This document shows, piece after piece, positions 1 through 34,324 of a DNA stretch of 34,324 bases. The notes under the pieces were generated by a model. That model saw only the letters and a list, made by a program, of their open reading frames with translations. It searched no databases and was not told the DNA's origin. The translations under genes and the position numbers were made by a program. The stretch's first letter is position 1. Every line of letters begins with the position of its first letter. Source of the stretch: Clostridia bacterium (lineage in GTDB: Bacteria; Bacillota; Clostridia; Christensenellales; Borkfalkiaceae); NCBI GenBank assembly GCA_017886895.1, contig JAGHJD010000010.1, positions 1 through 34,324 of the forward strand, in the 5' to 3' direction.

Positions 1-93
1 ATTCGGCACAAACACAAGCACGGCAAAGAAGAGAAAGATAAAAGCCGTCGGGTGCATACAAAGAGCTAATTCTTTTCTAATTAAATTCAGCAT
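1..93 (-). CDS. ABC-2 type transporter permease, N-terminal fragment
   Basis: Only the first 31 codons are in the window; the gene runs leftward off the edge. The start ATG (complement of 91-93) overlaps the stop of the ABC ATPase gene (ATGCTGA), so the two are probably translationally coupled. The visible N-terminus has a short charged stretch (LIRKEL) and then the beginning of a hydrophobic helix rich in Phe, Leu and Val. This is the usual start of ABC-2 membrane subunits of drug or peptide export systems. The family call rests mainly on the position behind a solitary ABC ATPase and on this hydrophobic start. The substrate cannot be told. Confidence 0.7.
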   Translation of the reverse strand, partial: MLNLIRKELALCMHPTAFIFLFFAVLVFVPN

Positions 94-938
94 ACCCTTT
101 TCCCCTCGTTTGCTTTTTCCAAATGTACGATGATATTATCGATCGTTGCGTCGGACACGGTAACATTCGTTGATATTTGCATATCACGGGGCAGCAGACC
201 TTCATAGCCTTCTTTGACCGCCTTTACGCCGATGGCTTTGGCAGCCGTCGCGTCTGCAAGAGAACAAAAATGCACCAACTGGTATTTCCCGAGCAACTCT
301 TTCAGTGGGCACGCCGCAAGGAGCCTGCCCTGCGAGATATAGACGATGTCGTCGGCAATTCGCATTAGGTCGGACGTGATATGCGTGGAGAAGAGGACGG
401 AAACGCCTTCCTCCCGCACAAGCTGCAACACGATGTCGCAAAACTCTTCACGCGAAAGCGGATCAAGCCCGCTTGTCGGCTCATCCATGATGAGCAATTT
501 TGCTCCGTGCGAAAGGGCAAGAACAAGCGCAAATTTTACCTTCATGCCCTCGGAAAGCTCTTTGACCTTCTTTCGTTCGGACAAATCGAATTGCGCAAGG
601 AATTTTTCATACTTGCCCTGATTCCACGTCGGATAAAAGGGTGCGTACGCCTTGCGAATAGAAACAAGCGTGTTCATGGGATAATAGCGAAAACCGCCGC
701 CGACATAGCCGATCATCTGCTTTACCGCCATTTCATCCTCATCCATATTCTTTCCAAAGACCGAGACGGCGCCTTCTGCCGCGATAAGCCGCAGGATCCC
801 TTTGAGCGTTGTGCTTTTCCCTGCACCGTTCCTGCCAATGAGCCCGACGATATGCCCCTGCGGCACGCAAAAACTAATCTTATCAAGCGTGAATTCGAGA
901 TAGACTTTCGTCAGTCCTTTGACTTCAAGTGCATTCAT
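87..938 (-). CDS. ABC transporter ATP-binding protein (ABC-2 exporter type)
   Basis: A 283-residue ATPase expected to energise the membrane subunit encoded just downstream. Walker A GRNGAGKST is at about residues 35-43, the signature LSEGM at 128-132, Walker B LLIMDEPTSGLD from about 148, and the H-loop histidine (STH) at 186. The C-terminal 80 residues form the extra domain common in ABC-2 ATPases. An upstream in-frame start would add 13 residues. The ATG at 938 is preferred because it overlaps the stop of the AbrB-like gene (ATGA) and matches the family N-terminus. The order regulator, ATPase, permease is a common layout of small regulated exporters in Bacillota. The substrate is unknown. 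Confidence 0.93.
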   Translation of the reverse strand: MNALEVKGLTKVYLEFTLDKISFCVPQGHIVGLIGRNGAGKSTTLKGILRLIAAEGAVSVFGKNMDEDEMAVKQMIGYVGGGFRYYPMNTLVSIRKAYAPFYPTWNQGKYEKFLAQFDLSERKKVKELSEGMKVKFALVLALSHGAKLLIMDEPTSGLDPLSREEFCDIVLQLVREEGVSVLFSTHITSDLMRIADDIVYISQGRLLAACPLKELLGKYQLVHFCSLADATAAKAIGVKAVKEGYEGLLPRDMQISTNVTVSDATIDNIIVHLEKANEGKRVC

Positions 939-1156
939 TTTTGCTCGCCGTCCTTTACATGATTGACAGCCTTCCAAAACGATTCTACATAGGAAAACGG
1001 CTGCAAGGCAATACCTTGCCCTTTGTCTGCCATCAAGACCAGCGAATCTCCCGGGTTCAGCGAGAACATATCACGCACCTCTTTAGGGATGACGATCTGC
1101 CCTTTGGAACCGATCTTGACCGTTGCCAGAAACTTACCTTCGGGGAAATTTTCCAT
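935..1156 (-). CDS. AbrB/MazE/SpoVT-family DNA-binding protein
   Basis: A 73-residue protein with the swapped-hairpin AbrB fold signature near its N-terminus (VKIGSKGQIVIPKEVRDMF, then LNPGDSLVLM). Family members are dimeric transcription regulators or antitoxins. Here the gene is first in an operon with an ABC ATPase and permease, overlapping the ATPase start by four bases, so it most likely regulates the transporter. No toxin gene is adjacent. The ribosome binding site AAGGAG lies six bases before the ATG. The C-terminal 25 residues are outside the DNA-binding domain and not recognisable. Confidence 0.9.
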   Translation of the reverse strand: MENFPEGKFLATVKIGSKGQIVIPKEVRDMFSLNPGDSLVLMADKGQGIALQPFSYVESFWKAVNHVKDGEQK

Positions 1157-1207
1157 TACTTGCTCCTTTTGGTATAATTAGTATTACTTTTCCAACTATG
1201 CAGATAT

Positions 1208-1236
1208 ATTATACTTTTATTAGCAAATAAAGTTAA
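1208..1236 (-). promoter_or_regulatory. Promoter of the abrB-like/ABC operon
   Basis: On the minus strand TTAACT (1231-1236) and TATAAT (1208-1213) are separated by exactly 17 bases. The leader is about 45 bases to the ATG at 1156. The region between the two divergent genes is strongly AT-rich. Confidence 0.65.
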
Positions 1237-1275
1237 GTAATTATATCAATAATGTTTCAAAATGGTTTTGCCCTC

Positions 1276-1304
1276 TTGAAGAATACTCAAATTTATGCTA
1301 TACT
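1276..1304 (+). promoter_or_regulatory. Promoter of the SIR2/P-loop gene
   Basis: TTGAAG (1276-1281), 17 bases, then TATACT (1299-1304) preceded by TGC, an extended -10. Transcription would begin near 1311, giving a leader of about 43 bases with the Shine-Dalgarno AAAGGAGGA at 1336-1344. The promoter is strong and independent of the neighbours. Confidence 0.75.
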
Positions 1305-1353
1305 TATAACATAAGGTATTTTAGTTCAATTTTGCAAAGGAGGAGATGCTTTA

Positions 1354-3828
1354 ATGACACAAACCATCAAAGTAGTTAAGCTTGAAGAATATCTTGATGT
1401 TTTAGGACAGATGTTCAAAAATTCAATACTGATTCCCGTAATTGGATCAGGATTTTCTGCTGGAAGCTATACTTCACAAGGATGTGTTCCGAGTGGAAGT
1501 TGTATGAAAAGAGATATGATTAGAGCCTTAGAAATTGCAGGGCATAAAATTAATTCAGATAAAAAATCTTTTTCACAGGTTGCAAAATACTATAATAGAT
1601 TTATTGATGTAGGAACACGAAAAAAATATATACGCGATAATTTTATGAACACTAAATTATCGCGCGAAAAACAAGAGTTTTTAAATATTGGATGGCCCTA
1701 TTTATATACATTAAATTTAGATGATGCAATAGAAAAAAATTTAGATTGTGTAGTAATTGGTCCAAATAAAAGTCTTGAAAAAATAGATTATGATGGCTGC
1801 ATTTTATATAAATTACACGGAACAAGTACAGAATTCGCTTTTTTGAAAGATGGGGATGATTTTTCTATTTTTGACACTGAACAGTATATTAAGAGTATTA
1901 CAAAAAATACAGATTTATTAAATAAGTTAAAGCAGGATTATATTGATAAAAATATAATCTTCATTGGATGCAGTCTTGATGATGAATTAGATTTAATGCA
2001 TGTATTTAGTTTAGCCAAAGAGGAATCGCCGCATAATATTACGGAAAAATTTTTTATTACCAATATTGAGCCGACTGAAGAAAATTTAGTGGATTTAGAA
2101 TATTATGGTATAACAACGGTTTTGCTTGTTGATGATTATAATACTTTATATGATAAGCTTATTTCAATTAAAGATAGATCAAGCCTCATATTAGACAATG
2201 AATTAAATTATTTTAAAAACATCTCGATAGAACAACTTGATGTAAACAGTGACCAAAACGAAAAGTTTCTTCTCTATAACAAAATGCCATTCGATAAGAA
2301 AGATGGAATAATATATTTGCCATATTTTTTTATAAGCAGAAATTTGTCGAATGATATTATATCTCAAATCCAAAATTATCCTATTCAGTTTATTTGCGGA
2401 AAACGAATAAGTGGAAAAAGTTATTTATTGTTAGACCTTTATCGCAGATTAGCAGATAGGGACAAATATTATTTTGACTCTAGAGCTTGTATAAACGCTA
2501 AGAACATTGATACATTGATTTCTTTGCGGAATACAATAATTTTGATCGATACAAATGTCATCAATGGACCAATCTTAGAATATTTATTAAACAAAAATCT
2601 TGCTATCCTAAAAAAGAATAAAGTAAATTTTGTAATATGTGTTAATACATCTTCTAAACAGGTAGCGTTTGAGTTGCAAAATCAGAAAAATAATTCTTTT
2701 ATAAAATTACATTTTCTTGACAATAAGTTTTCTGCAAAAAAGGATAATGATGAATTTGCAATATTAAGGAAGAAACTTTCTTCATTAAATTTACCATATT
2801 TTAAAAGTAAAACTACTATATTGGATAACTTGCTATGGATGCAAAGCCGTTTATGTAAAAAAAGTCCTTCGACTGATTTGCAAAACTTTAATATTACCCC
2901 TGATAACTATATTCAGCTGGCTTATTTAATCCTATTATCATACCATGGGAAGTTGACATCAAAGGATTTGATAGGCTTTGGTGTATATCAAGAATCTAAT
3001 GAACTAATGCCAAAATTAGGAATGGCGGTAGAACCTGACTTTAGATACATGATTACCGCATCAACTTTCGATGATTCATATTATCAAGTTGTGTGTAATG
3101 CGCAAATATGGTTGTTGAGTTATCTTTCTCAGATTTCCATGAAATCAAGATATTTTGATTGTATAGTTAATGCGGTTGTATATATTGTCAAATGTTTGAA
3201 TGCTGACCATATAGATAAATTACGGCGTAGAAAATTGTTCGATTTTATTAGGTTTGATAATATTAATTTTATCTTAGGAGGAGCTCGGAAACATCCTTCC
3301 CCTTCAGGTGTGCGAAAACTAATTCAAACTATTTACACGAAATTGAAAAGTCTGCTTGGCGAAGAATATCAATTTAACCATCAGCACGCTAAATGTTTGT
3401 TATGGAGTATTGAAGAACTTCCTGCTGATGCTCGCGACGCCGATCTTTTGGAAGCTCATAAAGCAGCAATTTTATCATTACAGCTAATAGAAGAAGCTCT
3501 AGATAGCTCCCCCAAAAATCCTTATCTCAAAATTTCTTATGCCCATGTCCAATTCACAATTGGAATGATTCTTGTAAAGAAATTTTTCTTCAATAAAACA
3601 AAAGAAAATTTCACAAATGCGGTCAATCAAGTAAAATTAGCATTATCATTGCCCGAAAATCAAAATGCAGATGAACTATATGATGAACTTACAGAAGATG
3701 ATAATGACTATAGTGTCAGTAGATTTATGGATTATTTATATCAAGATGAAGCACATGACTTTTACGATTTAAAAGTACGAAGGGATATAGATTGGATTGC
3801 AACTTTTAGAAGAAACTATCTTACATAA
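1354..3828 (+). CDS. SIR2-domain and P-loop NTPase protein, candidate anti-phage NADase
   Basis: An 824-residue protein. The N-terminus (about 25-260) has SIR2-like motifs: GSGFSAG at 31-37, TLNLDD with Asn121, KLHGT with His155 and FIGCSLDDEL at 203-212. The Asn and His match the catalytic pair of bacterial defence SIR2 domains that degrade NAD+ after phage sensing. A nucleotide-binding motif GKRISGKS lies at 349-356 with a Walker B-like IILID ending at Asp399. The rest is mainly helical and could be a sensor. This order resembles SIR2-STAND (Avs5-like) proteins, but the NTPase core is weakly conserved to my eye and the subfamily is not certain. The gene is very AT-rich, unlike the GC-rich chromosome, and sits between a divergent ABC operon and a serine recombinase, which suggests transfer. 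AAAGGAGGA supports the ATG at 1354. Confidence 0.82.
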   Translation: MTQTIKVVKLEEYLDVLGQMFKNSILIPVIGSGFSAGSYTSQGCVPSGSCMKRDMIRALEIAGHKINSDKKSFSQVAKYYNRFIDVGTRKKYIRDNFMNTKLSREKQEFLNIGWPYLYTLNLDDAIEKNLDCVVIGPNKSLEKIDYDGCILYKLHGTSTEFAFLKDGDDFSIFDTEQYIKSITKNTDLLNKLKQDYIDKNIIFIGCSLDDELDLMHVFSLAKEESPHNITEKFFITNIEPTEENLVDLEYYGITTVLLVDDYNTLYDKLISIKDRSSLILDNELNYFKNISIEQLDVNSDQNEKFLLYNKMPFDKKDGIIYLPYFFISRNLSNDIISQIQNYPIQFICGKRISGKSYLLLDLYRRLADRDKYYFDSRACINAKNIDTLISLRNTIILIDTNVINGPILEYLLNKNLAILKKNKVNFVICVNTSSKQVAFELQNQKNNSFIKLHFLDNKFSAKKDNDEFAILRKKLSSLNLPYFKSKTTILDNLLWMQSRLCKKSPSTDLQNFNITPDNYIQLAYLILLSYHGKLTSKDLIGFGVYQESNELMPKLGMAVEPDFRYMITASTFDDSYYQVVCNAQIWLLSYLSQISMKSRYFDCIVNAVVYIVKCLNADHIDKLRRRKLFDFIRFDNINFILGGARKHPSPSGVRKLIQTIYTKLKSLLGEEYQFNHQHAKCLLWSIEELPADARDADLLEAHKAAILSLQLIEEALDSSPKNPYLKISYAHVQFTIGMILVKKFFFNKTKENFTNAVNQVKLALSLPENQNADELYDELTEDDNDYSVSRFMDYLYQDEAHDFYDLKVRRDIDWIATFRRNYLT

Positions 3829-3843
3829 ATTATTACCGTTCTT

Positions 3844-3881
3844 ATCAAGGGGAAAATTATCGCTGAAAATTTGTAAAGCCG
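3844..3881 (+). repeat. Direct repeat, copy 1 (terminator module upstream part)
   Basis: A 38-base segment starting 15 bases after the SIR2 gene stop. It is nearly identical to 4262-4299: both read ATCAAGGGGAAAA, then TCGCTGAAAA, then end in AAGCCG. There is one indel and a few substitutions. Both copies lead into a hairpin plus T-rich tract. Confidence 0.85.
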
Positions 3882-3904
3882 GGCAGGGAACTGCTCGGCT
3901 TTAC
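3873..3904 (+). terminator. Hairpin terminator of the SIR2 gene
   Basis: A 14-bp stem (GTAAAGCCGGGCAG against CTGCTCGGCTTTAC, one G-T pair) with a GGAA loop, followed by a pyrimidine-rich stretch. It lies between the convergent SIR2 gene and the small leftward ORF and may serve both. Confidence 0.7.
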
Positions 3905-3906
3905 TC

Positions 3907-4068
3907 TCACTCTTTGTTATCATGTTGTTTTTTGAAATATTCGCTTATCTCCAATTCCAATGCCTCTAAAAATCCAGATTCTTTATCGGCAATGATAAGC
4001 CGATGGTCTGGAACCCCGTTGATCAGAATTTTTGCATTAAAATCGTTCTTGACGTCTATCTCCTGCAT
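3907..4068 (-). CDS. Small unknown protein (53 aa) convergent to the SIR2 gene
   Basis: Not recognised. The reading frame is open further upstream, but the ATG at 4068 has a clear GGAGG six bases before it, so that start is chosen. The product begins MQEIDVKNDF and is acidic, with a probable short beta pair (AKILING, HRLIIAD) followed by a helix (FLEALELEISEYFKK). There is no membrane segment. It lies between the two copies of the direct repeat and points towards the SIR2 gene, sharing the hairpin between them. It could be an accessory or antitoxin-like partner, or an unrelated passenger of the mobile element. No function can be assigned. Confidence 0.6.
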   Translation of the reverse strand: MQEIDVKNDFNAKILINGVPDHRLIIADKESGFLEALELEISEYFKKQHDNKE

Positions 4069-4261
4069 TGTGTACCTCCGCGCTTTTCTTTGAGGGTACA
4101 ACTTTTTACAGAAGATTGTTAGATAGCCGTCCTATACAATAGTCATACTCTGTACCGAAAGAACTTAAAAAAAGAATAACCGTACTCATAATCTTCCCAA
4201 AATGTCGGGTACTTTGGTAAAGTCTTTCGATTCGCGGATGGTATCGGAAAAAGCCGTTGCC

Positions 4262-4299
4262 ATCAAGGGGAAAAATTGTCGCTGAAAACTTATAAGCCG
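4262..4299 (+). repeat. Direct repeat, copy 2
   Basis: Near-identical partner of 3844-3881 and in the same orientation. It also leads straight into a terminator-like hairpin, but with a different stem sequence. Confidence 0.85.
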
Positions 4300-4332
4300 A
4301 CCTGCTTGCGCTGGTCGGTCTTTCTTTATTTT
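4296..4332 (+). terminator. Intrinsic terminator upstream of the recombinase
   Basis: Stem GCCGACC / GGTCGGT with a ten-base loop, followed by TTTCTTTATTTT. It points rightward and would insulate the recombinase from transcription entering from the SIR2 side. Confidence 0.7.
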
Positions 4333-4468
4333 ATCAGTATGCAATAATTTTTCGGGCGCTGCCCCTGACGCCCTTGACGGCGTAGTCTTTTTCCGATTGT
4401 TTCGGGTTGTCGAAAGAAAAAATCAACACAAAAGTTTGCATACGCTTTTGGTTATTTTGGGAAGATTT

Positions 4469-4570
4469 ATGAAAATGCACGGCCAGTTGGGAAACCTTAT
4501 GGGCTGGCTTGCTAACATTCCCAATCAAAAAAGGATAGCATGTGAACTACAAATCCGAACACAGAGGTAA
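4469..4570 (+). CDS. Possible 33-residue leader ORF before the recombinase
   Basis: ATG at 4469 to TAA at 4568-4570, encoding a 33-residue peptide beginning MKMHGQLGNLMGWLANIPNQ. It ends six bases before the recombinase ATG, and the AGAGG site of the recombinase overlaps its last codons, so the two could be translationally coupled. A weak GGGAAGA lies before the ATG. The right arm of the inverted repeat overlaps the start. It may be non-coding. Confidence 0.3.
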   Translation: MKMHGQLGNLMGWLANIPNQKRIACELQIRTQR

Positions 4571-4576
4571 AAGACA

Positions 4577-6118
4577 ATGAAAGGTGCAGTTATCTACGCA
4601 CGTTACAGCAGTGAAAAACAAAACGAGCAGTCCATCGAAGGACAGCTCCGAATCTGCAATCAATATGCGGAGGCGAACGGCTTGACGATTGTGGATACCT
4701 ATATCGACAGAGCCATGACAGGCACGAACGACCATCGCCCTGCCTTTCAGCAGATGCTTGCCGATTGCGAAAAAGTCGTGCCGTGGGATATCGTACTTGT
4801 GTATGCCATCGACCGTTTTGGACGGAACTCCATCGAAATCGCCGTCAACAAACAACGATTGAAAAAACATAAAAAGACGCTGATTTCAGCCACGCAGCGC
4901 ACGTCTGAAAATATCGACGGAACAAAGAACCTCGACGGTATTCTTTTGGAGAATGTCTATATCGGGCTTGCCGAATATTACTCGGCAGAACTTTCGCAAA
5001 AGGTGAAACGCGGTATGTACGAAACTCTGAAAAAAGGCTTATACCCCGGCGGCGTTGTGCCGTTCGGCTATCGTGTGGAGAACAAGCGCGTCTATATCAA
5101 CGAAGAAGAAGCAGAAATTGTGCGTTCCATTTTTCAACAGTATGCACAAGGCGTTCTTGGCAGAGAGCTGATTGCGCAGCTGCAAGAAAAAGGCATCACC
5201 AATCACGGCAGACCGTTCGCTTTGAATACGCTCTACAATATGCTCCGTATGAAAAAGTATATCGGCATTTTTGAATATGGCGACGAAGTCTGCACAAATA
5301 TCTTTCCGCCTATCGTGCCGGAAGCCCTGTTTGAAGAGGTGGGCAGCATCTTACTGAAAAACAAACACGGCGGAACAAGCCGCGAAGTTGAGTTCCTTTT
5401 AAAAGGCAAACTAATATGCGGTTATTGCGGCTACCATTTGCAGGGCGATAGCGGTACGTCAAAATCAGGCAGACGGATTTATTATTATAAGTGCATGGGC
5501 AGAAAGAAAAAGAATATCTGCCATAAGGAAATCATGCCGAAAGAAAAACTTGAACAGGCTGTCATCGATGCAACGATGCAGGTATTTGGTACTCCCGAAG
5601 GCATCTCCGCGATTGCCGACGAGATTTTGAAAATCCATGCAAAGCGGATGAATGATAAATCGCTCCTTGCCATTCTGAATAATGAACGCGATGAAATCAA
5701 ACGCGCGCTTGCCAACATTATGAAAGCTGTCGAACAGGGAATTTTCAATGCCACAACCAAAAACCGCATGGATGAGCTGGAAGCGCAGCTTACCGGGGTT
5801 GAAGATAAAATCACGATTGAGCAGTACAAGACGCAAAACCAATTAAAGAAAGAGCAGGTCGTCGAATACCTGACGCACACGATACGGCAATCGCCTCGGC
5901 TGCTCATCAAAAACCTGATACAAAAAATTGTGGTGTATGACGACCGGTTTGAGATTTACTACAACTACCTCAATAGGATGCCGCCTAAAACGGACGAGCC
6001 AGGCAATAAGTCCGCTATCACAGCACCGCCAAATGCGTGTTCGGACATCTCAAAAGACAGTTCACCAAAACGAGGCGGGAAGTACATCTTCCCGCCTCGT
6101 TTTGGTAATGGCAGCTGA
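4577..6118 (+). CDS. Large serine recombinase (site-specific integrase/transposase)
   Basis: A 513-residue recombinase. The catalytic domain begins YARYSSEKQ, with Ser11 as the expected nucleophile, and continues with conserved resolvase motifs (SIEGQ, LVYAIDRFGRN). The recombinase domain follows (YPGGVVPFGYRV onward). A zinc ribbon is visible as CGYCGYH and YYKCMGRKKKNIC, then a coiled-coil region near 365-430. These are the parts of large serine recombinases that move integrative elements. The normal C-terminus probably ends near FEIYYNYLNR; the last 35 or so residues are low in family character. The final residues (KRGGKYIFPPRFGNGS) are encoded by a perfect palindrome that is repeated twice downstream. 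Its GC content is between those of the SIR2 gene and the chromosome. It is the likely agent that brought the left-end islet. No att core could be defined. Confidence 0.93.
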   Translation: MKGAVIYARYSSEKQNEQSIEGQLRICNQYAEANGLTIVDTYIDRAMTGTNDHRPAFQQMLADCEKVVPWDIVLVYAIDRFGRNSIEIAVNKQRLKKHKKTLISATQRTSENIDGTKNLDGILLENVYIGLAEYYSAELSQKVKRGMYETLKKGLYPGGVVPFGYRVENKRVYINEEEAEIVRSIFQQYAQGVLGRELIAQLQEKGITNHGRPFALNTLYNMLRMKKYIGIFEYGDEVCTNIFPPIVPEALFEEVGSILLKNKHGGTSREVEFLLKGKLICGYCGYHLQGDSGTSKSGRRIYYYKCMGRKKKNICHKEIMPKEKLEQAVIDATMQVFGTPEGISAIADEILKIHAKRMNDKSLLAILNNERDEIKRALANIMKAVEQGIFNATTKNRMDELEAQLTGVEDKITIEQYKTQNQLKKEQVVEYLTHTIRQSPRLLIKNLIQKIVVYDDRFEIYYNYLNRMPPKTDEPGNKSAITAPPNACSDISKDSSPKRGGKYIFPPRFGNGS

Positions 6119-6196
6119 CCCGAACAGGCCGCGCGAAGCGCGGGCTGGGCGTGCTCGAAGAGCTTTGCCGCGCAGCGGCAAGCCCCCGGTGGGGGC
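6064..6196 (+). repeat. Palindromic repeat unit 1 (6-kb family)
   Basis: It starts with a perfect 19-bp palindrome (6064-6082 against 6088-6106, loop TACAT), which can act as terminator for the recombinase and also encodes its last residues. It continues with a hairpin GCCGCGC-GAA-GCGCGGGC, then GCTTTGC-CGC-GCA-GCG-GCAAGC (6162-6183) and CCCCCGGTGGGGG. Units 2 and 3 share the same series of parts. Confidence 0.9.
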
Positions 6197-6224
6197 GATC
6201 GCTGCCGCTTCGGCTGTACTTTTT

Positions 6225-6426
6225 CGTGCGGGAAGTACATCTTCCCGCCTCGTTTTGGGTGTTACAACTGACCCAGGCAGGCCGCGCTATGCGCGGGCTG
6301 TGACGCGATCGGCTTGTTGCTTTCTTTTCTGATTTACATATGCCGGCATCGATCGCTATTCCGTCGCTGGCGCTCCTTACGTGCTCGAAGAGCTTTGCCG
6401 CGCAGCGGCAAGCTCCCGGCGGGGGC
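6225..6426 (+). repeat. Palindromic repeat unit 2, interrupted
   Basis: The same series of hairpins as unit 1, with the first palindrome shortened on its left arm. Between the second hairpin (ending 6300) and the GTGCTCGAAG segment (from 6381) it carries about 80 extra bases that are absent from units 1 and 3. The conserved bulged hairpin is at 6392-6413. Confidence 0.88.
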
Positions 6427-6463
6427 AAACATAATCGTGTTCGGTGTGCCTTTTCCACTGTTC

Positions 6464-6589
6464 CGTGCGGGAAGTACATCTTCCCGCCTCGTTTTGGGTG
6501 TTAGCAGCTGACCTAGGCAGGCCGCGCTATGCGCGGGCTGGGCGTGCTCGAAGAGCTTTGCCGCGCAGCGGCAAGCCCCCGGTGGGGGC
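6464..6589 (+). repeat. Palindromic repeat unit 3
   Basis: An uninterrupted copy, nearly identical to unit 2 outside its insertion (same GTGCGGGAAG start, same GCCGCGC-TAT-GCGCGGGC hairpin) and to unit 1 over its second half. The bulged hairpin is at 6555-6576. Confidence 0.9.
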
Positions 6590-6636
6590 ACCCATGAACT
6601 TTTTCACTTCTGTTGCGCATAAACGCTTCCATCTAC

Positions 6637-6670
6637 AAAAAGGCGTAGCCGAACACGGCTGTGCCTTTTT
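6637..6670 (+). terminator. Intrinsic terminator before the ilv promoter
   Basis: Stem AAAAAGGC...AGCCG against CGGCT...GCCTTTTT with two wobble pairs and an AACA loop, ending in five Ts. It separates the repeat region and recombinase from the ilv operon. Confidence 0.75.
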
Positions 6671-6770
6671 ATACCTCTTCCCAGTGTGGCGGGACCCTCT
6701 CCCGCACGGAAAGCGGGGGCAGCTCTTTCCCCTCTCCCACGCTCTTGCGGCGACGCGCTCACGGAAACGC

Positions 6771-6799
6771 TTGACACGGCGCGGATTTTGGAATACAAT
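6771..6799 (+). promoter_or_regulatory. Promoter of the ilvBN operon
   Basis: TTGACA (6771-6776), 17 bases, TACAAT (6794-6799). The leader is about 60 bases. I see no T-box consensus and no convincing leader peptide in it. Confidence 0.8.
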
Positions 6800-6864
6800 A
6801 TTGAAACTTACTATCATTATTACAAACGCGCGGGGCGGGTCGCCCTGCCTGAAAGGAGAAAGCT

Positions 6865-8520
6865 ATGAAACTGACCGGAGCAGAGATCCTCATCCGCTGT
6901 CTGAAAGAACAGGGCGTGGATACCATTTTCGGATACCCCGGCGGCACGGTGCTGGATATCTACGACGCGCTGTACCGCGACGGAACGCTCCGCCATGTAC
7001 TGACGGCGCACGAACAGGGCGCAGCGCACGCGGCGGACGGGTATGCGCGCGCGACGGGCAAGACAGGCGTATGCCTTGCAACTTCCGGCCCTGGCGCGAC
7101 CAACCTCGTTACGGGCATCGCGACGGCGTACATGGACTCCGTTCCGCTCGTCGCCATCACGGGCAACGTGACGGTCGCCAACCTCGGGCGCGACAGCTTC
7201 CAGGAAGTGGACATCGCAGGTATCACGATGCCCATCACAAAGCACAACTACATCGTCAAGGACGTGAAAGAGCTTGCGGACACCATCCGCGAAGCGTTCT
7301 ATATCGCGGGTTCGGGGCGCAAGGGACCCGTTCTCATCGACATCCCCAAAAACCTGCAGACCGAGCTGTGCGAGTATGAAGAGAAGGCGCCCGCCGCCTA
7401 TGTGCCCAAGGGCGTTTCCGCAGACAAGCTGACCGAGGTCGCGCAGGCGATCGCAAAGTCCAGGCGCCCCCTCATCATCGCGGGCGGCGGCTGCATCCGC
7501 GCGGACGCTTCGGCGAACCTTCTGGCATTTGCGAAAAAGATCCAGGCGCCCGTGTGCTCCACGCTGATGGGGCTGGGCAGCTACCCCGCCTCCGACGAAC
7601 AGTTTTTGGGGCTGGTCGGCATGCACGGCACGGACGCGGCGGCGAAATCGTTCCGCCGTGCGGACACGATCATCGCGTGCGGTATGCGCTTTTCCGACCG
7701 CGTGGCGGGCGACCGCGTAAAATTCCGCGCGGGCAAGACGATCATTCAGTTCGACATCGACACCGCCGAGATCGACAAGAACGTGCCCACCGACCTCTCG
7801 GTCATGGCGGACGTAAACGAAATTTTAAAGACGCTCGTTCCCCTCTTAGAACAGGCGGACCGCAAAGAGTGGCTCAAAGAAGTGACCGCCTACCGCGATT
7901 ACGAAGCGGGCAACTTCGACAGCACCCTGCCCGCCTATAAGATCCTCTCCGCGCTCGGAAAATTCACCGACGCGGACACGCCCGTCGCGACGGACGTGGG
8001 GCAGCACCAGATGTGGACGGCGCAGTACTGCAAGTTCGAAAAGCCGCGCACCTTCCTTTCGAGCGGCGGGCTGGGCACGATGGGCTACGGCATGGGCGCG
8101 GCGATCGGCGCGTGCATCGGCACGGGCAGGAAGACGGTGCTCGTGACGGGCGACGGGTGTTTCCACATGAACCTGAACGAGATGAGCACCGCCGTCAAAG
8201 AAGGGCTGCCTCTCGTGATCCTGCTGATGAACAACAGCGTGCTCGGCATGGTGCGGCAGTGGCAGACGCTCTTCTACGGCAAGCGCTATTCGCAGACCAT
8301 GCTCGACAAGAACACCGACTTTGTGAAACTTGCCGAAGCGTTCGGCGCAAAGGGCATGACCATCGCGGGCGAAAAGGACGTCCTGCCCGTGCTGACCGCG
8401 GCGTTTAAAGAAGCGGACAACGGCCCCGTGCTGGTGGACTGCAAGATCGGCATGGACGACAAGGTGCTGCCCATGATCGCACCGGGCAAGTCGTTCGACG
8501 ACATCATGACAAAAGTCTGA
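6865..8520 (+). CDS. ilvB: Acetolactate synthase, large (catalytic) subunit
   Basis: A 551-residue thiamine-diphosphate enzyme joining two pyruvates to acetolactate, or pyruvate and 2-oxobutyrate to acetohydroxybutyrate, the first common step to valine, leucine and isoleucine. The catalytic glutamate is Glu50 in AHEQGAAHAADGYA. The diphosphate motif begins GDG at 429-431 and reaches the Asn pair at 456-457. The FAD/middle domain and the QVDIAG-like segment (QEVDIAG) are present. Length and order of domains are standard. The start has AAGGAGAAAG before the ATG. It is first in an operon with ilvN 14 bases downstream, under a strong promoter. Confidence 0.97.
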   Translation: MKLTGAEILIRCLKEQGVDTIFGYPGGTVLDIYDALYRDGTLRHVLTAHEQGAAHAADGYARATGKTGVCLATSGPGATNLVTGIATAYMDSVPLVAITGNVTVANLGRDSFQEVDIAGITMPITKHNYIVKDVKELADTIREAFYIAGSGRKGPVLIDIPKNLQTELCEYEEKAPAAYVPKGVSADKLTEVAQAIAKSRRPLIIAGGGCIRADASANLLAFAKKIQAPVCSTLMGLGSYPASDEQFLGLVGMHGTDAAAKSFRRADTIIACGMRFSDRVAGDRVKFRAGKTIIQFDIDTAEIDKNVPTDLSVMADVNEILKTLVPLLEQADRKEWLKEVTAYRDYEAGNFDSTLPAYKILSALGKFTDADTPVATDVGQHQMWTAQYCKFEKPRTFLSSGGLGTMGYGMGAAIGACIGTGRKTVLVTGDGCFHMNLNEMSTAVKEGLPLVILLMNNSVLGMVRQWQTLFYGKRYSQTMLDKNTDFVKLAEAFGAKGMTIAGEKDVLPVLTAAFKEADNGPVLVDCKIGMDDKVLPMIAPGKSFDDIMTKV

Positions 8521-8534
8521 GAGGAGCGGAAACC

Positions 8535-9053
8535 ATGGAAAAATATACGATCACGGCGCTGGTCGCCAACAAGAGCGGCGTGCTCACCCGCGTTTCGGGG
8601 CTGTTCGCGCGCCGCGGGTTCAACATCGAAAGCCTTTGCGTGTGCGCGACGGAGGACAAACACCTTTCGCGCATGACCATCGTGCTGGGCGGCGACGAAT
8701 ACATCCTTTCGCAGATGACGAAACAGCTCGACAAGCTCATCGACGTGAAGAAGATCGCCCTGGCGGAGGAAGCGGACTCCATTTACCGCGAACTGCTGCT
8801 CATGAAGGTCTCCGCGCCCGCCGAAAAGCGCTCGGAGATCATCGAGATCAAGGAAATTTACAAGGCGAAGATCGTCGACCTCTCCCCCGAAACGCTCATT
8901 CTGGAAATCACGGGCGAGCCGAGCAAGCTGGACGCGTTCGTCAAGGTCGTCGAACCGTACGGCATCCTGGAGCTTGCGCGCACGGGCACGATCGCCCTGG
9001 CGCGCGGCGAAAAATGCCTGAACGACCTCGTGGATTACAACGAATCCATCTGA
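8535..9053 (+). CDS. ilvN: Acetolactate synthase, small (regulatory) subunit
   Basis: A 172-residue regulatory subunit. The N-terminal ACT domain (about 1-75; KSGVLTRVSGLFARRGFNIESL, split here at residues of the first and second helices) binds valine in relatives and confers feedback inhibition. The C-terminal half (about 80-160) is the typical IlvN domain that activates the large subunit. AGGAGCGG precedes the ATG. The short gap after ilvB indicates cotranscription and 1:1 supply of the complex. Confidence 0.96.
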   Translation: MEKYTITALVANKSGVLTRVSGLFARRGFNIESLCVCATEDKHLSRMTIVLGGDEYILSQMTKQLDKLIDVKKIALAEEADSIYRELLLMKVSAPAEKRSEIIEIKEIYKAKIVDLSPETLILEITGEPSKLDAFVKVVEPYGILELARTGTIALARGEKCLNDLVDYNESI

Positions 9054-9055
9054 TC

Positions 9056-9454
9056 ATGCTTACCCTGCGCAAAACAAATGCCGCCGACGCGGAATTCTGG
9101 CAGCGTTTGGGCAAAATACTGCCCCGAAGCGGCGAAGCCTTTGTGATCGAGGACGGCGGGAAACAGGTCGGCGTCCTGCACTATACCCTGCTGTGGGAAG
9201 AACTCCCCTTTCTGAACCTGCTCCTGCTCTGCGGGGATATGCAGGGAAAAGGATACGGGAAAAGCGCGCTCGCGGCATGGGAAACCATGCTCCGCGCCGC
9301 GGGGCACAAAACAGCGCTGCTTTCAACACGCGCGGACGAAAAGGGGCGAACCTTTTTCGGGCGGTACGGCTATACCGAATGCGGTTCGCTGAACATGCGC
9401 GGCTTTGCCGCCCCGCAGGAAGCGGCGGAATTGTTCTTTTATAAAAATCTGTAA
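9056..9454 (+). CDS. GNAT-family N-acetyltransferase
   Basis: A 132-residue acetyltransferase whose ATG lies two bases after the ilvN stop, so it is likely translated by coupling. The acetyl-CoA loop is visible as GDMQGKGYGKSAL around residues 60-72, and the C-terminal half has the RTFFGRYGYTECG pattern of the GNAT fold. Its substrate is unknown. A role in branched-chain amino acid synthesis would be an inference from position only. Codon use and GC content match the neighbours, so it is not obviously a recent arrival. Confidence 0.85.
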   Translation: MLTLRKTNAADAEFWQRLGKILPRSGEAFVIEDGGKQVGVLHYTLLWEELPFLNLLLLCGDMQGKGYGKSALAAWETMLRAAGHKTALLSTRADEKGRTFFGRYGYTECGSLNMRGFAAPQEAAELFFYKNL

Positions 9455-9540
9455 CGGCGCACGGCTGTACGCAGCAATGCCGAAAGCCGGAAAGCCGCTG
9501 CCAAAACAAGAAAATTTAATTCGGACGGAAGGGAACACTC

Positions 9541-11205
9541 ATGCAAAACATCTTTTCGGAAGGCACGGCAATGTCCTCCCAGCGCTCGCTGATGCGCGCG
9601 CTCGGCTGGACGGACAGCGAGATGAAAAAGCCGATCATCGGCATCATCTGCGCGCAGAGCGACATCATCCCGGGGCACATGTACCTCGACAAGATCGCCG
9701 AGGCGGTCAAAGAGGGCGTCATCGCGGCGGGCGGCAAACCCGTCGTCGTGCCCTCCATCGGCGTGTGCGACGGCATCGCGATGGGACATGCGGGCATGCG
9801 TTACTCCCTCCCCTCCCGCGAAGTCATCGCCGACAGCGCGGAAATTTTGGCGCGGGCGCACGCCTTTTCGGGCGTGGTGTTCGTGGGCAACTGCGACAAG
9901 ATCATCCCCGGCATGCTGATGGCGGCGGTGCGGCTGGACCTGCCCTGCGCCTTCGTTTCGGGCGGGCCGATGCTCGCGGGCAAAATGCACGGGCAGCGCC
10001 TCTCCCTCTCCTCCATGTTCGAGGCGGTGGGCGCTTTCAACGCGGGGAAGATCGACGAAGCGGAGCTGCACGAATACGAATGCTCCTCCTGCCCGACCTG
10101 CGGCAGCTGCTCGGGCATGTTCACGGCGAACAGCCTCAACTGCCTCACCGAGGCGCTCGGCATTTCGCTGCCCGGGAACGGCACGATACCCATGGTCTAT
10201 TCCCGCCGCATCATGCTCGCCAAAGAGACGGGCGAAGCGGTGATGAACGCCGTTAAAAACAATATCCGCCCCTCTTCCGTCATCACGCCCAAGGCGCTGA
10301 AAAACGCCGTCGCGGTGGACAACGCGATCGGCGCGAGCTCGAACAGCGTGCTGCACCTTCTGGCGCTCGCAAGCGAGATGGGCATGAGCGAAGAGGAGTT
10401 CTCCATCGACGCATTCAACGAGATCAGCGCCAAAACGCCGCACATCTGCAAACTCGCCCCCGCGGGCGCGGACTATATCGAGGACCTGAACGAGGCGGGC
10501 GGCATCTCCGCGGTCATCAAAGAGTTGGAAGGCGCGGGGCTCTTCGACGGCACCGCCATGACCGTTTCGGGCGTGACGCAGAGCGAGCGCGTGAAGAATG
10601 CGCGCGTGCTCGACGAGCGCGTCATCCGTCCCCTCTCCGCCCCCTATTCCAAGACGGGCGGGCTGGCGATCCTCAAGGGCAGCCTTGCCAAAGAGGGCGC
10701 GGTCGTCAAAAAGAGCGCGGTCGACCCCGCGATGCTCCGCCACAGCGGTCCCGCGCGCGTGTTTGACAGCGAGGAGGCGGCAATGGAGGCGATCTCCACG
10801 GGCAGGATCGTCAAGGGCGACGTGGTGGTCATCCGCTACGAGGGTCCGAAGGGCGGCCCCGGCATGCGCGAAATGCTCTCCCCCACTTCGGCGATCGTCG
10901 GCGCGGGGCTGGGCGCGGACGTGGCGCTCATCACGGACGGCAGGTTTTCGGGCGCGACGCGGGGCGCCGCGATCGGGCACGTCTGCCCCGAGGCGGCGGC
11001 GGGCGGCGCGATCGGCGTGGTGCGCGAGGGCGACATCATCGACATCGACATCGAGGGCGGCAGGATCGATCTGCGCGTCAGCGAAGAAGAGCTTGCCGCG
11101 CGGCTGAACGCCTTCAGCCCGCTCGAAAAGCCCGTGGACGGGTACCTCAAACGCTACCGCGCGCAGGTCACGAGCGCGAGCAGAGGGGCGACGTTTAGGA
11201 AATAA
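9541..11205 (+). CDS. ilvD: Dihydroxy-acid dehydratase
   Basis: A 554-residue iron-sulfur dehydratase making 2-oxoisovalerate and 2-oxo-3-methylvalerate, the third step of valine and isoleucine synthesis. Conserved features include [13 protein letters not shown], a cluster-ligand region GNCDK with Cys118, the Cys-rich [10 protein letters not shown] from Cys184, and the C-terminal [10 protein letters not shown]. Length is normal. GGAAGGGAAC stands before the ATG. It follows the GNAT gene by 86 bases without an obvious new promoter. ilvC, needed for the step between IlvBN and IlvD, is not in the window and must lie elsewhere. Confidence 0.97.
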
Positions 11206-11206
11206 A

Positions 11207-11535
11207 TTCACGAAATTTCTTTCAAAAGAGATGAAAGAAATTTCCGTGATCTGAGGGGACAACCGCTGCCCTTGCGGGACAGCCGTTTTCCCCTCTGCGC
11301 ATGACCTTTAAGGGCTTCTCCTATTAAAAAGTCATGCGCATTCACCCCTTTCGCGTGAGCCGAAAGGTTTCGGCAAATTGAGTGCGCTTTCCGAAAAACG
11401 TGGTTTTCGGACGCGCAGTCAAATTATTAAAAACGCTTAGGCAAAAACGTCATTTTGCTACGCGCAATTCATTATTTTCACAGGGCTCCCGAAAATCGCA
11501 GGGCTTTGCCCGAGATTTTTGGGAAAGAGGAGAAA
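11207..11535 (+). repeat. Multi-hairpin mosaic region A (ilvD-cimA spacer)
   Basis: The 511-base gap after ilvD holds no gene. It begins with a hairpin at 11208-11249 (TCACG-AAATTTC, with one bulged G), then 11253-11295 (inner CCC-TTGC-GGG), then 11296-11340 (TGCGCATGAC/GTCATGCGCA). A GCCGAAA/TTTCGGC hairpin follows near 11360. A module at 11431-11476 and a module at 11480-11533 come next. All have counterparts in 15890-16322, but the last two are in the opposite order there. Stem bases differ between regions while pairing is kept. From about 11536 to 11716 nothing is recognisable. Confidence 0.85.
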
Positions 11536-11716
11536 CAGTACCGCGGCGCTTGCGGATTGCCTTTCGGCAAACCGCTGCAACGCGGGTGCTGTTTCGACGA
11601 GCGCGAGATTTGCGTGAACCCTTTTAATAATCCAACTGCGCGTGGCAAGCAGATACAACGCCGGCAATACGGCAAAGGCGCCGCCCCATTTACAGACAGA
11701 CGACGGGAACACACCT

Positions 11717-13288
11717 ATGGAACACAAGAAATTGCAGACCTTCGATTCCACCCTGCGCGACGGCGCGCAGGGCGCAAACATCTCCTTCTCGGTGGAGGAT
11801 AAGCTGCACGTCATCGACGCGCTCGACAGGCTGGGCATCGACTTCATCGAGGCTGGCAACCCCTACTCCAACCCTGCGGAAGCGGAGTTTTTTCAGCGCA
11901 TCCGCGGCAAAAAGCTGGAACATGCCAAGATCGTCGCATTCGGCTCAACCCGCCGCAAAGGCATCGCGCCCGAGGAGGACGCAAACCTCAAATCCCTCCT
12001 TGCGGCGGACACGCAGTACTGCGCCATCTTCGGGAAGAGCCATATCCGCCACGTCACCGACGTTCTGAAAGCGGAACCCGAGGAGAACCTCGCCATGATC
12101 GGCGACAGCGTGCGGTTCCTCGCCGCGCACGGCAAAAAGGTCGTGTTCGACGCGGAGCACTTCTTCGACGGGTTCAAGACGGACGAGGACTACGCGATGC
12201 GCGCCCTCGCCGCGGCGCACGATGCGGGCGCGTCGGTGCTGTGCCTGTGCGACACGAACGGCGGCATCTTCCCCGATGAGGCGTATGCGATCACGAAAAA
12301 AGTGTGCGACGCCTTCCCCGCAGTCACCGTCGCCATCCACTGCCACAACGACGGCGGGCTCGCCGTCGCCGCGTCTGTCGAGGCGGTGCGCGCGGGAGCG
12401 GCGCAGGTGCAGGGCACCTTTTTAGGATTCGGCGAGCGGTGCGGCAACACGAACCTGTGCACGCTCATCTGCAATCTGCAGCTCAAACGGGGCTACGAGT
12501 GCATCCCGCCCGAGCACCTGAAGGACATCTACGAGACGGCGATGACGCTTGCGGAGACGGCGAACGCCGCGATCCCCGCGAACAGCCCGTATGTGGGCAT
12601 GAACGCGTTTGCGCACAAGGCGGGCATGCACGCGGACGGGGTGCTCAAATACTCCTCCTCCTTCGAGCACATCGACCCCGAGAGCATCGGGAACAAGCGC
12701 AAATTCCTCCTCTCCGAAATTTCGGGCAAGAGCGCGATCTACGAAAAGCTGAAACGCTACTTCCCCGCGCTCGACCGCAATGGCGCAGAGATGGCGCAGA
12801 TCGCGAACGCGCTCAAAGAGCGCGCGCTCGCGGGCTACCAATACGAGGCGGCGGAGGCGAGTTTCGTGCTGCTCGTCAAAAAGATTTTAGGGCAGTACAA
12901 GAACTCCTTCGACCTCATCAACTACAAGATCATCAACGAACAGCCCGCGATCGAGGGCAAAGTCGCCTCCGCGATCGTCAAGATCCGCGTGAACGGCGTG
13001 ACCAAGATCGCCGCGTCCGACGGCGAGGGCCCCGTGCACGCGATGGACCTGGCGCTCCGCGCCGCGCTTGCGGACTTCTACCCCGAGATCGCGCGCATGT
13101 CGCTCGTCGACTTCAAGGTGCGCGTGCTCGACTCCGCCAAAGCGACGGCGGCGAAGGTGCGCGTGCTCATCACCTCGGCGGACAGCGCGGACAGCTGGAC
13201 GACCGTCGGCGTTTCGGAGGACGTGATCGAGGCGAGCTGGCTCGCCCTGACCGACTCCATCGACTACGCGCTCATGCAGCGCCGCTGA
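11717..13288 (+). CDS. cimA: Citramalate synthase (LeuA-like superfamily)
   Basis: A 523-residue enzyme expected to condense acetyl-CoA and pyruvate to (R)-citramalate, opening the pyruvate route to 2-oxobutyrate and isoleucine. Catalytic and metal motifs are STLRDGAQG (Arg14, Asp15) and HCHND (208-212), followed by GNTNL and the AHKAGMHADGV segment. The C-terminal allosteric LeuA dimer domain follows. It is assigned to the CimA-type branch, not LeuA, because of the GAQG(A)NISFS start, the FIEAGNPYSNP motif and the C-terminus TVGVSEDVIEASWLALTDSI, which are typical of that branch. The open frame extends 25 codons upstream, but the ATG at 11717 fits the family start; its ribosome binding site is weak. 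LeuCD and LeuB encoded nearby would do the next steps. Confidence 0.9.
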   Translation: MEHKKLQTFDSTLRDGAQGANISFSVEDKLHVIDALDRLGIDFIEAGNPYSNPAEAEFFQRIRGKKLEHAKIVAFGSTRRKGIAPEEDANLKSLLAADTQYCAIFGKSHIRHVTDVLKAEPEENLAMIGDSVRFLAAHGKKVVFDAEHFFDGFKTDEDYAMRALAAAHDAGASVLCLCDTNGGIFPDEAYAITKKVCDAFPAVTVAIHCHNDGGLAVAASVEAVRAGAAQVQGTFLGFGERCGNTNLCTLICNLQLKRGYECIPPEHLKDIYETAMTLAETANAAIPANSPYVGMNAFAHKAGMHADGVLKYSSSFEHIDPESIGNKRKFLLSEISGKSAIYEKLKRYFPALDRNGAEMAQIANALKERALAGYQYEAAEASFVLLVKKILGQYKNSFDLINYKIINEQPAIEGKVASAIVKIRVNGVTKIAASDGEGPVHAMDLALRAALADFYPEIARMSLVDFKVRVLDSAKATAAKVRVLITSADSADSWTTVGVSEDVIEASWLALTDSIDYALMQRR

Positions 13289-13307
13289 CGCAAAAGCGGA
13301 AAAACAC

Positions 13308-13463
13308 ATATCCACAGAGAGATATGCAATACGTATGGTAAAAATGTGAAAGGAAAAGACTTTTCTACATTTTCCACAAAAATCGGCAAAAAGCGGCGGG
13401 ATTTTTCCCGCCGCTTTGGCATGTACCCGCCAAGTCACAAAAAGTTATCCACACGGTGCATAA
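13308..13463. promoter_or_regulatory. DnaA-box-like sites after cimA
   Basis: TTATCCACA (13445-13453) is a perfect DnaA box. GGTGCATAA (13455-13463), ATATCCACA (13308-13316) and TTTTCCACA (13370-13378) each differ from TTATNCACA, or its complement, by one base. The first two lie in an inverted repeat AAAAGTTAT...ATAACTTTT. Confidence 0.5.
13390..13417 (+). terminator. Terminator-like hairpin after cimA
   Basis: AAAGCGGCGGG / CCCGCCGCTTT, an 11-bp perfect stem with an ATTTTT loop. It lies about 100 bases after cimA and could end the ilv-cimA transcript. Confidence 0.65.
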
Positions 13464-13544
13464 CTTTTGGGGATAACTTAATCCCGCAACGCAGACTTGC
13501 CCGCCGCCCGGCTAAACAGCACAACAGAACTGCACGCCGCAGCA

Positions 13545-13584
13545 AAACTCCCCCGCCCGCGCGACTGCGCGGGCGGGGGAGTTT
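13545..13584. terminator. Bidirectional terminator between cimA and the LysR gene
   Basis: A perfect 18-bp stem (13545-13562 against 13567-13584) with a GACT loop. On the minus strand it ends in TTTT, suited to the leftward LysR gene whose stop is 20 bases away. Confidence 0.8.
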
Positions 13585-13603
13585 CCGTTCTTTCCTGCCC
13601 GTT

Positions 13604-14464
13604 CTATGTCTGCGCCGCGCCTGCGAGCAGCGTTTCGGCAAGGGCGTTCCCCTTCTTATACGAACAGTGGCAGACGAGCGCGGGTGCGGAAAAGCCGAGC
13701 GTCTTGACGACTTCCAGCCTGCCCGCGGCGATCTCGCCCTCCGCCATCTTATAGGGCACAAAGCTGTACCCCTGCCCGTCCGCAAGGTATTGCAGCAGCT
13801 TGCCGCTGTTGTCTATCTCAAAGCGGAAGGCGTGCCGCGGCGGGAAGAGCGAGCGCACGTATTCCCCCGCCTCGCCGAAGGCGAAATTGCACATGAGGTA
13901 TTCGCAAGCCGCAAGCTGTTCCTTGCGGATGCCGCCCTTAAATTCGTTGCGGGAGGGCGCGACCGCGAGCACCAGCCTGTCCGTGGAAAACGTCCTGCAC
14001 GCGTACCCCGCCTTTTTGAGCGGGAGGTAGGAAAAGGCGACGTCGAGCATGCCGTCCTGCAGCATGCGCAGAAGATCCGCCGAGTGCCCGAGCACCACTT
14101 TGAGTGCCGCGTCCCGTTCGCGCGCGAAGAAGTCGCGCAGGAGCGGATACAGCCCGCTCTCGTAGACGGCGTTGATCGTGCCCACCCGCAGTGTGCGCTC
14201 GTAGCGGGAGGCAGCGTTCACCTCGCGGATAAAGCTCTCTTCGAGGTCACTGATGCGCTGGGCGTAGCTTAAAAACAGCGCGCCCTCCTCCGTCAGTTCC
14301 ACGCCGCCGCGCTCGCGCACGAACAGCTTTTTGCCCGTCTCCGCCTCCAATTCCGCGATGCGGTTGGTGACGGTGGACTGCGCGACGTACAACTGCTCCG
14401 CCGTGCGCGTGAAATTTTTCAGTTTTGAAAGCAGGATAAACGTCCTGATTGCCTCGCTGTTCAT
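13604..14464 (-). CDS. LysR-family transcriptional regulator
   Basis: A 286-residue regulator. The N-terminal winged helix-turn-helix (about 1-60) shows FTRTAEQLYVAQSTVTNRI and LFVRERGGVELTEEG. The rest is the two-lobed effector-binding domain beginning around residue 90 (LRVGTINAVYESG). A GGGGAGGAGGGG stretch precedes the ATG. It is divergent from leuC with 164 bases between the starts, the classical layout in which a LysR protein controls the neighbouring operon, so regulation of leuCD-leuB in response to a pathway metabolite is likely but inferred. No clear T-N11-A operator could be picked. Confidence 0.93.
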   Translation of the reverse strand: MNSEAIRTFILLSKLKNFTRTAEQLYVAQSTVTNRIAELEAETGKKLFVRERGGVELTEEGALFLSYAQRISDLEESFIREVNAASRYERTLRVGTINAVYESGLYPLLRDFFARERDAALKVVLGHSADLLRMLQDGMLDVAFSYLPLKKAGYACRTFSTDRLVLAVAPSRNEFKGGIRKEQLAACEYLMCNFAFGEAGEYVRSLFPPRHAFRFEIDNSGKLLQYLADGQGYSFVPYKMAEGEIAAGRLEVVKTLGFSAPALVCHCSYKKGNALAETLLAGAAQT

Positions 14465-14554
14465 CGCTCCCCTCCTCCCCGCCCTGCTCGCGGGCGGCGC
14501 CGTTCCATTTGAAAAACGAATGAAACCGATTAAAATTATCTATTTTATAAATTG

Positions 14555-14584
14555 TTTACAAAAGTATAGCACCTGTGGTATAAT
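14555..14584 (+). promoter_or_regulatory. Promoter of the leuC operon
   Basis: TTTACA (14555-14560) and TATAAT (14579-14584), 18 bases apart, with TGG directly before the -10 (extended). The leader is about 38 bases with AAGGAG nine bases before the ATG. The -35 region lies in an AT-rich stretch shared with the divergent LysR gene. Confidence 0.75.
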
Positions 14585-14628
14585 GCTGTCAACCAAAAAA
14601 GAAAAAGACAGGTAAGGAGAGCTAAGAC

Positions 14629-15888
14629 ATGGGAATGACAATGTCGCAGAAGATCCTCGCCGCGCACGCGGGTCTGGAGAGCGTGAAGGCGGGGCAGCTG
14701 ATCAACGCGGAGCTGGACATGGTGCTCGGCAACGACATCACTTCGCCCGTCGCGGTCAAAGAGTTTGAAAAGGCGGGCTTTCCCTGCGTGAAGTGCCCTT
14801 CGCGCGTGAGCATGGTCATGGACCATTTCACGCCGAACAAGGACATCAAGGCGGCGGAACAGGTCAAGACGGTGCGCACCTTCGCGAACAAATACGGCGT
14901 GGAGAACTTCTTCGACGTCGGCGAAATGGGCATCGAACACGCCCTGCTGCCCGAAAAAGGGCTGGTGGGCGCGGGCGACCTCGTCATCGGCGCGGACAGC
15001 CACACCTGCACCTACGGCGCGCTCGGCGCGTTCTCGACGGGCGTGGGCTCGACGGACATGGCGGCGGGCATGATGAGCAACAAATGCTGGTTCAAAGTCC
15101 CCTCCGCGATTAAATTCGTGCTCAAAAACAAGCCCGCAAAGTACATCTGCGGCAAGGACATCATCCTGCACATCATCGGGCTGATCGGCGTGGACGGCGC
15201 GCTGTATAAGTCGATGGAGTTCGTCGGCGACGGCGTGCAGTACCTCTCCATCGACGACCGCTTCACCATCTGCAACATGGCGATCGAGGCGGGCGCGAAG
15301 AACGGCATTTTCCCCGTCGACGACGTGACGCGCGAATACCTCGACGGCAGGTTCAAACGCGAGATCCGCGTGTACGAGGCGGACCCCGACGCCGAATACG
15401 AGCGCACGATCGAGGTCGACCTCTCCAAGCTCGAGCCTACGGTCGCCTTCCCGCACCTGCCCGAGAACACCCGCACCCCCGAGGCGTGGGGCGAGGTGAA
15501 GATCGACCAGGTCGTCATCGGCTCATGCACGAACGGGCACATTTCCGACCTGCGCATCGCGGCGGAGATTCTGCGCGGCAGGCACGTTGCCAAGGGCGTG
15601 CGCTGCATCGTCATCCCCGCGACCAACACGATCTGGCGGCAGGCGATGCACGAGGGGCTGTTCGACGTGTTCCTCGACGCGGGCGCGGTGGTCTCCACCC
15701 CGACCTGCGGGCCCTGCCTCGGCGGGCACATGGGCATTCTGGCTGCGGGCGAGCGCGCGGTCGCGACGACCAACCGCAACTTCGTCGGGCGCATGGGGCA
15801 TGTGGACAGCGAAGTGTACCTCGCCTCCCCGTACGTCGCGGCGGCGAGCGCTGTCGCGGGGAAACTTGCAACGCCGGAGCAGATTTAG
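14629..15888 (+). CDS. leuC: 3-isopropylmalate/citramalate dehydratase, large subunit
   Basis: A 419-residue aconitase-family subunit, the shorter type found in archaea and many Clostridia. The 4Fe-4S cluster ligands are Cys300 (GSCTNG), Cys360 and Cys363 (TCGPCLGG). [22 protein letters not shown], read as two adjoining motifs around residues 122-143, is also typical. With LeuD it isomerises isopropylmalate, and in this family often citramalate, which fits the citramalate synthase encoded upstream. The ATG at 14629 has AAGGAG at good spacing; two internal ATGs within five codons are possible starts. leuD follows only after a 468-base hairpin-rich spacer. Confidence 0.95.
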
Positions 15889-15889
15889 G

Positions 15890-16322
15890 TTCACGAAATT
15901 TTTTTCGAGCTGACGAAAAAAATTTCCGTGAGTTTAGAGGGCGACACCGCCACTCTTGCGAGACGGCGGTTTCTCCCTCACCGCGGCATCTTTCGGGGCA
16001 CGCCATTATAGAAATGCCGCGGTTTCACCCTCTTCCGTTACGCTTTCCGAAAAGCGCAACGGGCAAAAGCAAAAAGTGTGATTTTTGCTTTTGCAAGAAA
16101 TTATAGAAATCGCGTGCGTTCACCCCTTTTCCTAAGAGCCGAAAGTTTTCGGCAACAGGGCTCCCGAAAATCGCAACGGAGTGAGATTTTTGGGAAGAGG
16201 AGGAGCGGAGCGCGCATGCGAGCATTGCCCTATTAGGGCAATGCGAGAGCGCAGCCGACTGCTCCGACGAGGGGGCGCTTAGGCAAAAGTGTTATTTTGC
16301 CACGCGCAAGTGATTATTAAAA
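15890..16322 (+). repeat. Multi-hairpin mosaic region B (leuC-leuD spacer)
   Basis: The counterpart of region A. Hairpins at 15891-15931, 15937-15979 (inner CTC-TTGC-GAG) and 15981-16022 (CCGCGGCAT/ATGCCGCGG) match the first three of region A in position, loop and bulges but differ in stem bases. The module TTCACCCCTTTT with GCCGAAA/TTTCGGC is at 16119-16156, the CAGGGCTCCCGAAAATCGC module at 16155-16202, and the GCTTAGGCAAAA module at 16275-16320. An extra 10-bp hairpin with an ATT loop is at 16222-16244. No gene is seen. Confidence 0.85.
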
Positions 16323-16356
16323 AATCCAACACTTTCATTAAAAAGCGAGGTTTACC

Positions 16357-16839
16357 ATGACTGTCAAAGGAACTGTTTTCAGATACAAGAGCGACGTGGA
16401 TACGGACGTCATCATCCCCGCGCGCTACCTCAACACGACCTCCGAGCAGGAGCTTGCCTCCCACTGCATGGAGGACATCGACAAGGACTTCGTGAAGAAG
16501 GTCAAGAAGGGCGACATTATCGTCGCCGAGGACAACTTCGGCTGCGGCTCTTCGCGCGAGCACGCGCCCATCGCGATCAAGGCGAGCGGCATTTCGCTGG
16601 TCATCGCGAACTCGTTTGCGCGCATCTTCTACCGCAACTCCATCAACATCGGGCTGCCCATCCTCGAGTGCCCCGAGGCAGTGAAGAATATTAAGGCGGG
16701 CGACGTCGTCTCCTGCGACCTTGCCAAAGGCGAGATCGTCAACGAAACGACGGGGCAGAAATTTCAGGCAGAGCCCTTCCCCGAATTTATCCAGAACATC
16801 ATCGACAAGGGCGGACTGATCAAATCCATTCAGGGCTGA
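16357..16839 (+). CDS. leuD: 3-isopropylmalate/citramalate dehydratase, small subunit
   Basis: A 160-residue swivelling-domain subunit. It begins with the typical [20 protein letters not shown] and contains [10 protein letters not shown] around residues 62-71 and [16 protein letters not shown], the loops that complete the active site of LeuC. Length is that of the short clostridial/archaeal type matching the LeuC here. GCGAGG stands eight bases before the ATG. It starts 468 bases after leuC, across the structured spacer, and is followed closely by two membrane-protein genes and leuB. Confidence 0.96.
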
Positions 16840-16859
16840 ACGCCGACGGAGGGGGAACC

Positions 16860-17438
16860 ATGCAGCAAAACGCGATCGGCTGGCGCCGCGCCGCCCTGTA
16901 CAGACAGGCGGCGCTGTATATCGTCCTGTTCGTGCTCGCCGCAGCGCTCGTGACGGTGCTTTGGATCTTTACCGATACGACGGTCGCCGCCGTCTTTACC
17001 TGCCTCGGCGTGCTGTTCGCGGGCGCGGAGGCGCTGACCTTCGGCATGGCGCTGCTCGGCACGGTGCGCATGGCGTCCGCACGGGCGTCCGCGCAGTATT
17101 CGCAGGCGATCCTGCTGCGGGAGGGGCGCGCGCTGTTCTTCAACGCGGAAGAGAGCGCCGTCGCTGCCGCCGCACGGCAGTTCGCAAAGGCGGAATGCGC
17201 TAAAACGCGGCGGGAGCGCAGGGCGGCGAAGGCGGAGGCAAAACGGCTTGTTGCCGCGCTCGGAAGACCGGTGCGCATACACAATTTTGCCGCGGGCGAC
17301 CTCGCGGAACTTACGGGCAAGACGCTGCACATGAGCAGCGCCTGCCGCGCAGCGGGCGCCGCACGCGACCCGCAGGCGTGGAGCGCCGCCGAACAGAGCA
17401 ACGCATTCCGCGTCTACGAAGGAGGGGCCGACCTTTGA
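16860..17438 (+). CDS. Uncharacterised membrane protein (two helices) in the leu operon
   Basis: A 192-residue protein of unknown function. Two hydrophobic helices lie at about 16-38 and 43-67. A long charged, Ala/Arg/Lys-rich segment likely to be coiled coil follows (about 95-135), then a small C-terminal region (NFAAGDLAELTGKTLHMSS). GGAGGGGG precedes the ATG, 21 bases after leuD, so it is in the operon. It resembles the next gene in layout and in its C-terminal pattern, and the two may be old duplicates. A role in amino acid transport or regulation is only a guess from position. Confidence 0.8.
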   Translation: MQQNAIGWRRAALYRQAALYIVLFVLAAALVTVLWIFTDTTVAAVFTCLGVLFAGAEALTFGMALLGTVRMASARASAQYSQAILLREGRALFFNAEESAVAAAARQFAKAECAKTRRERRAAKAEAKRLVAALGRPVRIHNFAAGDLAELTGKTLHMSSACRAAGAARDPQAWSAAEQSNAFRVYEGGADL

Positions 17439-18067
17439 CACTCTCATCCGCACTGCGCACAAAAAACGCACGCAGTAAAAATTTCCGCAATCACTTCATT
17501 CTCCTGTGCGTGCTCACGCCCGTGCTCGCCGCCGTGTGCGTACTCTTGGGCGTGTTCACCTCGCCCGCAAACCCCGTTTTCATCGCGGTCCTCGTGCTGA
17601 GCGCTGTCTTTTTCACGATCGGCACCGCCTATTGCACGATGGAGTACCGCTCGCTCGTGCGTTTTTCGCGGCTGTGCGCGGACGAAAAGTACCCCTGCGT
17701 GTTCCTCTCCGAATACAAAAACCTCGAATTTTTCGCGGCGGACGAAGAGAGCGTGCGCGCCTATGCGGAGCTGGAACTGAAGGCGTACACGGCGCTGTAC
17801 AAAGAGTCGGGCAGGCATGGGGCGCGCCCCGTCTCCGATGCGGAGCGCAAATCGCTCAAAGAGCAGGAGAAGGCGCAGCTCGCCAAGACGGGCAAGCCGT
17901 ATGTGTATGCCGATTTCGGCGCGGAGGACGCGCCGCTCCTCAAAAACAAGACGGTCTTTGTCAGCGAGAACGTGCACGCGCACCTCGCGAAAGCGGTGAA
18001 CTTTTCCCTCCTCGCGGAAAACGGCAATACGCTCGTCCTTCTGAAAAATCCGAAGATCGCAAAATAA
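17435..18067 (+). CDS. Uncharacterised membrane protein (two helices), TTG start
   Basis: A 210-residue protein of unknown function. The start is taken as TTG at 17435, overlapping the TGA of the previous gene, because GGAGGGG (17421-17427) stands seven bases before it. The longer frame from 17378 would add an Arg-rich stretch that is only the shifted reading of the upstream gene. Two transmembrane helices (about 20-41 and 46-68) are followed by a soluble part of about 140 residues. Its C-terminal pattern DFGAEDAPLLKNKTVFVSE parallels the preceding protein. It ends 30 bases before leuB. Its position between leuD and leuB suggests cotranscription. Confidence 0.8.
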   Translation: MTLSSALRTKNARSKNFRNHFILLCVLTPVLAAVCVLLGVFTSPANPVFIAVLVLSAVFFTIGTAYCTMEYRSLVRFSRLCADEKYPCVFLSEYKNLEFFAADEESVRAYAELELKAYTALYKESGRHGARPVSDAERKSLKEQEKAQLAKTGKPYVYADFGAEDAPLLKNKTVFVSENVHAHLAKAVNFSLLAENGNTLVLLKNPKIAK

Positions 18068-18097
18068 AAACTTTTTTATAAAGGGAGAGACTGTATC

Positions 18098-19180
18098 ATG
18101 AAAAAACACATTGCAGTGCTCGCGGGCGACGGCATCGGCCCCGAGATCACCGACGGCGCGATCGCCGTCCTCAACAAAGTCGGCGAAAAATTCGGGCACG
18201 AATTTGAATTCGAACACCTTTTAATGGGCGTGTGCGCCATCGAAAAGACGGGAGAGCCCCTCCCGCAGTACACGATCGACCGCTGCCTCGCCTCCGACAG
18301 CGTGCTTTTGGGCGCGGTCGGCGGCGCGGTGAACGACCCGCGCATCAACAACCTTCCGGGGCACCTCCGCCCCGAGGCGGGACTTTTGAAGATCCGCGCG
18401 GCGCTCGGGCTGTACTCCAACCTGCGCCCCGCAAAGCTGTTCCCCGCCCTCGCGGGTGCATGCCCGCTCCGCAAGGACATTGCCGAAAAGGGCATCGACC
18501 TCGTTGTCGTGCGCGAACTCATCGGCGGCATCTACTTCGGCGAGCGCGGCAGGGGCGAAACGGACGGCGTCCCCTACGCCTATGACACCGAGAAGTACAG
18601 CGTGCCCGAGGTGGAGCGCATCGCGCGCATCGCCTTCGAGCTCGCCCGCAAGCGCAGAAAGCACGTCACCTCCATCGACAAGGCGAACGTGCTCGAATCC
18701 TCCCGCCTGTGGCGCGAGGTCGTGCACGCCGTCGCCAAGGACTACCCCGACGTGGAGCTCACGGACATGCTCGTCGACAACACGGCGATGCAGCTCGTCA
18801 AAAACCCCGCGCAGTTCGACGTGGTGGTCACCTCGAACATTTTCGGCGACATTCTCTCAGACGAGGCGGCGATGATCACGGGCAGCATCGGCATGCTCGC
18901 CTCCTCCTCCCTCGGCGCGACCAAGCGCGGGCTGTACGAGCCTATCCACGGCTCCGCGCCCGACATTGCGGGCAAAGACCTCGCCAACCCGATCGCGACC
19001 ATCCTCTCTGCGGCAATGATGCTGCGCGACAGCTTTGACATGACCGAAGAGGCAAAGGCCGTCGAAGAGGCGGTGAACAAAGTCCTCGACGAAGGCTACC
19101 GCACGGCGGACATCATGAGCGAGGGTAAGACGCAGGTCAAGGGCAGCGAAATGACCAAGCTCATCGTGGAGAGGATCTGA
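18098..19180 (+). CDS. leuB: 3-isopropylmalate (and methylmalate) dehydrogenase
   Basis: A 360-residue NAD-dependent beta-decarboxylating dehydrogenase. The N-terminal GDGIGPEI is at 10-17, the arginine-rich substrate region covers [10 protein letters not shown] and NLRPAK, and the metal/NAD part reads [13 protein letters not shown], then [16 protein letters not shown]. It oxidises 3-isopropylmalate to the leucine precursor; in the citramalate route the same enzyme oxidises methylmalate to 2-oxobutyrate. AAGGGAGA stands before the ATG. It is the last gene of the leu operon and is followed by a strong terminator. Confidence 0.97.
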
Positions 19181-19254
19181 CCTCTCCGGACAGCCGCAAA
19201 CAACACTGCCGTAAATACTGCTGTAAACACAACCATAAATACTGCTTAAACACT

Positions 19255-19291
19255 GCGCGCCCCGCGGGTTCTCCCGCGGGGCGCGCTTTTT
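19255..19291 (+). terminator. Terminator of the leu operon
   Basis: A perfect 14-bp GC-rich stem (19255-19268 against 19273-19286) with a TTCT loop and five Ts. Confidence 0.9.
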
Positions 19292-19383
19292 GCTCTATTT
19301 CGTTGTTTGTCCCGTCTGCATTTTGACAAGTCTGCCAAAAAAAACAACAGGCTAACTGCACTTTCGCCCTGCCCGCCAAAACA

Positions 19384-19413
19384 TTGACAGGCGCGGGCAA
19401 AAGGGGGTATAAT
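19384..19413 (+). promoter_or_regulatory. Promoter of yggS
   Basis: TTGACA (19384-19389), 18 bases, TATAAT (19408-19413). Transcription would begin at about 19420, inside the following hairpin. Confidence 0.8.
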
Positions 19414-19417
19414 AGAG

Positions 19418-19444
19418 CCGTATCCGAAAGGGTACGGTTTTTTT
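19418..19444 (+). promoter_or_regulatory. Hairpin plus U-tract at the 5' end of the yggS mRNA
   Basis: CCGTATCC-GAAA-GGGTACGG (19418-19437) is an 8-bp stem with a GNRA loop, followed by seven Ts and then directly by the GGAGG site. It looks like a terminator but sits at the expected transcription start, so it may be a stabilising 5' hairpin. Confidence 0.6.
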
Positions 19445-19457
19445 CGGAGGCAGAGCC

Positions 19458-20129
19458 ATGATAGCCGAAAATGTTCGGGAAATTTTACGGGAGATCGAAG
19501 GCGGCAACGCGCTGGGCGAGAAGATCACGCTCGTCGCCGCGACAAAGACGCGCTCGGCAGACGAGATCAACGAGGCGATCGAGGCGGGTGTCACGGACGT
19601 GGGCGAGAACAAGGTGCAGGAGTTCACGCAGAAGTTCGACTACGTGCACGGCGCGCGGCGGCACTTCATCGGACACCTGCAGACGAACAAGGTGAAATAC
19701 CTCATCGGCAAGACGGACCTCATCCAATCCCTCGACCGCTTTGAACTTGCGGACGAACTGCAAAAGCGGGCGGAGAAAGCGGACTGGACGGCGGACTGCC
19801 TTTTGGAAGTGAATATCGGCAGCGAGCTCTCCAAGAGCGGTTTTTCTCCGGACGAGGCATTTGACGCGTACAAAAAGATCGGCGCAAACTTCCGGAACCT
19901 GCGCCTTCGCGGGCTGATGGCGATGCTGCCCCTCGCGGGGAGCGACGAAGAGAAGGCGCGGCTCGTCAGAACCATGCGGGAGCTGTTCGACGCGCTCAGG
20001 AAGGACGACCCGCTGTGCGCGTACCTCTCCATGGGCATGAGCGGCGACTGGCGGCTGTGCGCCGCAAACGGCAGCAACATGATCCGTTTGGGCACGACGC
20101 TCTTCGGCGAGCGCCATTACCCCGCATAA
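19458..20129 (+). CDS. yggS: YggS/PROSC family pyridoxal phosphate homeostasis protein
   Basis: A 223-residue member of the PLP-binding barrel family that controls cellular pyridoxal phosphate and amino/keto acid balance. The PLP lysine is Lys30 in LVAATKT. GENKVQEF, HFIGHLQTNKVK and the C-terminal phosphate loop SMGMSGDW...GSNMIRLGT..FG are all present. Length is typical. GGAGG is eight bases before the ATG. It is followed by sepF, the usual Gram-positive order in the division cluster, although sepF seems to have its own promoter here. Confidence 0.96.
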   Translation: MIAENVREILREIEGGNALGEKITLVAATKTRSADEINEAIEAGVTDVGENKVQEFTQKFDYVHGARRHFIGHLQTNKVKYLIGKTDLIQSLDRFELADELQKRAEKADWTADCLLEVNIGSELSKSGFSPDEAFDAYKKIGANFRNLRLRGLMAMLPLAGSDEEKARLVRTMRELFDALRKDDPLCAYLSMGMSGDWRLCAANGSNMIRLGTTLFGERHYPA

Positions 20130-20194
20130 GAGCGCACACGGGATGCTCCCGTGCGCCGAATGCGCCCGCAGAGGCGAAACATGCCCGCCTTTGC

Positions 20195-20223
20195 TTGTGC
20201 AAAAACAAAATCTGTGATACAAT
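20195..20223 (+). promoter_or_regulatory. Promoter of sepF
   Basis: TTGTGC (20195-20200), 17 bases, TACAAT (20218-20223). The leader is about 60 bases to the ATG at 20290. Confidence 0.6.
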
Positions 20224-20289
20224 AATAGAAAAGCCGCGCAGGCAGTGCAGACGCCGCAAGGGTTCTCTTGCGCGGACGGAGCCGTAAGC

Positions 20290-20619
20290 ATGTTCGAGTT
20301 TTTCAAGCAAAAGAACGACAAAGTGAAAAAGCGCCCTATCCCGGGCGAAGAGGAGCTGCCCGCAAAGCGGGCGTACGACAAGGGAAACGCCTCGCCCATG
20401 CAGATACGGCACCCGCGCTCGTTTGCGGACGTGGAGGAGATCATCGACCGCCTCCGCGACGGGCTGACCGTCATCGTGTACCTGCATGAAGTCAATGCGG
20501 AGACGAGCGCGCGCGTGAAGGACATTTTAAGCGGCGCGATCTACGCGCTGAACGGCGGCATGGCGGAATTGCAGAAGGACATGCTCATCTTTACGCCCGA
20601 CGGCGTGGACGCGCGCTGA
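20290..20619 (+). CDS. sepF: Cell division protein SepF
   Basis: A 109-residue protein that bundles FtsZ filaments and anchors them to the membrane. The N-terminal amphipathic membrane-binding segment (MFEFFKQKND) and the core SepF domain (about 35-109; VIVYLHEVNAETSARVKDIL and GAIYALNGG) are clear. It is short compared with Bacillus SepF (about 150), mainly in the linker. A GTG at 20245 is also open, but ATG 20290 restores the conserved membrane helix at the very N-terminus and has GGAG eight bases before it. The ylmG/ylmH neighbours of other Bacillota are absent. Confidence 0.92.
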   Translation: MFEFFKQKNDKVKKRPIPGEEELPAKRAYDKGNASPMQIRHPRSFADVEEIIDRLRDGLTVIVYLHEVNAETSARVKDILSGAIYALNGGMAELQKDMLIFTPDGVDAR

Positions 20620-20621
20620 AC

Positions 20622-20746
20622 AAAATCGGCTTTAACGCACACCGAATAAAACCCGCGAAGACGCACGCCCAATAAAATCGGCTTTAACGCACACTATATA
20701 AATCCGCGCGGACGCGCGCCGAATAAAATCCGCGCGGACGCACATG
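20622..20746 (+). repeat. 52-base tandem repeat after sepF
   Basis: Units start at 20622, 20674 and 20725 (period 51-52). The first two share AAAATCGGCTTTAACGCACA; the second and third share ATCCGCGCGGACGC. The third is cut to about 22 bases. No ORF of note. Confidence 0.85.
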
Positions 20747-20799
20747 AAAACCATTTGGAAAACCAAAAAAACCGCTCCCCCGTCGCGGGGAGAACAAGG

Positions 20800-20832
20800 G
20801 GGAGGGGCTGCCCGAAACGGGCAGCCCCTCCC
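20800..20832. terminator. Terminator between sepF and rsmI
   Basis: A perfect 15-bp stem (20800-20814 against 20818-20832) with an AAA loop, followed by ACTTTTC. It lies between convergent genes and can serve both. Confidence 0.8.
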
Positions 20833-20882
20833 ACTTTTCATAAGCCGCCGCATGCAGGTTCATCCTGCATACGGTTCATGGT

Positions 20883-21689
20883 TCAGCGGTCTTTGAACGT
20901 GAATTTATACAGTTCGCTTTTGGAGACGCCGCGGTCCTTCGCCGCCGCCTTCAGGGCGTCCTTTTCGCTCATCCCCTGCGCCGTGTAGTGCGCGATATGT
21001 TCGGGCACGGAGAGGGCGTTGAGCGGGTTCTCCCCTTCCTCTGCGCCGCCGACGACGAGCACGTACTCGCCGCGCTTTTCGCCCGCAAGCCCCTCCGCGA
21101 GGCGGAAGGGCTGCACCTCCTCGTGTACCTTCGTGATCTCGCGCACGGCGCAGGCGGGGCGGTCGCCGAACACTTCCAAGAGAAGGGCGACGTCGCCGTC
21201 TACGTCCTGCGGGGCAGAGTAAAAGAGGAGCGTGCCCGCAAAGGCGGCGTATTGCCGTAAAAGCGCGCGCTTTTCGCCCGTTTTGCCGCGCAGAAAGCCG
21301 AGAAAGGCGAACTGCTCTGCGGGAAAGCCCGAGAGCACGAGCGCGGAGACGAACGCGCACGCGCCCGGGGCGAGGGTGTAGGCTATGCCCGCCCCGCGCA
21401 GCGCGGCAACGAGCAGGTTCCCGGGGTCGGAGATGACGGGCGTGCCCGCGTCGGTGACGACGGCGACCTCCTTCCCCTCCCGCGCAAGGGAGACGAGCTT
21501 TTCCGCGCCCGCGCGCTCGTTGAACTTATGGCAGGCGACGAGCGGCTTTCTGATTTCAAAGTGGTTGAGCAGTTTTAACGTATGCCGCGTGTCCTCGCAG
21601 AAGATGACGTCCGCGCCGCGCAGCACCTCCAGCGCGCGCAGCGTGATGTCCCCCAGATTTCCGATCGGTGTGGCTACAAACGTGACCAT
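20883..21689 (-). CDS. rsmI: 16S rRNA (cytidine-1402 2'-O)-methyltransferase RsmI
   Basis: A 268-residue SAM-dependent enzyme that methylates C1402 of 16S rRNA in the decoding centre. The tetrapyrrole-methylase fold is shown by VATPIGNLGDIT at the N-terminus, EDTRHT, VVTDAGTPVISDPG and APGACAFVSALVLSG. The C-terminal helical extension (KDALKAAAKDRGVSKSELYK) is typical of RsmI. The open frame is much longer upstream, but ATG 21689 fits the family start and has GAGGGAAC before it. Its first 16 bases overlap the end of the methyltransferase gene upstream, as in the yabB-yabC region of Bacillus. Confidence 0.96.
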   Translation of the reverse strand: MVTFVATPIGNLGDITLRALEVLRGADVIFCEDTRHTLKLLNHFEIRKPLVACHKFNERAGAEKLVSLAREGKEVAVVTDAGTPVISDPGNLLVAALRGAGIAYTLAPGACAFVSALVLSGFPAEQFAFLGFLRGKTGEKRALLRQYAAFAGTLLFYSAPQDVDGDVALLLEVFGDRPACAVREITKVHEEVQPFRLAEGLAGEKRGEYVLVVGGAEEGENPLNALSVPEHIAHYTAQGMSEKDALKAAAKDRGVSKSELYKFTFKDR

Positions 21690-22381
21690 GTTGTTCCCTC
21701 TTGTTCTGTGTTGACGAGATCCGGCAAGATCTCCGTGCCGGGCTTTCCGCCCTTCACGCCCTCGCACAGCAGCAGGTACGGCTTTGCGCCCGCCCTGCCG
21801 CGCACGAGCTGCACGCGCTTGGGCTCGATGCCCGCGACCTTCATCGTGTACAGCACCTCCGCGAGCCTGTCCGCGCGGTTGCACAGCGCAAACCTGCCGC
21901 CGAATTTCAGGCACTTCGCCGCCGCGGCGACGACCTCCCGCAGCGTCACGGTGATCTCCTTGCGGCAGACCGCCTTTTCAAACGCCTCTTTTTCAAACCC
22001 GCCGCGCTCGTAGGGCGGGTTGCACAGCGCGAGCGAGAACGCTTCGTTATACGCCCCGCCCAGCTCCTGCACGCGGCAGCAGACGGCGGAGAACTGTTTC
22101 AGCCCGTTCAGCGCGATCGTGCGCGCGCTCATTTCGGAGAGCGCCTCCTGCATCTCGAAGAGGGTGACCTGCTCCGTCGTTTCGAGGTGCAGCGCATAGT
22201 AATGCAGCCCGACGATGCCGCTGCCCGCGCACAAGTCGGCGACCCGCTCGTGCGCCTTTGCAGAGGCAAAGCGGGAGAGGAGCACCGAATCGCTCGTAAA
22301 GCGGTACAGCCGCGTATTCTGAATGATCTTCAAGTCCCCGATGAGAAGTTCTTCGACGACTTCCCCTTCGCGCAGTTCCAT
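21674..22381 (-). CDS. tRNA1(Val) adenine-37 N6-methyltransferase homologue (TrmN6/YabB type)
   Basis: A 235-residue class I methyltransferase. The SAM motif is VADLCAGSGIVGL (about 47-59) and the catalytic NPPY motif of base N6-methyltransferases is in LCNPPYERGG. The genomic link to rsmI, with overlapping ends, is that of yabB-yabC in Bacillus, supporting a tRNA substrate. The start ATG (22381) is only six bases from a -10 hexamer, so the message may be leaderless; there is no other methionine nearby. The last 20 residues (DLVNTEQEGTTWSRL) are a tail outside the domain. Confidence 0.9.
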   Translation of the reverse strand: MELREGEVVEELLIGDLKIIQNTRLYRFTSDSVLLSRFASAKAHERVADLCAGSGIVGLHYYALHLETTEQVTLFEMQEALSEMSARTIALNGLKQFSAVCCRVQELGGAYNEAFSLALCNPPYERGGFEKEAFEKAVCRKEITVTLREVVAAAAKCLKFGGRFALCNRADRLAEVLYTMKVAGIEPKRVQLVRGRAGAKPYLLLCEGVKGGKPGTEILPDLVNTEQEGTTWSRL

Positions 22382-22387
22382 GCCCCT

Positions 22388-22416
22388 ATCATACCACACC
22401 CGCGCGCAAAACTCAA
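22388..22416 (-). promoter_or_regulatory. Promoter of the trmN6-like/rsmI pair
   Basis: On the minus strand TTGAGT (22411-22416), 17 bases ending in TGG, TATGAT (22388-22393). The -10 is six bases from the ATG. Confidence 0.65.
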
Positions 22417-22429
22417 TCGGTTTTACGCC

Positions 22430-22458
22430 TTGACAAAGCGGCGTGCGCGCGGTACAAT
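22430..22458 (+). promoter_or_regulatory. Promoter of the nitroreductase gene
   Basis: TTGACA (22430-22435), 17 bases, TACAAT (22453-22458); GAAGGAGGGAAAG follows before the ATG at 22479. Confidence 0.8.
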
Positions 22459-22478
22459 GAAAGAAGGAGGGAAAGACC

Positions 22479-22991
22479 ATGCAGACAGCAGACGCCATCC
22501 GCGCGCGCCGCAGCGTGCGCAAGTACAAAAAGGGCGCGGAAGTTCCCCGCGCGCAGATCGAAAAACTTCTGGAGGCGGCGATGCTCGCGCCCAGCGCCGT
22601 GAACAGCAGACCGTGGGAGTTCGTCGCCACCGACAAAGAGGAGATCTTGCAAAAGCTGACCGAGGCGCACCCCGCAAGCAAAATGCTTTTGACCGCGTCT
22701 TGGGTCATCGCCGTGTGCGCGCGCCCCGAATTGCAGCCGAAACACAACTTCTGGCAGCAGGACTGCGCCGCCGCGATCGAGAATATCCTGCTCCTCGCTG
22801 CGGACATGGGGCTTGGCACCTGCTGGTGCGGCTGCTACCCCGCCGAGCCGCGCACGAGTGCCGTGAAGGAGGTGCTCGGCGTCTCGTCCGTGCCCGTCGC
22901 GCTCATCGCCGTGGGCGTGCCCGACGAAGCGCCCGCGCAGAAGGGGTTCTACGACCCCGCGCGTGACCTTCTTATAAGCGCGTTTTATTAG
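22479..22991 (+). CDS. Nitroreductase-family flavoprotein
   Basis: A 170-residue FMN-dependent oxidoreductase of the nitroreductase superfamily. The N-terminal FMN-phosphate motif IRARRSVRKY (7-16), the APSAVNSRPWEF loop (about 37-48) and the C-terminal GLGTCWCG and PVALIAVGVP segments are visible. Such enzymes reduce nitro groups, quinones or other acceptors with NAD(P)H; the natural substrate is unknown. Length is that of the short clostridial subgroup. GGAGGG is well spaced. It is a single-gene unit, divergent from the methyltransferase gene. Confidence 0.92.
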   Translation: MQTADAIRARRSVRKYKKGAEVPRAQIEKLLEAAMLAPSAVNSRPWEFVATDKEEILQKLTEAHPASKMLLTASWVIAVCARPELQPKHNFWQQDCAAAIENILLLAADMGLGTCWCGCYPAEPRTSAVKEVLGVSSVPVALIAVGVPDEAPAQKGFYDPARDLLISAFY

Positions 22992-23042
22992 CCCGCGCAA
23001 AACGATCTGCGCGGGAAAACTATGCGGCTGCCTTAAAACGTT

Positions 23043-23073
23043 CCGCGCCGCCGTACCTTGTACGGCGGCGCGG
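23043..23073. terminator. GC-rich hairpin between convergent genes
   Basis: CCGCGCCGCCGTAC-CTT-GTACGGCGGCGCGG, a 14-bp perfect stem, between the nitroreductase and XRE genes. A second hairpin CCCGCGCA/TGCGCGGG precedes it at about 22993-23016. No strong U-tract. Confidence 0.55.
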
Positions 23074-23092
23074 GGCATGTATCTACCATCGG

Positions 23093-23881
23093 TCAATAAT
23101 AGTAATAACGCGGCACAGAGCAGGCAACACAGCTGGTGAGGCAAACAAGCAATACGACTAAAATGACATACAGAACAATATCCGCAATAAACCCGCGGAA
23201 ACAGGAACGCGCCCGCAGCGGATACTCTCCTCGCCATACGAGAAAGAGGACCAGCCCTGCGATCGGGATGAGAAAGGAAAGAAATGCCCAGCCGAAACTC
23301 GGCGCATCATCCGGCGCATTCGCCGTATAGATAGAGGGAGCTTTCAGCCCTTTCGACGTTCTGCCGCCGCGCGCATAGTTCGCTTTTGCCGCTTTGACCC
23401 GCTTGCCGTAACACAGTTTGCACAGCAGCCCCGCCGTGGGGTGGCGCACCTCGTTTCCTCTGTACACGGGACAATGGCAGTCGGCACAGTAACCGATGAG
23501 CGTCGGCTTTACGGCGGAATCTCCGTTTTTTGCCGTACTTCCTGCGGCGGGAGACTTCCCCGTTTCACTTTCGCTTGCCTCTCCTGCCTTCAAGGCAGCG
23601 GCATTGTCCGCTGCGGTAAACTTTTCTGCATCCGCTGCAACGGAATCTTCGGAAAGTCCCCCCGCCGAGGCAACTTCTTCCGACCGTTCTTCCCTGAGCA
23701 GATCGTCCGCCTTCACCCCATACAAAATGCTTAACCGCCGCAGCGTCTGCAGATCAGGCTCTGCCTGGTCGTTCTCCCATTTTGAAACCGCCTGCGCGCT
23801 CACGCTCAGAAGATCGCCAAGCTGCTGTTGCGTCAGCCCCTTTGCTCTCCTGTGCGCAGCCAAATTTTTCCCAAGCGACAT
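23093..23881 (-). CDS. Membrane-anchored XRE-family regulator with zinc ribbon
   Basis: A 262-residue protein. The N-terminal helix-turn-helix (about 5-60; LTQQQLGDLLSVSAQAVSKWEN) is of the XRE/Cro type. A low-complexity acidic/Ala-rich linker follows (65-125), then a four-cysteine zinc ribbon (Cys132, Cys135, Cys154, Cys157) and two C-terminal transmembrane helices (about 197-216 and 231-253). The tail is Cys- and Tyr-rich. It may sense a membrane or redox signal and regulate genes while anchored; targets are unknown. ATG 23881 is chosen over 23917 because AAAGGAG stands nine bases before it and the next residues start the domain. It is transcribed away from the kinase gene. Confidence 0.88.
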   Translation of the reverse strand: MSLGKNLAAHRRAKGLTQQQLGDLLSVSAQAVSKWENDQAEPDLQTLRRLSILYGVKADDLLREERSEEVASAGGLSEDSVAADAEKFTAADNAAALKAGEASESETGKSPAAGSTAKNGDSAVKPTLIGYCADCHCPVYRGNEVRHPTAGLLCKLCYGKRVKAAKANYARGGRTSKGLKAPSIYTANAPDDAPSFGWAFLSFLIPIAGLVLFLVWRGEYPLRARSCFRGFIADIVLYVILVVLLVCLTSCVACSVPRYYYY

Positions 23882-24046
23882 TGCGTTCCACTCCTTTCCG
23901 TTTGCATGTGCATACAAACCTTTTTCTTCATTATATCACATTTCTTCGCGCTATCCCTCGAAAAATCTCGCAACCAATAGTTGAATTCCTCTACTTTTTG
24001 TTGCTGAAAAATATCAACTGCAAGTTGCACCACACAAGAGGAGCTT

Positions 24047-24553
24047 ATGAAAAAGAGACCGAACCTCATTTTTTTAAACGGCACGATGGGCGCGGGCAAG
24101 ACGGCGACGGCGCGGGCGCTGCAAAAACTGCTCCCCTCCTGCGCGCTGTTGGACGGGGACGACGTGTGGAACTTCACCCCCTTTTGCGTAAATGAAAAGA
24201 CGAAGGAACTCGCCTTTTGCAACATTGCCGCCGTCCTGAACAACTACCTCGCCAGCGGGCTGTTTGAAAACATTGTGTTCTGCTGGGTGATGCAGAAAAG
24301 CGAGATCGCCGAAGAGATCTGCCGCCGTCTGCGCGGGGACTATACCCTGCGCCCGTTCACGCTCTGCGTCTCCGAACCTGTGCTGCGCGCGCGGCTCGGG
24401 CGGGATATTGCCGAAGGCAGACGGGACGGGGGCGTGCTTGTCCGCGCGCTCGAACGGCTGCCGCTGTACAAGGACTACCCCGCCGAACACATTTTTACGG
24501 ACGGAAAGACGCCCGAGGAAGCCGCCGCCGAGATCGCGCGGCGGCTCGCATGA
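24047..24553 (+). CDS. P-loop kinase-like protein
   Basis: A 168-residue P-loop NTPase. Walker A is GTMGAGKT (12-19), followed by the LLDGDDVW acidic motif expected in small-molecule kinases (chloramphenicol phosphotransferase or shikimate/gluconate kinase-like families) and an Arg-rich lid (RARLGRDIAEGRRD). The substrate is unknown. AGAGGAG is six bases before the ATG. Only 50 bases separate it from ybaK, so the two are probably cotranscribed. The 165-base region upstream is AT-rich; I could not choose a single promoter in it. Confidence 0.83.
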   Translation: MKKRPNLIFLNGTMGAGKTATARALQKLLPSCALLDGDDVWNFTPFCVNEKTKELAFCNIAAVLNNYLASGLFENIVFCWVMQKSEIAEEICRRLRGDYTLRPFTLCVSEPVLRARLGRDIAEGRRDGGVLVRALERLPLYKDYPAEHIFTDGKTPEEAAAEIARRLA

Positions 24554-24603
24554 CCCGCCGCGCCGGGCACAGCGCCGCCGAAAACCGAAAAGAGGAACTT
24601 ACC

Positions 24604-25071
24604 ATGGAAGAAAAGACAAACGTTCTGCGCATGTTCGACAAGCACAAACTGCCCTATACCGCCCGCTGCTATGACCCCGAGGAGACGCGCGGGGAGGAGG
24701 TGGCGCGCCTCGTGGGGCTGAACCCCGCGTCCGTATTCAAGACGCTCGTCACCGTCGGCGCGAGCCGCGCAAACTATGTGTTCGTCATCCCCGTCTGCCG
24801 CGAACTCGACCTCAAAAAGGCGGCGAAGGCGGTGGGCGAAAAGAGCGTGCAGATGATCAAAGCCAGAGAGCTGCTGCCGCTGACGGGGTATGTGCACGGC
24901 GGCTGTTCGCCCGTCGGTATGAAAAAATTTTTCAAAACGACCGTAGACCGCAGCGCCGAGGCGTTCCCCGAGATCGCGTTCAGCGCGGGAAAGCGCGGGC
25001 TGCAGGTGCAGACGAGCCTTGCCTCCCTCGCTCGGCTCATCCCCTTCACGCTCGCCGACCTCACAGAATGA
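24604..25071 (+). CDS. ybaK: Cys-tRNA(Pro)/Cys-tRNA(Cys) deacylase, YbaK/EbsC family
   Basis: A 155-residue editing enzyme that hydrolyses mischarged Cys-tRNA(Pro). Conserved parts are the N-terminal RMFDKHKLPYTARCYD, the catalytic-site strand VFKTLVT, and the GYVHGGCSPVGMKK loop near residues 97-110. Length is typical of bacterial YbaK. The ATG at 24604 has AGAGGAAC before it; the open frame reaches 54 bases further up but without family character. It overlaps nothing and ends two hairpins before the convergent LacI gene. Confidence 0.95.
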   Translation: MEEKTNVLRMFDKHKLPYTARCYDPEETRGEEVARLVGLNPASVFKTLVTVGASRANYVFVIPVCRELDLKKAAKAVGEKSVQMIKARELLPLTGYVHGGCSPVGMKKFFKTTVDRSAEAFPEIAFSAGKRGLQVQTSLASLARLIPFTLADLTE

Positions 25072-25151
25072 ACGGCAAAAGCGGCACGGCTTTTGCCGTG
25101 CCGCCGAAATCAGGCGATTGTCAAGCCGCCCGCGCAAGCTGCGCGGGCGGC
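25072..25151. terminator. Two hairpins between ybaK and the LacI gene
   Basis: ACGGCAAAAGC/GCTTTTGCCGT (25072-25099, perfect 11 bp) starts at the base after the ybaK stop. GCCGCCCGCGCA/TGCGCGGGCGGC (25125-25151, perfect 12 bp, AGC loop) follows. Neither has a long U-tract; they lie between convergent genes. Confidence 0.6.
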
Positions 25152-25216
25152 GCCTTTGTACCGTTGTTATGCCGTTCCCGCTCTTTGCCTCGCCCGCGCT
25201 TTGCCCGATGCGTCGC

Positions 25217-26224
25217 TCAGACCGTGCGCAGGTCCTTCACGCTGTCCGCCCAGACCACTTCGGAGGCGACGATGCTCACGTCGGAGATCTTTTCGCCGCG
25301 CTCGATCGACTCGATGAGTTTGAGCGCCATGACCTTGCCGATCTCCTCCGTGTCCTGCCGCACCGTGGTGAGGCGGGGGCGGACGATCTCGGAGAACACG
25401 ACGCCGTCGAACGCGGCGACGGAGATGTCCTCGGGAATGCGCAGCCCCGCGTCCTGCACGGCGTTCATGCCGCCCGTCGCGGAATAGTCGTCCGAAAAGA
25501 TGATCGCCGTGGGGCGCGCGCCCTCGCGGAGCAGTTTCGCCGTGAGATCGTAACAGAGCTGCGGATTGCAGTACGCGCCCTCGATGCAGGCATAATGCTG
25601 GGGAAGCCCCATATCCTGCAGCGCCTGTTCGAACGCGCGGCAGCGCTCGCTGGTGACGAAGTTCTTCTCGCCGGAGATGAACAGGATGCGCTCGTGCCCG
25701 CGCTCGATGAGCCCGCTCGTCAGCTCGTACATTTTTTCATAATTGTCGCTCATCACACCCGCGATCTTGTTGCCCATATAGTCGAACCCGATGGCGGGAA
25801 TGTCGCTTTCAAGGATCTCATGCACGAGCGAACTCGTATAATCGCCGAAAATAACGATACCGTCGAGCTGGCGCATGCGGCAGTGCGTGACGAACGAGCC
25901 GCCCTCCGCGCCCTCGCGCTTGGCAAGCAGCATGATGTCGTAATTGCGCCGCTCCATCTCCCGCTTGAAGGCGTTGAGGATATTGATGAACAGGTACTGC
26001 GTCAGATCCATGCTGTCGCGCAGGTAGAACAGCACCCCCACGCTGTACGAGCGCTTGGCTTTGAGCGAGCGCGCGTTCGCGTTCGGGAAAAACCCGAGAT
26101 CGTTCGCCAGCGCCAGAATCTTCTTTTTAGTGGTGGCTTTGACCCCTTTATAATTATTGAGCACCTTTGAAACGGTGCTCGGCGCGTACCCGCTCGCCGC
26201 CGCAATATCATAGATCGTTGTCAT
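25217..26224 (-). CDS. LacI-family transcriptional regulator
   Basis: A 335-residue regulator. The N-terminal helix-turn-helix and hinge (TTIYDIAAASGYAPSTVSKV, NNYKGVK..T) are classical LacI/PurR, and the rest is the periplasmic-binding-protein-like effector domain (SYSVGVLFY onward; IFSDDYSATGGM and AAFDGVVFSEIVRP near the C-terminus). No sugar genes are adjacent, so the effector is unknown. The frame is open 12 codons upstream, but MTTIYDIA is the standard start. That ATG is only six bases from a perfect TATAAT, so the transcript is probably leaderless. Confidence 0.94.
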   Translation of the reverse strand: MTTIYDIAAASGYAPSTVSKVLNNYKGVKATTKKKILALANDLGFFPNANARSLKAKRSYSVGVLFYLRDSMDLTQYLFINILNAFKREMERRNYDIMLLAKREGAEGGSFVTHCRMRQLDGIVIFGDYTSSLVHEILESDIPAIGFDYMGNKIAGVMSDNYEKMYELTSGLIERGHERILFISGEKNFVTSERCRAFEQALQDMGLPQHYACIEGAYCNPQLCYDLTAKLLREGARPTAIIFSDDYSATGGMNAVQDAGLRIPEDISVAAFDGVVFSEIVRPRLTTVRQDTEEIGKVMALKLIESIERGEKISDVSIVASEVVWADSVKDLRTV

Positions 26225-26230
26225 GCCTCT

Positions 26231-26260
26231 ATTATACCATACGGCGGCGCACCCTGTCAA
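26231..26260 (-). promoter_or_regulatory. Promoter of the LacI gene
   Basis: On the minus strand TTGACA (26255-26260), 18 bases ending in TGG, TATAAT (26231-26236): a consensus promoter. The ATG follows after six bases, with no room for a normal leader. Confidence 0.85.
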
Positions 26261-26327
26261 ACGTGAAGAAACCGATTTCTATAAAACTTTTCAGGTTACT
26301 TTCGTGCAAATCGCTCTTTTTTTGTAC

Positions 26328-26359
26328 AAAAAACGCATCGGGCACGCTCATGCCGATGC
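26328..26359 (-). terminator. Terminator of the sirtuin gene
   Basis: On the minus strand the stem GCATCGGCA/TGCCCGATGC (one bulged base) is followed by GTTTTTT, 26 bases after the sirtuin stop. Confidence 0.75.
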
Positions 26360-26385
26360 CGCCGCGACGCTGAAACACAGCACCG

Positions 26386-27108
26386 CTATATCTGCGCGAA
26401 CACCTCGCCGATCTTCCCGTCGATGAAGAAAGCGCCGCGCATATCCCTTGCAGGCGCGCCCCTGTTGATGACGACGAGGTTGTCCCCGCGGAAAAAATCG
26501 ACCAGCCCCGCCGCGGGATAGACGTTTAAAGAGGTGCCTCCGACGATGAGCGTATCCGCCGCGCGGATCGCCTTCACGGCGGCGTCGAGGACGCGGCCGT
26601 CGAGCGGCTCTTCATAGAGCACCACGTCGGGTTTGACGATCCCGCCACAGGGGCAGTGCGGCACGCCGCTCCCCTTCGCGATGCGCTGCACGGGGTAGCC
26701 CATGCCGCACTTCGTGCAGAAGTTGCGCCGGATGCTGCCGTGCAGTTCGTACACCGTTTTGCTGCCCGCCTTCTGGTGCAGCCCGTCTATGTTCTGCGTG
26801 ACGACGGCAGCGAGCCTGCCCTCGCGCTCCCACTGCGCAAGTTTTTTATGCGCGGCGTTGGGCTGCGCGTCGAGGCAGAGCATTTTGTCGCGGTAGAAGG
26901 CGTAGAATTCCTCGGTATGTTCCTCGAAAAAGGTGTGCGAGAGGATGCGCTCGGGCGGGTACTTGTACTTTTGGCGGTACAGCCCGTCCTCCGAGCGGAA
27001 ATCGGGGATGCCGCTCTCCGTACTCACCCCCGCGCCGCCGAAGAACACCGCCCTGCGGCTGTTTTGCATGATCTTTCTCAGATTGACGATCTCCCCTTGT
27101 TCCGCCAT
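26386..27108 (-). CDS. cobB: NAD-dependent protein deacylase (sirtuin)
   Basis: A 240-residue class U/CobB-like sirtuin that removes acyl groups from lysines using NAD+. NAD-binding GAGVSTESGIPDFRS is at 25-39, TQNIDGLH at 104-111, catalytic His123 is in ELHGS, and the zinc site is Cys131, Cys134, Cys152 and Cys154. GGTSLNVYPAAGL completes the Rossmann part. The open frame upstream of 27108 has no family character and GGGGGGGA lies before this ATG. This is a housekeeping deacylase, clearly different from the SIR2 domain of the left-end gene. Confidence 0.95.
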   Translation of the reverse strand: MAEQGEIVNLRKIMQNSRRAVFFGGAGVSTESGIPDFRSEDGLYRQKYKYPPERILSHTFFEEHTEEFYAFYRDKMLCLDAQPNAAHKKLAQWEREGRLAAVVTQNIDGLHQKAGSKTVYELHGSIRRNFCTKCGMGYPVQRIAKGSGVPHCPCGGIVKPDVVLYEEPLDGRVLDAAVKAIRAADTLIVGGTSLNVYPAAGLVDFFRGDNLVVINRGAPARDMRGAFFIDGKIGEVFAQI

Positions 27109-27258
27109 GGTCCCCCCCCTGTTCTGTTCGCATAAAATAGGTTCGCCGCAATACGGCAGGTGCGCCGCCGCACTTGCACCGCGCCCCATGCGCACGCGGT
27201 ACGGCAAACACACTGCCGCACGAAACATAAAGCCCTGCGCGCGGCAGGCGCCTCTATG

Positions 27259-27296
27259 CAGGGCGGGCGGCGGAAAGATCTCCGCCGCCCGCCCTG
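27259..27296. terminator. Strong hairpin downstream of the DUF1858 gene
   Basis: CAGGGCGGGCGGCGGA against its complement at 27281-27296 (16-bp perfect stem, six-base loop), between the leftward DUF1858 and sirtuin genes. No clear U-tract. Confidence 0.55.
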
Positions 27297-27311
27297 TACG
27301 CCGCTTGGATG

Positions 27312-27512
27312 TTACTCCTGTACGCCTTCGTTGAGCTTTTCCAGAAGTTCGTCCAAATCCTTGCCGTGCACGCTGACCGCCTCCGCGATCGTCTCGCCGT
27401 GCGCCATCGCGCAGCCGAGGCAGTGCATGCCGTAGGACATGAGCACCGACGCCGAATCGGGATTGTACTTCAGGCAATCGGCAATGAGCGTATCCGCCGT
27501 GATCTTAGCCAT
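27312..27512 (-). CDS. DUF1858 / redox disulfide domain protein
   Basis: A 66-residue protein of the DUF1858 family, often described as a hybrid-cluster-protein-associated redox disulfide domain. It reads ITADTLIADCLKYNPDSA, then the characteristic GMHCLGCAMAHGE with the CxxC pair, and ends in a helix. Its biochemical role is not established. ATG 27512 has GAGAGG eight bases before it; the longer open frame from 27587 lacks one. The 66-base leader contains a GCAGAA/TTCTGC hairpin. It lies alone, 200 bases before the sirtuin gene. Confidence 0.9.
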   Translation of the reverse strand: MAKITADTLIADCLKYNPDSASVLMSYGMHCLGCAMAHGETIAEAVSVHGKDLDELLEKLNEGVQE

Positions 27513-27585
27513 ATCCAAATACCTCTCTTCCTGTATTTTTTGCAGAAAGCGGCGTGCCGATACGGGCACACTTCTGCTTTTTTGC

Positions 27586-27614
27586 ATTATACCATTTACA
27601 CGCAGAAATTACAA
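27586..27614 (-). promoter_or_regulatory. Promoter of the DUF1858 gene
   Basis: On the minus strand TTGTAA (27609-27614), 17 bases ending in TGG, TATAAT (27586-27591). Confidence 0.75.
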
Positions 27615-27761
27615 CCGCTTTCACCGCCTTCCGCAAGAGAAAAATACCTCCGGTTCGGGCGCAATTCACCTCCTGCCGTGCGCATGCAACGCCGGCGGTA
27701 CTTTTTTCACGCAAAGCCGCCCCGCCCGGAAGGCGGCCTCTTGCGCGGAGTACCCACAAGC

Positions 27762-27935
27762 TGTGTATAACTTTTGTGCATAACCGCAAAACCCTATGAT
27801 TTTGCGGCGCTTTTATGAAGGTCAGAAAAAGTTATCCACAATTTGCGCACACAATTCCACAATATCCACTTTATTCGACAGATTCCACCCCGTTTTTCCG
27901 CGGGCGCGATCTGAAGTTAAAAAATTTTATCAACA
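27762..27935. promoter_or_regulatory. DnaA-box cluster in an AT-rich intergenic region
   Basis: Three perfect TTATNCACA boxes: 27762-27770 (minus), 27775-27783 (minus) and 27832-27840 (plus), plus TTATCAACA at 27927-27935 with one change. Two have the extended form AAAAGTTATNCACA. A perfect 8-bp hairpin CCGCAAAA/TTTTGCGG lies between them (27784-27807). The following 200 bases (27860-28060) are AT-rich and hold no gene. Confidence 0.6.
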
Positions 27936-28041
27936 AAAATACAAACAAGTGTTCACAGCCGAAACGGATAAACAAAAATACCGCTCCCCCGAAAATAACG
28001 GGCAGCTCGCCGAAAAAATTGCGAACGGGCGGCAAAATTCA

Positions 28042-28069
28042 TTGACAAATCCACAAAATCTGTTATACT
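28042..28069 (+). promoter_or_regulatory. Promoter of tRNA-Arg
   Basis: TTGACA (28042-28047), 16 bases, TATACT (28064-28069). A perfect palindrome AAGCGCCG-CA-CGGCGCTT (28084-28101) lies between promoter and tRNA. Confidence 0.75.
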
Positions 28070-28112
28070 ATTGGGGTATGCAAAAGCGCCGCACGGCGCT
28101 TGCGTCATCTCT

Positions 28113-28189
28113 GCGCCCTTAGCTCAATTGGATAGAGCGTTGGTCTACGGAACCAAAGGTTAGGGATTCGAGCTCCTTAGGGCGCGCCA
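28113..28189 (+). tRNA. tRNA-Arg (anticodon ACG)
   Basis: 77 bases with encoded CCA. Acceptor stem GCGCCCT/AGGGCGC, anticodon stem TTGGT/ACCAA with loop CTACGGA, T-loop TTCGAGC. Its T-arm and acceptor end CTCCTTAGGGCGC recur in the repeats downstream. Confidence 0.97.
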
Positions 28190-28227
28190 CAAAAACAGCT
28201 CAGACATCCGTCTGAGCTGTTTTTGTT
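28190..28227 (+). terminator. Terminator of tRNA-Arg
   Basis: AAAAACAGCTCAGAC-ATCC-GTCTGAGCTGTTTTT: 15-bp perfect stem ending in five Ts. Its right half is also the start of the tandem repeat. Confidence 0.9.
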
Positions 28228-28325
28228 ATGCGCCCATAGCGGCACGAATCGGTCGCGCCGCAGGCGCGAGCTATTCGTGCACGCAGTGCTTTGCTCCCGC
28301 AGGGAGCAAGCCTCCTTAGGGCGCA
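28211..28325 (+). repeat. tRNA-like palindromic repeat, copy 1 (28-kb family)
   Basis: After TCTGAGCTGTTTTTGTTA the unit has an outer 7-bp stem TGCGCCC (28229-28235)/GGGCGCA (28319-28325). Inside are arm I, GCACGAAT/ATTCGTGC with apical CGCGCC-GCA-GGCGCG, and arm II, GCTTTGCTCCC-GCA-GGGAGCAAGC (28288-28311). It ends in CTCCTTAGGGCGC, as the tRNA does. Confidence 0.92.
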
Positions 28326-28330
28326 CTATA

Positions 28331-28446
28331 TCTGAGCTGTTTTTGTTATGCGCCCATAGCGGCACGAATCGGTCGCCGCGCAAGCGGCGAGCTATTCGTG
28401 CACGCAGTGCTTTGCTCCCGCAGGGAGCAAGCCTCCTTAGGGCGCA
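28331..28446 (+). repeat. tRNA-like palindromic repeat, copy 2
   Basis: A tandem copy at a period of 120 bases, almost identical except in the tip of arm I, which reads CGCCGC-GCAA-GCGGCG: both strands of the stem changed together. Outer stem 28349-28355/28440-28446, arm II 28409-28432. Confidence 0.92.
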
Positions 28447-28620
28447 TGCCTTTGCGGGGTTTGTTACATGTACTATGATAGCGAGAATCACGCCCGCATG
28501 AAAGCCTGCACTGGCAGCATACCTGTTTCGGGCGTCGATTCGTGCTCGGAGCGCAGCGAAAAGCTTTGCGGCATCGCCGCAAGCCTCCTTAGGGCACATG
28601 CCTTTGCGCGGTTTGTCAGC
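28447..28620 (+). repeat. Diverged third member of the repeat family
   Basis: Bounded by near-identical ATGCCTTTGCGGGGTTTGT (from 28447) and ATGCCTTTGCGCGGTTTGT (28599-28617). It contains ACGCCCG/CGGGCGT, the CGTGCTCG segment and a third version of the bulged hairpin, GCTTTGC-GGC-ATC-GCC-GCAAGC (28563-28584), then CTCCTTAGGGCAC. Confidence 0.75.
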
Positions 28621-28621
28621 G

Positions 28622-28645
28622 GCGCTGCTGTTGCAGCGCTTTTTT
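28622..28645 (+). terminator. Rightward terminator after the repeat array
   Basis: GCGCTGC-TGTT-GCAGCGC followed by six Ts. No rightward gene precedes it except tRNA-Arg and the repeats, so the repeats may be transcribed. rarA reads towards it from the right. Confidence 0.75.
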
Positions 28646-28673
28646 GCACTGCCGCTCCTTCGGCGGCGGGCCG

Positions 28674-30002
28674 TCACTTCCCGCCGTGTTCCTTTTTCCA
28701 GCGCTTGATCTCGGCAAGGCGCGCCTTGTACTTCGCCTCTACACCCTCCTCGGTCGGGGTGTAATACTCCTTCCCCGCGAGGGAATCGGGCAGGCACTGC
28801 ATCGCGGTCAGCTTTTCCGCCGCGTCGTGCGCGTATTCGTAGCCCTTGCCGTAGTCCAGTTCCTTCATGAGCTTCGTCGGCGCGTTGCGGATGACGAGCG
28901 GCACGGGCTCGGCGAGCATCTCCTGCGCGTCCCGCTTTGCGCGCCCGTAGGCGACGTACAGCGCGTTCGACTTGGGCGCCATCGCCATGTACACGACCGC
29001 CTGCGTCAGGTGCACGGTGCACTCGGGCATGCCGATGAAGTGGCACGTCTGGTATGCCGCGACGGCGATCTCCAGCGCGCGCGGGTCGGCGAGCCCCACG
29101 TCCTCCGAGGCAAAGCGCGTGACCCTGCGCGCGATATACAGCGGGTCCTCGCCCGCCTCGAGCATGCGCGCCAGCCAGTACACGGCGGCGTCGGGGTCGG
29201 AGTTGCGCATGGACTTGTGCAGCGCGGAGATGAGGTTGTAGTGCTCCTCGCCCGTCTTGTCGTACAGGAGGGATTTTTTGGAGGTGATCCCCTCGATGGT
29301 CCCGCGGGTGACGGTGATCTTCCCGTCCGCGGCGACGTCGCCGTTGAGCACCGCCATTTCGAGGGTGGAGAGGGCGCTGCGCGCGTCGCCGTTCGCAAAG
29401 CGGGCGATCGCCTCCAAAAGCTCGTCCGCGATCTCCACGTCCTGCCCGCCGAACCCGCGCTCGTCCGTCAGCGCATGTTTTAAGAGGGCGACCAGCTCCT
29501 CCGTTCTGAGCGCCTGCAAAACGAATACTTTGCAGCGCGAGAGGAGCGCGCCGTTCACCTCGAAGGAGGGATTCTCCGTCGTCGCGCCGATGAGGATGAT
29601 GCTCCCCTTTTCAACGAAGGGCAGGAAAGCGTCCTGCTGCGCCTTGTTGAAGCGGTGGATCTCGTCCACGAACAGAATGGTCTTTTCACCGAAACGGCGG
29701 TTGCGCTCCGCCTGTTCCATGACCTGCCGTATCTCCTTGATGCCGCTCGTCACGGCGGAAAAGTCGATGAACTTCGCGCGCGTGCGGTTTGCGATGATAC
29801 GCGCGAGCGTCGTCTTGCCCACGCCGGGCGGGCCCCAGAAGATCATGGAGCCGACTTTGTCGCTTTCGATGATGCGGCGCAAGACCTTGCCCTCGCCCAG
29901 AAGGTGCTTTTGCCCCGCGAACTCGTCCAGCGTGCGCGGGCGCAGCCGCGCGGCGAGCGGCAGGCTCGCCGCGTCCTCAAACAGATTCATTTGTTCCGCC
30001 AT
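28674..30002 (-). CDS. rarA: Replication-associated recombination protein A (RarA/MgsA)
   Basis: A 442-residue AAA+ ATPase that acts at stalled replication forks with SSB and the clamp loader. The N-terminal RLRPRTLDEFAGQ is typical. Walker A GPPGVGKT is at 57-64, Walker B with Asp113-Glu114 is in FVDEIHRFNKAQQDAFLP, and GATTENPSFEVNGALLSR carries the sensor and arginine finger. The C-terminal tetramerisation domain (about 250-440; ISALHKSMRNSDPDAA, YWLARMLEAGEDP) is complete. ATG 30002 has GGAGAGG before it. The gene reads towards the repeat array. Confidence 0.97.
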   Translation of the reverse strand: MAEQMNLFEDAASLPLAARLRPRTLDEFAGQKHLLGEGKVLRRIIESDKVGSMIFWGPPGVGKTTLARIIANRTRAKFIDFSAVTSGIKEIRQVMEQAERNRRFGEKTILFVDEIHRFNKAQQDAFLPFVEKGSIILIGATTENPSFEVNGALLSRCKVFVLQALRTEELVALLKHALTDERGFGGQDVEIADELLEAIARFANGDARSALSTLEMAVLNGDVAADGKITVTRGTIEGITSKKSLLYDKTGEEHYNLISALHKSMRNSDPDAAVYWLARMLEAGEDPLYIARRVTRFASEDVGLADPRALEIAVAAYQTCHFIGMPECTVHLTQAVVYMAMAPKSNALYVAYGRAKRDAQEMLAEPVPLVIRNAPTKLMKELDYGKGYEYAHDAAEKLTAMQCLPDSLAGKEYYTPTEEGVEAKYKARLAEIKRWKKEHGGK

Positions 30003-30140
30003 AGAAACCTCTCCTGCGGCAGAAGAGCCGCCCTGCAGGCGGCAGAGACCGCCGCTTGCCGTCCTCGCCGCAATGATACCATTTCCGCGGCGGAAAGTCA
30101 ACCCCTCCCGCACCGCGGAGCGCCGCAAAGCGTCTCTCCG

Positions 30141-30347
30141 TCAGACGTCCGCGTCTTCCGCGGCAAGCAGCGACGTGAGCAAATTTCCGCGCCCGACGAG
30201 GCGCATGTCCGCATCGTACGTCTTGTCCGTCGCGGGATAGTAATAGCCGCGCACGCGAAAGTTCGCGTCGTACAGCACCCGCCGCCCCGCCGCCGTCTCG
30301 GCAAGATAGCCCAGAAGGCGCGCGTCCGAATCATATAATTTCTGCAT
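30141..30347 (-). CDS. Small protein with three YD-type motifs
   Basis: A 68-residue protein of unknown function with a strong AGGGGAGGGG site and its own promoter, so it is probably real. It contains three copies of a short motif, Y-D-[SA]-[DN]-x-R-[LV]-x-G: YDSDARLLGY (5-14), YDANFRVRGY (26-35) and YDADMRLVGR (44-53), spaced by 18-21 residues. Each probably forms a beta hairpin. No signal peptide or membrane segment is visible. It lies between rarA and the phospholipase C homologue and is transcribed in the same direction as both. Confidence 0.75.
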   Translation of the reverse strand: MQKLYDSDARLLGYLAETAAGRRVLYDANFRVRGYYYPATDKTYDADMRLVGRGNLLTSLLAAEDADV

Positions 30348-30366
30348 TGTTTTCCCCTCCCCTTCT

Positions 30367-30396
30367 AGTATAAGGGAGGGTTTGCCCTGCCCGCAA
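30367..30396 (-). promoter_or_regulatory. Promoter of the YD-motif gene
   Basis: On the minus strand TTGCGG (30391-30396), 18 bases, TATACT (30367-30372). The leader is about 25 bases and contains the AGGGGAGGGG site. Confidence 0.6.
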
Positions 30397-30488
30397 GCAC
30401 GGGTGCCGTTTTTTCACCGCCGCAAAAATCTCTTTTCCCGCACCTATGTATGCGGCGGCACAGTGCAGGGCTGTCTTGCCGCGCAGGT

Positions 30489-31472
30489 TTATTCCGTGTC
30501 GCGGGGCTGTTCCGCATCGCCGCGGGCCCCGCCCTTTATTTTGCGGGCGCGGCGCCCGCGCTGCCCGGGGCGGACGAGCGGGACGCCCTCCGCTGCGCCC
30601 GTCAGGTAATTTTTTGAAAAGTCCGCCTCGGCAAGTTCGCCGTTCCCCTCCAGCGCTATAAAGAAGGCGCAGACCAGCCGCACCCCCTCCCGTACGGCGC
30701 GCGCAAACAGTTCGTCCGCGCTCTCGTGCGAGGTGAACGCGGGGTCGGACGGGTTGCGCCACTGCTCGCGCGCCGCGTTCACGCAGCGCGGGTCAGGCGT
30801 GCGGCGGCGGCAGAGCACCGAACAGACATGCGGCGCGAAACAGACCGTCTCCAACGCGCGGAACACCTTGCGCCTGCGCGGGCGGGCGTTGGAAAAGACG
30901 CGCTCATACAGCGCGAAACGGCGGAAGGAGCGGCGGAAGGAGCGGGGCGTGAAGGGCGTTCCCCCGTACGCCGCCCGTACAGCAGGGTACAATTTTTCCG
31001 CCGCGCCCGAAGAAAGCGCCGTGCGCTCCGCGCGTCCCTCTCTGCCCCGTTCGGAGAGGAAATGCGCGTCGAGGTCGCTCTCGATATAGGAGTGCAGGCT
31101 GACGCGGCGCAGCGCCCGCTCGCCCGCCGCCCGCGCGGCGGCGAGCTTCTCCTGCGTGCCGTAGACGAAGGGATGAAAGACGGTGTCCGCCGCATAGTGC
31201 GTGATATAGCCCGCCGCATACGAGCGCACGGCGGCGTCCCCCTCCCGCGCGGCATCGAGCAGCGCGGAAAAACTTTTATAGATCCCGCGGCGGTGCAGGC
31301 TTTTGCCGACGTTCTTCTCCGTATCCGCGCAAAAGCGCAGAAAAAAATATACGTCCGCGCCCTGCGCGCCCGCAAAATACTCCTTCTCCGATACGATTTG
31401 CGCGCGCACGTTCTCGGGCAGAGCGGCAAGCACCTCTTCCGCGATGAGCGCATGCGTATGCGTTGACGGCAT
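30489..31472 (-). CDS. Zinc-dependent phospholipase C family protein
   Basis: A 327-residue protein of the zinc-dependent phospholipase C family, which binds metal through scattered His and Asp. Candidate ligands are His5/His7 (STHTHALIAEEVL), Asp40 (GAQGADVYFF), His92, Asp96 and His100 (YITHYAADTVFHPF) and His127/Asp133/His137 (LHSYIESDLDAHFL). There is no signal peptide, so the product appears cytoplasmic, unlike secreted clostridial toxins, and its substrate is unknown. The C-terminal 30 residues are Arg/Gly-rich. ATG 31472 has GGGAGGAGG before it; the longer open frame from 31574 does not. Confidence 0.87.
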   Translation of the reverse strand: MPSTHTHALIAEEVLAALPENVRAQIVSEKEYFAGAQGADVYFFLRFCADTEKNVGKSLHRRGIYKSFSALLDAAREGDAAVRSYAAGYITHYAADTVFHPFVYGTQEKLAAARAAGERALRRVSLHSYIESDLDAHFLSERGREGRAERTALSSGAAEKLYPAVRAAYGGTPFTPRSFRRSFRRFALYERVFSNARPRRRKVFRALETVCFAPHVCSVLCRRRTPDPRCVNAAREQWRNPSDPAFTSHESADELFARAVREGVRLVCAFFIALEGNGELAEADFSKNYLTGAAEGVPLVRPGQRGRRARKIKGGARGDAEQPRDTE

Positions 31473-31537
31473 TTCTTTTCCTCCTCCCGCCCGCAGAGGG
31501 CGGCAGACGGCGGGGCGGACGCTCCGCGCCGCGCCGA

Positions 31538-31552
31538 TATATACAGTATATA
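31538..31552. promoter_or_regulatory. 15-base perfect palindrome upstream of the phospholipase C gene
   Basis: TATATAC-A-GTATATA, about 65 bases before the leftward start. It may be an operator or overlap a -10 (TATACT on the minus strand). The -35 is unclear. Confidence 0.4.
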
Positions 31553-31647
31553 CCGAAACGCGGAAGTTGTTCACTGTTTTTTGCGGGTATATGCAAAAAC
31601 TCTGAAAATTTACCTGAAAATTTTTTTGAGAAACCGCATAAAAATAC

Positions 31648-31676
31648 TTGCCAAGCGAACTTGTTTTTGGTATAGT
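31648..31676 (+). promoter_or_regulatory. Promoter of the tRNA-Val-Gly-Cys cluster
   Basis: TTGCCA (31648-31653), 17 bases ending in TGG, TATAGT (31671-31676). Transcription starts about 10 bases before tRNA-Val. Confidence 0.75.
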
Positions 31677-31693
31677 ATATAGGCGGTTCGGAC

Positions 31694-31769
31694 GGAAGTT
31701 TAGCTCAGCTGGGAGAGCACCTGCCTTACAAGCAGGGGGTCATAGGTTCGAGCCCTATAACTTCCACCA
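31694..31769 (+). tRNA. tRNA-Val (anticodon TAC)
   Basis: 76 bases with CCA. Acceptor GGAAGTT/AACTTCC, anticodon loop CTTACAA, T-loop TTCGAGC. Confidence 0.98.
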
Positions 31770-31800
31770 ACATATTTCGTTAGATCAGTGCGGAATACAT

Positions 31801-31875
31801 GCGGGAATAGCTCAGGGGTAGAGCGCTACCTTGCCAAGGTAGATGTCGCGAGTCCGAATCTCGTTTCCCGCTCCA
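31801..31875 (+). tRNA. tRNA-Gly (anticodon GCC)
   Basis: 75 bases with CCA. Acceptor GCGGGAA/TTCCCGC, anticodon stem CTACC/GGTAG with loop TTGCCAA. Confidence 0.98.
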
Positions 31876-31895
31876 ACATTCCGCACTTTCTTTTT

Positions 31896-31970
<75 letters not shown>

Positions 31971-31977
31971 AAAACGC

Positions 31978-32004
31978 CGCCTCCGCTTTTCTGCAGCGGA
32001 GGCG
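31978..32004 (+). terminator. Hairpin after the tRNA cluster
   Basis: CGCCTCCGCT/AGCGGAGGCG, a perfect 10-bp stem seven bases after tRNA-Cys. There is no U-tract, so it may serve as an end or processing structure. Confidence 0.55.
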
Positions 32005-32250
32005 ACTGTCCTATCGGAGAAAAAGTTGCCGCTCGGCGAAATCCCCGTGAAACTGCCGCACGGCGCAAGGCTGCCCTATCGGAAAAAATGCTATGCCGCA
32101 AGCCGCTGAGCCAAACTGCCGCCGAACCGCTCGGTCACGGCGCGGGGCTACCGCGAAACCGCACTGCCGAGGCGCTGCGCAGCACTGCCGCCGAACCGCT
32201 CGGCTGCGGCGCGAAGCTATTGCGAAACCGCACTGCCGAGGCGCAGAAAG
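32005..32250 (+). repeat. Tandem repeats between tRNA-Cys and the GNAT gene
   Basis: A 69-base unit occurs twice (32115-32183 and 32184-32250), sharing ACTGCCGCCGAACCGCTCGG and GCGAAACCGCACTGCCGAGG. Further left, CCTATCGGAGAAAAAG and CCTATCGGAAAAAATG (about 32010 and 32076) are another diverged pair. The stretch contains no convincing gene. Confidence 0.8.
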
Positions 32251-32280
32251 CTGCCGCATGCAGCTCCTCCCCTCCCTTCT

Positions 32281-32820
32281 ATGAAGATCGTTTTGGAGAC
32301 CGAACGTCTCATTTTACGCGAACTGGAACAAGCCGACCTGCCCGCGCTGTGCCGCACGCTGCAGGATAAACAGGCAATGTACGCCTACGAGCATGCTTTT
32401 TCGGACGAAGAGGCACAGGCGTGGCTTGCAAACCAACGGCGCCGCTACCGCGAGGACGGGTTCGGGCTCTGGGGCGCCGCCCTGAAAGCGGACGGCAGGC
32501 TCATCGGGCAGTGCGGGCTTACGCTGCAGCCGCTCGGCGACGGCACGCAGGAGGTCGAAGTCGGGTACCTCTTCGAGCGGGCGTATTGGCACCAAGGGTA
32601 CGCGACAGAGGCGGCGGTCGCCTGCAAAGAATATGCGTTTTCCATTCTGGGCAAAGAGCGGGTCTGCTCCATTATCCGCGAAAACAACCTCCCCTCCCGC
32701 CGCGTAGCGGAGCGGAACGGCATGCGCGTCTGCGGCAGGCTCGTCAAACACTATTACGGCATGGAGATGCCGCACCTCATTTACCGCGCAGAAAACCCGC
32801 ACGGTAAAACAGCAGAATAG
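32281..32820 (+). CDS. GNAT-family N-acetyltransferase (RimJ/RimL-like)
   Basis: A 179-residue acetyltransferase of the large RimJ/RimL-like subgroup. It starts with the typical TERLILRELEQAD and shows GYLFERAYWHQGYATEAA (about 94-111) for acetyl-CoA binding and IIRENNLPSRRVAERNGM near residues 133-150. The substrate may be a protein N-terminus, an antibiotic or a small amine; it cannot be told. No Shine-Dalgarno precedes the ATG. Instead there is a pyrimidine-rich CTCCTCCCCTCCCTTCT, which is unusual in this window. Earlier in-frame starts without family character are possible but not supported. Confidence 0.9.
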   Translation: MKIVLETERLILRELEQADLPALCRTLQDKQAMYAYEHAFSDEEAQAWLANQRRRYREDGFGLWGAALKADGRLIGQCGLTLQPLGDGTQEVEVGYLFERAYWHQGYATEAAVACKEYAFSILGKERVCSIIRENNLPSRRVAERNGMRVCGRLVKHYYGMEMPHLIYRAENPHGKTAE

Positions 32821-32858
32821 CACTTATCTTTGCAAACGGCACACAGACTTTTATATCC

Positions 32859-32945
32859 GCGAGTATGGCGAAACCGGCAGACGCAAGGGACTTAAAATCC
32901 CTCGGGAGCGATCCCGTATCGGTTCAAATCCGATTACTCGCACCA
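32859..32945 (+). tRNA. tRNA-Leu (anticodon TAA)
   Basis: 87 bases with CCA and a long variable arm CGGGAGCGATCCCG. Acceptor GCGAGTA/TACTCGC, anticodon stem AGGGA/TCCCT with loop CTTAAAA. It starts 38 bases after the GNAT gene, and no separate promoter is clear. Confidence 0.98.
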
Positions 32946-32953
32946 ACGAAACA

Positions 32954-32993
32954 GCCGCAGGCGCGGCAGGGAAATCCCTGCCGCGCCTGCGGC
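32954..32993. terminator. Terminator between tRNA-Leu and the ABC transporter
   Basis: A near-perfect 19-bp stem (32954-32972 against 32975-32993), followed by CTTATCT. It lies between convergent units. Confidence 0.8.
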
Positions 32994-33005
32994 CTTATCT
33001 GCGCT

Positions 33006-33959
33006 TTACAGCACTTTCGACAAAAAGTCTTTGAGCCTTTCGTTCTGCGGGGCGCCGAAGATCTGCTGCGGCGTGCCCTGCTCCTGTATCTTGCCGCCGT
33101 CCATAAAGAGGACGCGCGTCGCCACTTCGCGCGCAAAGCCCATCTCATGCGTGACAATGACCATGGTCATGCCCTCGTCCGCAAGCTCTTTGATGAGTTC
33201 GAGCACTTCGCCCACCATTTCAGGGTCGAGCGCGGACGTCGGTTCGTCGAACAGCATCACCTTCGGGTTCATCGCGAGCGCGCGCACGATGGCGATACGC
33301 TGGCGCTGCCCGCCCGAAAGGGTGGACGGGTACACGTTCGCCTTATCCGCAAGCCCGATACGGGTGAGAAGGCGCATCGCGTTCTCTTTTGCCGCGGCTT
33401 TGATCTGTTTCGCGTTCGTCTGCACGGGCACAAGCTCCCGCTTTTTCTCTTTGCCGCGGAACAGATTCGCGATTTTGCGGAAAAAGTTTTTCGCCTTGGT
33501 CTTGTGCAGGTCGTGCAACCCGATGTGCACGGGCGCGAGCGTGATGTTTTTGAGCACGTTCATGTTGTTGAACAGGTTGAACTGCTGGAACACCATGCCC
33601 ATGCGGCGGCGGTGCAGGTTGATGTCGACCTTCCTGTCTACGAGGTTCGCGCCCTCAAAGTAGACGGCGCCGCCCGTCGGATCCTCCAGCACGTTCAGAC
33701 AGCGCAGAAAAGTGCTCTTGCCGCTGCCGGAAGGCCCGATGATGGCGACCTTTTCGCCCTGCTCGACCCTGTCGGTAATATCGTCCAGCACGGTCAGCTC
33801 GCCGAATTTCTTGGTGAGGTGCTCTACCTCGATGAGGGCGACATGCTCGCCGCGCGCAAGCCTTGCCGCGACGGACGTATCCGCCTCTGCGGCGTTGTTC
33901 TTTGCCGCCTCCTCCCCTGCGTTCAGTACAGGAACCTGCGTTTTAACTTCTTCTTTCAC
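33006..33959 (-). CDS. Polar amino acid ABC transporter, ATP-binding protein (GlnQ-like)
   Basis: A 317-residue ATPase of the GlnQ/HisP family driving amino acid uptake. Walker [10 protein letters not shown] is at 75-83, Q-loop [10 protein letters not shown] at 121-130, signature LSGGQ at 214-218, Walker [14 protein letters not shown] from 234, and the H-loop is THEM. It is longer than the usual 240-250 residues because of a 40-residue N-terminal extension and a Lys/Arg-rich insertion of about 40 residues (149-188) in the helical domain. GTG at 33959 is chosen because AAAGGAGG stands ten bases before it. It overlaps the permease end by 17 bases. Confidence 0.95.
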
Positions 33960-34324
33960 TCTTGCGCAGCCTCCTTTCCACGACGCGGATGATCACGGTA
34001 AAGATAATGACGATGACAAGGTACACGAGCGCGAGCATCAGGTACGGTATGATATACTCGTAATTCGCGCTTGCGATCGCCTGAAAGGCGCGCGTAAGAT
34101 CGACCGTTGCGACATAGCCCGCAACGGACGTATCCTTTGTGAGCGCGATAAGCTCGTTGCCGAGCGTCGGAATAACGTTTTTGATCGCCTGCGGGAACAC
34201 GATCCTGAGCATCGTGATGCCGAAGGAAAGCCCGAGCGTCCTGCCCGCTTCCAGCTGCCCCACGTCCACCGACTGGATGCCGCCGCGCATGATCTCCGAA
34301 ACGTACGCGCCGCTGTTCAGCCCG
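33943..34324 (-). CDS. Polar amino acid ABC transporter permease, C-terminal part
   Basis: The visible 126 codons run off the right edge, so the N-terminus is missing. The segment begins [20 protein letters not shown] and continues to [10 protein letters not shown], the cytoplasmic coupling loop of HisM/GlnP permeases. Transmembrane helices follow ([20 protein letters not shown]), and the protein ends in a basic tail. The stop overlaps the ATPase start. The substrate-binding protein gene is not in view. Confidence 0.93.

Follow-up and report, generated by a model that had tools for sequence, protein, structure and literature searches.

Avs5 (AVAST type 5) proteins are the closest described relatives of the gene analysed here. 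In PMC12931631, the Avs5 proteins studied protect against phages, the homologues fall into four published clades, tested members of three clades share 18-21% identity, and HG and NG occur at about one to one. According to that source, the changes N110A, D112A and E202A and changes in Walker A each abolish protection by PaAvs5-1, and so does replacing Glu410 of the Walker-B-like motif by Ala; with Gln at this position protection is kept, so that ATP hydrolysis may not be needed. Tyr661, Trp675 and Gln677 are described there as conserved or invariant, and with PaAvs5-1 NAD+ is down threefold by 10 min and recovered by 15 min. JADA, the jumbo-phage activator of PaAvs5, can switch on homologues from three clades in spite of their low similarity, and protection extends to an RNA phage with two homologues and to a siphophage with one (PMC12931631). 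Filament assembly is required for Avs5 activity (PMC12700824).

Here we describe a gene in a 34,324-nucleotide stretch of a Clostridia bacterium genome (the window; contig JAGHJD010000010.1), which very probably encodes a divergent Avs5, with a function as a single-gene phage-sensing NADase presumed from its relatives. The gene is an addition to a known family and not a new system. Its product has in common with the Avs5 proteins of PDB 9nah/9nc9 and of a prophage contig (L007) the one-gene order of SIR2 domain, P-loop NTPase and helical C-terminus (the last by prediction in the product), together with the catalytic and Walker residues. At 824 aa it is longer than the 769-770 aa of the 9nah/L007 type, and it is 23-26% identical to L007, depending on the alignment. 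It has HG where PaAvs5-1 has NG, and Asn where PaAvs5 has a conserved Trp; Pfam nSTAND3, reported for PaAvs5, was not matched.

Table 1. Features of the locus, in window coordinates
Feature	Coordinates	Strand	Basis or remarks
avs5-like gene, 824 aa, SIR2, STAND NTPase, helical C-terminus	1354..3828	+	PADLOC, NCBIfam and PDB matches to Avs5
Ribosome-binding site AAGGAGGAG	1337..1345	+	8 nt upstream of ATG; read directly
Promoter-like site TTGAAG-17-TATACT, TG preceding -10	1276..1304	+	not above chance
SIR2 domain, residues about 20-280 (N121, D123, H155-G156, E211)	1411..2193	+	
NLD, the NxD of the SIR2 active site, codons 121-123	1714..1722	+	alignment
HG motif, codons H155-G156	1816..1821	+	alignment
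Walker A GKRISGKS, residues 349-356	2398..2421	+	G349, G354 and K355 in 6/6 rows
Walker-B-like IILID, residues 395-399, single acidic residue D399	2536..2550	+	D399 in 6/6 rows
C-terminal helical region, residues 691-824, presumed sensor, least conserved	3424..3825	+	identity 8-13%; predicted helical
Large serine recombinase, 513 aa, probable mobility gene of the island	4577..6118	+	Pfam Resolvase 1.3e-28, Recombinase 1.9e-14, Zn_ribbon_recom 4.9e-12; PHROG integrase 1.1e-106
Variable segment, from genus-conserved AbrB/ABC-transporter pair to ilvB	1193..6755		blastn breakpoints, GC; right edge uncertain (6756 to 6853, depending on the relative)

The gene and its genomic setting

The gene is an ATG-started open reading frame (ORF) of 824 codons; across 300 shuffles of its bases, stop-free runs reached 149 codons at most. 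It is AT-rich, as a sequence-only reading of the window had remarked, at 29.7% GC vs 56.8% for the whole window. The extended -10 promoter that the same reading assigned to it exists as a sequence, but 17 such sites were observed in 1100-4700 vs 19.3 expected from shuffles, and the site therefore has no statistical weight. Of the same-strand ORFs of at least 20 aa that end no more than 200 nt before the ATG, those at 929-1177 and 1023-1181 run antisense across the AbrB gene; the others are 1123-1230 (35 aa) and 1252-1314 (20 aa). None was taken as a gene, and a two-gene system was rejected. In the closest relative, the metagenomic homologue L003, a 65-aa ORF (14-211) without family assignment stops 3 nt short of the Avs5-like gene, and the contig begins just upstream of this ORF. 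The ORF gave one sub-threshold Pfam match (PhiKZ_gp85, 0.018) and no NCBIfam match, and inspection of the listed window ORFs, made without alignment, revealed no counterpart. At the Enterococcus locus (L004), no ORF of at least 30 aa stands immediately upstream of the Avs5-like gene.

The limits of the variable segment that holds the gene were set from blastn breakpoints at 11 left and 11 right loci, drawn from the 19/40 and 39/40 genomes of the genus that gave any match, the window's own genome being counted. Left homology ends at 1192-1237 in 10 of the 11 relatives, and at 1017, a contig end, in the other; right homology begins at 6834-6874 in 9/11, and in two it extends back to 6756 and 6764. 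GC content is 25.5% in 1193-1353, 40.6% in 3829-4576, 46.8% in the recombinase and 60.5% in 6119-6852, with flanks of 48.6% and 60.7%. The recombinase reported next door by the sequence-only reading was recovered as the ORF at 4577-6118 (Pfam Resolvase 1.3e-28). Both flanks occur together in one of the ten stretches compared, L038 (G201): after the AbrB/ABC pair come relaxase-like and tilS-like ORFs (labels read from the sequence), a pair of serine recombinases and an ilvB-like gene. L035 (G028) has, about 1.4 kb from its AbrB/ABC pair, a stretch (6043-6342) with 58% identity to the recombinase C-terminus. This recombinase piece in L035, and the relaxase-like ORF with the serine recombinases in L038 (1450-9372), perhaps mark a recurrent insertion site next to the AbrB/ABC pair. 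A slot that is variable and recombinase-prone fits horizontal acquisition, and the AT-rich stretch with the Avs5-like gene looks acquired; no empty site of the 1193-6755 segment was seen among the relatives compared.

Several other elements were noted around the gene. The AbrB/MazE-type DNA-binding protein at 935-1156 (minus strand; Pfam MazE_antitoxin 9.8e-12) overlaps the start of the ABC-transporter gene and, being conserved with it in relatives, belongs with the flank and not with the Avs5-like gene. Between that gene and the recombinase is a 54-aa ORF (3910-4071, minus strand) with no Pfam match and one sub-threshold NCBIfam match. The recombinase ORF ends inside a stretch, 6064-6618, of two interleaved GC-rich repeats of 73-76 nt in three copies each; a perfect 19-nt inverted repeat lies at 6064-6106, and all 4 occurrences of the core CTTCCCGCCTCGTTTTGG in the genome fall within 6064-6618. 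The ilvB-like gene (6865-8520) has a second copy in the same genome (G000:C21:1562-3217, 92% DNA identity, on a 3.9-kb contig), either a paralogue or a strain mixture in the bin, whose homology likewise reaches back to 6764.

Searches for homologues returned few. L003, 59% identical over residues 1-823, was the sole relative from a genome-contig scan that used six short peptides of one protein and detects close relatives only. Within the family, the window protein matched 2/201 genomes at E up to 0.001, in the second genome by 83 residues aligned to residues 300-382 and interrupted by two stops (L002, G113:C12:9919-10140), perhaps a remnant or a chance match. At E up to 1e-20 it matched 1/396 genomes of the order and 1/398 of the phylum, each the window itself, and the NCBI Avs5 model found only the window genome among 21 relatives (1e-5) and 391 genomes of the class (1e-10), with 0/14 control genomes matched in either search; these samples overlap, and such strict limits would miss distant relatives. 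Homologues were present in 3 of 72,556 plasmid records. A phage-borne gene was rejected, the window protein having matched 0/50,697 entries of the phage collection and no viral contig; on viral contigs profile A1 found one locus, profile A3 two, one of them on A1's contig, and the L007 protein only itself. The L007 gene had no DNA match in E. coli genomes. A six-row tree paired the window protein with L003 at support 100/100, and because one fork stayed open and the Vibrio row was both truncated and long, only this pair was used from it. The open-access library searched yielded no on-topic paper on Avs5 in Bacillota, Enterococcus or Clostridia, nor on structure 9NAH.

This setting invites the question of whether a SIR2-STAND protein of the same descent might serve the exclusion of other mobile elements, or the upkeep of the island, and not phage sensing. 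A serine recombinase adjoins the gene, a relative has other mobile-element genes in this slot, one homologue is found on Enterococcus faecalis plasmids, and the C-terminal sensor does not resemble that of L007 or that of L010, an Avs5 from a viral contig. Defence genes often travel on mobile islands, however, and the mobile context therefore does not discriminate. The Avs5 proteins described in PMC12931631 protect against phages, and we regard a role in exclusion or upkeep as improbable beside that of a phage-sensing Avs5.

Relation to the Avs5 family

The best PADLOC model for the window protein was Avs5 (173 bits, 1.8e-51, residues 18-687); the same model gave 1430 bits with L007 and 1165 with L010. 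The NCBIfam Avs5 model (NF041814) returned 220 bits (3.7e-65), far under its equivalog cut-off of 1000 bits, which makes the window protein a distant member of the family. Scores below the cut-off were also obtained for L003 (250), the Enterococcus faecalis plasmid protein (234) and the N-terminally incomplete L005 (138); L007 (1135 bits) and L010 (1057 bits) passed it. Judged by sequence, the strict equivalog label does not apply to the window protein and the wider Avs5 label does: it has an N-terminal SIR2 domain with GxGxS-like, NxD and HG motifs and a central P-loop NTPase, with Walker A and a Walker-B-like motif, that aligns to 9nah.

Among solved structures, phmmer matched 9nah_A (E=5.8e-37), whose sequence is also that of entry 9nc9, entitled 'Helical assembly of AVAST5 filament'; EfAvs5 (PDB 9jap) was absent from the phmmer matches at E up to 1. 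Profile A1, built from the window protein, L003 and the plasmid protein and containing no close relative of 9nah, matched 9nah at 1.5e-62 over positions 17-705, and hhalign of A1 against the L007 Avs5 gave probability 100 over 639 columns at 26% identity. Homology to 9nah and L007 stops at about residue 703-705. The match of profile A3 to 9nah (1.2e-250) was discarded as evidence, being inflated by the closeness of L007 to 9nah. The plasmid protein (LR962349, L004 5992-8556) is Avs5-like and 30% identical to the window protein over 89% of the query, differs in host and context, and has a C-terminus 23% identical to that of the window protein; about 1 kb from its gene lies a PADLOC PDC-S49 candidate defence gene (L004 9541-11376, 3.2e-42). 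The sequence-only reading had proposed a single-gene SIR2-STAND anti-phage NADase, a type that profile, solved-structure and fold comparisons back, with function argued from analogy; Avs5, which it named only as an analogue, proved to be the one relative that the searches name.

Another SIR2 defence family, DSR2 or the ThsA of Thoeris, shares the SIR2_2-type NADase fold with the window protein, the remainder being without sequence match. ThsA has a SIR2 domain and a C-terminal SLOG-type domain, and its partner gene, ThsB, encodes a TIR protein. The only PADLOC match other than Avs5 was ThsA, at 5.2e-6, but its profile aligns only within the SIR2 part (positions 59-267 of 478), whereas the Avs5 match extends through the P-loop domain to residue 687-705. 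Pfam, at E up to 1, showed no SLOG-type match in the window protein; the 4 flanking ORFs searched with Pfam yielded no TIR domain, and on these features the window protein does not qualify as a ThsA. A DSR model was absent from the PADLOC matches at E up to 1, in a library that may lack one. With Avs5 leading the PADLOC, NCBIfam, PDB phmmer, A1-profile and SIR2-model fold searches, membership of either family is most unlikely.

Domains, catalytic residues and the C-terminal region

Motifs that the sequence-only reading had picked out by eye held up on alignment. Asn121 and His155 stand in a domain matched by Pfam SIR2_2 (E=3.2e-12, residues 117-254), the P-loop GKRISGKS occupies residues 349-356, and the Walker-B-like IILID ends at Asp399. 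H155, K355 and D399 are identical in 6/6 aligned rows (window included), and N121 is kept in 5/6, all those with a letter there, the Vibrio row being without an N-terminus. The Walker A pattern appeared in 21/2000 shuffles of the protein and is weak evidence when taken alone, unlike homology over most of the protein length. For the NTPase part, Pfam offered only ATPase_2 (0.0053) and AAA_14 (0.21), both below cut-off. Of the profiles suggested by that reading, SIR2 was matched; the STAND model nSTAND3, at E up to 1, found nothing in the window protein, L003, L004 or L005, and L007 gave 1.3e-05 (25.4 bits, itself under the cut-off of 27.2). The full-length structure model was poor (pLDDT 49.4); Foldseek placed 9nc9 first for it (4.9e-14) at a TM of only 0.25-0.27, and it was given little weight. 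In the comparison with Avs5 and DSR2 that the reading had also suggested, the SIR2-domain model put 9nc9 at the top by Foldseek and by Z (12.6) and also matched the DSR2 fold. A SIR2 fold is predicted, with moderate model confidence.

A gene kept only as inactive island cargo would suit its rarity among relatives and its foreign composition, but the intact 824-codon frame, good ribosome-binding site, retained catalytic residues and full-length intact homologue L003 (59% identical) make this scarcely credible beside a functional Avs5.

A new subtype, argued by the sequence-only reading from a small and diverged NTPase, was ruled out on that ground. Between the P-loop and the conserved QxAK motif the window protein has 328 residues, L003 329, L004 333 and L005 303, vs 295 in L007 and 296 in L010, which pass the NCBI cut-off, so the NTPase region is not small. 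Diverged it is, at 25% identity to L007, and the sensor far more so, at 13%. By part, identities to L007 are 79/250 in SIR2, 6/38 in the linker, 42/169 in the NTPase, 36/164 over residues 501-690 and 14/104 in the C-terminus, and the C-terminal region is 8-13% identical to L007, L010 and the Vibrio row vs 30-32% in SIR2. By these comparisons the sensor, and not the NTPase, is the most diverged part. The long helical C-terminus of the earlier reading recurs in the predicted model, with block pLDDT of 75-92 at residues 651-770 and lower values beyond; past about residue 705 the sensor has no sequence match to 9nah or L007 and is helical by prediction only. Tyr661 and Gln677 are kept in 6/6 rows, and Asn675 takes the place of the Trp of L007 and L010. 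N121, D123, E211, K355, D399, Tyr661 and Gln677 look like counterparts of PaAvs5-1 residues, having been matched by motif and not by alignment to PaAvs5.

Proposed mechanism and significance

At this locus we find homology over residues about 17-705 with the catalytic and nucleotide-binding residues retained, a SIR2 fold predicted with moderate confidence, and variable surroundings that include a recombinase. That the window protein hydrolyses NAD+, assembles, senses phage and protects is extrapolated from the studied Avs5 proteins. By that analogy, the N-terminal SIR2 domain would be an NAD+ hydrolase kept inactive, the central STAND-type NTPase would bind nucleotide and drive a change of state, and the C-terminal helical region would bind a phage protein. 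Binding would lead the protein to assemble, as other Avs5 proteins do into filaments, upon which the SIR2 sites would turn on, NAD+ would drop and the infection would abort.

The window protein and L003, with the Enterococcus plasmid protein as a looser associate, might make up an Avs5 lineage of their own, set apart by its sensor and by a trigger other than JADA, a suggestion that we hold only tentatively and think rather less likely than its opposite. The activation of homologues of three clades by JADA, despite low similarity, counts against a different trigger; the two homologues that stop an RNA phage and the one that stops a siphophage leave room for one.

The window protein widens the sampled range of Avs5 and adds no new mechanism. 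It and L003 are both intact; their SIR2 and NTPase parts are like those of known Avs5 proteins, and their sensors have hardly any sequence in common with those of the two confirmed Avs5 proteins compared, a combination by which the matching of sensor to trigger becomes testable.
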